From positions 124,001 to 188,000 of the forward strand of contig NZ_WHJG01000005.1 of assembly GCF_011682175.1 (NCBI RefSeq): a DNA stretch of 64,000 bases. Direction: 5' to 3'. This document shows, in pieces, positions 1 to 64,000 of the stretch. The notes below the pieces were generated by a model. That model searched no databases and was not told the DNA's origin. It saw only the letters and a list, made by a program, of their open reading frames with translations. Origin of the DNA: Massilia frigida. Its GTDB lineage: Bacteria > Pseudomonadota > Gammaproteobacteria > Burkholderiales > Burkholderiaceae_D. How positions within the stretch are numbered: position 1 is the stretch's first letter; each line of letters starts with the position of its first letter. Position numbers and translations under genes: made by a program.

Positions 1-3402
<3,402 letters not shown>

Positions 3403-3456
3403 GACAGCCCCGGCGGGCACATGAGGCCCGCCGCATAGAACACAAGGAAAAACATC

Positions 3457-4920
<1,464 letters not shown>

Positions 4921-4941
4921 ATATCATTCGCATCGAGAGCA

Positions 4942-5007
4942 CCGTCGTCCCTGCCACTGGCAGAAACGACTCCCCGCGCCAAGTGCCGCCTTGGCGCGGG
5001 GACGACG
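4942..5007. repeat. REP-like palindromic element downstream of gltD
   Basis: A perfect 12-bp stem, CCCCGCGCCAAG (4972-4983) and CTTGGCGCGGGG (4990-5001), has loop TGCCGC. It sits inside outer arms CCGTCGTCCC and GGGGACGACG. The loop and right arm (AAGTGCCGCCTTGGCGCGGG) recur almost exactly at 15519-15538, so it is a dispersed element. It may also help end gltBD transcripts, but no T-run follows directly. Confidence 0.75.
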
Positions 5008-5279
5008 TGAAAAAGTGTCTCTTTTTACGCCTGTTTTACCGCCCTTATATGCATGAAGTAATGTAAAGTTACATAAACGCATTGTTGAGAGGCGGAAATA
5101 AATCCACCACCACACCAATCCCCTCGCCATTCCTATCCCAACAAAATCAAGCACTTACGCGCTGAAATATCTGACCCGCCGTTCAGTAGTGTTGTATTCT
5201 CACCTCGCGTAGCCATTGTCGATCGGGGGGGCGCCAGCAGAGATTGCCCTTTCTGCACTACAATACGGCATTCCCAAAT
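5008..5279. other. gltD-mlaF intergenic region without a gene
   Basis: About 270 bases that are clearly more AT-rich than the flanking genes. They must carry the promoter of the mla operon. A TACAAT hexamer at 5259-5264 could be a -10 box, but it lies only 16 bases from the ATG and has no good -35 at the right distance. TATTCT at 5195-5200 is another weak candidate. No ORF, tRNA or convincing terminator is seen. Confidence 0.4.
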
Positions 5280-6095
5280 ATGAACAGCGCCGTGTCTAAT
5301 CTTGTCGAAATCCGCGATCTACATTTTTCTTACGGTGACCGTTCGATCTTGTCGAACCTCCGGATGGACTTCCCACGCGGAAAGGTGGTCGCCGTCATGG
5401 GCGGCTCCGGCTGCGGCAAGACCACGGTGCTGCGCCTGATCGGCGGCCAGATCCGCCCGCAAAAAGGCACGGTCACTGTCGCCGGCGAAACCGTCCACCA
5501 ACTCGATACCGACGGCCTGTACCGCCTGCGCCGCAAGATGGGCATGCTGTTCCAGTTCGGCGCGCTGTTCACCGACCTGACCGTGTTCGAAAACGTCGCC
5601 TTCCCGCTGCGCGAGCACACCGACCTGCCCGAGGAACTGATCCGCGACCTGGTGCTCATGAAGCTCAACGCGGTCGGCCTGCGCAATGCCGCCAAACTCA
5701 AGCCGGCCGAGATTTCCGGCGGCATGGCGCGCCGCGTGGCCGTTGCCCGCGCCGTCGCGCTCGACCCGGAATTGATCATGTACGACGAACCCTTCGCCGG
5801 CCTCGACCCGATCTCGATGGGCGTCACCGCCAACCTGATCCGCCGGCTCAACGATGCCCTCGGCTCCACCTCGATCCTGGTGTCGCACGATGTGCACGAA
5901 TGCTTTGCGATCGCCGATTATGTCTACTTTATGTCCACAGGGAAGATTGTCGCCCAGGGGACGCCGGCCGACATGCGCATCTCCGAAGACCCTTATGTCA
6001 AGCAATTCGTCAACGCCGCCCCCGATGGCCCGGTGCCCTTCCATTACCCGGGCAAGTCGCTGGCCGAGGACCTCGGTCTGGGAGAGCGCGCATGA
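5280..6095 (+). CDS. mlaF: phospholipid transport ABC ATPase MlaF
   Basis: ATPase of the MlaFEDB inner-membrane complex that moves phospholipids between the inner membrane and periplasmic MlaC, keeping outer-membrane asymmetry. Walker A GGSGCGKTT, a signature-like SGGMARRVA and Walker B LIMYDEPFAGLDP are all present. ATG at 5280 is chosen; the open frame reaches a TTG at 5244, but those 12 residues look unlike the family. The product is 271 aa. The stop overlaps the mlaE start (ATGA at 6092-6095), showing translational coupling. Confidence 0.94.
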   Translation: MNSAVSNLVEIRDLHFSYGDRSILSNLRMDFPRGKVVAVMGGSGCGKTTVLRLIGGQIRPQKGTVTVAGETVHQLDTDGLYRLRRKMGMLFQFGALFTDLTVFENVAFPLREHTDLPEELIRDLVLMKLNAVGLRNAAKLKPAEISGGMARRVAVARAVALDPELIMYDEPFAGLDPISMGVTANLIRRLNDALGSTSILVSHDVHECFAIADYVYFMSTGKIVAQGTPADMRISEDPYVKQFVNAAPDGPVPFHYPGKSLAEDLGLGERA

Positions 6096-6871
6096 TCGCT
6101 AATATGCTCGCGTCGGTCGGCCGTTCCGTGCGCGAAAACATCGCCAGCGTCGGTTTCGCGACGCGCTCCTTCTTCACCCTGCTCGGCGTGACCCCTGGCG
6201 CACTGCGCCGTCCCGGCCTGATTTCCGAACAGATTCATTTCATCGGCAACTATTCGCTGGTGATCATCATCGTCTCCGGCTTGTTCGTGGGCATGGTGCT
6301 CGGCTTGCAGGGTTACATCACCCTCACCCCTTACGGGGCCGAACAGAAGCTCGGCCAGGTGGTCGCGCTGGCGCTGGTGCGCGAACTGGGGCCGGTCGTC
6401 ACCGCCCTGCTGTTCGCCGGCCGCGCCGGTACCTCGCTGACCGCGCAAATCGGCTTGATGAAAGCCGGGGAGCAATTGTCTGCCATGGAAATGATGGCGA
6501 TTAACCCGGTGCAGCGCGTGCTGGCGCCGCGTTTCTGGGCCGGCGTCATTGCGATGCCGATCCTCGGCACCATCTTCAGCGCCGTCGGCGTGGTCGGCGG
6601 CTATCTGGTCGGGGTCCAGCTGATCGGCGTCGATGAAGGCGCCTTCTGGTCGCAGATGCAAGCGAACGTGGATGTGCAGCACGATGTCGTCAACGGCATC
6701 ATCAAGAGCTTCGTGTTCGGCATCGCCGTCACCTTTACCGCGTTGTTCCAGGGCTACCAAGCCCAGCCGACGCCGGAAGATGTGTCGCGCGCCACCACCC
6801 GTACCGTCGTGATCGCGTCGCTGACCGTCTGGGGTCTGGACTTCGTGATGACCGCGATGATGTTTAACTAA
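6092..6871 (+). CDS. mlaE: phospholipid transport permease MlaE
   Basis: Integral membrane permease of the Mla system (259 aa, normal size). It contains several hydrophobic segments and the MlaE-family region with AGRAGTSLTAQIGLMKAGEQLSA motifs near residues 110-135. ATG at 6092 overlaps the mlaF stop by 4 bases. The open frame extends further upstream, but only in a frame overlapping mlaF. The gene lies between ATPase and MCE genes, as expected for this complex. Confidence 0.94.
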   Translation: MIANMLASVGRSVRENIASVGFATRSFFTLLGVTPGALRRPGLISEQIHFIGNYSLVIIIVSGLFVGMVLGLQGYITLTPYGAEQKLGQVVALALVRELGPVVTALLFAGRAGTSLTAQIGLMKAGEQLSAMEMMAINPVQRVLAPRFWAGVIAMPILGTIFSAVGVVGGYLVGVQLIGVDEGAFWSQMQANVDVQHDVVNGIIKSFVFGIAVTFTALFQGYQAQPTPEDVSRATTRTVVIASLTVWGLDFVMTAMMFN

Positions 6872-6921
6872 ATAGATGAATCTGGCGCAACGCAGCCGCA
6901 TAACAAGAGTTAGGAAATCAC

Positions 6922-7389
6922 ATGCAACGTAAATCCATCGACGTCTGGGTCGGCCTGTTTGTTCTGCTGGGTCTGGCAGCGCTGCTGTTCCTGGCCCTCA
7001 AGGCCGGTAATATGAGCACCTTGTCGTTCGGCAAGACCTACCTGGTGACGGGCAAGTTCGACAATATCGGCGGCCTCAAGCCGCAGGCGCCGGTGAAAAG
7101 CGCCGGCGTGGTGGTGGGGCGCGTGGGCGATATCAAGTTTGATGACAAAACCTATCAGGCGCTGGTAATCTTGGAGCTTGAGACGGGCTACAACTTTCCA
7201 AAAGATAGCTCTTTGAAAATCCTGACGGCCGGCCTGCTCGGTGAACAATACATCGGTATTCAAGCAGGTAGCGACGATGCCAACAAGCTGGTCAATGGTG
7301 ACCGGATTAACAGTACCCAATCTGCCACCGTGCTGGAAGACCTGATTAATCAGTTCATCTACAGCAAGGCGGCCGACGGAAAGGAATAG
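6922..7389 (+). CDS. mlaD: MCE-domain lipid transport protein MlaD
   Basis: A 155-aa protein with one N-terminal transmembrane helix (VGLFVLLGLAALLFLALKAG) followed by a single MCE domain (YLVTGKFDNIGGLKPQAPVKSAGVVVGRV). In Mla systems it forms the periplasmic hexameric ring that hands lipids between MlaC and MlaE. An AGTTAGGA ribosome site precedes ATG at 6922. mlaA follows after 4 bases. Confidence 0.94.
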   Translation: MQRKSIDVWVGLFVLLGLAALLFLALKAGNMSTLSFGKTYLVTGKFDNIGGLKPQAPVKSAGVVVGRVGDIKFDDKTYQALVILELETGYNFPKDSSLKILTAGLLGEQYIGIQAGSDDANKLVNGDRINSTQSATVLEDLINQFIYSKAADGKE

Positions 7390-7393
7390 AGCA

Positions 7394-8248
7394 ATGACTT
7401 TACCGAAGCCGAACCGCGCCCTGAACTGGCGCGTCAGCGCTGCCGCCCTGGTGGCCATTGCCACCCTGAGCGGTTGCGCCACCAATCACCCGCGCGACCC
7501 GCTCGAACCGTTCAATCGCACGGTGTTCAAGTTTAACGACGCGATCGACCAGGCCGCGCTGAAACCGGTCGCCTCCGCCTACAAGAAGGTCATGCCATCG
7601 TTCGTGCAGACCGGCGTGAACAATTTCTTCGGCAACTTGTCCGATGTCTGGACTGGCGCTAATAACTTGATGCAAGGCAAGGGCGAGCAAGGCATGTCCG
7701 ACTGGACCCGCGTTGCCCTCAACTCAACCTTCGGCATCGGCGGCCTGTTCGACATCGCTTCCGAAGCGGGCTTGAAAAAGCACAATGAAGATTTCGGCCA
7801 GACCCTCGGCTACTGGGGCGTGCCAAGCGGCCCGTACCTGATGCTGCCGCTGCTGGGACCGTCCACGGTGCGCGACACCAGCGGCTTGCCGGTGGATATG
7901 GCCGCCAACGGCTGGTCCTACGTCGATCCGACCTCGACCCGCACCATCGGCACCGCCTTGCGCGTGATCGATGGCCGCGCCAGCATCCTGGACGCCTCGA
8001 ACCTGATGGAAGAAGCCGCACTCGACCGTTACGAATTCATCCGTGACGGTTTCCTGCAGCGCCGCCAGGGCCAGGTATTCGATGGCGAAAGCTCGCGCAA
8101 GGCCCTGAAAGAGGCCAATGCCGAGCCTAGCGCGAAGAGCATCAGCGCCGCCTACGCCGACGACGCGTCGGATACCGCGTCGCCTAGCGCGCCGGCTGCC
8201 GACGCCCCTGCCGCACCGGCTGTGTCATCCGAAACGCCCTCGAAGTAG
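7394..8248 (+). CDS. mlaA: outer-membrane lipoprotein MlaA (VacJ)
   Basis: Outer-membrane component that removes misplaced phospholipids from the outer leaflet and passes them to MlaC. The signal peptide ends in lipobox LSGC near residue 28. The family signature DPLEPFNRTVFKFND follows at once, and GPSTVRDTSGLPVD occurs mid-protein. The last ~40 residues are an Ala/Pro/Ser-rich tail that looks disordered. In E. coli mlaA is a separate gene; here it sits between mlaD and mlaC. Confidence 0.94.
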   Translation: MTLPKPNRALNWRVSAAALVAIATLSGCATNHPRDPLEPFNRTVFKFNDAIDQAALKPVASAYKKVMPSFVQTGVNNFFGNLSDVWTGANNLMQGKGEQGMSDWTRVALNSTFGIGGLFDIASEAGLKKHNEDFGQTLGYWGVPSGPYLMLPLLGPSTVRDTSGLPVDMAANGWSYVDPTSTRTIGTALRVIDGRASILDASNLMEEAALDRYEFIRDGFLQRRQGQVFDGESSRKALKEANAEPSAKSISAAYADDASDTASPSAPAADAPAAPAVSSETPSK

Positions 8249-8260
8249 TTAACCGCTAAA

Positions 8261-8284
8261 CTGGACCGTCATCGCACGGTCCAG
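8261..8284. other. stem-loop between mlaA and mlaC
   Basis: CTGGACCGT (8261-8269) pairs perfectly with ACGGTCCAG (8276-8284) around loop CATCGC. There is no T-run, so it is probably not a full terminator. It may stabilise or process the operon mRNA between mlaA and mlaC. Confidence 0.5.
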
Positions 8285-8317
8285 CCGGTCTGAACACAAC
8301 CTTATCGAAAAGAGCTT

Positions 8318-8956
8318 ATGAAACTGATTAAACAACTGATCGCCCTCGCAACCGTGGCCATCGCCACCACCGCTACCGCTGCCGCCCAGTCTGAAGCGCC
8401 GGACGTGCTCGTCAAACGCATCAGCGCCGACGTGATCGACACCGCCAAGGCCGACAAGGATATCCAGGCCGGCAACCAGAAAAAGGTCATGGACCTGGTC
8501 GAAAGCAAGATCTTGCCGCACGTCGACTTCCAGCGCATGACCCAGCTGGCCGCCGGCCGTGCCTGGCGCGATGCCACCCCGGAACAGCAAAAGCAGCTCT
8601 CGAACGAGTTCCGCACCCTGCTGATCTTCACGTACTCGGGCGCGCTGTCGCAGATCAAGAATGAAACCGTCGAGTTCAAGCCGCTGCGCGCAGCGCCGGA
8701 AGACAAGGAAGTCGAAGTGCGTTCGCAAGTAAACGTCGCGCGCGGCGAGCCAGTCACCCTGAACTACCGCCTGGCCCAGAGCCCGACCGGCTGGAAAATT
8801 TTCGACATCAACGTGCTCGGCGCGTGGCTGGTGGAAACCTACAAAGGTACCTTCGCATCGGAAATCAACAAGTCCGGCATCGATGGCCTGATCAAGACCC
8901 TGGCCGAGCGTAACAAGAAGCTGGCAAGCAAGCCGCTGGCCAAGCCAATCAAATAA
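8318..8956 (+). CDS. mlaC: periplasmic phospholipid carrier MlaC
   Basis: A 212-aa secreted protein with a clear Sec signal peptide (MKLIKQLIALATVAIATTATAAAQ) and the Tol-tolerance Ttg2/MlaC fold, including the conserved LPHVDFQRMTQLAAGRAWRDA and GWKIFDINVLGAWLVETYK segments. It shuttles phospholipid between MlaA and the inner-membrane MlaFEDB complex. mlaB starts one base after its stop. Confidence 0.94.
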   Translation: MKLIKQLIALATVAIATTATAAAQSEAPDVLVKRISADVIDTAKADKDIQAGNQKKVMDLVESKILPHVDFQRMTQLAAGRAWRDATPEQQKQLSNEFRTLLIFTYSGALSQIKNETVEFKPLRAAPEDKEVEVRSQVNVARGEPVTLNYRLAQSPTGWKIFDINVLGAWLVETYKGTFASEINKSGIDGLIKTLAERNKKLASKPLAKPIK

Positions 8957-8957
8957 G

Positions 8958-9254
8958 ATGGTTCAAACCAACAAGCTCGAGAACATCGATACCCTGACCG
9001 TGCACAACGCCAAGGCGGCACTGGTCCAGGGTTTCGATGCGATCAAGGCAGGCCAGACCGTGTTCGATTTCGGCTCCGTCAAGGTCGCCGATTCGTCCGC
9101 GGTCGCGGTCCTGCTCGCCTGGCAGCGCGCCGCGCGCACTGCCGGCGTGGTGCTGTCCTATGTCAATCTTCCGGACAGCTTGAAAAGCCTGGCCGCGCTG
9201 TACGGCGTCGATGCCTTCCTGGTGGACACTCCCGCCAAGCTGCACCACCATTGA
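8958..9254 (+). CDS. mlaB: STAS-domain protein MlaB
   Basis: A 98-aa single STAS domain. The conserved helix-start motif is visible in DFGSVKVADSSAVAVLLAWQRAA. In the Mla complex it binds MlaF and is needed for ATPase activity. The short length and position as last gene of the mla cluster support the call; by itself the sequence only proves a STAS domain. Confidence 0.88.
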   Translation: MVQTNKLENIDTLTVHNAKAALVQGFDAIKAGQTVFDFGSVKVADSSAVAVLLAWQRAARTAGVVLSYVNLPDSLKSLAALYGVDAFLVDTPAKLHHH

Positions 9255-9264
9255 TCTTGCCTTC

Positions 9265-9286
9265 GGGGAGACGGATCCGCCTCCCC
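9265..9286. terminator. possible stem-loop at the end of the mla operon
   Basis: GGGGAG (9265-9270) pairs with CTCCCC (9281-9286) around an inner CGG/CCG palindrome. It starts 11 bases after the mlaB stop, where a terminator would be expected. No T-tract follows, so termination is uncertain. Confidence 0.35.
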
Positions 9287-9335
9287 ACTCCCCCTGCCTG
9301 TAACTCCGGGCAACTCTGTTTCCTCCGATTTCCCC

Positions 9336-9341
9336 TATAAT
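9336..9341 (+). promoter_or_regulatory. possible -10 element for the yadGH-type operon
   Basis: An exact TATAAT lies 63 bases before the chosen yadG ATG, in an AT-richer patch of the mlaB-yadG gap. No good -35 is seen 17 bases upstream (sequence ACTCTG), so only the -10 is supported. Confidence 0.35.
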
Positions 9342-9404
9342 TGACGGCTCACCCCGCAATGTCCGTGCATGCTGTATAGACATTTGCTCACTCAGAAAAG
9401 ACGC

Positions 9405-10334
9405 ATGACAGCGATTCAGATTACCAACGTCGAGAAAAGCTACAAGGCCCTCAAAGCCTTGGGTGGCGTCTCCCTGACGATTGAAGAAGGCGAGTTCTTC
9501 GGCCTGCTCGGCCCGAACGGTGCCGGCAAGACCACCCTGATCTCCACCATCGCCGGCCTGATCCGCCCCGATGCGGGCACGGTCGCCATCCACGGCCACG
9601 ATGTCATCACCGATTTCCGTGAAGCGCGCAAGAAGCTTGGCGTGGTGCCGCAGGAACTGGTGTTCGATCCCTTCTTCACGGTGCGCGAAACCTTGCGCCT
9701 GCAATCGGGCTACTTCGGCCTGAAAAACAACGACAAGTGGATCGATGAGGTCATGGGCAACCTGGACCTGACCAACAAGGCCGATGTGAACATGCGCGCG
9801 CTGTCGGGCGGCATGAAGCGGCGCGTGCTGGTGGCCCAGGCCCTGGTCCACAAGCCGCCCGTGATCGTGCTCGACGAGCCGACCGCCGGCGTCGACGTCG
9901 AACTGCGCCAGACGCTCTGGAAGTTCATCTCGCGTTTGAACAAGGAAGGCCACACGGTGGTCCTGACCACCCACTACCTGGAAGAAGCGCAAGCCATGTG
10001 CCAGCGCGTGGCCATGCTCAAGGGCGGCAAGGTGGTCGCGCTCGACACCATGTCGGCCCTGATCCGCCGCATCTCCGGTTCGCAGCTGATCGTGCACCTG
10101 GCCAGCGGGAGTCTGCCGGACGACCTGCGCCACCTGGTGTCGCACGACGAGCATGACAATGGTAATGGCAATGGCGGCGGCATGAAGTACAGCCTGCGCG
10201 TGAACGAATACGGCGAAGTCGAACAGATCTTGGCGCGCCTGCGCGAATCCGGCGCCGTCATCGACGAAATGCAGCTGCAGCAGGCCGACCTGGAAGACAT
10301 CTTCCTGCAGATTATGGACAAGGGCGCACTATGA
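9405..10334 (+). CDS. yadG: YadG-type ABC transporter ATP-binding protein
   Basis: ATPase of a two-gene ABC-2 exporter. It shows Walker A GPNGAGKTT, signature LSGGMKRRV and Walker B VIVLDEPTAGVD. ATG at 9405 is preferred over 9369 because it gives 309 aa, the length of E. coli YadG, and begins directly with the nucleotide-binding domain. A small Asn/Gly-rich insert (GNGNGGG, near base 10165) interrupts the C-terminal part. The stop overlaps the permease start (ATGA). The exported substrate is unknown. Confidence 0.88.
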   Translation: MTAIQITNVEKSYKALKALGGVSLTIEEGEFFGLLGPNGAGKTTLISTIAGLIRPDAGTVAIHGHDVITDFREARKKLGVVPQELVFDPFFTVRETLRLQSGYFGLKNNDKWIDEVMGNLDLTNKADVNMRALSGGMKRRVLVAQALVHKPPVIVLDEPTAGVDVELRQTLWKFISRLNKEGHTVVLTTHYLEEAQAMCQRVAMLKGGKVVALDTMSALIRRISGSQLIVHLASGSLPDDLRHLVSHDEHDNGNGNGGGMKYSLRVNEYGEVEQILARLRESGAVIDEMQLQQADLEDIFLQIMDKGAL

Positions 10335-11095
10335 ACATGTTCTCGGTGGGCTTCCAGACCCTGCTCTACAAGGAAATGCTGCGCTTCTGGAAGGTCGCCA
10401 CGCAAACCGTGGCGGCGCCGGTCCTGACGGCCATGCTGTACCTGCTGATCTTCGGCCACGTGCTCGAAGGGCACGTCAACGTGCGCGGCGTGAACTACAC
10501 CGCCTTCCTGATTCCCGGCCTGGTGATGATGAGCGTGTTGCAGAATTCCTTCGCCAACTCCTCGTCCTCGCTGATCCAGTCCAAGATCACCGGCAACCTG
10601 GTGTTCATTTTGCTGCCGCCGCTGTCGCACTGGGAGATTTTGTCGGCCTACGTGCTGGCCTCCGTGGTGCGCGGCCTGACCGTCGGCGCGGGCGTGTTCA
10701 TCGCCACCGTGTGGTTCGCCAAGCTGTCGTTCGCGGCGCCCCTGTGGATTCTCGCATTCGCCTTGCTGGGCGCAGCCATTCTCGGCACCATGGGCGTCAT
10801 TGCCGGCATCTGGGCCGAAAAATTCGACCAGCTGGCCGCCTTCCAGAACTTCCTGATCATGCCCGCCACCTTCTTGAGCGGCGTGTTCTACTCGATTCAC
10901 TCGCTGCCGCCATTCTGGCTCACCGTGTCGCACTTCAATCCGTTTTTCTACATGATCGACGGCTTCCGTCACGGCTTCTTCGGCCAGTCCGACGTGTCGC
11001 CGTGGACCAGTCTTGCGATCGTGTCGGCCTTTTTCGCGGTACTCGCGGGTATCGCCATCAACCTGCTCAAGCGCGGCTACAACCTGCGCCATTAA
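10331..11095 (+). CDS. yadH: YadH-type ABC-2 permease
   Basis: A 254-aa membrane protein with about six hydrophobic helices and the ABC-2 signature region (NFLIMPATFLSGVFYSIHSLP). Length and pairing match E. coli YadH, partner of YadG. ATG at 10331 overlaps the ATPase stop. The substrate is not predictable from sequence; the location between the mla and bolA/murA genes suggests an envelope-related role. Confidence 0.88.
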   Translation: MNMFSVGFQTLLYKEMLRFWKVATQTVAAPVLTAMLYLLIFGHVLEGHVNVRGVNYTAFLIPGLVMMSVLQNSFANSSSSLIQSKITGNLVFILLPPLSHWEILSAYVLASVVRGLTVGAGVFIATVWFAKLSFAAPLWILAFALLGAAILGTMGVIAGIWAEKFDQLAAFQNFLIMPATFLSGVFYSIHSLPPFWLTVSHFNPFFYMIDGFRHGFFGQSDVSPWTSLAIVSAFFAVLAGIAINLLKRGYNLRH

Positions 11096-11120
11096 TGCGT
11101 CATTCTTCAGAGGAATCATC

Positions 11121-11357
11121 GTGGCTACCACACCAGAACTCATCCACGGCTACATCAGCGCCGGTCTCGAATGCACCCACCTTGAAGTGGAGGGCGACGG
11201 CCAGCACTTCACCGCCGTCATCGTTTCGCCGGCGTTTGCCGGCAAGCGCCCGATCCAGCGCCACCAGATTGTCTACGCTGTGCTGGGCGAGCGCATGCGC
11301 GAAGAAATCCACGCGCTGTCGATGAAAACGCTCACCCCTGAAGAATACCAAGGATAA
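11121..11357 (+). CDS. ibaG: BolA/IbaG family protein
   Basis: A 78-aa BolA-like protein. The core [26 protein letters not shown] and [13 protein letters not shown] matches the family, whose members bind glutaredoxins and Fe-S clusters. GTG at 11121 is the likely start: an AGAGGA ribosome site ends 6 bases upstream. The position directly before murA is the same as for ibaG (yrbA) in E. coli. Confidence 0.87.
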
Positions 11358-11371
11358 AAGGATACATAAGC

Positions 11372-12622
11372 ATGGACAAGCTCCAAGTGGTCGGAGGCAA
11401 GCGCCTCGAAGGGGAAATCGTCATTTCGGGCGCCAAGAACGCGGCCCTGCCGATCCTGTGCGCCGGTTTGCTCACCTCGGGCGACCTTGAACTGTCGAAC
11501 GTGCCGCGCCTGCACGACGTCAAGACCATCCTCAAGCTGCTGGCCCAGACCGGCCTGGCGGTGTCGCAGGACGACGAAAAGGTTACCCTCAACGGCAGCG
11601 CCATCACCACGCTGGAAGCGCCCTATGAGCTGGTCAAGACCATGCGCGCCTCGATCCTGGTCCTGGGCCCCCTGCTGGCGCGCTTTGGCGAAGCCAAGGT
11701 CTCGCTGCCGGGCGGCTGCGCCATCGGTTCGCGTCCGGTCGACCAGCACATCAAGGGCTTGCAGGCGCTCGGCGCCGAGATCACCATCGAAGGCGGCTAC
11801 ATCTACGCCAAGTGCAAGAAGCTCAAGGGCGCGCGCATCCGCACCGACATGATCACCGTCACCGGCACCGAGAACCTGCTGATGGCGGCGACCCTGGCCG
11901 ACGGCGAAACGATCCTGGAAAACGCCGCGCGCGAGCCGGAAGTGACCGATCTGGCCAACCTGCTGGTCGCCATGGGCGCGAAGATCGAGGGCATCGGCAC
12001 CGACCGCCTGGTGATCCAGGGCGTGGCCGAACTGCACGGCGCCAAACACGCGGTGATCTCCGACCGCATCGAAGCGGCCACCTTCCTGTGCGCCGTTGCG
12101 GCCACCGGCGGCGACATCCTGCTCAAGAACACCCGCACCGACTACTTCGACGTGGCGCTCGACAAGCTGCGCGAGATTGGCCTGGTGATGACCATGGGTC
12201 CCGCTTCGATCCGCGCGCAGATGGGCGGCCGTCCCAAGCCGGTCTCGTTCCGCACCACCGAATATCCGGGCTTCCCGACCGACATGCAGGCCCAGTTCAT
12301 GGCCGTCGATACGATCGCCTCGGGCAGCAGCCGCATCACCGAGACGATTTTCGAAAACCGCTTCATGCACGTGCAGGAGATGAACCGCCTGGGCGCCTCG
12401 ATCCAGACCGAGGGCAACACCGCCCACGTCAAGGGTGTGGACCGGCTGGTGGGCGCGCCCGTGATGGCGACCGACCTGCGTGCCTCGGCCTCGCTGGTGA
12501 TCGCCGCCATGGCCGCGCAAGGCACCACCATCATCGACCGTATCTATCACCTCGACCGCGGCTACGACCGCATGGAAGTGAAGCTGTCGGCGGTGGGCGC
12601 CGATATCGTCCGCATCAAATAA
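11372..12622 (+). CDS. murA: UDP-N-acetylglucosamine 1-carboxyvinyltransferase
   Basis: First committed step of peptidoglycan synthesis: adds enolpyruvate to UDP-GlcNAc in the cytoplasm. The 416-aa length is standard. The N-terminal [10 protein letters not shown] and the catalytic-loop cysteine in [14 protein letters not shown] (Cys116) are present; that Cys is also the fosfomycin target. It is followed 11 bases later by hisG, so his genes may share its transcript. Confidence 0.97.
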
Positions 12623-12633
12623 AGAATACATCG

Positions 12634-13305
12634 ATGAGTACATTCAGTAATCCGGCCAACTCCCTGATTTTGGCGCTGTCGAAAGGCCGCATCTTCGACG
12701 ACACCATGCCGCTCCTGGCGGCGGCCGGCATCACCGTCACCGAAAATCCGGAGACCTCGCGCAAGCTGATTTTGGCGACCAACGATCCGCACGTGCGCGT
12801 CATCATCGTGCGCGCGTCCGACGTGCCGACCTACGTGCAGTACGGCGCCGCCGATTTCGGCGTGGCCGGCAAGGACGTCCTGCTGGAGCACGGCGGCGAA
12901 GGCCTGTACCAGCCGATCGACCTGAATATCGCCAAATGCCGCATGTCGGTCGCCGTCAACGCCGGCTTCGACTACGACAAGGCGGTGCGCCAGGGCGCGC
13001 GCCTGCGCGTGGCCACCAAGTTCGTCCAGACCGCGCGCGAGCACTTCGCCGCCAAGGGTGTGCACGTCGACCTGATCAAGCTGTATGGCTCGATGGAGCT
13101 GGCGCCCCTGGTCGGCCTGTCGGACGCGATTGTCGACGTGGTTTCCACCGGCAGCACGCTGCGCGCCAATAACCTGGTCGAAGTCGAAGAGATCATGGAC
13201 ATCTCCTCGCGCCTGGTGGTGAACCAGGCCGCGCTCAAGCTCAAGCGCGCGCGTTTGCAACCGATCCTCGAGGCCTTTGAACGCGCCTCGAAACTCAATA
13301 ACTAA
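12634..13305 (+). CDS. hisG: ATP phosphoribosyltransferase, short form
   Basis: First enzyme of histidine synthesis. The 223-aa length marks the short HisG type, which lacks the C-terminal regulatory domain and needs HisZ for activity and feedback control; no hisZ is in this window. The [12 protein letters not shown]-like phosphoribosyl-binding region ([19 protein letters not shown]) and the start [10 protein letters not shown] are clear. ATG at 12634 is chosen; the long upstream open frame is a shadow of murA. Confidence 0.95.
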
Positions 13306-13316
13306 GCCAAGTCACC

Positions 13317-14639
13317 ATGACCATCCAGATCCGCCACCTCGATTCGGCCCAGCCGGACTTCAAACAACGCCTCGATACCCTGCTGGCCTTCGAAGCGTCC
13401 ACCGATGAAGCGATTGAAAAATCGGTGGCGGCGATCCTGCATGACGTCAAACATCGTGGCGACGCCGCCGTCCTCGAATACACCAACAAGTTCGACCGCA
13501 TTCCCGGCGGCGCCGCCAGCATGGCCGCCTTCGACGTGCCGCAAGCCGAACTGCAGGCCGCCTTGGATTCGCTCCCGGCAGCCCAGCGCGCGGCGCTGGA
13601 AACGGCGGCCGAACGGATTCGCGTGTTCCACGAGCGGCAAAAAGAAGAACTGCGCGGCTTCACCTACACCGAGCCGAATGGCACGGTGCTGGGCCAGAAA
13701 ATCACCGCGCTCGACCGGGTCGGCATCTACGTCCCGGGCGGCAAGGCCGCGTATCCCTCGTCGGTGCTGATGAACGCGGTGCCGGCCAAGGTGGCTGGCG
13801 TGCTTGAAATCATCATGGTGGTGCCGACGCCGGACGGCGTGAAGAACCAGATGGTGCTGGCCGCCGCCGCGATTGCGGGCGTGACGCGCGTGATCACCAT
13901 CGGCGGCGCCCAGGCAGTCGGCGCGCTGGCCTACGGCACCGCCAGCATCGCCCCGGTCGACAAGATCGTCGGTCCGGGCAACGCCTACGTGGCCGCGGCC
14001 AAGCGGCGCGTGTTCGGCACCGTCGGCATCGACATGATCGCCGGCCCGTCCGAAATCCTGGTGCTGTGCGACGGCAGCACCGACCCGGACTGGGTCGCGA
14101 TGGACCTGTTTTCGCAAGCCGAGCACGACGAACTGGCGCAGGCGATCATGCTGTGCCCTGATGCGGACTACATCGCACGCGTCGAAGCGAGCATCCACAA
14201 GCTGCTGCCGACCATGCCGCGCGCGGACACCATCCGCACCTCGATGACCGACCGTGGCGCGCTGGTCAAGGTGCGCGACATGCAGGAAGCGTGCGACATC
14301 GCCAACGCCATCGCCGCCGAGCACCTGGAAATTTCGGCCGAGGACCCGCAGCAGTGGGCCGACCGCATCCGCCACGCCGGCGCCATGTTCCTCGGGCGTT
14401 TTTCGTCCGAGTCGCTGGGCGACTACTGCTGCGGTCCGAACCACGTGCTGCCGACCTCGCGCACCGCGCGTTTTTCGTCGCCGCTGGGCGTGTACGACTT
14501 CCAGAAGCGTTCCTCCGTCATTTTCGTGAGCGAAGCGGGCGCGCAAACGCTGGGCAAGGTCGCGGCCGAACTGGCGTATGGCGAAGGCTTGCAGGCGCAC
14601 GCCCGCAGCGCCGAACTCAGATTGCGACCGGCGGCATGA
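13317..14639 (+). CDS. hisD: histidinol dehydrogenase
   Basis: Zinc NAD-dependent enzyme for the last two oxidations to histidine (440 aa). Family motifs are present: [45 protein letters not shown] and the zinc/catalytic region [10 protein letters not shown]. The TGA stop overlaps the ATG of the following methyltransferase gene (ATGA, 14636-14639). Confidence 0.97.
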
Positions 14640-15451
14640 GCGACTGGCTCAATCAGGTATTTTGCGAGGATGCGCTGGCCGGACTGGCGCGCATCCCGGA
14701 CGGTTCCATCGACCTGATTCTGACCGACCCGCCATATAACCTCGGCAAGGACTACGGCAACGACTCCGACCAGCAAAGCGTGGCCGATTACCTGGCGTGG
14801 ACCGAGCAATGGATTTCGAAGGCGCTGCCCAAGCTCAAACCCAACGGCAGCCTGTACATCTTTTTGACGTGGCGCTTTTCGCCCGAGATTTTCGTCATGC
14901 TCAAGCAGCGCATGACGATGATGAACGAGATTATCTGGGACCGCCGGGTGCCGTCGATGGGCGGCAGCGTGCGCAGTTTCAGTTCGGTGCACGACACGAT
15001 CGGGTTCTTCGTCAACCGCAAGGATTACTACTTCGACCTGGACGCGGTGCGCATCCCGTATGACGCGGTCACCAAGAAGGCCCGCTCGCGCTCGATTTTC
15101 GTCGGCGCCAAGTGGCTCGAAGTGGGCTACAACCCCAAGGATTTGTGGAGCGTGTCGCGCCTGCACCGCGAACACCCGGAGCGCGCCGACCACCCCACAC
15201 AGAAGCCGCTCGAGATCATCGAGCGCATGGTCAAGGCATCGTGCCCGCCGGATGGCGTGGTGATGGATTTGTTCATGGGCAGCGGCACCACCGCCATGGC
15301 GGCCAAGCGCTGCGGGCGCAATTTTGTCGGCTTCGAGCTCAATGCCGCGTACTGCGAGATTATCGCAGCGCGACTGGCGTCGCCGCCGGAGCAGGAAATG
15401 GTCAAGAAGCGCAAGCCGGCCAAGAAGACTGTGCAGGCTGAAAATGCATAG
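14636..15451 (+). CDS. beta-class adenine-N6 DNA methyltransferase inside the his operon
   Basis: 271 aa. Catalytic DPPY is at residues 31-34 and the SAM-binding FMGSG at 213-217, so the order is IV then I, as in beta-class enzymes such as CcrM and M.HinfI. DPPY rather than SPPY favours adenine N6 methylation. A basic tail (KKRKPAKKT) ends the protein. No restriction gene is adjacent, so it looks like an orphan. ATG overlaps the hisD stop, implying coupled translation with histidine synthesis. The recognition site cannot be deduced from the sequence. Confidence 0.88.
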
Positions 15452-15480
15452 CGTCGTTGCCACCACCGCCACCGCCAGCG

Positions 15481-15545
15481 CCGTCGTTCCAGCCTCTACC
15501 TCCGTGGTTCCCGCGCCGAGTGCCGCCTTGGCGCGGGAACGACGG
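15481..15545. repeat. REP-like palindromic element before hisC
   Basis: Outer arms CCGTCGTTCC (15481-15490) and GGAACGACGG (15536-15545) enclose a second stem, GTTCCCGCGCC (15507-15517) and GGCGCGGGAAC (15530-15540), with loop region GAGTGCCGCCTT. The core is nearly the same as the element after gltD, showing a dispersed family. It separates the methyltransferase from hisC. Confidence 0.75.
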
Positions 15546-15599
15546 AGCTAAGAACGACGGGCAATTTGCAGCAACCTATCAACCAAGGAGCAAAGCAGC

Positions 15600-16694
15600 A
15601 TGAGTTTCATCGACACGCTGATCGCCAACACGATCCGTCCCGAGATCCAGGCCGACCAGGCCTACGTCGTCCCCGACGCCGATGGCTACATCAAACTGGA
15701 CGCGATGGAGAATCCTTACTCGCTGCCTGCCCACCTGCGCGAAGAACTGGGCCATCGCCTGGCCGCCGCGGTCCTGAACCGCTACCCGCTGCCCAGCAAC
15801 GCCACGCTCAAGCACAAGATCTGCGCCCGCCTGGGCATCCCCGATGGCTACGACGTCATCCTCGGCAACGGCTCCGATGAACTGATCTCGATCATGGCCA
15901 CCGCTGTTTCCGGCGGCGCGCGCCGTCCCGTGATCCTGGCGCCCACGCCCGGCTTCGTGATGTTTTCGCGCTCCGCCATGCTGGCCGGTGCCGAATTCGT
16001 CGGCGTGCCGCTGCGCGCCGACATGATACTCGACAAGGCCAGCATGCTCGCCAACATCGCCGAGCACAAGCCGGCCCTGGTATTCCTGGCCTATCCGAAC
16101 AACCCGACCGGCACCCTGTTCGACCCGGCCGAGATGGTCGAGATCATCCAGGCCGTGGGTGACACCGGTGTGGTCGTCGTCGACGAAGCCTACGGCCCGT
16201 TCGCGCGCACCTCCTTCATGGAGCGCCTGCCCGAGTTCGAGAACATGGTTGTCATGCGCACCGTCTCGAAACTGGGCCTGGCCGGCATCCGCCTGGGCTA
16301 CATGAGCGCCGCGCCCAAGCTGCTGGCGCAGTTCGAGAAAGTGCGCCCGCCCTACAACATCAATGTGCTCACCCAGATCGCCGCCGAATTCGCGCTCGAT
16401 CACCTGGAGGTGCTGAACGACCAGGCGACCTTGCTCATCGCCGCGCGCGAACAGCTGGCGGCCGACCTGGCCGCGCTGCCCGGCGTGACCGTTTTTCCGT
16501 CGGCCGCCAACTTCCTGCTGGTGCGCCTGCCCGATGTCGACGCCTCCTGCGCACGGCTCGACGCCGACAAGGTGATGGTTAAAAATGTGAGTAAAATATG
16601 CGGATTGGGCGGATGCATCCGCGTGACCGTGAGCACACCTGAAGAAAATGCTGTTTTCCTGGATGCCATCAAGGCATCGCTGACTTCGCACTAA
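15600..16694 (+). CDS. hisC: histidinol-phosphate aminotransferase
   Basis: PLP enzyme converting imidazole acetol-phosphate to histidinol phosphate (364 aa). It has the class I/II aminotransferase core: [18 protein letters not shown] and the PLP lysine in [16 protein letters not shown] ribosome site AAGGAG is present in the 16 bases before ATG at 15600. hisB follows after 11 bases. Confidence 0.95.
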
Positions 16695-16705
16695 CCGAGC
16701 CTCCC

Positions 16706-17296
16706 ATGACCCGCACCGCAGACATAACGCGCAACACCAACGAGACGCAAATCCGCGTCGCGATCAACCTCGATGGCACCGGCCAGCAAAAGCTCAACAC
16801 GGGCGTGCCTTTCCTCGACCACATGCTCGACCAGATCGCGCGCCACGGCCTGATCGACCTCGATATCGAATGCGTGGGCGACCTGCATATCGATGCCCAC
16901 CACACGGTGGAAGACACCGGCATCACGCTCGGCATGGCGGTGGCCAAGGCGATCGGCGACAAGAAGGGCATCCGCCGTTACGGCCACGCCTACGTGCCGC
17001 TGGACGAAGCGCTGTCGCGCGTGGTGATCGATTTTTCCGGCCGTCCGGGCCTGGAAATGCACGTGCCGTGGAAGCGCTCGATGATCGGCAGTTTCGACGT
17101 CGACCTGGCGCATGAATTTTTCCAGGGTTTCGTGAACCACGCGCTGGTGTCGCTGCATATCGATAACCTGCGCGGCGAGAACGCCCACCACCAGTGCGAA
17201 ACCGTGTTCAAGGCCTTCGGCCGCGCACTGCGCATGGCTGCGGAACTCGATGCGCGTTCGGCTGGGACGATTCCTTCGACCAAGGGTAGTCTGTAA
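16706..17296 (+). CDS. hisB: imidazoleglycerol-phosphate dehydratase
   Basis: Monofunctional HisB (196 aa) without the histidinol-phosphatase domain found in E. coli. The metal-binding signatures [11 protein letters not shown] and [17 protein letters not shown] are intact, and [13 protein letters not shown] is typical. It sits between hisC and hisH. Confidence 0.96.
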
Positions 17297-17328
17297 CGTC
17301 GTCCGATACGTATGCGGCCCCCTCTATC

Positions 17329-17358
17329 CTGTCATTCCCGCGCAGGCGGGAATGACAG
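17329..17358. repeat. palindromic repeat in the hisB-hisH gap
   Basis: CTGTCATTCCCGC (17329-17341) and GCGGGAATGACAG (17346-17358) form a perfect 13-bp stem with loop GCAG. This GTCATTCCCGC type resembles the GTCGTTCCCGC palindrome at 48565-48590. It is the only sizeable break in the otherwise tight second half of the his operon. Confidence 0.75.
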
Positions 17359-17373
17359 CAAAACTGAATTGCT

Positions 17374-18012
17374 ATGAATAAAATTGTTGTGGTCGATTAC
17401 GGCATGGGCAATCTGCGCTCGGTGGCGCAAGCCCTGCGCGCCGTCGCTCCCGAAGCTGAAGTGCTTATTTCCGGCGACGTCGCCGCCATCGATTCGGCCG
17501 ACCGGATCGTCCTGCCCGGCCAGGGCGCCATGCGCGACTGCATGGCCAGCCTGCGCCAGTCCGGCGTCGAGCAAGCCCTGCTGCGCGCCGCCAAGACCCG
17601 TCCCGTGATGGGCGTGTGCGTGGGCGAGCAGATGCTGTTCGACTCAAGCGAGGAAGCCGACACCCCCGGCCTGGGCCTGTTGCCCGGCAAAGTGGTGCGC
17701 TTCCAGCTCGATGGCCGCCTGCAGCCGGACGGCTCGCGCTTCAAGGTGCCGCAGATGGGTTGGAACCGCGTGAAACAAGTGCGCCAGCATCCGCTGTGGC
17801 AGGGTATCCTCGACGATAGCTACTTCTATTTCGTGCACAGTTACTATGTCCAGCCCGACGACGCCAGCCTCACCGCCGGCGAAACCGATTACGGCGCGCC
17901 TTTCTGTTGCGCCGTCGCCCGCGATAATATTTTCGCGACCCAGTTCCACCCGGAGAAAAGCGCCGGCGCGGGGCTGCAGCTGTACAAGAACTTCGTTCAC
18001 TGGAATCCTTGA
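17374..18012 (+). CDS. hisH: imidazole glycerol phosphate synthase, glutaminase subunit
   Basis: Class I glutamine amidotransferase subunit (212 aa) that feeds ammonia to HisF. The nucleophile cysteine is in [10 protein letters not shown] and the His-Glu pair in [16 protein letters not shown] is also typical. It starts after a 77-base gap containing a palindromic repeat, and hisA follows after 40 bases. Confidence 0.95.
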
Positions 18013-18052
18013 TTCACCACCCACCCAACCAAGCGATAAGCGATAACCGATC

Positions 18053-18829
18053 ATGCTGCTCATTCCTGCCATCGACCTGAAAGACGGTCACTGCGTTCGC
18101 CTCAAACAGGGCGATATGGAACTTGCCACCGTCTTCTCCGAAGACCCCGCCGAAATGGCGCTGCACTGGCTCAAGCAGGGCGCGCGCCGCCTGCACCTGG
18201 TGGACTTGAACGGCGCCTTCGCCGGCAAGCCGAAAAACGAAGCCGCCGTCAAATCCATCCTGCAGGTGGTGCAGGAATTCGCCGTCGATAACGATATCGA
18301 CGAAATCCCCGTCCAGCTGGGCGGCGGCATCCGCGACCTGGACACCATCGAGCGCTATCTCGACGACGGCATCACCTACATCATCGTCGGCACCGCCGCC
18401 GTGAAAAATCCCGGCTTCCTGCACGATGCCTGCGGCGCCTTCCCGGGCCACATCATCGTCGGCCTGGACGCCAAGGATGGCAAGGTCGCCACCGATGGCT
18501 GGAGCAAGATGTCCGGCCACGAAGTGATCGACCTGGCTACCAAGTTCGAAGCCTACGGCGTCGAATCGATCATCTACACCGACATCGGCCGCGACGGCAT
18601 GATGGGCGGTATCAACATCGAAGCGACCGTCAAGCTGGCCCAGGCCGTGCGCATTCCCATCATCGCTTCCGGCGGCCTGCACAACCTGGGCGACGTCGAA
18701 GCCCTGTGCGCGGTGCAGGAAGAAGGCATCGAGGGCGTGATCTGCGGCCGTTCGATCTACGAGGGCACGATCAACCTGGCCGAAGCCCAGATGCGCGCCG
18801 ACGAACTCACCGAAGGCGACCTGGCGTAA
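18053..18829 (+). CDS. hisA: ProFAR isomerase (HisA)
   Basis: TIM-barrel phosphoribosylformimino-AICAR isomerase (258 aa). The start [20 protein letters not shown] holds the first catalytic Asp, and [13 protein letters not shown] the second. VQLGGGIRD and the phosphate-binding SGGL and GRSIYEG segments are present. Paired with hisF as usual. Confidence 0.96.
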
Positions 18830-18845
18830 GCCGGAAGAACACACC

Positions 18846-19607
18846 ATGCTCGCAAAACGCATCATTCCCTGCCTCGACGTGACCGATGGCCGCGTCGTCA
18901 AGGGCGTCAATTTCACCGAGCTGCGCGACGCCGGCGACCCGGTCGAAATCGCGCGCCGCTACGATGGGCAGGGCGCCGACGAAATCACCTTCCTCGACAT
19001 CACGGCGTCCTCCGACGACCGCGACCTGATCCTGCACATCATCGAAGCGGTGGCTTCCACCGTGTTCATCCCGCTCACCGTCGGTGGCGGCGTGCGCAAG
19101 GTCGACGACGTGCGGCGCCTGCTCAACGCCGGGGCCGACAAGGTCAGCATGAACACCTCGGCCGTGACCAATCCCGAGCTGGTGTTCGAGGCCTCGCAAA
19201 AGCATGGCTCGCAGTGCATCGTGGTGGCCATCGACGCCAAGCAGACCGCGCCCGGCAAGTGGGAAGTGTTCACCCACGGCGGCCGCCGCGCCACCGGTCT
19301 CGATGCGGTCGCGTGGGCGATGAACATGGAGCGCCTGGGCGCCGGCGAAATTCTCCTCACCAGCATGGACCGCGACGGCACCAAGGTCGGTTTCGACCTG
19401 GGATTGACGGCCGCCGTGTCGAACGCGATCGGCATTCCCGTGATCGCCTCCGGCGGCGTGGGCGGTTTGCAGGACCTGGCCGACGGCATCAAGATCGGCA
19501 AGGCCGATGCGGTCCTGGCAGCCAGTATTTTTCACTATGGGCAGCACACGGTCGGTGAAGCCAAGCGCTTCATGGCCGCGCAGGGCATTCCCATGCGTTT
19601 GGAGTAG
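18846..19607 (+). CDS. hisF: imidazole glycerol phosphate synthase, cyclase subunit
   Basis: Cyclase partner of HisH (253 aa), producing imidazole glycerol phosphate and AICAR. The two catalytic Asp motifs, [16 protein letters not shown] and [14 protein letters not shown], and the [12 protein letters not shown] phosphate site are all present. hisI begins 6 bases after its stop. Confidence 0.96.
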
Positions 19608-19613
19608 ACCGAC

Positions 19614-20063
19614 ATGATCATGCCTGCCGTAACAAGTAGTGCGGCCAATTTCAGCTGGCTGAAAAAGGTCAAGTGGGACGAAAACGGCCTGGTGCCGGTA
19701 ATCGCCCAGGAAGTCGGCTCGAACGATGTGCTGATGTTCGCCTGGATGAACCGCGACGCGCTGGCGCGCACGGTGGAACTGGGCGAGGCGGTGTACTGGA
19801 GCCGTTCGCGCAAGAAGCTGTGGCACAAGGGCGACGAGTCGGGCCACATCCAGAAGGTGCGCGAAATCCGCCTCGACTGCGACGAAGACGTGATCCTGCT
19901 GAAAATCGAGCAGGCCGGTTCGATCGCCTGCCATACGGGGCGCCATTCCTGCTTCTTCCAGAAGTTCGACGGCGACGCCAAAAGCGGTGACTGGCAGGTC
20001 GCCGATCCGGTGTTGCAGGATCCGGAAACGATCTACACCAATCCCAAGAAGAACACACCATGA
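19614..20063 (+). CDS. hisI: phosphoribosyl-AMP cyclohydrolase
   Basis: Monofunctional HisI (149 aa); the E. coli enzyme is fused to HisE, here the two are separate genes. The metal-binding [10 protein letters not shown] and the zinc cysteines in [12 protein letters not shown] are clear. [10 protein letters not shown] near residue 42 is typical. ATG at 19614 gives about 10 leading residues of unclear value; ATG at 19620 is an alternative. It overlaps hisE by 4 bases. Confidence 0.95.
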
Positions 20064-20398
20064 GCCAGACCCTCGCCCGCGTGGCGCAAACGATCGAATC
20101 GCGCAAGCTGGAAAACGGCGGCGATCCGGCCACTTCCTATGTCTCGCGCCTGTTTTCCAAGGGCGACGATGCGATCCTCAAGAAAATCGGCGAAGAAGCC
20201 ACCGAGCTGGTGATGGCCGCGAAAGATGCGCGTGTCGATGGCGACGCGTCCAAGGTGCTGTACGAATGCGCCGATCTGTGGTTCCATTCGCTGGTGCTGC
20301 TGGCCCAGTTCGATCTGGCCCCGCAGCAGGTGCTCGATGAACTGGCGCGCCGCGAAGGCTTGTCCGGCCTCGCCGAAAAAGCCGCCCGCCCCAGCTGA
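20060..20398 (+). CDS. hisE: phosphoribosyl-ATP pyrophosphohydrolase
   Basis: Second step of histidine synthesis, an all-alpha NTP pyrophosphohydrolase (112 aa). [31 protein letters not shown] carries the conserved Glu-rich metal site (KIGEEATE). ATG overlaps the hisI stop (ATGA). It is the last his gene here. Confidence 0.95.
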
Positions 20399-20440
20399 AA
20401 CGCGGCCAGCGCCCACCCCCAACGCCCACGGAAACCCGCC

Positions 20441-20812
20441 ATGACCGACTGCCTTTTTTGCAAAATCGCCACCAAGCAAATTCCTTCCAGCATAGTCTAC
20501 GAAGATGAAGAGTTGCTGGCATTCAAGGATATCCACCCGGCCGCGCCGGTGCACCTGCTGGTCATTCCCAAGCTGCACGTCGCGACCTTGTCCGAATGCA
20601 ACGAAACCCATGTCGCGCTGCTCGGCAAGATGCTGGCGCTGGCGCCCAGGCTGGCCAAAGAGCATGGCTGTGAAGTGAGCTATGACGCCGACGGCAAGCC
20701 GGGCGGCGGCTACAAGACCCTCATCAATAGCGGTCCGGACGGCGGCCAGGAGGTCTATCACCTGCACCTGCATATGTACGGCGGTCCGCGCCCGTGGCCC
20801 GGCCAGCGCTGA
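20441..20812 (+). CDS. hinT: HIT family purine nucleoside phosphoramidase
   Basis: A 123-aa HIT protein. The catalytic histidine triad is HLHLHMYGG near residues 107-115, and the N-terminal CLFCKIATKQIPSSIVYED is typical of HinT. Such enzymes hydrolyse AMP-lysine and similar phosphoramidates. It lies between hisE and tatA. Confidence 0.93.
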   Translation: MTDCLFCKIATKQIPSSIVYEDEELLAFKDIHPAAPVHLLVIPKLHVATLSECNETHVALLGKMLALAPRLAKEHGCEVSYDADGKPGGGYKTLINSGPDGGQEVYHLHLHMYGGPRPWPGQR

Positions 20813-20896
20813 CAATCAGGCAGGAACCCCCGGCATCGCGTAGAATACCGGCGTAAGCTTTCACGAATTCGGGCGCGCGCGCCTCGCGAGGAGAAA

Positions 20897-21118
20897 ATGA
20901 TGGGTGGACTGAGTGTTTGGCATTGGCTGATCGTGTTGCTTGTCGTTGTGCTGGTGTTCGGCACCAAGAAACTCGGCAATATGGGTGGTGATATTGGCAA
21001 GGCCGTCAAGGGCTTCAAGGATGGCGTGCGTGGCGAGGACGACAAGCCGTCCGCGCCGGGCCAGGTCGTGGACAAGACCACCATCGACGCCGAAGCGAAA
21101 GAGAAAACGAAGTTCTGA
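20897..21118 (+). CDS. tatA: Sec-independent translocase subunit TatA
   Basis: A 73-aa protein with one N-terminal membrane helix ([17 protein letters not shown]), the FGTKKL hinge and an amphipathic helix ([14 protein letters not shown]). It oligomerises to form the passage for folded twin-arginine proteins. Either ATG at 20897 or 20900 can serve, after GAGGAGAAA. Confidence 0.95.
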
Positions 21119-21166
21119 TAAGCGTGCGTGCCCGCGCACGCCCGCTGACAGACACTTCCAGACGCC

Positions 21167-21652
21167 ATGATCGATCTTGGATTATCTAAACTCGCCATCA
21201 TTGGCGTGGTTGCACTTGTTGTCATCGGCCCTGAAAAGCTGCCCAAAGTGGCACGCATGGCGGGGACCCTGTATGGCCGTGCCCAGCGCTACCTGCACGA
21301 CGTCAAGTCCGAGGTGAGCCGCGAGATCGAGCTCGACGAACTGCGCAACCTGCAAAAGGAAGTGCAGGAAACGGCCCAGTCGATCAAGGATAGCGTCGAA
21401 AACACCATCGCCCAGAACATCGACGATGTCGATGCCGCCTGGCGCGACCTGCCCTCGTCGACGGCGCCGAGCGCGACCATGAGCGACCTGGAACGCAAGG
21501 CGCGCGATTTCCGCCGCAAGAAGCTGGTGCGCAACTCGGCCGTGCCGGGCTGGTACAAGCAGCGTCACGGCGGCAAGGCCCACATCATGTCGGGTGCCGC
21601 GCGCGTGAAAAAATTCCGCCCGCGTTCCTCCAACACCTCTTCGTTCTTTTAA
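21167..21652 (+). CDS. tatB: Sec-independent translocase subunit TatB
   Basis: 161 aa: an N-terminal membrane helix (LGLSKLAIIGVVALVVIGPEKLP), the conserved GPEKLP hinge, then a long charged amphipathic helix, characteristic of TatB. It forms the substrate receptor with TatC. tatC starts immediately after its stop. Confidence 0.95.
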   Translation: MIDLGLSKLAIIGVVALVVIGPEKLPKVARMAGTLYGRAQRYLHDVKSEVSREIELDELRNLQKEVQETAQSIKDSVENTIAQNIDDVDAAWRDLPSSTAPSATMSDLERKARDFRRKKLVRNSAVPGWYKQRHGGKAHIMSGAARVKKFRPRSSNTSSFF

Positions 21653-22408
21653 ATGACAGACAAAGCTGCGGGCGAAGAGACCTTTATCTCTCATCTGGTC
21701 GAATTGCGCGACCGCCTGGTCAAGGCCACCATCGGGGTTGCCATCGTCTGCGTCGCGCTGATGATCTGGCCCGGCCCCGCCCATATCTACGACATCATCG
21801 CCGAGCCGATGATCGCCTCGCTGCCGGTCGGCTCGAAGATGATCGCCACCGGCGTCATTTCACCCTTCCTGGTGCCGATGAAGGTGACCCTGGTGCTGTC
21901 GCTGATCCTGGCGCTGCCGTGGGTGTTCTACCAGGTCTGGGCTTTCGTCGCCCCCGGCCTGTACCAGCACGAAAAACGCCTGGTGCTGCCGCTGGTGGTG
22001 TCGTCCTCGTTCCTGTTCATGGGCGGGGTGGCGTTCTGCTACTTCTTCGTGTTCGGGCGCGTATTCAAGTTCATTTCCGACTTTTCCCCCACCTCGATCG
22101 CGGTCACGCCCGATATCGAGAACTATCTCGATTTCGTCATGTCCATGTGCCTGGCCTTCGGCGCGACCTTCGAGGTGCCGGTGGTGGTGGTGATTTTGGT
22201 GCGCATGGGGATCGTCAGCGTTGCCAAGCTCAAGGAAATCCGCCCGTACGCCATCGTCGGCGCCTTCGTGATCGCGGCCATCGTCACGCCGCCGGACGTG
22301 GTCAGCCAGCTGGCCCTGGCCATACCGATGTGGCTGCTGTTCGAGCTGGGCCTGCTGGTGGCGCCGGCCTTCGTGCGCGCCACCCAGGCACCGCAAGAGC
22401 CGGTGTAA
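21653..22408 (+). CDS. tatC: Sec-independent translocase subunit TatC
   Basis: A 251-aa protein with six hydrophobic helices. The N-terminal FISHLVELRDRLVKA is the twin-arginine recognition region, and VFYQVWAFVAPGLYQHEKR is typical. It abuts tatB with no gap. A GCCGGTG/CACCGGC stem (22399-22419) overlaps its stop and may limit read-through into the convergent neighbour. Confidence 0.96.
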   Translation: MTDKAAGEETFISHLVELRDRLVKATIGVAIVCVALMIWPGPAHIYDIIAEPMIASLPVGSKMIATGVISPFLVPMKVTLVLSLILALPWVFYQVWAFVAPGLYQHEKRLVLPLVVSSSFLFMGGVAFCYFFVFGRVFKFISDFSPTSIAVTPDIENYLDFVMSMCLAFGATFEVPVVVVILVRMGIVSVAKLKEIRPYAIVGAFVIAAIVTPPDVVSQLALAIPMWLLFELGLLVAPAFVRATQAPQEPV

Positions 22409-22445
22409 CAGTCACCGGCCGCCAAGGCGGCGCGCCAAGGCGGGG

Positions 22446-23093
22446 CTAGCGCGTCAGGTACAGCACCGTCGCCTCGCTGCCGTCATCGCTGCCCACCTGG
22501 GTCGCCGTCATATTCGGTATCGCCGTCCCCACATTGGCCAGCACGGCCGCCATCGAACTTTCCAGCAGATCGGCACTCGTCGGATTGATTTCGATGCGGC
22601 AGGTCTTGCTGCGGCATTCGAGCCGCCGCACCTGAGATTCGAGCCCGGCATTGGCGCGCGCCAGCGCCGCGCGCACGGCCGAGGTCGCATACATGCTCCA
22701 CGCCGGATCGACCTGCTCGGCACGGAACATGGTTTCGGACGGCGCCACCGCCGGCGTCTCGGGCGCTTGCGGCGCCGCCAACGCAGGGGGCGCGCTGGCG
22801 CCGGGTGCGCGCGTGAGCATCATGCGCAGCTCGGCCACTTCGCGCCGCAGGCCGGCCACTTCCTGGCGCAGCTGGCTGAGATCGTTCGGCGGCGGCGTGC
22901 TCGGCGGCGCCGGCGGCGGGCGCACCAGCGCTGGCGCTGGCGCCGGCAGCGGCCGCGCCGCTTCGGGCGCCGGTGCGGCGGCGGCAACCGGCAGTGCCTG
23001 CGGCGGCTTGGGCGGCGGCTGATCGTCGCCGCCGCAAGCGCCCAGCGCGGCCAGCGCTGCCAGCAGCATCGTTTCGGAAATGAGTCGCTTCAT
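22446..23093 (-). CDS. hypothetical lipoprotein with coiled coil
   Basis: 215 aa from ATG at 23093. The signal peptide ends in a lipobox-like ALGAC. A Pro/Ala-rich stretch follows, then a short heptad-like segment (LRQEVAGLRREVAELRMML) and a C-terminal globular part with two close cysteines (LECRSKTCRIEI) that could form a disulfide. The function is not recognised. It is convergent with tatC and lies downstream of another secreted hypothetical on the same strand. Confidence 0.7.
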   Translation of the reverse strand: MKRLISETMLLAALAALGACGGDDQPPPKPPQALPVAAAAPAPEAARPLPAPAPALVRPPPAPPSTPPPNDLSQLRQEVAGLRREVAELRMMLTRAPGASAPPALAAPQAPETPAVAPSETMFRAEQVDPAWSMYATSAVRAALARANAGLESQVRRLECRSKTCRIEINPTSADLLESSMAAVLANVGTAIPNMTATQVGSDDGSEATVLYLTR

Positions 23094-23146
23094 TGGTCTT
23101 CCTCTGGACAGTGTGGAGCCGGCATGGCCGCGCATCCGCGATGGCG

Positions 23147-23692
23147 TTACTGGCAGCGCAGCAAGCGCAGTTGGCCCAGCACCGGCAAGCCGGGAATGGC
23201 CCCCGCCGGCGCGGCGGTGCGCACCAGGTCGACCTCGATGAAGTAGCTGTTGGCGTTGAAGTTGAGCGCGACGCAGTTGGTCAGGTAGCGCGTTTGCGGG
23301 GTCGCCGCCGGCGCGTAGCTGTTGCTCGACAAGGTCGCCAGCGTGGTCAGCACGCCGGTGGCGGTGTTGTGCGCGCGCAGGCGCGTGCGCACCTCGGAAT
23401 AGATGCCGTTGTCGGTGAAGCGCGCGCCCGAATACACGCCCAGGATGCCGTTGCCGTCCCAGGTATCGTGCACCTGGTAGCGGATGGTGCAGCTGAGGGC
23501 GGTGGCGCCGCTGACCAGGCCGGCGTCATTGTTGTTGAACGATACGCGGCCGGTGCACAGTTCGTCCGGCGTGCCGGTCGATCCCACGGACGACCAGTTG
23601 CTGCTGGCCAGCGCCAGGCCGGGCAGGGCCAGTGCAATCAGGGCGAGTGCCGCGCCCAGCCGCGTGCGGGGAAGTGGAAGACGAGTAGACAT
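23147..23692 (-). CDS. secreted hypothetical protein
   Basis: 181 aa with a clear Sec signal peptide (LGAALALIALALPGLALAS). A good Shine-Dalgarno site (AAGGAG, 7 bases before ATG on the minus strand) supports the start. The mature part is Asn/Thr-rich with about four cysteines, and looks like a small extracellular beta protein. No family recognised. The downstream lipoprotein gene starts 53 bases later and may be co-transcribed. Confidence 0.7.
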   Translation of the reverse strand: MSTRLPLPRTRLGAALALIALALPGLALASSNWSSVGSTGTPDELCTGRVSFNNNDAGLVSGATALSCTIRYQVHDTWDGNGILGVYSGARFTDNGIYSEVRTRLRAHNTATGVLTTLATLSSNSYAPAATPQTRYLTNCVALNFNANSYFIEVDLVRTAAPAGAIPGLPVLGQLRLLRCQ

Positions 23693-23962
23693 GATGGCTC
23701 CTTGGCATGAAGTCGGAGGCGGGCCGCCGCCGCAACGACGACGGCCGCGCCGACACTTCCAGCCTAGGAGCCGCAGCCGGCGCGCCCGTGAGATGCATCA
23801 ATCGTCACCGGCCTGAATCGGCCATCGGCGCGGCCTGCGCCAAACAAGCTGCGGGCAAGGCCGCATTGATGCACGCGGGTATCGCTTGCCGCCGTAATGG
23901 TTTGAAACAGCTTGGCAAGCGGTAAGGTAAGATGGCTTGTTTACTGTTTCGTTTGCGATCCG

Positions 23963-24907
23963 ATGCGTCCAGCCGCGCTGTTTCTGAGTATCCTTTTTCC
24001 CGTCCTTTTGGCTGCCTGCGGCGAGCGCAAGGCTGCCTTGCCGGCCGCCGCCGCGCCGGCGCTGGCGGGCAAGGAGGAGGGCGGCACTGTCACGGCCGTG
24101 CCCGCGCCACTCCCGCCCACGCCGGAGCAACTGGAAGCCCGGGCCGCCGCCCTGCGCGAGCGGGCCGTGCTGATGCATGCCATCTTTGGCGAGAACTTCA
24201 ATCCGGCCGCCAACGAGGCGCCGATGGAACTGGGCGAGCCCGACGAGCCGGGCGTGCGCATGTACACCATCGAACCGGTGGCCCATGCCTTCCTGCCCAA
24301 CGGCGACGCCGCGCTGGTAGCCAACGCGCTGGTGGTGCGGGCCGAGCGCGATGGCATCCGCGTGCATACCGACGGCGGGCTGCTCAATGTCTTCATCCTG
24401 CGCAAGGCCGATGGCCGCTGGACCTTGCTCAGGCACCACGCCAACATCGCGCGCCTGGGTAGCTGGGAGCGCATCGGCACGGCGAAATTCATGCGGCTCG
24501 CGCCCGGTAAAACGGGACTGGCCATGTTGTACGGCGGCGCCTTCCAAGGCTATGTCGACCGCTACCTGTCCCTGTACGACCTGGGCGCGCAGACCATGCA
24601 CGACCTCACCGGCGCCGGCATCGCCGTATCGGCGAGCGCGCTGGCCTGCCAACCGGCCGACACCGAAACCTGCTACGACGTCACCTCGGGCTGGCGCTTC
24701 GCCCTGTCCGCCAGCGGCGCGGCGTACAACGATCTCGTGTTCCAGTTCCGGGGCCAGGAAGATAGCAAGAAAGACGTGCGCCGGAAGGGCGGGGAAGGCC
24801 CGCGGCTGGCGTCGGACATCACCCGCCTGGACGGCTGCGCCCGCTATGCCTACGATGGCAAGACTTACGTCCTGGTCGAAGGCAAGAACCTGGCCAAGAA
24901 CCATTGA
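23963..24907 (+). CDS. hypothetical lipoprotein
   Basis: 314 aa from ATG at 23963, chosen because it starts a lipoprotein signal peptide ending in LLAACG. A Pro/Ala linker and an Ala/Glu/Arg-rich helix follow, then a mixed domain of unknown family with several Trp/Tyr motifs (DGRWTLLRHHAN) and three late cysteines. It is divergent from the secreted protein at 23692 and convergent with the esterase at 24920. Confidence 0.7.
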   Translation: MRPAALFLSILFPVLLAACGERKAALPAAAAPALAGKEEGGTVTAVPAPLPPTPEQLEARAAALRERAVLMHAIFGENFNPAANEAPMELGEPDEPGVRMYTIEPVAHAFLPNGDAALVANALVVRAERDGIRVHTDGGLLNVFILRKADGRWTLLRHHANIARLGSWERIGTAKFMRLAPGKTGLAMLYGGAFQGYVDRYLSLYDLGAQTMHDLTGAGIAVSASALACQPADTETCYDVTSGWRFALSASGAAYNDLVFQFRGQEDSKKDVRRKGGEGPRLASDITRLDGCARYAYDGKTYVLVEGKNLAKNH

Positions 24908-24919
24908 CGCCGGCGGCCC

Positions 24920-26653
24920 TCAGGGACAGTTGCCCATCACATAATGCGCGGCCGAGGTTTGCGCCAGCGTCCGGGTGTAGAACAGATTATTGAGTCCCAT
25001 GCTCTGGTTCGAGCCATTCGCCAGTGCCATGCCGCCGCTGTCATGCGCGCGGCCTTCCTGCACGTGGGCATAGTTGCTGGCCGTGACAGTGCTGCAGCTA
25101 AAGCCGCTGCTGGTGCTGGCGCTCACGCTGGCCGACAACTCGCTTTCCACCCCGTTCGCCACCGACGACGCCCGGTACGTGTAGGCGGTGGACGCCGCCA
25201 GTCCGGTATCGGTATGGCTGGTGCCGCTCACCGGCGTGGGCGTGACCTTGCTGCCGTTGCGGTACAGGTTGTAGCCGCCCGCGCCAGTGGCCGCGCTCCA
25301 CGACAGCGCGATGCTGCTGGCGCTGGCGTGCCCGGCCTTCAGGCCGGCCGGCGGCTGCAGCGCCGGCGCCGGTCCCACCAGGAATTGCGGCAGAGTGCAG
25401 GGCGCCGATGTTTGCCCGGTGCCGGCGTCGGTGGCCGTGACGGTTCCGCTGTAATAGCCGTTGGCCAGCGCATAGCCGATGCTGAAACTGGCGCCGCTGC
25501 CGGCCGCCGCATCGTTGACGGCGGTGCTTCCGTTAAGCACCACGCGGTAGCTGCTGATGGTGCCGGCGGCATCCACGGCGGCGCCGCTGACGGTGACAGC
25601 GTTGCCGGCCACGCTCGCCTTGCAGGCCGTCATCACGGGCGCGGCGATGCGGCTTGCGCGCAGATTGTTCTTGAACCAGAAATCCATCACAAAGGCCGGG
25701 TAATCGACCTTGGTGGCATCCACGAAATGGTTGTTCTGCCCGCCCGGCCCGGCCGGCCAGGCGTGGCCCATGCCGGTCACCGCCATCTCGGAGGTGCGCA
25801 GCTTGCCGTTGCTGTCGGTGTAGGGCGTATTGCTGCCGCCGCCCGCCACGGTCGCGGTCGCGCCGCGCGCAAAGCTGCCGCCGTATGCCATGCGCATGGC
25901 CGCCGCGTCGAGCGGGCCGTAGGCCGGGGCCACGGTGTAATCGCTGCTGCCCCACACCACGCTGGCGAGCTGGGTGGCGAACTTGCCTTGCTGGGCGCCG
26001 GCCATGGCCGTGCACTTGTTGGCCGCCGTGCTGGCGTTGAAGCCCGATGGCACGCTGCCGATCTGCATGATGGTGGTCCCGGGCGGCGGCCCCGCGTTGA
26101 TGCCGATGCCCGCAAACACGTCCGGCGCCAGGCAGCCCAGCACCATGGTCTGGCCGCCGCCCGAGGACAGGCCGGTCACGTACACCTGGTTCGGGTCGAT
26201 CGCATAGCGCGCATCGCCCAGGAAGCGGCTTACCAGGTTCAGCAGCACGCCATCGTGGCCGCTGGCGCGGTTGTGGTTGGTGAGGCTGTAATCCCAGCAA
26301 TGGCTGCCGGACACATTGCCGGTCGCATTCGGCGCCAGGATCACGGCGCCGTACTGGTCGGCCACGCCTTTCCAGTTGAAGCCCTTGTCGGACCCGGAAT
26401 CGATGACGTCGCCGGAAGCGGTTTGCTGGCAGCCGTGCAGCACCAGCACCAGGGCGCGCTTGCCGCCCAGCACAGGCTGGCTTGCCGGCCAGTAGAAATA
26501 GCCGCCCAGGTTGCCGCCGTTGACGCTGTCCGCGCCCCAGGTCTGGTTGCCGCTCCAGGTGCCGGGACCGGCTTGCACCTGGGCCAGCGCGGCCGCCGGC
26601 AGGCACAGCATGAAAGTAGCCGCGCAGCGGCCGAACGAGGTGGTGATTGCCAT
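24920..26653 (-). CDS. secreted PHB-depolymerase-family esterase with Fn3 domain
   Basis: 577 aa, probably an extracellular esterase on polyhydroxybutyrate or plant-type esters. The signal peptide is residues 1-24. The catalytic domain carries LVLHGCQQTA (oxyanion region) and the lipase box GLSSG with Ser163; GMGHAWP likely holds the catalytic His. A fibronectin-III-like domain (PPAGLKAGHASASSIALSWSA onward) lies near residues 430-515. A terminal module rich in Gly/Asn (SNYAHVQEGRAHDSGG) may bind substrate. The GGAGA ribosome site before ATG supports the start. Confidence 0.85.
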   Translation of the reverse strand: MAITTSFGRCAATFMLCLPAAALAQVQAGPGTWSGNQTWGADSVNGGNLGGYFYWPASQPVLGGKRALVLVLHGCQQTASGDVIDSGSDKGFNWKGVADQYGAVILAPNATGNVSGSHCWDYSLTNHNRASGHDGVLLNLVSRFLGDARYAIDPNQVYVTGLSSGGGQTMVLGCLAPDVFAGIGINAGPPPGTTIMQIGSVPSGFNASTAANKCTAMAGAQQGKFATQLASVVWGSSDYTVAPAYGPLDAAAMRMAYGGSFARGATATVAGGGSNTPYTDSNGKLRTSEMAVTGMGHAWPAGPGGQNNHFVDATKVDYPAFVMDFWFKNNLRASRIAAPVMTACKASVAGNAVTVSGAAVDAAGTISSYRVVLNGSTAVNDAAAGSGASFSIGYALANGYYSGTVTATDAGTGQTSAPCTLPQFLVGPAPALQPPAGLKAGHASASSIALSWSAATGAGGYNLYRNGSKVTPTPVSGTSHTDTGLAASTAYTYRASSVANGVESELSASVSASTSSGFSCSTVTASNYAHVQEGRAHDSGGMALANGSNQSMGLNNLFYTRTLAQTSAAHYVMGNCP

Positions 26654-26949
26654 GATGTCTCCATTTTTCTATCTTGAAAATACGGGAAGGCTGCGGGTGC
26701 TTGCAGGGAAGAGCTCGGGTGTAGGCGTGGAGGGGGTGCCGCGCGGGGCGGCCAGCCATCGGGACGGTTCACGGGAAGTAACAGCCGGAAATAATTCTAC
26801 CGTAGCGGCATCAGGCACATGCCCGGCGCGTCCGCGCGTTCCGGCACGATGCCTGTGCGTAATTGCACAGGGGCTACAGCAAGCGTGCGCGATGTGAGGC
26901 ACAATGACAAGCCGCGCGGCCCTCCGGCCGCGCCCCTTGAGGAGAGCGC
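26654..26949. other. divergent intergenic region, no gene seen
   Basis: About 296 bases between the divergent esterase and membrane-protein genes. It must hold promoters for both. Minus-strand sequence just before the esterase is AT-rich (26661-26684). No clear -35/-10 pair, terminator or small ORF could be defended. Confidence 0.4.
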
Positions 26950-27435
26950 GTGTCGGTCCTTGCCGCAGGTATTTTCGCTGCCCTTGCCGCCTGGTTCGCC
27001 GTGCGCTGGATTGCCGCGCGCCTGCGCACCGGCGCCGGCGACGGCAGCCTGGAGTTCGCGCCTTTCGTGGAGCGGCTCGGCATCCTGCAATTGCTGGGCG
27101 TGGCCGTGCTGGCCTGGGTAGCGCTGTCGCGCGAGCACGACAGTTATACCGCCCTGATCGCGCTGGCGGTGGCGCTGGCCATCGGCGGCGTGTACTGCCT
27201 GTGCGAAGGGATCGTCACGCGCGGCAAGGTTGACGATGCCGGCATCCTGTTCATCACGCCGTGGGGCGGCAAGCGCCACGAGCTGTGGCGCGACCTGCGC
27301 AGCGTGCACTACCGCGCCTGGTGCGCCATGTACGTGCTCACATTTCGCAGCGGCAGCGTGATCCGCCTGTCGGTGCTGCTCAGTGGCCACGGCGCCGTTC
27401 TCCACCACTTGCGCACGCGAGGCTACCATGTCTGA
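26950..27435 (+). CDS. small membrane protein of unknown function
   Basis: 161 aa from GTG at 26950 (GAGGAGAG just upstream). Three hydrophobic helices (residues ~3-20, ~43-58, ~68-85) are followed by a soluble part (ITPWGGKRHELWRDLRSVHYRAWCAMYVLTFRSG) resembling a PH-like beta domain. A similar layout, including a W-R-D-(L/V)-S stretch, is seen in the protein at 31597-32082. It overlaps the following DinB gene by 8 bases. Confidence 0.65.
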   Translation: MSVLAAGIFAALAAWFAVRWIAARLRTGAGDGSLEFAPFVERLGILQLLGVAVLAWVALSREHDSYTALIALAVALAIGGVYCLCEGIVTRGKVDDAGILFITPWGGKRHELWRDLRSVHYRAWCAMYVLTFRSGSVIRLSVLLSGHGAVLHHLRTRGYHV

Positions 27436-27991
27436 ACTGTCCCACCTGCGGCTGATGGCCGCCTACAACACCTGGATGAACCAGAAACTGTACGACGCCG
27501 CCGCCACCCTTCCGGCCCACGAACTGGCGGCTAACCGTGGCGCCTTCTTCGGCTCGCTGCTCGGCACGCTGAACCACCTGGTGGCGGCCGACACCATCTG
27601 GCTGCGGCGCTTCGCAAGCCATCCGGCGCGCTCCGGCGCGCTCGAGGCGGCGCAGGCGCTGGCGCCCCCCAGCGCGCTGAACGCCATCTACAGCGACGAC
27701 CTGGCCGTGCTGGCAGAGCACCGGCGCATGCTCGACGGCTTGATCGGCAGCTTGACCGCCCAGCTGGCCGACGCCGACCTGGAGCATGTGCTGCACTACG
27801 CCAGCACCAAGGGCATTGCGTCGCAGAAGCGTTTCGGCGACCTGTTGCTGCATCTTTTCAATCACCAGACCCATCATCGCGGACAGGCCAGCACCTTGCT
27901 CTCGCAGGCTGGCGCCGACCTGGGCGTGACCGACCTGCTGATGCTTATTGAGAACGTCGGGGATCCGGCCGCGCCGGCCGCGCCGGCCTGA
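27428..27991 (+). CDS. DinB family protein
   Basis: 187 aa, a four-helix DinB-like protein. The three metal-binding histidines fit TLNHLVAADTIWLRR (first) and LLHLFNHQTHHRGQ (second and third). Such proteins are often metal-dependent thiol transferases; the substrate here is unknown. ATG at 27428 lies inside the preceding gene's end. Its 3' end overlaps the convergent lipoprotein gene by 47 bases. Confidence 0.85.
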   Translation: MSELSHLRLMAAYNTWMNQKLYDAAATLPAHELAANRGAFFGSLLGTLNHLVAADTIWLRRFASHPARSGALEAAQALAPPSALNAIYSDDLAVLAEHRRMLDGLIGSLTAQLADADLEHVLHYASTKGIASQKRFGDLLLHLFNHQTHHRGQASTLLSQAGADLGVTDLLMLIENVGDPAAPAAPA

Positions 27992-28652
27992 ACCCGCCGG
28001 CGTCGGCCAGCCGCCCGGCCGCGGCGCGCGCGGCGTGGCGCCTGAGCGAGCGCACCACCTGGTTGTACGAATCCATCAGGGCCGCCATCAGCAGCTTGCC
28101 CTGGGGCGTCCTGGTGTAGCCGTCCGCCTGGGCGAAGCCGCCGTTGAAAAAGCCGCCCGCCGCGCCGAAGCGCCAGTGGCTGGCGCTGCCCTGGGCCGCC
28201 GCCAGCTCGGCACCCGAGCGGTTGTCGGTCAATGTCAGCAGGGTCGATGGCTGCGGCGCGCCATCGTGCAGCGAACCGATGCGCGCGGCCGGGGCCTCGT
28301 CGCCGAAGCTGAGCGAGGGCGTGGCCGTGTAATCGGCGCTGGTCAGTGGGCGCTCACTGGGCGTGGAAGCCTGGTCCGCCAGGGTGAAGCAGTTCGATGC
28401 CCGTACCATCAGGCGCAGCAGCGGCAGGGGAGCGGGCAGGTCGGCGTCCCTGCCGAGCCGGTTCAGCCACGGCCGACGCTCCTGCTCGACCAGGGTCAGG
28501 GTGCCCAGCGAGCGCTGGCAATGCTCCAGCTGGCTGTTGGGCGGTTTGATGGGGGCGGGCGTGTCGGCGCCAGGCGGCGGCTTGCTGGCGCAGCCGGCCA
28601 GGGCCATGGCAGTGAGGGCGATGAGCACGGCGGGGTTGGGGCCTGGCGTCAT
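27945..28652 (-). CDS. lipoprotein, possibly CsgG-related
   Basis: 235 aa with lipobox MALAGC. The segments LLRLMVRASNCFTLADQ, RSGAELAAAQGSA and TPQGKLLMAALMDSYNQVV resemble parts of CsgG/curli-type outer-membrane lipoproteins, but this is from memory of the family and is tentative. The last ~25 residues (Arg/Pro/Ala-rich) are encoded inside the opposing DinB gene and may be a read-through tail. A 23-bp palindrome lies in its promoter region. Confidence 0.65.
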   Translation of the reverse strand: MTPGPNPAVLIALTAMALAGCASKPPPGADTPAPIKPPNSQLEHCQRSLGTLTLVEQERRPWLNRLGRDADLPAPLPLLRLMVRASNCFTLADQASTPSERPLTSADYTATPSLSFGDEAPAARIGSLHDGAPQPSTLLTLTDNRSGAELAAAQGSASHWRFGAAGGFFNGGFAQADGYTRTPQGKLLMAALMDSYNQVVRSLRRHAARAAAGRLADAGGFRPARPARPDPRRSQ

Positions 28653-28667
28653 GGCAGTGTCCTTTGC

Positions 28668-28690
28668 GTGAAGTTAAACAGAAACTTCAC
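28668..28690. promoter_or_regulatory. stem-loop in the leader of the lipoprotein gene
   Basis: GTGAAGTT (28668-28675) and AACTTCAC (28683-28690) form an 8-bp stem 16 bases before the minus-strand start at 28652. It would fold in the 5' leader of the mRNA and could affect ribosome access. Confidence 0.4.
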
Positions 28691-28704
28691 ACATTGTAAC
28701 GATG

Positions 28705-28734
28705 CATATAGGCAAGTAACTTGCCTATAGTCAA
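28705..28734 (-). promoter_or_regulatory. promoter with embedded perfect 23-bp palindrome (operator candidate)
   Basis: On the minus strand a TTGACT -35 (28734-28729) and a TATATG -10 (28710-28705) are 18 bases apart. The spacer is almost entirely a perfect palindrome with arms TATAGGCAAGT and ACTTGCCTATA around a single central base (28707-28729). Its placement between -35 and -10 suggests a dimeric repressor site controlling the lipoprotein gene at 28652. The regulator is unknown. Confidence 0.6.
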
Positions 28735-28780
28735 CTTCATCCCAACACGCGCCAAATACCACAGCCGCTTCCCGCAGCGT

Positions 28781-29569
28781 CTAGTTGACCTTCATGGCGG
28801 GCTGCGGCGCCGCTTCGCCGGCCAGGCTGGGGTTATACAGCGGGCTGTCCGCAATGGTGTTGTGGCCGGTCTGCGGCACATTGATATAGTGCGCCACGCC
28901 CGGCTTGAAGCGCGTCAGCAGCAGTTGCGAACTGGCGCGCGGGATGATCTCGTCGTTGTCGGCCGCGACGATGGTGGTCGGCGCGCTCACGCTGGCGGCG
29001 TACACGCCCGAGTCGAATCTGTCTTTCAGGATCTGCGTCACGGGAAACCACGGAAACTGCAGCGCGGCGATGCCGGCGATGCTGTCGTAGGGCGTGACCA
29101 GCACCAGCCGCGCGACCGGCCGCAGACTGGCCAGATGCACCGCCACGCCGCTGCCCAGGCTGCGCCCGATCACGGTCACCTGCGGATGGCTGGCCTGGAC
29201 CATGTCGAATAGCGCCAGCGCATCGGCGAACAGCGCCGCCTCGGTGGGCTTGCCGGTACTGCCGCCGTAAGCGCGGTAATGCAGCAGGTACAGCGCCTGT
29301 CCGGGAAAGGTGTCCGACAGCTGCGGCAGGCTGGCCGAGACATCCTCGGCATTGCCGCCCAGGTAAATCAGCGCGCGCGGGCCGCTGTCGGGCCGCACCG
29401 TCACGTCGAGCGTGGCGCCGGGCACCGGCAGCTGGATCAGCGAACCGGGCGCCCCAAACCGGCGCGGCTGGGGAAAATAAATCAGCGAGCGCTGCGCGAA
29501 GTACAGGCCGACGCAAGCGACGAGGTACAACGCAAGCGCCGCAAGAATCGAACCAAACACATAACGCAT
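28781..29569 (-). CDS. alpha/beta hydrolase, membrane-anchored
   Basis: 262 aa. An N-terminal hydrophobic helix (residues ~5-25) probably anchors it, with the hydrolase domain outside. The nucleophile elbow is GRSLGSG with Ser137; the acid is in AADNDEIIP and the His in PQTGHNTI. It resembles the BEM46/YfhR group. The substrate is unknown. It lies 10 bases downstream of the DUF885 gene on the same strand, so the two are probably one operon. Confidence 0.85.
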   Translation of the reverse strand: MRYVFGSILAALALYLVACVGLYFAQRSLIYFPQPRRFGAPGSLIQLPVPGATLDVTVRPDSGPRALIYLGGNAEDVSASLPQLSDTFPGQALYLLHYRAYGGSTGKPTEAALFADALALFDMVQASHPQVTVIGRSLGSGVAVHLASLRPVARLVLVTPYDSIAGIAALQFPWFPVTQILKDRFDSGVYAASVSAPTTIVAADNDEIIPRASSQLLLTRFKPGVAHYINVPQTGHNTIADSPLYNPSLAGEAAPQPAMKVN

Positions 29570-29579
29570 CGCGCTCTCC

Positions 29580-31481
29580 TTATTGCATCAGCTCTTTGAT
29601 CATCTTCACCGGCGCGCTGCCGTAGCCGAGGAACTGTTCGTGGAACTGCTTGAGGTCGAACCTGGCGCCGAGCGCCTGCTTGCGCTGCTCGCGCAGGTCC
29701 ATGATGTCGCTGTAGCCGCTGAAGTAGCTGGTCAGCTGTACCGAACTGACCTGGGCGCGGTGCCACTTCTCGCCCGCCTCGCTGCGCGTCTGGAAGGCCT
29801 GGCGCGTCAGCATGTCCATCGCCTCGGCTTCGTTCATGCCCAGCACGTGCACGCTGTAGTCGAGGATCGTGTTGGTGACCACGCGCAGGTTCCACTTCGA
29901 GTACATCAGCCACATTTCCGGCGTGTTCTCGCCATAGCCCGATTCGAGCATCATGCGCTCGCCGTACACCGCCCAGCCTTCGATCATGGCGCCGTTACCG
30001 AACAGCGATTTGACCAGGGAGGGCGACTTGTTGGCGTACACCAGCTGCGCGTAATGGCCCGGAATGGCTTCGTGGATGTTCAGGATCTGCAAAATCCAGT
30101 GGTTGTATTCGCGCAGGGTGCTCTCGGCCTGTTCGGGCGTGAGGCCGTCGAGCGGAGTGACGTTGTAGAAGGTGCGGTCCTGCGGGCGATACGGGCCGGG
30201 CGCATCGATGCTGGCGCCGGCCACGCCGCGCTGGTACAGCGGCGTTTCGCGTACCACCAGCGGCTTTTTCGGATCGAGCGTGAGCAGCTTGTTCTTGACC
30301 ACCCAGTCTTGCAGCAGCGGGATCTGGCGCCGGATCTCGGGGAAGAACTCTTCGCGCGAGACGTGCCTGGCCGACAGCGTGTCGATCACCATGCCGATTT
30401 TCTTGATGCGGTCGGCCGGCCTGGCGGCGCCGCCCATGGTCTTGGTCCACAGATCATCCGACAGCACGTCCATGCGCGCCAGCAGCTGCTCGCGCGCGGC
30501 CAGCGCTTTCTGGTACATCTGTTCGGCGCTCACGCCGGCCTGGATATCGTGGCCGAACTTCTGTTCATACAGCGCCTTGCCGATCCGGAACGAGCGCGCC
30601 GTGTTGCTGGCCTGCTGGGTTTGATCGAGCTCGGTGAGGAAGTCGACATAGCCGATCAGGGCGTCGCCGGCGGCCGCGATGCGGCGCGCGAACAAGTCTT
30701 TTTCGGCCTGGTTCAGGATCGATTCCTGGGCCGCCTTGCCCAGGTCCGCCAGCACCGTCATGGTGCCCGGCGCCTGCTGCAATGCCAGCTGCGTGTGTTC
30801 GTGGGTCGGGTTGACGATGCTCGCCTGCGCCGCCTGGTAATAGGCCGGCACATTGGCCAGGCGCTTGAGCAGGGTGCGCAGGCGCTGCGGCTTGGCCGCG
30901 TATTCGGAACCGAGAATCAGGTCGATCGGGCCGGCGATGTTGTACAGCGCCGGATTCCACTCGAATTCGCGCAGGGTGGTCAGGTAGAAGCGGTCGGCAT
31001 TGAGCTTGTTGACCAGCAGGACATGGTCGGTGCGCTGCCGGACCGACAGTTGGCGCACATCGATCTTGGCCAGCTTTTGCAGCCACTCGTCGGCAAACGC
31101 CAGTTGCGCGGCGCGCGTGGCCGCGCTTGGAATGGTCAGGTTGGCGGCACCATCGTATTTGCCGGAATAGATCGCGCTTTCCGGATCGATGCGCCACAGC
31201 GCGCCGAGAAATTGCATGCTGACGGTATTGAAGCGGCGGTCCTGCGAGCGTTCGGTGCCGGCGGCCGGCGCGCTGACAGCGGCGGCGACCGGGGCGGCGA
31301 TGGCGGCGGCCTTGGCCGCGGCTTTGGATGGCTTGGCCGGTTTGACGGATGTGGACGATTTGGCGGCTTTTACCGGCTTGGTGGCGTGGGCCCTGGACTG
31401 TTTTTTCGGCTTGGCAGCGCCTGCGGGCGCCAGCGCGAAGCAGGTCAAGAAAACAGCCAGTGCAATTTTGGTTTTGATCAT
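29580..31481 (-). CDS. DUF885 domain-containing secreted protein
   Basis: 633 aa from ATG at 31481, which starts a Sec signal peptide (ALAVFLTCFALAPAGAA). A Lys/Ala-rich linker (residues ~22-75) precedes the DUF885 fold. HEAIPGHYAQL carries an HExxxxH-like set typical of DUF885 proteins, thought to be metallopeptidase-like, and a later EGWAVYGERM is also conserved. The start is moved 45 bases in from the longest open frame to fit the signal peptide. Confidence 0.87.
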   Translation of the reverse strand: MIKTKIALAVFLTCFALAPAGAAKPKKQSRAHATKPVKAAKSSTSVKPAKPSKAAAKAAAIAAPVAAAVSAPAAGTERSQDRRFNTVSMQFLGALWRIDPESAIYSGKYDGAANLTIPSAATRAAQLAFADEWLQKLAKIDVRQLSVRQRTDHVLLVNKLNADRFYLTTLREFEWNPALYNIAGPIDLILGSEYAAKPQRLRTLLKRLANVPAYYQAAQASIVNPTHEHTQLALQQAPGTMTVLADLGKAAQESILNQAEKDLFARRIAAAGDALIGYVDFLTELDQTQQASNTARSFRIGKALYEQKFGHDIQAGVSAEQMYQKALAAREQLLARMDVLSDDLWTKTMGGAARPADRIKKIGMVIDTLSARHVSREEFFPEIRRQIPLLQDWVVKNKLLTLDPKKPLVVRETPLYQRGVAGASIDAPGPYRPQDRTFYNVTPLDGLTPEQAESTLREYNHWILQILNIHEAIPGHYAQLVYANKSPSLVKSLFGNGAMIEGWAVYGERMMLESGYGENTPEMWLMYSKWNLRVVTNTILDYSVHVLGMNEAEAMDMLTRQAFQTRSEAGEKWHRAQVSSVQLTSYFSGYSDIMDLREQRKQALGARFDLKQFHEQFLGYGSAPVKMIKELMQ

Positions 31482-31552
31482 TGTGATTGGCCTTGTAGTT
31501 ACAGAAGCGGGGGCAGCCGCAGGCATGCGGCGGGCGTCAGATTAGCATCAAA

Positions 31553-31567
31553 CGCCCCGCCGGGGCG
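31553..31567 (-). terminator. possible terminator after the PH-like membrane gene
   Basis: CGCCCC (31553-31558) and GGGGCG (31562-31567) form a GC-rich hairpin. On the minus strand it is followed by TTTGATG, a weak T-tract. It lies between the stop of the gene at 31597 and the start of the DUF885 gene at 31481. Confidence 0.4.
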
Positions 31568-31596
31568 CCTTTGTCACAAATGGAAACGGCTGCGAC

Positions 31597-32082
31597 TCAG
31601 CTTGCGCGGCCGGAGCGCAGCATCTCCTGGTGCAGTCCGTTGATCCGGCCCGCGACCTCCTGACCGTTGGCGATGTTGGTCTCGTTAATTTCGCTGACCT
31701 TGGTGAAGCGGTGCCCTACGCGCACCGAGTAGGAGCGTGTGCTCCAGCTCCAGAAGCTCTGGATGTAGGTGGCGCTGTCCACGTCGCGCCACAGGACGCC
31801 GTGGCGGCCCTTCTTCCATGGCAGTACGCCCGAATACACCCAGACACCGGTATCGTCGTAGTACACCTGCACGCTACGCAGCAGCAGGATACGGTAGCCG
31901 ACAAACAGCGCCGAGCCAATGAACACCACGAGGGCGGAGATGGTGCCGATCTGGAATGCCGTCGGCAGCGCCACGCCGAACAGCACGAGGGCCAGCAGGC
32001 CAACGCGGGCGTAGGCAAACCAGGACTTGACACCGAGGAGGTTTGCACCTGACGCGGCATTGGATTCGATTTCTTCTTCCAT
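31597..32082 (-). CDS. membrane protein with PH-like domain, unknown function
   Basis: 161 aa. Two hydrophobic helices (ARVGLLALVLFGVALPTAF and ISALVVFIGSALFVGYRILLL) are followed by a soluble domain of alternating strands (VYYDDTGVWVYSGVLPWKKG, VLWRDVDSATYIQSFWSW) that resembles bacterial PH-like proteins. No assigned role. Related in layout to the protein at 26950-27435. It lies 80 bases downstream of the SNF2 gene. Confidence 0.65.
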   Translation of the reverse strand: MEEEIESNAASGANLLGVKSWFAYARVGLLALVLFGVALPTAFQIGTISALVVFIGSALFVGYRILLLRSVQVYYDDTGVWVYSGVLPWKKGRHGVLWRDVDSATYIQSFWSWSTRSYSVRVGHRFTKVSEINETNIANGQEVAGRINGLHQEMLRSGRAS

Positions 32083-32161
32083 GGCTTCAATTCAATATTG
32101 GTTAATAGAAACGCATGATGTCATGGAATTGCTCCAGACGCTACTCCAAGCTTGTCTAGCC

Positions 32162-35100
32162 TCAGCGCAGCCCCTCCTGCAGCATGCGCAGCATGTCTCC
32201 CGGCGCCATGCGCGCCGACCCGTCGCTGCCTTCGAGCAGGCTGTCGGCCAGGTCGCGCTTGTGCTTGTGCAGCTCGACGATGCCTTCCTCGATGGTGTGG
32301 CGCGCCACCAGCCGGTAAATGGTCACCGGGCGCTGCTGGCCCATGCGGTGCGCGCGGTCCGAGGCCTGGTCTTCCACCGCCGGGTTCCACCACGGGTCCA
32401 TGTGGATCACATAATCGGCCGCCGTCAGGTTGATGCCGACCCCGCCCGCCTTGAGGCTGATCAGGAACACATCGCCGACACCGGCCTGGAACGCATCGAC
32501 CCGCTTTTTACGCTCCTGCATCGGGGTCGAGCCATCGAGGTACTGGTATTTGATCCCGCGCTCGTCGAGATGCTTGCGGATCAGGGTCAGGTGGTCGACG
32601 AACTGGCTGAACACCAGCACCTTGTGGCGGTTGTCGAGCAGCTCGCCCAACAGGCGCGCGAACACGGTCAGTTTGCTGCTTTGCAGGCCCAGTTCGGGCG
32701 CCACCAGCGCCGGATTGCAGCAGGCGCGGCGCAGCTTCATCATCTCGGCCAGGATCTGGATCGACTTCTGGCTCTCGGGGGCCTCGAGCGCGGCCAGCTT
32801 GGCGATGGCGTCGCGCCGCAGCGATTCGTACAGCGCCGTTTCTTCCTCGGTCAGGTCGACCGGCAGCACGATCTCGGTACGCGGCGGCAGTTCCGACAAG
32901 ACCTGCGCCTTGGTGCGGCGCAGGATGAACGGCTGGATCAAACGCCGCAGGCGCAGGCGCGCCCCGGCTTCGGCGCGCTTGTCCTGGGCCCGTTCGATCG
33001 GCCCGGCAAAGCGCAGGTTGAACTGGTCGCTGGTGCCGAGCAAGCCCGGATTGATGAAGCGGAACAGGTTCCACAATTCGCCCAGGTGGTTTTCCAGCGG
33101 CGTGCCGGTGGCCACCATGCGGAACTCGCCCTGCAGCGCCATCACGGCCTGCGAGCGCTTGGTCGCGGTATTCTTGATCGCCTGCGCTTCATCGAGCACG
33201 ATGCTGTTCCAGCGCACCTTGGCGAACGCCGGCGCTTCCAGCTGCAGCAGGCCGTAGCTGGCGATTACCAGGTCGAACGGCCCGGCCTCGGCCAGCATGG
33301 CGGCACGGTCGCCGCTGCCGAACAGCTTGACGTTGAGGGTTGGCGCGAAGCGCGCCGCCTCGCTGATCCAGTTCATGCACACCGAGGTCGGCGCGATCAC
33401 CAGCGCCGGGCCTTGCGGCGCGCGCGAGAGCAGCAGCGCCAGCGCCTGCAGCGTTTTCCCGAGGCCCATGTCGTCGGCCAGGCAGGCGCCCACGCCCCAG
33501 TGGGCCAGGCGCGCCAGCCACTCGTAGCCCTCGACCTGGTAGTCGCGCAGCTCGGCTTGCAGGGTGCTCGGCATCTGCGGCACGAAGGCGGCATTGCGCT
33601 CCATGTGCGCCAGATGGTCGCGCCAACCCTGGTCGGTATCGACGCTGCCGGCATCCTGCGCCAGGTCTTCCAGCGCGAAGCTGGCCAGCGCATGCACCTT
33701 GACCCCGTCCGCGCTCGGCGTGCCGAAGGCCGACAGCTCCATCAGGCGCCGGTGCAGTTCGGACGTCAAGGCCATGAACTGGTTGTCGCCCAGCGCCACG
33801 AAGCGGCTGCCATTCTCCCTGAGCATATCGAGCAGGGTGCGCAAGTCCATGATGCGGTTTTCGTCGACCTGCACCTCGCCGCTGGCGGCGAACCAGTCCT
33901 TGTCGCGCTTGATGGACAGGCGCACCGACTTGGAGTCGGCTTTTTTCGCCAGGCGAAACGGCTCGCCCTCGGGCCAGGCCAGCCGCACCTTGGCCGGGTC
34001 CAGTTCCTGCAGTTCGGCCAGCAGCTCCAGGCATTCGATGGGGTTGGCCAGCAGCCATTCGCCATGGTCCGATTCGGATTGTTCCAGCACGTGCAGGGCG
34101 CCGACCAGCTGGCGTTCGGCCTCGCGCTCGGCGTCCAGGTTGCGGCGCGCTTCCACGCGCGCGCCATTCACGTCGGCGATCACGCTGTCGGCGCCCGAGC
34201 CGGGCGGGTAGTAGGCGCCGGCGTCGGGCAGGGGGCGCACCAGCACCTGCATCTTCAAGCCATGCTGGTAAGGCAGCAGGTGCACGTGCAGGCGGCTGTC
34301 GGCGTCGACCCGGGCGATGTCGGCGGCGCTGCCGCCGATGTCCGACTGCACCGTGACGATCGACGAAATCGCGCCGATCGCCTTGAGCACCTGCTTTTCC
34401 GCGTGCAGCGGCACCACCAGCCCATTGCCGACAATGGCACCGATGCGGCGGTGTTCGTCGCTGATGCGCACCACGCGCAGGCGGGTTGGCGTTTCGCGCG
34501 TGACGCACACGTCGTCGGTGTTGTCCAGAATCGGCGGTTGCAGGGTGATGGTCACATTGCCGGCGCGCGCCTTGATCATCAGTTCCGGTTCGCCCGGCAG
34601 CAGTTCCACGCGCGTGCCGGGCGCGTCGATCCAGAACAGCAGCGGATGGCCGATCAGTGCGGCCACCGCCTTGTCCATGTCGAATTCGTAGCGCACCCCG
34701 CCGCCGCTGTAGTATTTATAGGCGTTCAAGGTCGCCACCACGTGCAGGTCTTGCGAGGTGAGGAAATCGAAACTGGCCGCATCGTCCGACAGGCGTTTCA
34801 GGCCCATGGCGCGGCCGCGGCTCCAGCCGCCCTGGGCGTCGCGCTTCTGTTCGCGCGGTTCGATATCCTGCACCCCGTATAGCGGATCGAAGCGCAAGCC
34901 CCATACCAGGCGCGCTTCCTTGACCACTTCCACGTTCACCGCTGGTTGCAGGTTGATCAGCGCATTGAGCTGGCGCTCCCACGGCTCCTCGCGCTCGAAC
35001 CAGCCGCTCATGTCGGCAAAGCGCAGGCGCTGGCGCAGGGCGATCGCTTCCTGCTCGCGCGAGACGGCGCCGATGCGCCCCAGCAGGGCGCCCAGCTGCG

Positions 35101-36301
35101 CCGCCACCAGGCCGAAGCCGGCCTCGGTCGCCTGCGTCATCATCTGTTCGAGCTGGGCGCGCTTGCCGTCCAGCTGCGGCAACGCCAGCCAGTAATGCAG
35201 CAGCGCGCGGAACATGAACGGCTGCAGCGCGCTTTCCCAGCTGCGCGTGGGCAGCACTTGCGCGTCGACCGTGCCGCCGCGGATCTGGCGCAGCATGTTC
35301 AGTTGCTGGTAGACCGCCGTGTCGTGGCTTTGCACGGTGCGTGTGACGATGTCGAGATACGCCTCGGCCGCCTTGTGGTGTTTCGGATCGGGACTGCGCA
35401 GCAGCGCCAGCACGTACAGGTGGCCGCCGATGCCGGGAAAGGTCATCTTGCGCTTGCCGGTTTCGCGCCGCAGCGCCTTGAGCGCCTGCTCGAAGCCGGC
35501 CAGCGCCTCGGCGTGGTGCTCGCGCAGCATCAGGATCACGCTGCGGTAGAACAGCGCCATCGAATCGTCCATGTCGTGCAGCAGGTGCGAGGCGTCGTCC
35601 AGGCGGCCGCACAGGATCAGGTGTTCGGCCATGACGGTACGCAGCGCCATCGACGACGCGCCCTGCGCCAGGTGGCGTTCGGCGAACACGCGCAACTGCG
35701 GCGCGCTGGCCGGTTCGCGCTGGGCATTCTCCATCAGCACCCGCAGCACCTCGTCGCGCAGCTGCGGGTGGATGCGCGCGAACAGCTCCGGCTCGAACGG
35801 GCGCGCGCAGATGTCGACCAGCGGGTGCAGGTAGCCCGCTTCGTGGCAGTTCATGCAGGCCGCCAGCAGCGGCGCCACCAGCGCCGGACCCTGGCCGCTG
35901 GCCAGCGCGATGCGCAGCAGCGCCACGCCCTGGCGGTAGCTGCGCAGGATGGCGAAGCCTTCCCAGTTGCGGCGCAGCGGGGTCAGGTTGTCGTAGGCGG
36001 TGGCCAGCGGGCCGAAGGTGCCGGCGTTGAGTGCGGCGCTCAGCGCCATCCAGCTCACTTCCGGCGTGACGATCCAGCCGCGGTGCTGCAACTCGCCCGC
36101 CACGCCGAGCGCGCGCAGGGTTTCCATCGCGTCGACCATGCGCTCGTTGGCGACGGGGATGCCGGCGCTGGCGAGGTGCTCCTGGAGGCGGATGCGGCCC
36201 ATCGGTTCGCCCGCCATGGCCAGCATGGCGGCGATATGTTGCTCGACCATGTCCAGCCGGCCGAACTGGTCCCGCGTTATCGCCATGTCTTGCCCGCTCA
36301 T
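32162..36301 (-). CDS. very large SNF2-family helicase
   Basis: 1379 aa. The C-terminal third is a Snf2 ATPase: LADDMGLGKTLQALALL (motif I, about residue 940), VLDEAQAIKN (motif II), and ASDRAHRMGQQRPV (motif VI, about residue 1317), joined by VFSQFVDHLTLIRKHL. The N-terminal ~900 residues are a helical repeat-like part and a beta-rich part I do not recognise. Such bacterial proteins are thought to remodel protein-DNA or polymerase complexes, like RapA. ATG at 36301 overlaps the stop of the S9 peptidase by 4 bases. Confidence 0.9.
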   Translation of the reverse strand: MSGQDMAITRDQFGRLDMVEQHIAAMLAMAGEPMGRIRLQEHLASAGIPVANERMVDAMETLRALGVAGELQHRGWIVTPEVSWMALSAALNAGTFGPLATAYDNLTPLRRNWEGFAILRSYRQGVALLRIALASGQGPALVAPLLAACMNCHEAGYLHPLVDICARPFEPELFARIHPQLRDEVLRVLMENAQREPASAPQLRVFAERHLAQGASSMALRTVMAEHLILCGRLDDASHLLHDMDDSMALFYRSVILMLREHHAEALAGFEQALKALRRETGKRKMTFPGIGGHLYVLALLRSPDPKHHKAAEAYLDIVTRTVQSHDTAVYQQLNMLRQIRGGTVDAQVLPTRSWESALQPFMFRALLHYWLALPQLDGKRAQLEQMMTQATEAGFGLVAAQLGALLGRIGAVSREQEAIALRQRLRFADMSGWFEREEPWERQLNALINLQPAVNVEVVKEARLVWGLRFDPLYGVQDIEPREQKRDAQGGWSRGRAMGLKRLSDDAASFDFLTSQDLHVVATLNAYKYYSGGGVRYEFDMDKAVAALIGHPLLFWIDAPGTRVELLPGEPELMIKARAGNVTITLQPPILDNTDDVCVTRETPTRLRVVRISDEHRRIGAIVGNGLVVPLHAEKQVLKAIGAISSIVTVQSDIGGSAADIARVDADSRLHVHLLPYQHGLKMQVLVRPLPDAGAYYPPGSGADSVIADVNGARVEARRNLDAEREAERQLVGALHVLEQSESDHGEWLLANPIECLELLAELQELDPAKVRLAWPEGEPFRLAKKADSKSVRLSIKRDKDWFAASGEVQVDENRIMDLRTLLDMLRENGSRFVALGDNQFMALTSELHRRLMELSAFGTPSADGVKVHALASFALEDLAQDAGSVDTDQGWRDHLAHMERNAAFVPQMPSTLQAELRDYQVEGYEWLARLAHWGVGACLADDMGLGKTLQALALLLSRAPQGPALVIAPTSVCMNWISEAARFAPTLNVKLFGSGDRAAMLAEAGPFDLVIASYGLLQLEAPAFAKVRWNSIVLDEAQAIKNTATKRSQAVMALQGEFRMVATGTPLENHLGELWNLFRFINPGLLGTSDQFNLRFAGPIERAQDKRAEAGARLRLRRLIQPFILRRTKAQVLSELPPRTEIVLPVDLTEEETALYESLRRDAIAKLAALEAPESQKSIQILAEMMKLRRACCNPALVAPELGLQSSKLTVFARLLGELLDNRHKVLVFSQFVDHLTLIRKHLDERGIKYQYLDGSTPMQERKKRVDAFQAGVGDVFLISLKAGGVGINLTAADYVIHMDPWWNPAVEDQASDRAHRMGQQRPVTIYRLVARHTIEEGIVELHKHKRDLADSLLEGSDGSARMAPGDMLRMLQEGLR

Positions 36302-38247
36302 GCAGCTCCGGGCAGATTGTCGATCGCCACCACGGCCGCCTGGCCGGGTGCGGTCAAGCCGAAGATGCGCAGGTAAAAATACAGCTCCGCTTCCAGCGTG
36401 CGCACGATGCTGTCGGCCTTGCGGAAGCCATGCCCTTCGCCCTCCAGCGTCATGTAGGCCACCGGCACGCCGGCCGCGCGCAGGGCGCTCACCATCACTT
36501 CCGACTGCTGCGGCGGCACGACCTTATCGTCCAGGCCCTGGAAGAAGATCATCGGACGGGTCAGCTTGTCGGTATGGTTGATCGGTGAACGCAGCAGGTA
36601 CAGCGTTTCCGATTCCGGCTTTGGGGCGATCAGGTATTCGTTGTAGTGCGACTCGAACTTGTGCGAATCGTCGTCCAGGCCTTTCAGGTCCGATACGCCG
36701 TAGTAGCTGGCGCCGGCCTTGAACACATCGTGGAAGGTGAGGGCGCACAGGGTGGTGAGGCCACCGGCGCTGCCGCCGCGGATCACCAGGCGTTGCGGGT
36801 CGACCAGGCCGCGCGTGGCCAGGTAGCGCGCGCCGGCCACGCAATCGTCGACGTCGACCACGCCCCACTGGCCCTTGAGCGCATCGCGGTAGGCGCGTCC
36901 GAAGCCGCTGCTGCCGCCGTAGTTCACGTCCAGCACCGCGAACCCGCGGCTGGTCCAGTACTGCGTGGCCAGCTTGAGGGTACTGGCGGCCATGCCGGTC
37001 GGGCCGCCGTGGCTGATCACCATCAGCGGCGGTTTGGCCGCCGGATCGGGCGTGACGTCGGCGTTGCAGGGCGGGTAATAGAAGGCGTGCGCGGTGCGCT
37101 GGGCGTTGCCGCCGCTGGCGTAGCTGATGCTCTCCGGGACCGACAGGTAGCCGGCGGCCGGCAGCTCGCTGATCGAGTGCGCCAGCACGTCGGTGCTGGC
37201 ACTGGCCAGGTCGATGCGCGCCAGTTCCAGGGCGATGGTGGGCGAGCCGCCCAGGATCAGCGCCGCGCCGCCGCCCACGCGCAGCTCGCGGATTTCTTCG
37301 TACTGGTTGATGATCGGGGTCAGCTTGCCGCTGTCGGGGGTGAGCTGGGCCAGCCGGCTCACGCCGTTTTCAATATAGGTGCAGACGATGTCGCCGTTGC
37401 CGAGAAAGCCGTACATCGATACCGCGAAGCTCCAGTGCGGCGTGCCGAATTCGGCGGCGCGCTCGCACAGCGGCTGGACTGCCCCTTCGGCCAGGCGGTA
37501 CAGGTTCCACCATCCGCTGCGGTCCGACACGAAATGGAGCACGCCGGCCGGCGACCATTCGGGCTGGCAGAGCGCTTCCTCGGGGCCGCCCGCGACCAGC
37601 GTGGCCGAGGCCAGCGAGCCGTCCGGGTTGACCTGCGCCAGCCACAGTTCGGTGCCCTGCCACGGCATGCGCGGATGGTCCCAGCTGAGCCAGGCCAGCG
37701 AGCGGCCGTCCGGCGACAGGCGCGGGGCCGCGTAAAAATCGCTGCCACGGGCCAGGATGGTTTCGCTGCCGTCGGCGCCGACCGCGCACAGGGTATTGAC
37801 CGGCTGCGCGCCCGCTTGCGCATGGTCCTCGCGCACCACGATCAGGCGCTCGCGTGGCGCGTCGCGCGCAAAGTCGGCGTAGCGCGCGCTGCCCGGGCGG
37901 GTCAGCGCCTGCGGCGCCTGGCCGGGGCGGATCGCGTAAATACAGTTATCGGCAAAGTGAGAAAAGTACACCGTGCCGGCCGCCACCAGGTAGGCCCCGC
38001 CGCCGTATTCGTGCACGCGGCTGCGCACATTGAACGGGGCCGGGGTCAGCTCGACCAGTTCGGCGCCGCGCTGGCGCAGCAGGGTGGTGCGCCCGCCTTC
38101 GCTGGCGCGTCCGGCCAGCCAGTAAGCGTCGAGGCCATCGGCCTGCGGCTGCGCCAGCGGGGTGGCGCCGGCGGCCACGGTGGCGGCGCTGATAGGGGAA
38201 GGCCAGAGGCCGAAAGGGGCGCTCTGTGGGCTGGTCGAAGCTGTCAT
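36298..38247 (-). CDS. S9 family prolyl oligopeptidase-like peptidase
   Basis: 649 aa, no signal peptide, so probably cytoplasmic. An N-terminal beta-propeller (residues ~1-370) is followed by the hydrolase domain. The catalytic Ser493 is in RGGSAGG, Asp in GLDDKVV (573/574) and His606 in EGEGHGFR. It resembles acylaminoacyl or dipeptidyl peptidases. It is translationally coupled to the SNF2 gene (ATGA overlap), which is unexpected functionally. Confidence 0.9.
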   Translation of the reverse strand: MTASTSPQSAPFGLWPSPISAATVAAGATPLAQPQADGLDAYWLAGRASEGGRTTLLRQRGAELVELTPAPFNVRSRVHEYGGGAYLVAAGTVYFSHFADNCIYAIRPGQAPQALTRPGSARYADFARDAPRERLIVVREDHAQAGAQPVNTLCAVGADGSETILARGSDFYAAPRLSPDGRSLAWLSWDHPRMPWQGTELWLAQVNPDGSLASATLVAGGPEEALCQPEWSPAGVLHFVSDRSGWWNLYRLAEGAVQPLCERAAEFGTPHWSFAVSMYGFLGNGDIVCTYIENGVSRLAQLTPDSGKLTPIINQYEEIRELRVGGGAALILGGSPTIALELARIDLASASTDVLAHSISELPAAGYLSVPESISYASGGNAQRTAHAFYYPPCNADVTPDPAAKPPLMVISHGGPTGMAASTLKLATQYWTSRGFAVLDVNYGGSSGFGRAYRDALKGQWGVVDVDDCVAGARYLATRGLVDPQRLVIRGGSAGGLTTLCALTFHDVFKAGASYYGVSDLKGLDDDSHKFESHYNEYLIAPKPESETLYLLRSPINHTDKLTRPMIFFQGLDDKVVPPQQSEVMVSALRAAGVPVAYMTLEGEGHGFRKADSIVRTLEAELYFYLRIFGLTAPGQAAVVAIDNLPGAA

Positions 38248-38261
38248 GGGGATTCACTGGG

Positions 38262-38289
38262 TTGGCGGTGGTATGGCATGATAGATAAT
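38262..38289 (+). promoter_or_regulatory. candidate sigma-70 promoter of hemE
   Basis: TTGGCG (38262-38267), a 16-base spacer and GATAAT (38284-38289) give a fair promoter 88 bases before the hemE ATG, in the gap between the divergent S9 peptidase and hemE. Confidence 0.4.
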
Positions 38290-38376
38290 ACCCCGACCCC
38301 ATGCAAATGGCGGTGCGCGGCGTGCGGCGCGGGAATGCGATAATAGCGCCTTTCTCCAAGCTTTCGACGGTCTCCC

Positions 38377-39462
38377 ATGCCCCAATTCGCCCCGCTCCAG
38401 AACGACACATTCCTGCGCGCGCTGCTGCGCCAACCGACTGATTACACCCCTGTGTGGCTGATGCGTCAGGCGGGGCGCTACCTGCCGGAATACCGCGCCA
38501 CGCGCGAGCGGGCCGGCTCCTTCCTGGGCCTGGCCAAGAACCCCGATTACGCCACTGAAGTGACCCTGCAGCCGATCGACCGCTATCGGCTGGATGCCTC
38601 GATCCTGTTCTCGGACATCCTCACCGTGCCCGACGCGATGGGCCTGGGCCTGTACTTCGTCGATGGCGAAGGCCCCAAGTTCGAGCGTCCGCTGCGCACC
38701 GAAGCCGATGTCATGGCCCTGCGTGCGCCCGACCTGGACTCGCTCGACTACGTATTCAAGGCGGTCACCCAGATCCGTGGCGCCCTCAATGGCCGCGTGC
38801 CGCTGATCGGCTTTTCCGGCAGCCCATGGACCCTGGCCTGCTACATGGTTGAAGGCGGCGGTTCCAAGGAATTCCACACCATCAAAAAGATGCTGTACAA
38901 CCGCCCCGACCTGATGCACCACATCCTGGCCACCAATTCCAGCGCGGTGGCGGCCTACCTGAACGCCCAGATCGATGCCGGCGCCCAGGCCGTGATGATC
39001 TTCGACTCCTGGGGCGGCGCGCTGGCCGACGGCGCCTACCAGACCTTCTCGCTGCACTACATGCAGCAAGTGATGAGCCAGCTCAAGCGCGAGAAAGACG
39101 GCGTGCGCATCCCGGCGGTGGTCTTCACCAAGGGCGGCGGCCTGTGGCTGGACCAGATCGCCGACATCGGCGCCGACGCGGTCGGGCTGGACTGGACCGT
39201 CAACCTGGGCCGCGCGCGCGCGCTGGTCGGCCACAAGGTGGCGCTGCAGGGCAACCTCGACCCGGCGATCCTGTTTGCCAGCCCGGAACAGATCCGCGCC
39301 GAAGTCGAGCGTACCCTGACCAGCTACGGCAAGCCGTCCGACGGCTCAGGTCACGTGTTCAACCTGGGTCATGGCATCTCGCAATTCACCCCGCCCGAGT
39401 CGGTCAGCGCCATGGTCGAGGCCGTCCACAGCTTCAGCCGCCAGCAACGCGCCGGCCTGTAG
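38377..39462 (+). CDS. hemE: uroporphyrinogen decarboxylase
   Basis: Haem pathway enzyme that decarboxylates four acetates of uroporphyrinogen III (361 aa, normal). The signature [18 protein letters not shown] holds substrate-binding arginines, and [13 protein letters not shown] and NLGHGI are conserved. Its 3' end faces the DnaA-box-rich gap before priA. Confidence 0.96.
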
Positions 39463-39608
39463 TCTGGCTACAGCGATGCCACCCTGGCAAGGTGGTTTCG
39501 CTACCCCGCAGAACCTGTTTTCTAAACGACAATATCCCACTTATTCACAATTTTCCAAAACACCCCTGATTAAAAAACAGGCGCTGCGGAAAAGTTTCTG
39601 ATGCTTGC

Positions 39609-39621
39609 AAGTGATTGATTT
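39609..39621 (+). repeat. 13-mer direct repeat, copy 1, AT-rich
   Basis: AAGTGATTGATTT followed by an AT-rich run (TTAAGGAATTATAAAATT). The identical 13-mer occurs again at 40014, also followed by AT-rich DNA. It resembles a DNA unwinding element repeat. Confidence 0.7.
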
Positions 39622-40013
39622 TTAAGGAATTATAAAATTCGCCTGTCGAGCCGCAGAGCGCGAATGTGGACAAGATACAGAGGGAAAACGCGGTTTTTCC
39701 AGCATTGTCCACAAAGTTATCAACAGGCAGTGTGGATAAAAAGGAAAAGTCCCGCGTTTACCGCGACTTAGCGGAAATGTGAAGGTTTTACATGAAGTGT
39801 GTGCCGCACGGCGGAATGGCGCGGCACTGTGTCGGTAGGGCAAAATTGTAGTTTCCGGGAGGCAGTCCGGAGGCCCGCGCGAGCCGACGGCGGGCTGTGC
39901 TTATACACAGCGCCAGGCTGGCGAGACGACTACATTTTGCCCCGTCGCCGACTTACTTATGCACAGAACGCCGGTAAAACCCGGTTTTCCCCGTCTCCCA
40001 AGGCGGATTTTCC

Positions 40014-40026
40014 AAGTGATTGATTT
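40014..40026 (+). repeat. 13-mer direct repeat, copy 2, AT-rich
   Basis: Exact copy of the 13-mer at 39609, same orientation, followed by AAAAGGATTAAATTTC. It lies about 83 bases before the pair of TTGTCCACA boxes at 40109 and 40121. Confidence 0.7.
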
Positions 40027-40214
40027 AAAAGGATTAAATTTCTTTGATTTTCAGTTCTTAGGCTCATCTATTGTGCAAGCACAAAGCTTTTGGCCTCGCA
40101 CAAATTGTTTGTCCACAAAGTTGTCCACAAGCTGAAGCTGCTTGAAACGATGTCCTGGACATCCCTGACGATCCTCTTTTTGACACCCGCCGACCCCGAC
40201 CGACACCGACCCTG

Positions 40215-42236
40215 ATGGCGTACTGCATTCTCAACATCGCGCTCGACACGCCGCTCACCAGCTGCTTCGATTACCGCTGGCCGTGCGCCGCCGGCGAGGA
40301 GCCGCTGGTGGGCCAGCTGGCGCTGGTCAGCTTTGGCCGCCGCGAGGTAGTCGGGCTCATCGTCGCGGTCAAACACCACACCGAGGTCCCGGCCGACAAG
40401 CTCAAAGATGCATTGGCCGTGCGCAGCCAGCTTTCTCCCCTGGCGCCGCAATGGATCGCGCTGGCGGCGTTCGCCGCCGACTACTATCAGCGTCCGCTTG
40501 GCGAAGTGGCCTTGCCCGGGCTGCCCAAGAACCTGCGCGTGCTCACCACCGTGGCGCTGGAGCGCGCCCTGAAAAAGCTGGCCAAGAGCGCGCCGGCGCA
40601 CGACCACACCCCGCTCGACATGCCGCTGCTGAACGGCGCGCAGCAGGAAGCGGCCGACGCCATCGGCGGCGCGCAGGGCTTCACCCCGATCCTGCTGTAC
40701 GGCGTGACCGGCAGCGGCAAGACCGAAGTCTATCTGCAGGCCTGCGCCGAGGTACTGGCGCGCGAAGAGGGTGGCCAGATCCTGATCCTGGTCCCCGAGA
40801 TCAACCTCACGCCTCAGCTGGAAGGCAATATCCGCGCGCGCTTTCCCGGCGTGATGCTGGCCACCTTGCACAGCAGCCTGTCCGAGGGCGAGCGCATGCT
40901 GCACTGGCTGGCCGCGCACCAGGGGCAGGCCCGCATCATCCTCGGCACGCGCCTGGCGATCCTGGCATCGCTGCCGCAGCTGAAGCTGATCGTCATCGAC
41001 GAAGAGCACGACCCCTCGTACAAACAGCAGGAAGGGCTGCGCTATTCGGCGCGCGACCTGGCGGTGTGGCGCGCGCGCCAGCTGGGCATTCCGATCGTGC
41101 TCGGATCGGCCACGCCCTCGCTGGAGAGCTGGCATCATGCTGGCTCCGGGCGCTATCGCAAGCTCGAACTGCGCGAGCGCGCCGTCAAGGATGCGGTGCT
41201 GCCGCGCGTGAAGTTGCTCGACATGGAGCGCGACAAACCGGTCGACGGCATCACCTCCCATCTCATGGCGGCGCTGCGCCAGCGCCTGGAGCGCGGCGAA
41301 CAATCGCTGCTGTTCCTGAACCGGCGTGGGTACGCGCCCGTGATCTGTTGCGAATCGTGCGGCTGGATCAGCAACTGCACCCGCTGCACCTCCTTCATGG
41401 TGCTGCACAAGCCCGAGCACCGGCTGCGTTGCCACCACTGCAGCCTGGAGCTGCGCATTCCGCGCCACTGCCTGACCTGCGGCAACGTCGACCTGCAACC
41501 GCTCGGGCGCGGCACCCAGCGGGTCGAAGAAGGCTTGCAGCAGGTTTTTCCGCAGGCGCGCATTTTGCGCATCGACGCCGACTCCACGCGCCTCAAGGGC
41601 AGTGCGCAGGCCGCGTTCGACACGGTGCACCGGGGCGAAGTCGATATTTTGATCGGCACCCAGATGGTCGCCAAGGGGCACGACTTCAAGAAACTGACCT
41701 TGGTGGGGATTCTCAATCCCGACACGGCGTTGTTTTCGCAGGATTACCGGGCCAGCGAGCGCCTGTTCGCGCAGCTGATGCAAGTGGCCGGGCGCGCGGG
41801 CAGGGCGGCGCGCACGGAGGGCGGCAGCGTGAGCGAAGTGCTGATCCAGACACGTTACGCCAGCCATCCGCTGTATTCGGCGGTGGTGAACCACGACTAC
41901 GACCGTTTCGCCACTGATTTGCTGGCGGAGCGGCGCCAGGCTGCGCTGCCGCCGTATCTGTACCAGGCCCTGTTGCGGGCCGAGGCGCCCGAGCTGGAAA
42001 CGGCGATTGGTTTTTTAGAGAGTGCGCGCGACGCGCTGGTATTTGACGGCATTACGCTGAACGACCCGATCCCGATGACGATGACGCGCGTGCACAACGT
42101 CGACCGTGCGCAGCTGCTGGTCGAAAGTCCCTCGCGGCCGGCGCTGCAAGCCTTCCTCAAAGAATGGCTGGCCCTGTTGCGCGCCATGAAAAGCCGCGTC
42201 AAATGGTCGCTCGAAGTCGACCCCCTCGATATCTGA
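40215..42236 (+). CDS. priA: primosomal replication restart helicase
   Basis: 3'-5' helicase that reloads the replisome at stalled forks (673 aa, somewhat shorter than E. coli's). Walker A is GVTGSGKTEVY and motif II DEEHDPSYKQQ. A two-zinc cysteine cluster (CCESCGWISNCTRC and CHHCSLELRIPRHCLTCG) lies near residues 377-425. The gene begins directly after the DnaA-box cluster, so DnaA could influence its expression. Confidence 0.96.
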   Translation: MAYCILNIALDTPLTSCFDYRWPCAAGEEPLVGQLALVSFGRREVVGLIVAVKHHTEVPADKLKDALAVRSQLSPLAPQWIALAAFAADYYQRPLGEVALPGLPKNLRVLTTVALERALKKLAKSAPAHDHTPLDMPLLNGAQQEAADAIGGAQGFTPILLYGVTGSGKTEVYLQACAEVLAREEGGQILILVPEINLTPQLEGNIRARFPGVMLATLHSSLSEGERMLHWLAAHQGQARIILGTRLAILASLPQLKLIVIDEEHDPSYKQQEGLRYSARDLAVWRARQLGIPIVLGSATPSLESWHHAGSGRYRKLELRERAVKDAVLPRVKLLDMERDKPVDGITSHLMAALRQRLERGEQSLLFLNRRGYAPVICCESCGWISNCTRCTSFMVLHKPEHRLRCHHCSLELRIPRHCLTCGNVDLQPLGRGTQRVEEGLQQVFPQARILRIDADSTRLKGSAQAAFDTVHRGEVDILIGTQMVAKGHDFKKLTLVGILNPDTALFSQDYRASERLFAQLMQVAGRAGRAARTEGGSVSEVLIQTRYASHPLYSAVVNHDYDRFATDLLAERRQAALPPYLYQALLRAEAPELETAIGFLESARDALVFDGITLNDPIPMTMTRVHNVDRAQLLVESPSRPALQAFLKEWLALLRAMKSRVKWSLEVDPLDI

Positions 42237-42251
42237 AGCAACTTCCCCCCA

Positions 42252-42709
42252 ACCGGGGTCTGACCTCTGATTAGCAATTCCACACCGGGGTCAGAGCTCT
42301 GACTAGCAACAAAAATGTTGGTGGTTGCAAAGGTGATGGTTTTTCACGACGGTTTCGACGACTCTGAAGTCTGTAGGCTAGCTTTGCGCAGGAGCCGGCT
42401 GGTTTATCCGTCGATTTGTTTCACACAGAAACTAATTGCTAGTCAGAACTCTGACCCCGGTTATGCAAGTTCCCACACCGGGGTCAGAGCTCTGACTAGC
42501 AACAAAAATGTTGGTGGTTGCAAATTTGATGGTCTTTCACGACGGTTTCGATGACTTTGAAGTCTGTAGGGCAGCTTTGGCTCAGGAGCCGTCTGGTTTA
42601 CCCGGCGATTTGTTCTACCGCGAAACTAATTGCTAGTCAGAGCTCTGACCCCGGTTAAGCGTTTGGGGCTGCTGAGCAATAAATTGCTAATCAGAGGTCA
42701 GACCCCGGT
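42252..42709. repeat. nested inverted-repeat element with two 180-bp units
   Basis: Outer 28-bp arms are exact inverted copies: ACCGGGGTCTGACCTCTGAT... from 42252 and its reverse complement ending at 42709. Inside lie two direct repeats, 42284-42462 and 42477-42656. Each is bounded by 26-bp inverted ends based on ACCGGGGTCAGAGCTCTGAC, with one mismatch in the first unit and none in the second. The whole looks like a small non-autonomous mobile or REP-type composite. No transposase is encoded. The outer right arm overlaps the end of the LysR gene. Confidence 0.85.
42508..42636 (+). other. possible 42-codon ORF inside repeat unit 2
   Basis: ATG at 42508 to TAG at 42634 reads 42 residues starting MLVVANLMVFHDGFDDFEV. 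In unit 1 the same frame (from 42315) is shifted by a one-base length difference and runs on past the unit. There is no ribosome site and no known family. It may simply be chance inside a structural repeat. Confidence 0.2.
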
Positions 42710-43602
42710 GTGGGCTGGGGCAGGTAGCGGCGGGCGCTGGTGACGATGTGCTCGGTCAGGGCGTGCGTGAAGGGGGTGTCGATGTTCCAGGCGTGCCACG
42801 AGAGCGCCGTGCTCCAGGTCCGCCCCGGCGCCAGATCAATCAGTTGGCCCGAGGCAATCCGGCTCAGCGCGCTCAGCTCGGGCATCAGGCCGTACGCCAC
42901 GCCGTGCAGGATGCAGTTTTCCAGCGCCGGCGAGACCGGCATGGTGTGGTGCGGGAACACCACCTCGCCCTCGAATTCCTGCGCCAGGAAGCGCGCCAGT
43001 TGCTTGCGCTCGCTGACCACCGCCGGCGCCAGCGCCACCGCCTCGGCAATGAAGCCGTCGCCGAACCAGTGCCCCGCAAACGCGGGCGTGGCAACGCAGG
43101 TGTAGCGCAGCAGCCCCAGCGGCGTGGACGTGGTGCCGGCCGCGTCGCCGCCGACCTCGTCGGTCTCGGCCACGCAGGCGAACACGGCGCCTTCGCGCAC
43201 CAGCCGCAGCGCGCGCTCGCCGTCGGCCAGCTGGATATCGAACTGGCAGCGCGGCGGCGCCAGTAGCGGCGGCAGCGCATGCGCGAACCAGGTCGCAAGG
43301 CTGTCGGCGTCCAGCGCCAGGGCCAGCGCCGGCAGGCTGGTGTCGCGCCCGAGGTCGATGTCGAGCGCCGCTTCCATCAGTTTGACGTGGCGGAAATGCA
43401 CCACCAGCCGCTGCCCCAGCCCGGTCGGCACCGAGGGCGTGCCGCGCACCACCAGCAGGCGCCCGCACGCGTCTTCCAGCGCCTTGATGCGCTGCGATAC
43501 CGCCGACTGGCTCATTCCCAGCAGCAGCGCTGCCTTGTCGAAACTGCCGCTCGCCGCCACCGCGTCGAGCACGGCCAGGCCGCGATAGTCGAGATTACTC
43601 AT
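42691..43602 (-). CDS. argP: LysR-type regulator, ArgP-like
   Basis: 303 aa. The N-terminal winged helix (LAVLDAVAASGSFDKAALLLGMSQSAVSQRIKALE) and total length fit ArgP/IciA, which in other bacteria senses lysine/arginine and controls argO. The substrate-binding domain is complete. The last residues (TPGSDL) and the TGA stop are encoded by the outer arm of the repeat at 42252-42709, so the native end has been replaced. No argO/lysE-type exporter is adjacent; the divergent neighbour is a flavoprotein. Confidence 0.82.
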   Translation of the reverse strand: MSNLDYRGLAVLDAVAASGSFDKAALLLGMSQSAVSQRIKALEDACGRLLVVRGTPSVPTGLGQRLVVHFRHVKLMEAALDIDLGRDTSLPALALALDADSLATWFAHALPPLLAPPRCQFDIQLADGERALRLVREGAVFACVAETDEVGGDAAGTTSTPLGLLRYTCVATPAFAGHWFGDGFIAEAVALAPAVVSERKQLARFLAQEFEGEVVFPHHTMPVSPALENCILHGVAYGLMPELSALSRIASGQLIDLAPGRTWSTALSWHAWNIDTPFTHALTEHIVTSARRYLPQPTPGSDL

Positions 43603-43775
43603 CAGTAGCGCTGTTCCATGGTGATTTGATGAGCAATACTAATACGCTTAGGCCAGTGCTGCCAACGCGCAACAGCGATGCGCCACGGTAAAGTGAAAAT
43701 TGGCGTATCGTTGACGCCTGAAAACGGCACCCGCCCGCATCCCATGTTGTACCTCAAGTTGAAGAAGAGTCCGCC

Positions 43776-45218
43776 ATGAACAAGTTACACGTCGATGTCG
43801 CCGTCATCGGTACCGGTACCGCGGGTCTTTCCGCCTACCGCGCCGCGCGCGCCCAGGGGAAAACCGCGGTCCTCATCGAAAGCGGCCCCTACGGCACGAC
43901 CTGCGCCCGCGTCGGCTGCATGCCCAGCAAGCTGCTGATCGCCGCCAGCGAGGCGGCCCACATGCTGGCGCTGGCGCCCCGGTTCGGCGTGCATCCGGGC
44001 CCCGTCCGCATCGATGGCAAGGCCGTGATGGCGCGCGTGCGCAGCGAACGCGACCGCTTCGTCGGCTTCGTGCTCGAGAGCGTCGATAGCATCCCCGACC
44101 ACGACAAGCTGCGCGGCCACGCCCGCTTCACCGGACCGCAATCGCTGCAGGTGGACCAGCACACCAGCATCGAGGCCGCGCGCGTGGTCATCGCCAGCGG
44201 TTCCACCCCGGTCATGCTGCCTCAGCTCAAGGATGTGGGCGAGCGCGTCATCGTCAGCGACGATGTGTTCGACTGGACCGACCTGCCCGCCTCCGTGGCG
44301 GTGATCGGTACCGGCGTGATCGGCCTCGAACTGGGCCAGGCCCTGCATCGCTTGGGCGTGCGCGTGAGCGTATTCGCGCGCGGCGGCAGCGTGGCGCAGC
44401 TGAGCGACCCGGAAGTGCTGCACGTGGCCGCCAAGGCCCTGGCGCGCGAGCTCGACCTGCGCTTCCAGCAGCGCATCGTCAGCGCCGAACAGCAGGGCGA
44501 GGAAGTGGTGCTGGTCACGCGCGACGCCGCCGGCGCCGAGCATACCGACCGCTTCGCGTATGTGCTGGTGGCGGCCGGGCGCACGCCCAACGTCGACCAG
44601 ATCGGCATCGAAACCACCGGCCTGGAACTGGATGAGCGCGGCATTCCCCTGTTCGACGCCACCACCATGCAGTGCGGCACCAGCCACATTTTCATCGCCG
44701 GCGACGCCAACAACGAGCGCCCGGTGTTGCCGGAAGCGGCCGACCACGGCAAGATCGCGGGCGACAATGCCGGCCGCTATCCCGACGTGCGTCCCGGCCT
44801 GCGCCGCACGCCGCTGACGATTGCCTTCACCGAGCCGCAGATCGCCACCCTGGGCGCGAGTTACCAGGAACTGTGCGCCGAAGGCAAGCCCAAGTTCGCA
44901 ATCGGCAAGGTATCGTTCGAGAACCAGGGCCGCAGCCGGGTGATGCTGCAAAACCACGGCATGCTGCGGGTGTACGGCGAGTACGGCACCTGCCGTTTCC
45001 TGGGCGCCGAGATGATCGGGCCGCGCGCCGAGAACCTGGGCCACCTGCTGGCCTGGGCCTGCCAGGCGCGCCTGACGGTGGCGCAGATGCTGGACATGCC
45101 GTTCTACCATCCGGTGATCGAAGAAGGCGTGCGCACCGCCCTGCGCGACCTGGCGGCGGAGCTGGAAAAAGGCGCCCCGAAAGCGAGCAGCGCGCCGGAC
45201 AACACCCCCGGCGTGTAA
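43776..45218 (+). CDS. dihydrolipoyl dehydrogenase-like flavoprotein
   Basis: 480 aa, class I pyridine nucleotide-disulfide oxidoreductase. FAD motif GTGTAGLSAYRAA, redox-active cysteines in TCARVGCMPSK, NAD(P) motif GTGVIGLELGQAL, and GDAN for the second FAD site. The C-terminal FYHPVIEEGVRTAL keeps a His-Glu pair but differs from classic E3 (HPTLSE). No 2-oxoacid dehydrogenase genes are nearby, so its partner is unknown and it may not be an E3. Confidence 0.85.
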   Translation: MNKLHVDVAVIGTGTAGLSAYRAARAQGKTAVLIESGPYGTTCARVGCMPSKLLIAASEAAHMLALAPRFGVHPGPVRIDGKAVMARVRSERDRFVGFVLESVDSIPDHDKLRGHARFTGPQSLQVDQHTSIEAARVVIASGSTPVMLPQLKDVGERVIVSDDVFDWTDLPASVAVIGTGVIGLELGQALHRLGVRVSVFARGGSVAQLSDPEVLHVAAKALARELDLRFQQRIVSAEQQGEEVVLVTRDAAGAEHTDRFAYVLVAAGRTPNVDQIGIETTGLELDERGIPLFDATTMQCGTSHIFIAGDANNERPVLPEAADHGKIAGDNAGRYPDVRPGLRRTPLTIAFTEPQIATLGASYQELCAEGKPKFAIGKVSFENQGRSRVMLQNHGMLRVYGEYGTCRFLGAEMIGPRAENLGHLLAWACQARLTVAQMLDMPFYHPVIEEGVRTALRDLAAELEKGAPKASSAPDNTPGV

Positions 45219-45252
45219 GCGCGAAGGCGGGTGTTTCCTGGCCGGCGGCCGA

Positions 45253-45338
45253 GGGGTCAGACCCCGGTTTTTCAGTGAGGGGTCTGACCCCGGTGTTGCC
45301 CGGTATCGCCCGGTGTTGCCAGTGAGGGGTCTGACCCC
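45253..45338. repeat. three GGGGTCWGACCCC palindromes
   Basis: GGGGTCAGACCCC at 45253-45265 and GGGGTCTGACCCC at 45279-45291 and 45326-45338. The latter two sit in identical 23-base contexts (CAGTGAG before, GGTG after). The motif is the same as the ends of the element at 42252-42709. This fills the gap between the flavoprotein and the SRPBCC gene. Confidence 0.8.
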
Positions 45339-45371
45339 GGTGAAGACATGTTTCGGTGGCGCCGGCCTGGC

Positions 45372-45857
45372 TTAGTTCAGGTAACTGGCGTCGAGCCGCC
45401 CCGCGCCCGCCATCTCGCGCACGATGCGGATCGTGTCGATATCGGCTTCCTGGTAGGCCGACTTCTTGTATTCGTCGTACATGGCATTGGCCTTGTCGGT
45501 CTCGGCATCGTGCCCGTCGTCGTACTTGAAGCGCACGAACATGGTGTGCTCGGCCGGCGTCTCAATCGTCACGGTCAGGCTCGACGCGGCAATCTCGCCC
45601 TGCTCGGGCACCTCGTAGCGTACCTCTTGCAGCGGCGTGAGCAGCACGCGGTCGATCACCACCAGTTCGCCGAAGCGCCGGCTGCGGCGGAAGCTGCCGC
45701 TGTCGCGCTCGTCGATCGTGCACTCGTCCAAATGCGGCACGAACAGCATGGGCATTTCCGCGCACAGCACCAGCCCGCGCCACAGCTGCTCGCGCGTGAG
45801 GGTGTCGATCAGCGGATTCAGGGGATCGTTAATTTCAATCAGATGTTCAAATTTCAT
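45372..45857 (-). CDS. SRPBCC/DUF1857 family protein
   Basis: 161 aa with a START-like beta-alpha fold. The start MKFEHLIEINDPLNPLIDTLTREQLWRGL and the middle RFGELVVIDRVLL fit DUF1857 (AtaL-like) proteins, which bind small hydrophobic ligands. The biological role is unknown. It is divergent from the DUF1003 gene. Confidence 0.82.
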   Translation of the reverse strand: MKFEHLIEINDPLNPLIDTLTREQLWRGLVLCAEMPMLFVPHLDECTIDERDSGSFRRSRRFGELVVIDRVLLTPLQEVRYEVPEQGEIAASSLTVTIETPAEHTMFVRFKYDDGHDAETDKANAMYDEYKKSAYQEADIDTIRIVREMAGAGRLDASYLN

Positions 45858-46001
45858 GGTGCTTTAACTCGTCGGTGAAGGGCATTGCAGCCCGGATACC
45901 GGGATGGTAACGCAAGCGATCTGTGCGCGCTGGAAAGTGACTTGCGGATACACTGCTTATCGAGCAGACAATCCGTCCGCACCACCAGTGAAGAACACAG
46001 C

Positions 46002-46538
46002 ATGAGGACCACCCGCAAGGACTATCTGGCGCACATCGAAGCGCTGCAAAAACGCAGCGACGATACCGTGGCCAAGCACATCGCCGAACGGCGCGCACTG
46101 ACCCCCAGCCAACCCGATCCGGAGGACGACGCCACCTTCGGCCAGCGCGCGGCCGACGCCGTGGCGCGCTTCGGTGGTTCCTGGACCTTCATCATGCTGT
46201 TCGCGCTGGTGCTGGTGTCCTGGGTGGTGCTCAATTCCTTCCTGCTCACGCGCGGCGGCGCCAAGCCGTTCGACCCTTTCCCCTACATCCTGCTGAACCT
46301 GTTCCTGTCGATGCTGGCCTCGATCCAGGCGCCGGTGATCCTGATGTCGCAGAACCGCCAGGGCGAAATCGACCGCCTGAACGCCCAGAACGATTACGAG
46401 ATCAACCTCAAGGCCGAGCTGGAAATCATCGCCCTGCACGAAAAAATGGATGCCTTCAAGCTGCAGCTGGTCGAGATGCAGCATGAACAGCTGCGCCTGC
46501 TCAACGCCCTGTGCCAGGACAACAAGGTCACCACTTAA
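46002..46538 (+). CDS. DUF1003 membrane protein
   Basis: 178 aa with two membrane helices (WTFIMLFALVLVSWVVLNSFLL and YILLNLFLSMLASIQAPVILM) flanked by charged helical parts, the DUF1003 layout. The short second loop and the following MSQNRQGEIDRLNAQNDYEINLKAELEI are typical. ATG at 46002 is preferred over the upstream open frame. It overlaps the convergent LysR gene by 4 bases. Confidence 0.85.
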   Translation: MRTTRKDYLAHIEALQKRSDDTVAKHIAERRALTPSQPDPEDDATFGQRAADAVARFGGSWTFIMLFALVLVSWVVLNSFLLTRGGAKPFDPFPYILLNLFLSMLASIQAPVILMSQNRQGEIDRLNAQNDYEINLKAELEIIALHEKMDAFKLQLVEMQHEQLRLLNALCQDNKVTT

Positions 46539-47455
46539 TTGCCTATCCCCGGCAAGCCCTCGTCCCAGTACGGGGCGGGGCCGAAGCGTGCGGCGAAATA
46601 ATCGATGAAGGCTTGCGTCTTGGGCGGCAGGAAATTGCGGTTCAGGTACTGGGCCGACACCACCGAATTCAAGGCCATCGGATACGCCGCCAGCAGCGGT
46701 ACCAGCGCGCCACTCTTGAGCTGCTGGTACACCGCCCAGGTCGATTGCAGCGCGATCCCCAGCCCGGCCAGGGCAGCGTCGCGCATCGCTTCGCCGTTAT
46801 CGCTGCGCATCCTTCCTCCCACCCGCACGCTGATCAGGCTACCGTCGGCATCCCTGAAATTCCATGGATTGACCCCTTCCAGCACCAGGCACTGGTGATC
46901 GGCCAGTTCCTGCGGGCGCTGCGGCGTGCCGTGCCGCGCCAGGTAGGCGGGCGAGGCCACCAGCAGCAGGCGGCTGGGCGCCAGCACGCGCGCGATCAGG
47001 GCCGAATCGTGCAGCGGTCCGTTGCGGATGGTGACGTCGATGCCGTTGGCGGCCAGGTCGATCACCCGGTCCGACAGGCGCAGGTCGAGCTGCAGGCCGG
47101 GATAGCGTTCCATGAAGGCGGGCAGCCACGGCATCAGGTGCAGGCGTCCGAACGAGACCGAGGCCGCCACCCGCAATAAACCCTGCGGCTCGCGCCCGGC
47201 CCCGACCGAGGCGCGCGCCTGCTCGGCGGCGTCGAGCAGGGCCACGGCGCGTTCGAGGAAGGTTTCGCCATCCTGGGTCAGGGCGATCTGGCGCGTGGTG
47301 CGGTGCAGCAGGCGCGCGCCGAGCTGGCGTTCCAGCTGGGCCATGCGTGCGCTGGAGGCCGCTGGCGACAGGCTGAACTCGCGCCCCGCAGCGGACAGGT
47401 TGCGGGTGGCGCAGACCCGCACGAATAGCGCCACATCGGTCAGGTCGAGGTTCAT
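46535..47455 (-). CDS. LysR-type transcriptional regulator
   Basis: 306 aa. The N-terminal helix-turn-helix (FVRVCATRNLSAAGREFSLSPAASSARMAQLERQLGARLLHRTTR) and the effector domain are complete. Effector unknown. It is divergent from the quinone oxidoreductase-like gene, which it probably controls through the shared 100-base gap. Confidence 0.9.
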   Translation of the reverse strand: MNLDLTDVALFVRVCATRNLSAAGREFSLSPAASSARMAQLERQLGARLLHRTTRQIALTQDGETFLERAVALLDAAEQARASVGAGREPQGLLRVAASVSFGRLHLMPWLPAFMERYPGLQLDLRLSDRVIDLAANGIDVTIRNGPLHDSALIARVLAPSRLLLVASPAYLARHGTPQRPQELADHQCLVLEGVNPWNFRDADGSLISVRVGGRMRSDNGEAMRDAALAGLGIALQSTWAVYQQLKSGALVPLLAAYPMALNSVVSAQYLNRNFLPPKTQAFIDYFAARFGPAPYWDEGLPGIGN

Positions 47456-47477
47456 TGTTCTGTTTTGGTGAAGAGAT

Positions 47478-47508
47478 ATTCAATCATTATGCCAATTATC
47501 AATCGAAT
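47478..47508. promoter_or_regulatory. imperfect inverted repeat, possible LysR site
   Basis: ATTCAAT (47478-47484) and ATCGAAT (47502-47508) form an imperfect palindrome, with a partly symmetric AT-rich core, between the divergent LysR and oxidoreductase genes. LysR regulators often bind such sites; direct evidence is lacking. Confidence 0.35.
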
Positions 47509-47555
47509 CGGCACGGTCTACACTGGCTCATCTGTCAACCAAACAAGGAAACAAC

Positions 47556-48548
47556 ATGAAAGCCATTGCCGTCATTAACGGAAACCTGCACGACGTCGAA
47601 TTGCCTGTGCCACAGCCGCAAGGGCGCGACCTGGTGGTGAAAGTGGAGGCAATTTCGGTCAATCCGGTCGACTTCAAGCAACGCAAGGCGGCCGCTCACG
47701 ATGGCGAACCGCGCCTGGTCGGCTGGGACGTGGCCGGTACCGTCAGCGCCGTCGGCCCGCAGGCGACCCTGTTCAAGGTGGGCGATGCGGTGTATTACGC
47801 CGGCAGCGTGGTGCGTCCGGGCGCCAACAGCGAGTTTCATGCGGTCGACGAGCGCATCGTGGGGCGCAAGCCGGCCAGCCTGAGTGTGGAGCACGCCGCC
47901 GCGCTGCCGCTGACCAGCATCACCGCGTGGGAAGCGCTGTTCGAGCGCCTGGGCGTGTCGCGCAGCGGGGCGGACGAGGGCAAGTCGGTGCTGATCATCG
48001 GCGGCGCGGGCGGGGTGGGGTCGATCGCGATCCAGCTGGCCAAGAAACTGGCCAAGCTGAACGTGATTGCAACGGCCTCGCGCCGGGCGTCGGAACAGTG
48101 GTGCAGGGCGCTCGGGGCCGACCATGTGATCGATCACCTGGGCGACATGCCGGCCCAGCTGGCCGCGCTGGGGCTGGCGGAAGTGGATTACATCTTGTGC
48201 CTGAACGATATCGACGCGCACTTTGCGGCGATGGCGGCGGCGATCGCGCCGCAGGGCAAGATCTGCGCAATCGTGCGCAATGAGCGGCCACTGCCGATGG
48301 ACCTGGTGTTCGCCAAGAGCGTGACGGTGGTGTTCGAGATGATGTTCACCCGTTCGATGTTCGGCACGGCCGACATGATCGAGCAGCACAAGCTGCTCAA
48401 TGAAGTGGCGGCGCTGGTCGACGCGGGCGTGCTGACCACCACGGTGGGGGAAAACGGCGGCAGGATCGACCCGGCCAACCTGACACGCGCCCACGCGGCG
48501 CTGGAGGCGGGCAGGACGATCGGGAAGATTGTGTTGTCGGGGTTTTAA
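47556..48548 (+). CDS. zinc-type alcohol dehydrogenase-like / quinone oxidoreductase
   Basis: 330 aa medium-chain dehydrogenase. The start MKAIAVINGNLHDVELPVPQPQGRDLVVKV and the NADPH motif IIGGAGGVGSIAIQLAKKL fit the NADPH:quinone oxidoreductase branch; the catalytic zinc cysteines of true alcohol dehydrogenases are not seen. GGAAACA before ATG supports the start. Probably induced through the divergent LysR regulator. Confidence 0.88.
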   Translation: MKAIAVINGNLHDVELPVPQPQGRDLVVKVEAISVNPVDFKQRKAAAHDGEPRLVGWDVAGTVSAVGPQATLFKVGDAVYYAGSVVRPGANSEFHAVDERIVGRKPASLSVEHAAALPLTSITAWEALFERLGVSRSGADEGKSVLIIGGAGGVGSIAIQLAKKLAKLNVIATASRRASEQWCRALGADHVIDHLGDMPAQLAALGLAEVDYILCLNDIDAHFAAMAAAIAPQGKICAIVRNERPLPMDLVFAKSVTVVFEMMFTRSMFGTADMIEQHKLLNEVAALVDAGVLTTTVGENGGRIDPANLTRAHAALEAGRTIGKIVLSGF

Positions 48549-48564
48549 GCCGTAGCGTCCCCCC

Positions 48565-48590
48565 GTCGTTCCCGCCTGCGCGGGAACGAC
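48565..48590. repeat. palindromic repeat before rep
   Basis: GTCGTTCCCGC (48565-48575) and GCGGGAACGAC (48580-48590) form a perfect 11-bp stem with loop CTGC. Same family as the palindromes at 15481, 17329 and 62045. Confidence 0.75.
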
Positions 48591-48644
48591 AGATGAGGCG
48601 TACGTTACAATGGCCGGTCGTCCCCCACCAGATTGCCCCGCCCG

Positions 48645-50705
48645 ATGTCCTCCACCCCCAATTTCGGCCTGAACGTTCCCCAGAGCGAAGCGGTCATGTA
48701 TCTTGACGGCCCTTGCCTGGTGCTGGCCGGTGCCGGCTCGGGCAAGACGCGCGTGATCACCCAGAAAATCGCGCACCTGATCGAAGACCGCGGCTACGAT
48801 CCGCGCACCATCGCGGCCCTGACCTTCACCAACAAGGCGGCGCTGGAAATGCAGGAGCGCATCGCCAAGCTGCTCAAGCAGCCGCGCCAGGCCAAGCAGC
48901 TCACCGTCTCCACCTTCCACTCGCTCGGCGTGAAAATCCTGCGCCAGGAAGCGGCCGGCGTGGGTCTGAAAGACCGTTTTTCCATCATGGACAGCGACGA
49001 TTGCTTCGGCCTGGTCCAGGATTTGGCCATCACCACCGACAAGCAACTGATCCGCAGCATCCAGAATTCCATCTCCCTGTGGAAAAACGCCCTGATCGAT
49101 CCCGAAGACGCGGTCAAGCACGCCAAGGATGAAGACGAAGCCCAGGCCGCGCGCGTGTTCCGCAGCTACGTGGCCACGCTCGCGGCCTACCAGGCGGTCG
49201 ATTTCGATGACCTGATCCGCCTGCCGGTGGAACTGTTCCGCAACAACGATCCGATCCGCGACAAGTGGCAGCGCCGCCTGCGCTATCTGCTCATGGACGA
49301 GTATCAGGATACCAACACCTGCCAGTACGAACTGGTCAAGCTGCTGGTCACGGGCATCGGCAAGAAACCCATGTTCACCGCCGTCGGCGACGACGACCAG
49401 GCCATCTACGCCTGGCGCGGCGCCTCGGTGGAAAACCTGAAAACCCTGGGCGACGATTTTCCCGACTTGCGCGTCATCAAGCTGGAACAGAATTACCGCT
49501 CCACCACCCGCATCTTGCAGGCGGCCAACGCGGTCATCTCGAACAATCCCAAGCTGTTCGAAAAAGCCCTGTGGTCCGAACACGGCCTGGGCGAGCCGAT
49601 CACGGTGCTCGGCATGCAGACCGACGACCAGGAAGCCGAGCAGGTGGCGATCATGATTTCGTCCGACCGCTTCCAGCGCAAGAACAAGTGGTCCGATTAC
49701 GCCATCCTGTACCGCGGCAACCACCAGGCGCGCGTGATCGAGCAATGCCTGCGCAAGGAACGCATTCCGTACACGATTTCCGGCGGCCAGAGTTTTTTCG
49801 ACAAGGCCGAAATCAAGGACATCATCAGTTACCTGCGCCTGATCGCCAACGAGGGCGACGATCCCGCCTTCATCCGCGCCGTCACCACGCCCAAGCGCGG
49901 GGTCGGCATGGCCACCCTGGAAGTGCTGGGCGCGTTTTCCAAGCAGTGGAATTGCTCGCTGTTCGAGGCCACCTTCAAGGGCGGCATCGAAGCCAAGCTG
50001 CCGGACCGCCAGCTGTTGCCGCTGCGCGCATTTTGCAACTTCATCAACCAGCTCGAAGCGCGCGCCAGCCGCCCCGGCCCGTCCGGCAGCGGCGAGAACG
50101 CGGCCGCCGTGCTGGACGACATGATGAAGGAAATCGCTTACGAGAGTTATCTGTACGACACCTTTGACGACCGCGCCGCGCAAAGCAAGTGGCTCAATGT
50201 GCTCGAATTTACCAACTGGCTCAAGGAACGCGGCTGCGGCGGCAAGGATAAATCCGGCGAGGAAAAAAACCTGCTGGAACTGACCCAGATGGTGGCCTTG
50301 ATGTCCATGTTGGAAGGCAAGGACGAGGAGCCGGACGCGGTGCGCATGTCGACCCTGCACGCCTCCAAGGGATTGGAGTTTCCGCACGTCTTCCTGGTCG
50401 GCGTGGAAGAGGGCATCTTGCCGCACAAGGGCGACCCGGACGCGTCGGTGGAAACCATCGGCGCGCGCATCCAGGAAGAACGGCGCCTGATGTACGTGGG
50501 CATCACGCGCGCCCAGCGCACCTTGTATATCACTTGGTGCAAGAAACGCAAGCGTGCCGGCGAGCAAGTTCATTGCGATGTGTCGCGCTTCATCAAGGAG
50601 ATGGCGCTCGACGTCGGCACCGCCGCACCGACCGAGGCGGAAACGGTCTCTCCCAAGGATCGCCTGGCCAGCCTGAAAGCCTTGCTTGCAACACCGAAAA
50701 CATAG
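48645..50705 (+). CDS. rep: ATP-dependent DNA helicase Rep
   Basis: 686-aa superfamily I 3'-5' helicase that helps forks pass obstacles. Walker A AGAGSGKTRV, motif II LLMDEYQDTN, motif III GDDDQAIYAWRGA and later motifs (LEQNYRSTTRI, MSTLHASKGLEF, RRLMYVGITRAQ) are intact. ATG at 48645 is preferred to the TTG at 48633. UvrD is similar, but length and VGDDDQAIYAWRGA favour Rep. Confidence 0.92.
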   Translation: MSSTPNFGLNVPQSEAVMYLDGPCLVLAGAGSGKTRVITQKIAHLIEDRGYDPRTIAALTFTNKAALEMQERIAKLLKQPRQAKQLTVSTFHSLGVKILRQEAAGVGLKDRFSIMDSDDCFGLVQDLAITTDKQLIRSIQNSISLWKNALIDPEDAVKHAKDEDEAQAARVFRSYVATLAAYQAVDFDDLIRLPVELFRNNDPIRDKWQRRLRYLLMDEYQDTNTCQYELVKLLVTGIGKKPMFTAVGDDDQAIYAWRGASVENLKTLGDDFPDLRVIKLEQNYRSTTRILQAANAVISNNPKLFEKALWSEHGLGEPITVLGMQTDDQEAEQVAIMISSDRFQRKNKWSDYAILYRGNHQARVIEQCLRKERIPYTISGGQSFFDKAEIKDIISYLRLIANEGDDPAFIRAVTTPKRGVGMATLEVLGAFSKQWNCSLFEATFKGGIEAKLPDRQLLPLRAFCNFINQLEARASRPGPSGSGENAAAVLDDMMKEIAYESYLYDTFDDRAAQSKWLNVLEFTNWLKERGCGGKDKSGEEKNLLELTQMVALMSMLEGKDEEPDAVRMSTLHASKGLEFPHVFLVGVEEGILPHKGDPDASVETIGARIQEERRLMYVGITRAQRTLYITWCKKRKRAGEQVHCDVSRFIKEMALDVGTAAPTEAETVSPKDRLASLKALLATPKT

Positions 50706-50793
50706 CGCGTAGTGTCATGCTCGGCAACGCTGAACATGCGCGCTAGCATGTTTCGACGCGGCGCCGTGGCGCACTTTGCCGAGGGGGAATTTC

Positions 50794-51267
50794 ATGTCGA
50801 CATTCACTACCGCACCGCGCAGCGCCACCGTCGCCGCCATGCTGGCCTGGACCATGGCCGCGCCCGCCATCGCCGACGAGTTTGCCACCAGGCCGGAAGC
50901 CGAAGCCATGGTCAAGAAGACCATTGCGTACATGAAGGCCAACGGCAAGGACAAGACCTACACCGAGATCAACCGCAAGGATGGGCCCTTCACCAGCCGC
51001 GACCTGTACATGGTGGCCTACGGCTTCGATGGCGTGGTGCTCGCGCACGGCGCCAATCAAAAAATGCTGGGCAAGAATTTGATGGAGTTGAAGGATATCG
51101 ACGGCAAGGCGTTCGTGCGCGAACGGGTCGAGATGGCGAAAAAGAATCCTTCTTTTTGGCAAGAATATAAGTTCACCAATCCGCCCAGCGGGAAGATTGA
51201 ACCGAAGGCAATGTATTGCCAGCCAAGCGACGATGTGATCGTCTGCGGTGGTGTTTATTTGCGATAA
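50794..51267 (+). CDS. secreted single-cache-like protein
   Basis: 157 aa from ATG at 50794 with a GAGGGGG ribosome site. It has an N-terminal signal peptide (cleavage after IADE region). The mature part resembles a single cache sensor domain (YMKANGKDKTYTEINRKDGPFTSRDLYMVAYGFDGVVLAHGANQKMLG split over the ligand pocket), as found in periplasmic sensors, but no kinase or MCP part is attached. Function unknown. Confidence 0.78.
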   Translation: MSTFTTAPRSATVAAMLAWTMAAPAIADEFATRPEAEAMVKKTIAYMKANGKDKTYTEINRKDGPFTSRDLYMVAYGFDGVVLAHGANQKMLGKNLMELKDIDGKAFVRERVEMAKKNPSFWQEYKFTNPPSGKIEPKAMYCQPSDDVIVCGGVYLR

Positions 51268-51292
51268 ATTGTGCGCACGATTCAGATTTTGT

Positions 51293-51321
51293 TTGACGGC
51301 AACTTCCGACTTTGAAATACT
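51293..51321 (+). promoter_or_regulatory. sigma-70 promoter of M10/DUF4214 gene 1
   Basis: TTGACG (51293-51298), 17-base spacer, AATACT (51316-51321), about 110 bases before the ATG. The same -35, spacing and TTTGRRATACT stretch recur before paralogues 2 and 3, which strongly supports it as a real promoter. Confidence 0.75.
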
Positions 51322-51432
51322 GAATTCACGGCCGGGCACAAGCGCGGCCACCTTCCAAATCCGCCTGCCCGCCAGCCTGGCCTGCTTGCGCGTCGTTTGG
51401 ATTCCCTTCACTTCCAATGACGAGCACACAGC

Positions 51433-53880
51433 ATGGCGACCGTATCCGACATCACCGTAACCCCCACCTCCGGCCTGACCCACATCGATGCCCTGCTCGA
51501 TACGGGGCCTGACTGGAATTACCTGACGCCCGCCGGCAACACCATCCTGTACACCTTCTCTGTCGCGTCCGGCAATGAAGCAAGCCAGGGCGGCCAGACT
51601 GCCTTTTCCGCTTCCCAGCAAGCCAACGCGCGCACCGCGTTCGCGGCCCTGGCGGCGCTGACCGGCATCACCTTCACCGAAACGGCCAACGGCACGGCGG
51701 CCGATGTGCACCTGGCGGCGGTGAATATCAGCGGCAATAATGTGAGCGGCCTGTGCAGCTGGAATTCGAGCTACGGCTACTCCGGCAGCACCTTGACCAG
51801 CTACGATGCGCAAGCCTATGTCTATCTCGACAACGTCGAGTTCTCCGCCGAGAATGCCAACCTGACGCCCGGCGGTGGCGGTTACCAGACCCTGCTGCAT
51901 GAACTGGGCCACATGCTGGGCCTGAAGCATCCTTTCGAGGGCAGCGCCACCTTGCCCACCGGCGACGACAACACCAGCAATACGCTGATGTCGTACACCG
52001 GCCAGGGCGGCCCGTATTCCAACTTCAGCCCGTACGACGTCGCGGCCCTGAACTGGCTGTACGGCGGCGACGGCTTGGGCGGCGCGCTCGGCATCAATTC
52101 GACCGGCGGCGGCCGCTATCTCACCGGCACCAGTTTCGCCGACACCATGACCGGCGCCAGTGGCAACGACCGCTTCGAAGGCGTTGGCGGCGACGATGTG
52201 CTCAACGGCGGCAACGGCACCGATACCGCCGTGTTCCGCGGCAATTACGCGTCCTACACCGTCACCGACCTGGGCGGCGGCAGCGTGCGCGTCATCGGCG
52301 CCGACGGCAGCGATACCCTGACCTCGGTCGAAGTGCTGAAATTCGACGACCAGAGCGTGCAGGCGTTCACCCCGCCGCCGGCCGACACCACCGCGCCGGC
52401 CGCGCCGACGGTGAGCCTGGTCAAGAATGCGAATGGGTATGTGGCCGGCGACAAGCCGCTGGTCAGCGGCAGCGCCGAAGCCAATGCCACGGTCAAGGTG
52501 TACAGCGGCGCCACCCTGGTCGCCACCACCACCGCCAGCGCCAACGGCACGTATTCGGTCGCCACCTCGGCCCTGGCCGACGCCGTCAACCTGTCCCTGA
52601 CGGCGCGTGCCACCGATGCCGCCAACAATGTCTCGGCCCCGAGCGCCGCGCTGCTGTTCAGCGTCGACACGCATGCGCCGGTGGCGCCGACCGCCGGCGT
52701 GGTGGTCGGCGCCAGCGGCTCGGCCCTGTTCAGCGGCACCGGCGAAGCCGGCAGCACGATCCGCCTGACCAATGCCAGCGCCATCATCGCCCAGGCCACG
52801 GTCGCATCGGACGGCCACTGGAGCGTGGCTTCCGCCGTGCTGGGCAGCGGCAGCTACGACGTGAGCGTGAGTTCGCTCGACAAGGCCGACAACAACACCA
52901 CCGCCACCAGCCACCTGCTGTTTTCGGTCGGGGTGGCGGGCGCGCTCAGCGGCACTTCCGGCAACGATGTGCTGCTGCCGACGGCCGGCAACAACGTCAT
53001 CGATGGCGGCGCCGGCACCGACACGGTCAACTACGGCGGCGTGCGCGGCAACTACGACGTGGTGCGCGACAACAGCGGTTTCGTGGTCACCGCCCACAGC
53101 GGCACCGACGGCACGGACTTGCTGCGCAATGTCGAGTCGATCAAGTTCAGCGACACCACCCTCAAGCTGGAATACGACGACGTGGTGCAGGCGCTGTACG
53201 TGGCCTATTTCGGGCGCGCGGCCGATTCGGGCGGCCTGTCGGCCTTCCAGAGCCAGCTGGGCGGCCTGCATGCACCGCTGACGTTCTCGGCCGTCACCGC
53301 CGCGTATGCCACCGATAGCGGGCTGCACAGCCTGATCGACAGCTTCGGTTCCAGCCCGGAATCGGCCGCCTTGTACCCGGGCGCCACCAGCGCCTTCGTC
53401 ACGGCCGTATTCCAGAACATCTTCGGACGCGCCCCGGCCGCCAACGGCCTGTCGTTCTGGACCAATGCGATCGACAATGCCGGCTTGTCGCGCGCCAATG
53501 CCTCGCTCTCGATCATGGCCGGCGCGCTGGAAAACACCAGTACCCAGGGCGTGCTCGACGCCAAGCTGGTCAACAACAAGATCACCATCGCGTCGGATTT
53601 CACCCTGGCCATCGACAATCCCGCCGAACTGAACGGCTATGTCGGCATCAATGCCGCCGCCACCGTGCGCAGCATGCTCGCCAGCGTCACGGCGAACACC
53701 GATATCGCGGCCTTCCAGGCCACCATCGCCAGCACCCTGGCGACCCTGACCGGCATCGGCGGGCAGACCGGGAGCGGGATGATGCAGCACGACAGCGTGG
53801 ACAGCGGCGCCGGCCCGGCCGACACCCTGGTCGCCCTGGTTGGCGTGCAGCATGGCGGCCTGATCGACGCGGTACTGTAA
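51433..53880 (+). CDS. M10-type metalloprotease with Ig-like, RTX-like and DUF4214 domains (paralogue 1)
   Basis: 815 aa. The zinc motif HELGHMLGLKH (His156, Glu157, His160, His166) and Met-turn SNTLMSY (Met186) identify a serralysin-like metzincin. One or two RTX-type motifs (GGDDVLNGGNGTD, residues ~250-265) follow, then two bacterial Ig-like domains (~315-500), another GNNVIDGGAGTD stretch and a DUF4214 region (ALYVAYFGRAAD from ~residue 583, FGRAPAANGLSFW ~665). There is no N-terminal signal; type I-like C-terminal export is plausible. It has its own promoter and terminator. Confidence 0.85.
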   Translation: MATVSDITVTPTSGLTHIDALLDTGPDWNYLTPAGNTILYTFSVASGNEASQGGQTAFSASQQANARTAFAALAALTGITFTETANGTAADVHLAAVNISGNNVSGLCSWNSSYGYSGSTLTSYDAQAYVYLDNVEFSAENANLTPGGGGYQTLLHELGHMLGLKHPFEGSATLPTGDDNTSNTLMSYTGQGGPYSNFSPYDVAALNWLYGGDGLGGALGINSTGGGRYLTGTSFADTMTGASGNDRFEGVGGDDVLNGGNGTDTAVFRGNYASYTVTDLGGGSVRVIGADGSDTLTSVEVLKFDDQSVQAFTPPPADTTAPAAPTVSLVKNANGYVAGDKPLVSGSAEANATVKVYSGATLVATTTASANGTYSVATSALADAVNLSLTARATDAANNVSAPSAALLFSVDTHAPVAPTAGVVVGASGSALFSGTGEAGSTIRLTNASAIIAQATVASDGHWSVASAVLGSGSYDVSVSSLDKADNNTTATSHLLFSVGVAGALSGTSGNDVLLPTAGNNVIDGGAGTDTVNYGGVRGNYDVVRDNSGFVVTAHSGTDGTDLLRNVESIKFSDTTLKLEYDDVVQALYVAYFGRAADSGGLSAFQSQLGGLHAPLTFSAVTAAYATDSGLHSLIDSFGSSPESAALYPGATSAFVTAVFQNIFGRAPAANGLSFWTNAIDNAGLSRANASLSIMAGALENTSTQGVLDAKLVNNKITIASDFTLAIDNPAELNGYVGINAAATVRSMLASVTANTDIAAFQATIASTLATLTGIGGQTGSGMMQHDSVDSGAGPADTLVALVGVQHGGLIDAVL

Positions 53881-53910
53881 AGCACGGCCGCTTCGCGGCT
53901 GCGTCACCAC

Positions 53911-53950
53911 GGGCGCCTTACCCCTTGCCGGGTAAGGCGCCCGTTTTTTT
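53911..53950 (+). terminator. rho-independent terminator after paralogue 1
   Basis: GGGCGCCTTACCC (53911-53923) pairs perfectly with GGGTAAGGCGCCC (53930-53942) around loop CTTGCC and is followed by seven T. A textbook intrinsic terminator, nearly identical to the one after paralogue 2. Confidence 0.93.
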
Positions 53951-53999
53951 GTGCTTGCCCGGGAAATAGGGAAACTGACATGCCAAATTTGAAATATAT

Positions 54000-54028
54000 T
54001 TGACGTCAATACCCAAGTTTGGAATACT
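54000..54028 (+). promoter_or_regulatory. sigma-70 promoter of M10/DUF4214 gene 2
   Basis: TTGACG (54000-54005), 17-base spacer, AATACT (54023-54028). Same layout as before paralogues 1 and 3; the leader to ATG 54144 is about 110 bases. Confidence 0.75.
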
Positions 54029-54143
54029 GCGGCGCTTGTCGAGCAAAACGCGGCAACATTCCAGCGCTGTCTGCCAGTTGCATTACATTGATCATCGGGC
54101 ATCGTTTGGAAACATTTCTAATTCCAAACATGAGCATACCCGC

Positions 54144-56699
54144 ATGGCAATCATCTCCGATCTCGACACCCCCCTCTCCGGCCTGAACCACATTGACTCC
54201 CTGCTCAGTAGTGGACCCGCCTGGAACTTTGTGACGCCCGCCGCCAACACCATCTTCTACACGTTTTCGATTGCTTCACACAACGAGCGCGGCAACGACG
54301 CGGCGCTAGGACTGACGGCATTCAGCGCAGGCCAGCAAGCCGGCACGCGGGCGGCGATGGCGACGCTGAGCGCGATCACCGGGATCGTGTTCGCCGAAAC
54401 GGCCAATGGCGCCGCTGCCAACGTCCATCTGTGCTCGAAGGACATGGGCGGGAACACGGCGGGCCTGTGCAGCTGGAAGTCCGGTTATTCCAACTCGGGC
54501 GAGACGCTGCTCAGCTTCTACGCGGGGGCGTATGTGTATCTGGACGATAGCGCCGCTGCCGACCCCGGGAACGCCACCCTGGCGCCCGGCTCGGGCGGCC
54601 TGGAGATCCTGCTGCACGAACTGGGCCATATGCTGGGCTTGAAGCACCCGTTCGATGGCGGCATCAGGCTGCCGGGCGGCGACGACAACACCAGCAATAC
54701 GCTGATGTCGTACACCGGCAAGGGCGGTCCGTATGCCAACTTCAGCCAGTACGATATCGCGGCCCTGAACTGGCTGTATGGCGGCGACGGCCTGCGCGGC
54801 GCGCTCGGCATCAACTCGACCGGGGGCGGGCGCTTCATCACCGGCACCAATCGCGCCGACAGCCTGACCGGCAGCGCCGCCGCCGACCGCCTCGAAGGCG
54901 ATGGCGGCGACGATGTGCTCAACGGCGGCGCCGGTACCGATACCGCCGTGTTTCGCGGCAAGTACGCGGCCTACACGGTCACCGACCTGGGCGGTGGCAA
55001 GGTGCGCGTCAGCGGCGCCGACGGCACCGATACCCTGAGCTCTGTCGAAGTGCTCAAGTTCGACGACCGTAGCGTGCAGGCAAGCCAGGTGGTGGCCCCG
55101 CCGGTGGTGACGCCGCCGGTGGTGACCCCGCCCGTGGTGACCCCGCCGGTGGTCGCGCCGCCGGTGGTGGCTCCGCCCGTCGTCACCCCGCCGGTGGCCG
55201 ACACCGGCGCGCCGGCCGCGCCCACGCTCACCGTCAGCAAGAACCCGAACGGCTACGTGGCCGGCGACAAGCCGCTGGTCAGCGGCAGCGCCGAAGCCAA
55301 CGCCACGGTCAAGGTGTACAGCGGCGCCACCCTGGTCGCCAGCACCACCGCCGGCGCCAATGGCGCCTGGTCGGTCGCCACCTCGGCCCTGGCCGACGGC
55401 GTCAACCTGTCCCTGACCGCGCGCGCCACCGATGCGGCCAACAATGTCTCGGCCCCGAGCGCCGCGCTGGTGTTCAGCGTCGACACGCATGCACCGGTGG
55501 CGCCGACCGCCGGCGTGGTGGTCCCGGCCAGCCGCGCCGTCATGTTCAGCGGCACCGGCGAAGCGGGCAGCACGATCCGCCTGAGCAATGCCGGCGAGCT
55601 CATCGGCGAAGGCACGGTCGCTGCCGACGGCAAGTGGAGCCTGGGCGGCAGCGTCCTGGCCAACGGCAACTACGACGTGACCGTGAGCTCGGTCGACAAG
55701 GCCGGCAACACCAGCATCGCCCCCAAGCACTTGCAGTTTGCGCTCGGCACGGTGGCGGCGATCGCGGTCACCGGCACCGCGGGCGACGATTCGCTGTTGT
55801 CCACGCCGGGCAACAATGTCATCGATGGCGGCAGCGGCACCGACACGGCCAGCTACCCTGGCCTGCGCGGCAACTATGAGGTGGTGCGCGACAGCAGCGG
55901 TTTCGTAGTCACCGGCAAGAGCGGCGCCGACGGCATGGACTTGCTGCGCAATATAGAGTCGATCAAGTTCGGCGACACCACCCTCCAGCTCGAATACGAC
56001 GACGTGGTGCAGGCGCTGTACCTGGCCTATTTCGGGCGCGCGGCCGATGCCGGCGGCCTGGCAGCCTTCCAGAGCCAGCTGGGCGGCCTGCACGCGCCGC
56101 TGACGTTTTCGGCCGTCACCGCCGCCTACGCCACGGATGCCGGACTGCACAGCCTGATCGACAGCTTCGGCGCCAGCGCCGAATCGGCCGCCCTGTACCC
56201 GGGCGCCACCAGCGCCTTCGTCAAGGCCGTGTTCCAGAACGTGCTGGGGCGCGCCCCGGCCGCCGCCGGCCTGTCGTTCTGGACCAATGCGATCGACCAC
56301 GATGGCTTGTCGCGCGCCAATGCCTCGCTCTCGATCATGGCCGGGGCGCTGGAAAACACCAGCACCCAGGGTTTGCTCGACGCCAAATTGGTGAACAACA
56401 AGATCACCATCGCCTCGGACTTCACCCTGGCCATCGACCAGCCCGTCGAAATGACGTCTTACGCCGGCGCGAATGCCGCCGCCACCGTGCGCGCCATGCT
56501 GGCCAGCGTCACGGCCAGCACCGATATCGCGGCCTTCCAGGCCACCATCGCCAGCACGCTCGCATCGCTGGCCAACGCCGCCCAGACCGGATCGGCGAAG
56601 ATGGAACTCGATAGCGCGCCGGCCGAGGCCGGGCTGCCCGAGGTCGCGCTGGCCCTGGTCGGCGTGCAGCATGGCGGCCTGATCGACGCGCTACTGTAA
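54144..56699 (+). CDS. M10-type metalloprotease with Ig-like and DUF4214 domains (paralogue 2)
   Basis: 851 aa from ATG at 54144 (the longer open frame starts inside the promoter). Zinc motif HELGHMLGLKH with His158, Glu159, His162, His168 and SNTLMSY Met-turn. It differs from paralogue 1 by a Pro-rich linker of repeated PPVV(T/A) units (55090-55200). The Ig-like and DUF4214 parts are nearly identical to paralogue 1 at DNA level over long stretches, showing recent duplication or gene conversion. C-terminus ends LVGVQHGGLIDALL. Confidence 0.85.
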   Translation: MAIISDLDTPLSGLNHIDSLLSSGPAWNFVTPAANTIFYTFSIASHNERGNDAALGLTAFSAGQQAGTRAAMATLSAITGIVFAETANGAAANVHLCSKDMGGNTAGLCSWKSGYSNSGETLLSFYAGAYVYLDDSAAADPGNATLAPGSGGLEILLHELGHMLGLKHPFDGGIRLPGGDDNTSNTLMSYTGKGGPYANFSQYDIAALNWLYGGDGLRGALGINSTGGGRFITGTNRADSLTGSAAADRLEGDGGDDVLNGGAGTDTAVFRGKYAAYTVTDLGGGKVRVSGADGTDTLSSVEVLKFDDRSVQASQVVAPPVVTPPVVTPPVVTPPVVAPPVVAPPVVTPPVADTGAPAAPTLTVSKNPNGYVAGDKPLVSGSAEANATVKVYSGATLVASTTAGANGAWSVATSALADGVNLSLTARATDAANNVSAPSAALVFSVDTHAPVAPTAGVVVPASRAVMFSGTGEAGSTIRLSNAGELIGEGTVAADGKWSLGGSVLANGNYDVTVSSVDKAGNTSIAPKHLQFALGTVAAIAVTGTAGDDSLLSTPGNNVIDGGSGTDTASYPGLRGNYEVVRDSSGFVVTGKSGADGMDLLRNIESIKFGDTTLQLEYDDVVQALYLAYFGRAADAGGLAAFQSQLGGLHAPLTFSAVTAAYATDAGLHSLIDSFGASAESAALYPGATSAFVKAVFQNVLGRAPAAAGLSFWTNAIDHDGLSRANASLSIMAGALENTSTQGLLDAKLVNNKITIASDFTLAIDQPVEMTSYAGANAAATVRAMLASVTASTDIAAFQATIASTLASLANAAQTGSAKMELDSAPAEAGLPEVALALVGVQHGGLIDALL
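55090..55200 (+). repeat. tandem 15-bp-type repeats encoding a PPVV linker
   Basis: About seven imperfect copies of a 15-base unit (GTGGTGACGCCGCCG type) encode PPVVT or PPVVA repeats within paralogue 2. Paralogue 1 has only a short PPPADT linker at this place, so the array has expanded and may vary between strains. Confidence 0.75.
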
Positions 56700-56728
56700 C
56701 GCGCGCCATTTCCCGGCACCGCCACCAC

Positions 56729-56767
56729 GGGTGCCTTACCCCTTGCCGGGTAAGGCGCCCGTTTTTT
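56729..56767 (+). terminator. rho-independent terminator after paralogue 2
   Basis: GGGTGCCTTACCC (56729-56741) and GGGTAAGGCGCCC (56748-56760) pair with one G-T mismatch, loop CTTGCC, followed by six T. Almost the same sequence as the terminator after paralogue 1, including the loop. Confidence 0.92.
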
Positions 56768-56809
56768 GTGGTTTATTGGCAAACTATCCTGCCTGATTTG
56801 TAACTGCGT

Positions 56810-56838
56810 TTGACGTAAATACTTGCCTTTGAGATACT
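56810..56838 (+). promoter_or_regulatory. sigma-70 promoter of M10/DUF4214 gene 3
   Basis: TTGACG (56810-56815), 17-base spacer, GATACT (56833-56838), preceding ATG 56940 by about 100 bases. Third member of the shared promoter set. Confidence 0.75.
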
Positions 56839-56939
56839 TGCGGTAATTGCCGGTAAGATTATCGGCCTGCTTCCCGCCAGAGCGCCCTGCGCTCGCCGCA
56901 CGCAATCCGGCCAATTCACCCCCTTTCCTGAGTATCCGC

Positions 56940-58574
56940 ATGACCATCGTTACCGATATCGAAATCGTCCGCCAATCCGGCTTCAACAACATCGACGCCC
57001 TGCTCAGCTCGGGGCCAGGCTGGAACTTTCTGGGCACCGGCACGCGCTCGCTGAGCTACACCTTTTCCGTGAGCAGCGGCAATGAAGCGTCGCGCGGCGG
57101 GCAGGCCGCGTTTTCAATGGCCCAGCAAATGGCGACGCGCACGGCGCTGTCGTATATCACCGCGCTGACCGGGATCGGGTTTACCGAAACGACCGACGGC
57201 AGCCGCGCCCAGATCCACATGGCCGCGATCGATATCGCCGACACCGATACCACCGGCCTGTGCAGCTGGATGACGAGCTACACCCCGCCCAGCTTCGGCA
57301 CCACGGTGCGCGATTTCACCGCCAAGGCCTATGTCTACCTCGACAATGTGGAATTCCGCGCCGAAAACGCCGACCTGCGCCCGGGCGGCGCCGGCTACGA
57401 AACCCTGCTGCACGAACTGGGCCACATGCTGGGCCTGAAGCATCCCTTCGACGGCGACAAGAAGCTGCCCTATGACGATGACCACACCGCCAACACCCTG
57501 ATGTCCTACGATCCGGTGGGCGGCCCCTACCAGACCTACAGCCCCTACGATATCGCCGCGCTCAACTGGCTGTACGGGCGCGACGGCCTGGGCGGAACCT
57601 ATGGCGTGGGCGCCAGCACGCCTTACTACACCGGGCGCGACATCGCCGAGCGCCTCACCGGCACGTATATCGGTGAAGTGATCGAAGGGGCGGGCGGCGA
57701 CGACGACATCGATGGCGGCGCCGGCATCGACATGGCGTACTACGTCGGCCCGCGCGCCAATTACGACGTGACCCGCATCGCGGCCGGCTATGTGGTGTCC
57801 GACCACGCCGGCGACGAAGGCTATGACCTGCTGACCAATATCGAAACCTTGCACTTCTCTAACGGCACCGTGTCGCTCGACTACGAGGCGGTCGTGCAAG
57901 CCCTGTACGTGGGTTATTTCGGGCGCGCCGCCGACTACAACGGCATGCAGAGCTTCCAGAGCCAGCTGGCCGCCCTGGGCGCGCCGCGCGACATGAGTGC
58001 GCTGGCGGCGGCCTACACCAAGGATGCCGGCCTGCATGCGCTGATCGACAGTTTCGCCGGCAGCGCCGAATCGGCCGCCCTGTATCCGGGCGATACCGCC
58101 GCGTTTGTGAAAGGCATCTTCCAGAACGTGTTCGGACGCGCCCCGGCCGCCGCCGGCCTCGGCTTCTGGACCGATGCGATCGACCACCAGGGCTTGTCCA
58201 AGGCGAATGCCTCGCTGTCGATCATGTCCGGCGCGCTCGCCAACAAGACCAGCCAGGGCTTGCTCGACGCTAAGCTGATCAACAACAAGCTGGCCGTGGC
58301 CTCGGGTTTCACCCTGTCCATCGATACCGCGGCCGAGGTCTCCGGTTACGGCACCAAGGCGGCGGCCGCCTCGGTGCGCGCGATGCTCGACGCGGTCACC
58401 GCCAGCACCGACCTGAGCGCCTACCAGAGCACCATCAAGGCCACCCTGGGCGCCATGAGCGGCGCGCCGCGTACCACCGGCGACCTGCCCGACGCCCTGC
58501 ATGACGACCTGCCGCTCACCCACGCCGACCTGGTTGGCGTCGGTTTCCAGAACTGGGAGCCGACGCTGGTATAG
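56940..58574 (+). CDS. M10-type metalloprotease with DUF4214 domain, no Ig-like domains (paralogue 3)
   Basis: 544 aa. The zinc motif HELGHMLGLKH begins at His158, and the Met-turn is NTLMSYD. A short RTX-like segment (GGDDDIDGGAGID) leads directly to the DUF4214 region (from about residue 318), so the Ig-like part is absent. ATG at 56940 is used rather than the longer open frame. C-terminus contains LVGV. The next gene starts 46 bases later with no terminator between, so they are likely co-transcribed. Confidence 0.85.
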   Translation: MTIVTDIEIVRQSGFNNIDALLSSGPGWNFLGTGTRSLSYTFSVSSGNEASRGGQAAFSMAQQMATRTALSYITALTGIGFTETTDGSRAQIHMAAIDIADTDTTGLCSWMTSYTPPSFGTTVRDFTAKAYVYLDNVEFRAENADLRPGGAGYETLLHELGHMLGLKHPFDGDKKLPYDDDHTANTLMSYDPVGGPYQTYSPYDIAALNWLYGRDGLGGTYGVGASTPYYTGRDIAERLTGTYIGEVIEGAGGDDDIDGGAGIDMAYYVGPRANYDVTRIAAGYVVSDHAGDEGYDLLTNIETLHFSNGTVSLDYEAVVQALYVGYFGRAADYNGMQSFQSQLAALGAPRDMSALAAAYTKDAGLHALIDSFAGSAESAALYPGDTAAFVKGIFQNVFGRAPAAAGLGFWTDAIDHQGLSKANASLSIMSGALANKTSQGLLDAKLINNKLAVASGFTLSIDTAAEVSGYGTKAAAASVRAMLDAVTASTDLSAYQSTIKATLGAMSGAPRTTGDLPDALHDDLPLTHADLVGVGFQNWEPTLV

Positions 58575-58620
58575 TTAACCCGGGCGTCAAGATGGCGCGT
58601 GAACAGCGAAGGAATGGATC

Positions 58621-59490
58621 ATGCTGGTTGATATCAACGGCGGCAGCGGCGTCGACACGGTCGGTTTTGCCGGCTTGCGGGCCGATTACAACATCACCAC
58701 CGGCGCCGGCGGCTACGCCGTGCTGCCCAAGAGCGGCGCCATCGGCGGCTTGCAGCTGCTGTCCAATGTCGAGCGCTTCAAGTTCAGCGACAGCACCGTC
58801 AACGTCGAATACGACGCGGTCGTGCAAGCCCTGTACGTGGCCTATTTCGGGCGCGCCGCCGACTATGCCGGCATGCAGAGCTTCCAGGACCAGCTGGCCA
58901 AACTGGGCGCGCCGCACGATATCGCCGGCATCAGCGCCGCCTACGCCACCAATCCCGGCTTGCACAAGCTGATCGACAGTTTCAGCGCCAGCCCCGAATC
59001 GGATACGCTGTATCCGGACGGCACCGCCGAGTTTGTGAGCGCCGTGTTCAAGAACGTGCTCGGCCGCAGCCCGGCCGAGGCCGGCCTGGCGTTCTGGAGC
59101 GAGGCCATCGACAGTGGCGCGCTCTCGCGCGCGAATGCCGCCATGTCGATCATGTCCGGCGCGCTCGGCAACCTCACGCCGCAGGGCTTGCTCGACGCCC
59201 AGCGCATCGGCAATACGCTGGCGGTGGCGTCCGACTTCACCCTGGCGATCGACCGCCCGTCCGAAATCGCCGGCTACGGCACTTCCCTGGCCGCCTCGAT
59301 GGTGCGCACCATGCTGGCCACGGTGACCGCCGCCAGCGATGTCGAGGCGTTTCACGCGGTGATCAAGACCATGCTGGCGGTGATGTCGGGCGAATTGCAC
59401 AGCACGCTGGACGGGCCCGCATCGCCCGACGCGCCGCCGCCGCTGGCGCTGGTGGGGGTACCGCCGGCCTGGGAGCACGGACTGGCATAA
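58621..59490 (+). CDS. DUF4214 protein lacking the protease domain (paralogue 4)
   Basis: 289 aa. It begins MLVDINGGSGVDTVGFAGLRADYN, corresponding to the RTX-like to DUF4214 transition of paralogue 3. The whole DUF4214 region (from about residue 66) and the C-terminal LVGV motif are kept, but there is no HExxH. A GAAGGA stretch before ATG at 58621 supports translation. It could be a split-off second half that works as a partner or decoy, or a decaying remnant. Confidence 0.8.
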   Translation: MLVDINGGSGVDTVGFAGLRADYNITTGAGGYAVLPKSGAIGGLQLLSNVERFKFSDSTVNVEYDAVVQALYVAYFGRAADYAGMQSFQDQLAKLGAPHDIAGISAAYATNPGLHKLIDSFSASPESDTLYPDGTAEFVSAVFKNVLGRSPAEAGLAFWSEAIDSGALSRANAAMSIMSGALGNLTPQGLLDAQRIGNTLAVASDFTLAIDRPSEIAGYGTSLAASMVRTMLATVTAASDVEAFHAVIKTMLAVMSGELHSTLDGPASPDAPPPLALVGVPPAWEHGLA

Positions 59491-59518
59491 TGGCGGCTTT
59501 GCCCCCAAGGACGCCGCC

Positions 59519-59722
59519 GTGAGCCAGGAAGACCGTTTTGTCGATATCGAGATCAAGCTCGCGCACCAGGAAGACCTGGTCGAATCCCTGAACCAGATGG
59601 TGTACCAGCAGGGCCGCCGCATCGACCAGCTCGACGCGATGGTGGCCAAGCTGGCTGAACACATCCGCAACAATGCCCAGTCGGGGCCGAATCCGGTCAA
59701 CGACCGTCCGCCGCACTACTAG
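59519..59722 (+). CDS. slyX: SlyX family protein
   Basis: 67 aa from GTG at 59519. An almost wholly helical coiled coil (FVDIEIKLAHQEDLVESLNQMVYQQGRRIDQL) and the proline-rich end RPPHY are the SlyX hallmarks. Its function is not established. No ribosome site better than CGCCGCC is visible. Confidence 0.88.
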   Translation: MSQEDRFVDIEIKLAHQEDLVESLNQMVYQQGRRIDQLDAMVAKLAEHIRNNAQSGPNPVNDRPPHY

Positions 59723-59867
59723 GCTTGGCGCGTCCATACCTGTGCCCATACCGGCATATGCATACATCTTCACGGATGACAGGCGTGTGAGCATGCTGCT
59801 ATGATCGTGCGCTCATGCGCTGCCGGCTATCCGTCGGCAGCTTCCATTAGCGCTCGTGAAAGATGCC

Positions 59868-62003
59868 ATGACCCGTCCCCACATGCTTATCGTCGCCGCC
59901 AGCCTGGCGCTGGCCACCACCGCCTTTGCCGCCCCAGCCGCTCCCGCTGGCGCACTGGCCGCATCGAATCCGTTTGCCGAGCCCAGCACCTTGCCGTTCC
60001 AGTACCCGGCTTTCGACAAGATCAAGGATAATCATTTCCGCCCTGCCTACGAGGCCGGCATGCGCGCGCAGTTGCGCGAGATCGATGCCATCGCCAACCA
60101 TGCCGAGGCAGCGAGCTTCGAGAACACCGTGGTGGCGATGGAGCGTTCGGGCCAGTTGCTGACGCGCGTGGCCACCGTCTTCGCCGCCCTGCAGGGCGCC
60201 AACACCAATCCGACGCTGGACGCCATCGACAGCGCCATGTCGCCGAAAATGGCCGCGCATAACGACGCGATCTTCCTCAACGCCAAGCTGTACCAGCGCG
60301 TCAAGGCGCTGTACGACAAGCGCGCCGAGCTGGGCCTCGATGCGGAATCGGCCTACCTGCTGGAGCGCTATCACAAGGATTTCGTGCGCGCCGGCGCCCA
60401 GTTGTCGACGGCCGACAAGAACAAGCTGAAAAAATTCAACGGCGAAATCGCCAGCCTGCAGACCAAATTCACCCAGAACCTGCTGGGGGAAATCAACGCC
60501 TCGGCGCTGGTGGTCGATACCCGTGAGGAACTGGCCGGCATGAGCGATGCGCAAATCAGCGCGGCCGCCGATGCGGCCACGAAGCGCAAGCTGAAAGGCA
60601 AGTTCCTGGTCGCGCTGGTCAACACCAGCGGCCAGCCGCCGCTGGCGGTGCTGACCAACCGCGCGGTGCGCGAGCGCCTGATGGCCGCGTCGCTGGCGCG
60701 TGGCAGCCATGGCGGCAAATTCGACAACCGCCAGGTGGTGGTCAAGCTGGCCCGGCTGCGCGCCGAACGCGCCGCCCTGCTCGGCTACCCGACCTACGCC
60801 GACTATTCGCTGGAAGACCAGACCGCCAAGACGACCGGCGTGGTCAACACCTTGCTGGCCGAACTGGCCAAGCCTGCCGTGAACAATGCGCGCAAGGAAG
60901 CGGACGATATCCAGAAAGTCATCGATGCGGAAAAAGGCGGTGTCAAGGTCGGCGCAGCCGACTGGGCCATGTACAGCGACAAGGTGCGGGCCCAGCGCTT
61001 CAATTTCGACGAGAAACAGCTCAAGCCGTATTTCGAGCTCGACAACGTGCTGGTCAACGGCGTGTTCTTCGCCGCCGGCAAGCTGTACGGCCTGACCTTC
61101 AAGGAACGCAAGGACTTGCCGGTGTATAACCCGGACGTGCGCGTGTTCGACGTGTTCGATGCCGACGGCAAGCAGCTGGCCATCTTCCTGGCCGATATGT
61201 ACGCGCGCAGCAACAAGCAGGGTGGCGCATGGATGAATGCCTATGTGCCGCAGTCGGGCCTGTTGGGCACGCATCCGGTGATTGCCAACCACCTCAATAT
61301 TCCCAAGCCGCCAGCCGGCGAGCCGACCTTGCTGACGGTCGATGAAGTCAAGACCGCCTTCCACGAATTCGGCCACGCGCTGCACGGCATGTTCTCGAAC
61401 GTGAAATATCCGCGTTTCTCCGGTACCAACGTGCCGAGCGACTTCGTCGAGTACCCTTCGCAAGTGAACGAGATGTGGATGATCGACCCGGAAGTGCTGG
61501 CCAACTACGCCAAGCACTACAAGACCGGCGAAGCGATGCCCAAGGAATTGCTGGGCAAGTTCATCGAAGCGAAGAAATTCAACCAGGGTTTCCTGACCAC
61601 CGAATACCTGGCGGCCTCGCTGGTGGACCAGCGCTGGCATCAGTTGAGCGCGGCGCAGGTTCCGACCGACGTGCTCGGCTTTGAAGCGGCCGCGCTGAAA
61701 GACGCCGGTGTCGATTTCGGGCCGGTGCCGCCGCGCTACCGCACCACCTACTTCTCGCATAGTTTCTCGGGCGGTTACTCGGCCGGCTACTACTCCTACC
61801 TGTGGAGCGAAAAGCTGGATGCCGACACGGTTGAATGGTTCAAGGAAAATGGCGGCTTGCTGCGCAAGAATGGCGACCATTTCCGCAACACCTTGCTCTC
61901 GCGCGGCGGCACGGTCGACGCACTCGACCTGTTCCGTCATTTCCGCGGCCGCGATCCGAAGATCGAGCCCTTGCTGAACCGCCGCGGCCTGACCGTCAAC
62001 TAA
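59868..62003 (+). CDS. M3 family oligopeptidase, secreted (Dcp-like)
   Basis: 711 aa from ATG at 59868, which starts a Sec signal peptide (MLIVAASLALATTAFA). The zinc motif FHEFGHALH (His499, Glu500, His503) is typical of the M3 family of dipeptidyl carboxypeptidases and oligopeptidase A. Export to the periplasm suggests a peptide-degrading role. A closely related second copy follows after 117 bases. Confidence 0.88.
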   Translation: MTRPHMLIVAASLALATTAFAAPAAPAGALAASNPFAEPSTLPFQYPAFDKIKDNHFRPAYEAGMRAQLREIDAIANHAEAASFENTVVAMERSGQLLTRVATVFAALQGANTNPTLDAIDSAMSPKMAAHNDAIFLNAKLYQRVKALYDKRAELGLDAESAYLLERYHKDFVRAGAQLSTADKNKLKKFNGEIASLQTKFTQNLLGEINASALVVDTREELAGMSDAQISAAADAATKRKLKGKFLVALVNTSGQPPLAVLTNRAVRERLMAASLARGSHGGKFDNRQVVVKLARLRAERAALLGYPTYADYSLEDQTAKTTGVVNTLLAELAKPAVNNARKEADDIQKVIDAEKGGVKVGAADWAMYSDKVRAQRFNFDEKQLKPYFELDNVLVNGVFFAAGKLYGLTFKERKDLPVYNPDVRVFDVFDADGKQLAIFLADMYARSNKQGGAWMNAYVPQSGLLGTHPVIANHLNIPKPPAGEPTLLTVDEVKTAFHEFGHALHGMFSNVKYPRFSGTNVPSDFVEYPSQVNEMWMIDPEVLANYAKHYKTGEAMPKELLGKFIEAKKFNQGFLTTEYLAASLVDQRWHQLSAAQVPTDVLGFEAAALKDAGVDFGPVPPRYRTTYFSHSFSGGYSAGYYSYLWSEKLDADTVEWFKENGGLLRKNGDHFRNTLLSRGGTVDALDLFRHFRGRDPKIEPLLNRRGLTVN

Positions 62004-62044
62004 GACCAGGCCGCGCTGGCCAAGCCAGTGCCATCACCGTCACA

Positions 62045-62080
62045 CCGTCGTTCCGCGCCGCCCTGGCGCCGGAACGACGG
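62045..62080. repeat. REP-like palindrome between the two M3 genes
   Basis: CCGTCGTTCC (62045-62054) and GGAACGACGG (62071-62080) are exact inverted arms enclosing a GC-rich, partly paired middle. The arms match those at 15481-15545. Confidence 0.75.
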
Positions 62081-62120
62081 CGCCGCACCATCCGTTCCCC
62101 TCCTCGATTTGCACAACACC

Positions 62121-64000
62121 ATGAACCGTCCCCAACTGATGATCATCGCGGCCAGCCTGGCCGTGTCCAGCTCCGCCTTCACCGCGCCGGCCAGCGCCGC
62201 GCTGGCTGCGTCCAACCCGTTCGCCAAAGCCAGCAGCTTGCCCTTCAACTATCCGGTCTTCGACAAGATCCGGATCGAGCATTTCGTCCCGGCCTTTGCC
62301 GAAGGCATGCGCCGCGAGGCCGCCGAGGTCAATGCCATCGCCAATAACCGCAAGCCGGCCACGTTCGAGAACACCATCGTGGCGATGGAGCGTTCCGGCA
62401 CGCTGCTCGACCGCGTCAGCGGGGCCTTCTCCATTTTAGGGGCCGGCAACAGCAACGACGCGATCAAGGCCCTTGAGCTCACCCTGGCGCCGAAGGCGGC
62501 GGCGCACCGCGACGCCATCAGCCTGAACCAGAAACTGTTCGAGCGCATCGAAACGCTGTACGCCAAGCGCGACAAGCTCGGGCTCGACGCCGAAGCGGCG
62601 TTCCTGCTGGAGCGCTATCACAAGGATTTCATCCGTGCCGGCGCCAGGCTGAACGCGGCCGACAAGCGCAAGCTCAAGGCCTACAACGCCGAACTGGCGA
62701 CCTTGCAAGCCACCTTCAGCCAGAACGTGCAGGGCGAGGCCAAGGCTGCCGCGCTGGTGGTCGACAGCCGCGCGGAACTCGATGGCATGCCGGAAGCGGC
62801 CATCGATGCGGCGGCCGCGAATGCCAGCCAGAACGGCCTGGAAGGCAAGTTCATGCTCGCGGTGACCAACACCACGGGCCAGGCCGCCATGGCGGTGCTG
62901 ACCAACCGCGCCGTGCGCCAGCGCCTGCAGGAAGCGTCCATGGGGCGCGGCAGCCACGGCGGCAAGTTCGATAATACCGGCGTGGTGCTGCGCCTGGCCA
63001 CACTGCGCGCCGAGCGCGCCGCCCTGCTCGGCTATCCGAACCATGCCGCCTACGTGCTGGACGACCAGACCGCGAAAGATACCGGCAGCGTCAACAAGCT
63101 GCTGGCCGAGCTGGTCAAGCCGGCGGTGGCCAATGCGCGCAAGGAAGCGGCCGACATCCAGGCCATGATCGACGCCGGCAAGGGCGGCTTCCAGCTGGCC
63201 GCCCACGACTGGGCCTTCTACAGCGACAAGGTACGCGCGCAGCGCTTCAATTTCGACCAGAGCCAGCTGCGTCCGTATTTTGAACTGAACAATGTGCTCA
63301 CCAACGGCGTGTTCTATGCCGCCGGCCAGCTGTATGGCCTCACCTTCAAGGAGCGCAAGGACTTGCCGGTGTACGACCCCGACATGCGTGTGTTCGACGT
63401 GATCGATGCCGATGGCAAGCCGCTGGCGATCTTCGTGGCCGATCTGTACGCGCGTGCGAACAAGCGCGGCGGCGCCTGGGCCAATGCCTACGTGCCGCAG
63501 TCGCACCTGATGGGCACGCGCCCGGTCATCGGCAACCACCTGAACATCCCCAAACCGGCCGCGGGCGAACCGACCCTGCTGACTTACGACGAACTGCGCA
63601 CCCTGTTCCACGAATTCGGCCACGCGCTGCACAGCATGTTTTCGGACGTGAGCTATCCGCGCTTTGCCGGCACCGCCGTGCCGCGCGACTACGTTGAATT
63701 CCCGTCGCAGGTCAACGAAATGTGGTCGCTCTGGCCCGAAGTGCTCGGCAACTACGCCAAGCACTACAAGACCGGCGAGCCGATGCCCAAGGAATTGCTC
63801 GACAAGGTGATCGGGTCGAAGCAGTTCAACGAAGGCTACCGCACCACCGAGAACCTGGCCTCGTCCATTCTCGACCAGCGCTGGCACCAGCTGGACGCGG
63901 CCCACATCCCGACCGACGTGCTGGCCTTTGAAGCGGCCGCGATGAAGGACGCCGGCGTCGACTTCGCGCCGGTGCCCCCACGCTACCGCTCCACCTACTT
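62121..64000 (+). CDS. M3 family oligopeptidase, second copy, 3' end missing
   Basis: The frame is open from ATG at 62121 to the window edge (626 codons), with the start MNRPQLMIIAASLAVSSSAFTAPAS forming a signal peptide. It aligns along its whole length with the preceding gene, including FHEFGHALHS (His497). It is a tandem duplicate; the C-terminus and stop lie beyond the window. Confidence 0.88.
   Translation, partial: MNRPQLMIIAASLAVSSSAFTAPASAALAASNPFAKASSLPFNYPVFDKIRIEHFVPAFAEGMRREAAEVNAIANNRKPATFENTIVAMERSGTLLDRVSGAFSILGAGNSNDAIKALELTLAPKAAAHRDAISLNQKLFERIETLYAKRDKLGLDAEAAFLLERYHKDFIRAGARLNAADKRKLKAYNAELATLQATFSQNVQGEAKAAALVVDSRAELDGMPEAAIDAAAANASQNGLEGKFMLAVTNTTGQAAMAVLTNRAVRQRLQEASMGRGSHGGKFDNTGVVLRLATLRAERAALLGYPNHAAYVLDDQTAKDTGSVNKLLAELVKPAVANARKEAADIQAMIDAGKGGFQLAAHDWAFYSDKVRAQRFNFDQSQLRPYFELNNVLTNGVFYAAGQLYGLTFKERKDLPVYDPDMRVFDVIDADGKPLAIFVADLYARANKRGGAWANAYVPQSHLMGTRPVIGNHLNIPKPAAGEPTLLTYDELRTLFHEFGHALHSMFSDVSYPRFAGTAVPRDYVEFPSQVNEMWSLWPEVLGNYAKHYKTGEPMPKELLDKVIGSKQFNEGYRTTENLASSILDQRWHQLDAAHIPTDVLAFEAAAMKDAGVDFAPVPPRYRSTY

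Follow-up and report, generated by a model that had tools for sequence, protein, structure and literature searches.

The closest described systems to the locus analyzed here are the Escherichia coli sites DARS1 and DARS2, which recharge DnaA, and datA, which does the opposite job. DARS was reportedly discovered by Fujimitsu in 2009, and to our knowledge little is known about DnaA reset outside the E. coli group. Regarding their location, we take datA to be origin-proximal and DARS2 not to be; in E. coli, DARS2 additionally requires the Fis sites FBS2-3. Head-to-head DnaA boxes are essential for DARS according to excerpts of PMC10380432, and the DARS2 elements IBS1-2 are two IHF sites 3 bp apart, as stated in part of PMC4245941. 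A minimal datA consists of one IHF site and boxes 2, 3 and 7, which are essential, together with box 4 (PMC10950094, in excerpt), and excerpts of PMC4245941 and PMC8682772 describe Fis as conserved in E. coli-related gammaproteobacteria. Partial texts of the literature yielded no paper in which a site resembling DARS or datA is connected with priA or hemE; in its available part, PMC13220808 contains both terms without linking them. Since the accessible section of a review reports conservation of DARS-like sequences across many species of proteobacteria, an earlier mention of such a site is possible.

The window, i.e., the whole 64,000-nt stretch of DNA analyzed, corresponds to positions 124001-188000 of contig C211 (287 kb) in the draft genome of Massilia frigida (7.79 Mb, 255 contigs). 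It includes hemE and priA, whose intergenic gap harbors two tandem DnaA/IHF modules (Table 1) and lies at least 123 kb from either end of the contig. HemE is 98% identical to HemE of Massilia mucilaginosa, aquatica, atriviolacea and rubra. As pointed out in a preceding sequence-only reading, dnaA is absent from the window; it sits on a different contig, and its translation carries GGRDHTTVLHA. We take this motif to be the DNA-binding signature of DnaA, so that its presence supports the E. coli box consensus for this genome. At 6.4 kb after priA, a Rep-type helicase gene is found at window positions 48633-50705 (NCBIfam rep, 855 bits, cut-off 951), and a similar Rep-type gene, assigned by eye, begins 0.6 kb after priA in genome G040 (L316).

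Table 1. Features of the hemE-priA region (positions in the window) and sites with DnaA-trio repeats in this and related genomes.
Feature	Position	Strand	Remarks
hemE, uroporphyrinogen decarboxylase	38377..39462	+	NCBIfam TIGR01464, 423 bits, cut-off 303
hemE-priA intergenic gap, two tandem DnaA/IHF modules	39463..40214	.	752 bp
Module A outer DnaA box TTATTCACA	39541..39549	+	
Module A perfect IHF consensus AATCAATCACTTG	39608..39620	-	119 bp from box I, 67 bp from outer box
Extra DnaA box TTGTCCACA	39665..39673	-	
Module A DnaA box TTGTCCACA, counterpart of DARS core box III	39705..39713	+	triad, 1 mismatch
Module A DnaA box TTATCAACA, counterpart of DARS core box II	39717..39725	+	
Module A inverted DnaA box TTATCCACA, counterpart of DARS core box I	39731..39739	-	head-to-head with box II
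Module A tail, AAAAG ... GACTTAGCG	39740..39773	+	similar in upstream copies of relatives
Extra DnaA box TTATACACA, between modules	39901..39909	+	
Module B outer DnaA box TTATGCACA	39957..39965	+	
Module B perfect IHF consensus AATCAATCACTTG	40013..40025	-	
Module B box pair TTGTCCACA-N3-TTGTCCACA (40109 and 40121)	40109..40129	+	
priA, primosomal protein N' / replication restart helicase	40215..42236	+	NCBIfam NF004067, 939 bits, cut-off 763
Origin-type site of this genome	C186:24727-25293 (24.7 kb; L109:8727-9285)		DnaA boxes and DnaA-trio repeats
Trio sites, G043	363.2, 363.7, 364.2 kb		
Trio sites, G027	277.8, 278.3 kb		
Trio site, G016	1854.6 kb		
Trio sites, G001	5417.5, 5417.9 kb		
Trio sites, G289			two

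All nine DnaA-box-like sites listed in the sequence-only reading were located in the gap, and its statement that chance would give almost none agrees with the occurrence of TTATNCACA, which is found four times in the 64 kb, always within the gap, compared to 0.40 expected and at most three in each of 100 shuffles. On the entire 287 kb contig, 9 of 17 boxes of the form TTRTN[CA]ACA fall in the gap, which is the sole cluster with at least four such boxes per 700 bp. Moreover, the gap contains two perfect IHF consensus sites absent from the earlier reading, both on the minus strand and one per tandem module. Each module starts with an outer box, followed by the IHF site and a pair of boxes 12 bp apart; only in module A is the pair followed by a head-to-head box at 14 bp. 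The resulting triad (39705-39739) is the best in the window with one mismatch, the runner-up having five, and the best triad in 200 mononucleotide shuffles of the gap has six mismatches. For module B, no good inverted box was detected after the pair, and the triad would require seven mismatches. The tail after the triad (AAAAA, then a CTTAGC-like motif) is kept in tandem copies and also in copies distant from priA.

Comparison with E. coli, made on fetched sequence, revealed that the DARS1 and DARS2 cores carry boxes at 0 (+), +14 (-) and +26 (-), and that the triad of module A is the reverse complement of this arrangement with the same offsets. The best triad has two mismatches in the bioD-uvrB region (DARS1) and three in the rppH-mutH region (DARS2). 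Because the latter triad is followed by two IHF-like sites (one mismatch each) at +93 and +109 that are 3 bp apart, like IBS1-2, we took it as the DARS2 core. The elements of a DARS core, i.e., three boxes with I and II head-to-head and III beside II, are present in module A and incomplete in module B. Like DARS2, our locus also has an IHF site whose helical distance to the core is fixed; located at +119, this site is shifted by 10 bp relative to IBS2 at +109 and, in contrast to the DARS2 sites, matches the consensus perfectly. Further differences to DARS1 and DARS2 are the tandem copies, the outer box on the strand opposite to box I, the location upstream of priA, and the vicinity of the origin. 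Upstream of priA, E. coli lacks a module of this kind.

In the datA region, a box (+) is followed at 65 bp by an IHF site (-) and after another 97 bp by a box (+) and then an inverted box. Module A likewise has one IHF site between DnaA boxes in the same order and on the same strands, with distances of 67 and 97 bp. In contrast to our locus, the datA region lacks a good DARS triad (best, five mismatches), and its head-to-head pair is 12 rather than 14 bp apart. Based on these matches in triad and spacing, the element combines the DARS-defining core with the outer spacing of datA. As the core is what has been named essential for DARS, it was given more weight, and we classified the element as DARS-like, with a datA-like function as the main rival.

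The DnaA-site cluster of the hemE-priA gap is genuine and old. In 52 of the 55 hemE loci of the family, including our own, priA is the next gene downstream, and every one of these 52 gaps contains at least two boxes; two of the remaining three run off the locus, and in G040 hemE has neither priA nor boxes beside it. In G044, G038 and G040, the module precedes priA although hemE is located elsewhere or was not found, indicating that the element follows priA and not hemE. The 52 gaps together contain 226 perfect boxes on the plus strand; among these, a same-strand offset of 12 occurs in 47 cases and any other offset up to 60 at most once. Inverted boxes show offsets of 14 (50 cases) and 26 (34 cases), as well as an offset of 1 (82 cases) that corresponds to the near-palindrome of TTGTCCACA itself. 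The boxes are thus conserved, a feature that the sequence-only reading had named as support for an origin, but their layout is of the DARS/datA type and not that of an origin.

A triad with at most three mismatches is present in 45 of the 55 family loci and missing at this threshold from 10, and when 80 named loci were scanned over their whole length, 22 required at least four mismatches; the best triad in 20 background stretches of 4 kb, all taken from G043, has seven. G034 and G057 were left out, as they show neither hemE nor a real PriA match, probably due to assembly gaps. A strict spacing pattern misses the priA modules at 187–190 bp in G078, G106 and G153 as well as that of G273, which starts with TTGTGCACA, and 14 of 76 named gaps do not fit it yet hold four to five boxes. 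The priA locus of G071 has no box at all, and that of G006 a degenerate one.

Scanning of 79 loci yielded 78 triads with at most two mismatches. In 52 of them, an IHF site with perfect consensus is found +118 to +121 from box I. The outer box, on the strand opposite to box I, mostly lies at +187 to +205. We also examined 160 modules, chosen because they have a distal box and one perfect IHF site. Here, the distance from box to IHF site falls into groups of 55–58 (42 modules), 65–69 (75) and 75–79 bp (42), approximately one helical turn apart, with a single module at 43 bp; the phasing has a resultant of 0.889 at 10.7 bp, a value reached by none of 2000 uniform nulls. The distance from IHF site to distal box forms groups of 96–98 and 107–111 bp, with one module at 134 bp. 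The modules stem largely from close relatives, and their counts are therefore not independent. This helical phasing suggests that a DNA loop made by IHF may join bound DnaA molecules. In many genera, the distal box pair is found ∼80–97 bp from the start of priA.

Beyond the family, a two-box pattern that does not require an IHF site is present in 177 of 300 genomes of the order (2 for the reversed control, counted by eye) and in 104 of 184 genomes of the class (control, 2), our own included in both. The box-IHF-box pattern was detected in 23 of 79 genomes (G000–G020 and G351–G408, taken in sequence), i.e., in 16 of 21 family genomes vs. 7 of 58 class genomes, and in 0 of 79 controls. Modules lie beside priA in many families; among 18 loci outside the order, which are the first listed and not a random draw, eight are upstream of priA and ten have no priA within 1.5 kb. 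Our genome itself harbors a second DnaA/IHF module, at C222:36637 (L303:6637-6818), upstream of a UvrD/PcrA-like helicase gene (NCBIfam pcrA, 361 bits, below the cut-off of 911), and the same holds for G051. In three genomes of family f30 (G315, G172 and G289), priA carries a module and a further copy is located between the 3′ end of yifB/comM and a convergent gene; the triad of this copy is poor in G289. The tail recurs in copies ∼500 bp from priA.

Several other arrangements of such sites were observed. A further box pair (L303:10241-10261) lies 3.4 kb beyond the second module, before a gene that by eye is response-regulator-like. In G326, five IHF consensus copies, each exactly 42 bp before a DnaA box, form an array between xseA-like and ExbB/TolQ-like genes, again assigned by eye (L313:8215-8889), which differs from the priA module. 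Inverted pairs of TTATACACA, 184–185 bp apart, are found on at least six contigs of our genome (C22, C175, C176, C178, C186 and C189) and probably represent a multicopy repeat or mobile element. On C180, a unit with TTATCCACA and TTGTTAACA is repeated three times at 130 bp spacing (L115:5905-6199).

The sequence-only reading had proposed the gap as a candidate chromosome origin, which is not borne out: an origin-type site exists on contig C186, and in two relatives the gap lies inside a replichore. Very probably, the gap is not the start point of chromosome replication. As the motif of a BUS-type origin, we took a DnaA box followed by DnaA-trio repeats and scanned for it in the window as well as in 3.7 Mb of fetched sequence. 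The 12 rows obtained correspond to 11 distinct places in the 3.7 Mb, with none in the window and none in the 52 hemE-priA gaps of the family. The C186 site is likely the true oriC of our genome, judging by its motifs and neighborhood: it is located 11.6 kb from a parS match and ∼11–12 kb from mnmG, and adjoins a gene for a GMC-type oxidoreductase. It is of the BUS type, with TTACTATTACTACT-like trios 13–18 bp after the box, whereas the gap has no trios; both have several TTATCCACA boxes per locus.

The same GMC-type oxidoreductase gene adjoins the trio site in all six genomes (our own and five relatives), and mnmG is nearby in five of them, the exception being the stretch read of G016. Trio sites are found ∼6–13 kb from a parS match in our genome, G043, G027 and G001; G016 has no parS match. 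Given this spacing, G025 was read 2.5–12.5 kb beyond parS, where two trio sites are present at 5138.2 and 5138.6 kb, ∼43 kb from its gap. No trio site was detected in the 20 kb around parS in G049, G030, G013 and G023. Where both could be placed, in five relatives, the gap is 31–328 kb away from the trio site. The origin-type motif occurs in tandem, two or three times, at L112:233-1328 (G043), L357:8163-8554 (G025) and L092:14844-15261 (G027).

Strand skew places the gap inside one replichore in G043 and G001, two relatives with complete genomes and a long distance between gap and trio site. In G043, 14 stretches were sampled from 6.15 Mb to 343 kb, a range that includes dnaA and the gap (107 kb); 13 of them have a negative skew, with a value near zero (-0.003) in the gap's own stretch, and five of seven stretches from 363 kb on are positive. 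In G001, the cumulative skew is low from 5.40 Mb with a minimum at 5.50 Mb, and the gap (5.75 Mb) lies in positive skew. In G027, the distance of the gap to the trio site is ∼31 kb and that to the skew minimum ∼60 kb. In our own contig C211, the minimum of the cumulative skew is near 245 kb and not at the gap, and the skew of the window shows no origin-like switch there, contrary to what hand-counted lines had hinted at in the earlier reading. Within the 400 kb read of G016, an upward step of the raw cumulative skew coincides with the gap; KOPS, which we assume to be GGG[ACT]AGGG, are mainly positive on both sides of this gap, with no switch. The KOPS minimum of G043 (170–190 kb) coincides with neither gap nor trio site, no clear minimum is seen in the KOPS counts of G001, and counts per contig are too few to place an origin. 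Fourfold-site skew by gene strand was too noisy.

Based on what we presume to be the dif consensus, the point opposite the dif-like site in G027 and G043 is 3 and 9 kb away from the trio site, respectively. In G025 it lies inside the gap, and in G016 ∼24 kb from the gap and 221 kb from the trio site. Its distance to hemE and parS is 73 and 47 kb, respectively, in G049 and 357 and 119 kb in G023; a dif-like match was not found in 3 of 10 genomes. An origin beside dnaA was rejected, as our own dnaA has one perfect upstream box and the skew of G027 is positive on both sides of dnaA. The likeness to the Caulobacter oriC, which we take to adjoin hemE, is confined to this neighbor gene; here, hemE points with its 3′ end toward the site, and the element tracks priA rather than hemE. 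For Cupriavidus metallidurans, part of PMC2864759 places the skew transition next to a region of 213 nt that carries three perfect boxes, at 90 kb from dnaA, and the origin position of Burkholderia cenocepacia chromosome 1 is called uncertain in an excerpt of PMC4948915.

On balance, the gap is probably a non-coding, DARS-type site for the control of DnaA with two tandem modules, one of them with a complete core, that would recharge DnaA in an IHF-dependent manner. The sites, their order, orientation, helical phasing and conservation as well as the absence of the origin motif were computed, and the core geometry, the IHF site close to the IBS2 position and the box-to-IHF phasing all point to this function. 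It is harder to reconcile with the outer spacing of datA, with the missing inverted box of module B, with those loci that lack a good triad, and with the proximity of the gap to the origin. The last feature would instead suit a datA-type site, which together with IHF would promote hydrolysis of DnaA-bound ATP, or titrate DnaA, and thereby restrain initiation after firing. Such a role is rather unlikely in our view: the shared order, strands and distances favor it and tandem copies suit titration, but datA itself has a poor triad and a different head-to-head spacing, and titration needs no conserved triad.

That the element tracks priA even where hemE is not adjacent would fit cis-regulation as well as a DARS-type site. 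A region through which DnaA and IHF control priA and the UvrD/PcrA-like helicase gene, linking the supply of restart helicase to initiation, is suggested by modules directly upstream of priA in many families, by the second copy before a helicase gene, and by the ∼80–97 bp between the distal box pair and the start of priA in many genera. No match to a sigma-70-like promoter was found in the gap, which may hold a weak or other promoter, and the tail recurs in copies ∼500 bp from priA. The copies between convergent genes are what chiefly argues against a mere promoter element, and we regard control of priA as its function as distinctly unlikely. Both a DnaA-titration site and DnaA control of priA had been named in the sequence-only reading, and they come closer than an origin, so that its interpretation is supported in part. 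The dense DnaA boxes, IHF sites and AT-rich stretches of the gap, the dif antipodes of G025 and G016 and the skew step of G016 would agree with the chromosome origin or a second active one. Against this stand the 52 gaps devoid of trio motifs, the C186 site, the G025 motif outside its gap and the unchanged skew sign across the gap of G043 and of G001, which make an origin highly improbable.

For a DARS-type site, we propose that ADP-DnaA present after initiation would bind the core triad (boxes I–III, two of them head-to-head), and that IHF would bend the DNA at its fixed helical position so that DnaA at the outer box could touch the core. Interaction of the AAA+ domains may then release ADP from DnaA, and apo-DnaA would rebind ATP for the next round at the real oriC near mnmG and parS on another contig. 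Binding of DnaA and IHF, ADP release and any effect on priA expression are predictions from sequence. More tentatively, the element could be an ancestral, class-wide DnaA control locus that adjoins priA in beta- and many gammaproteobacteria and combines a DARS core with an IHF loop of the datA type, roles that were split among DARS1, DARS2 and datA in E. coli. Such a locus might couple DnaA recharging to the supply of restart helicase and have been copied to a second helicase gene in some genera.

A sequence-defined candidate in Betaproteobacteria makes DnaA reset directly testable in this group, with a control site that is separated from the likely origin. Its geometry of triad, IHF site, outer box and helical steps provides a search template for such sites in other proteobacteria. 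If datA and DARS of E. coli descend from one composite locus, this would change the view of their evolution.
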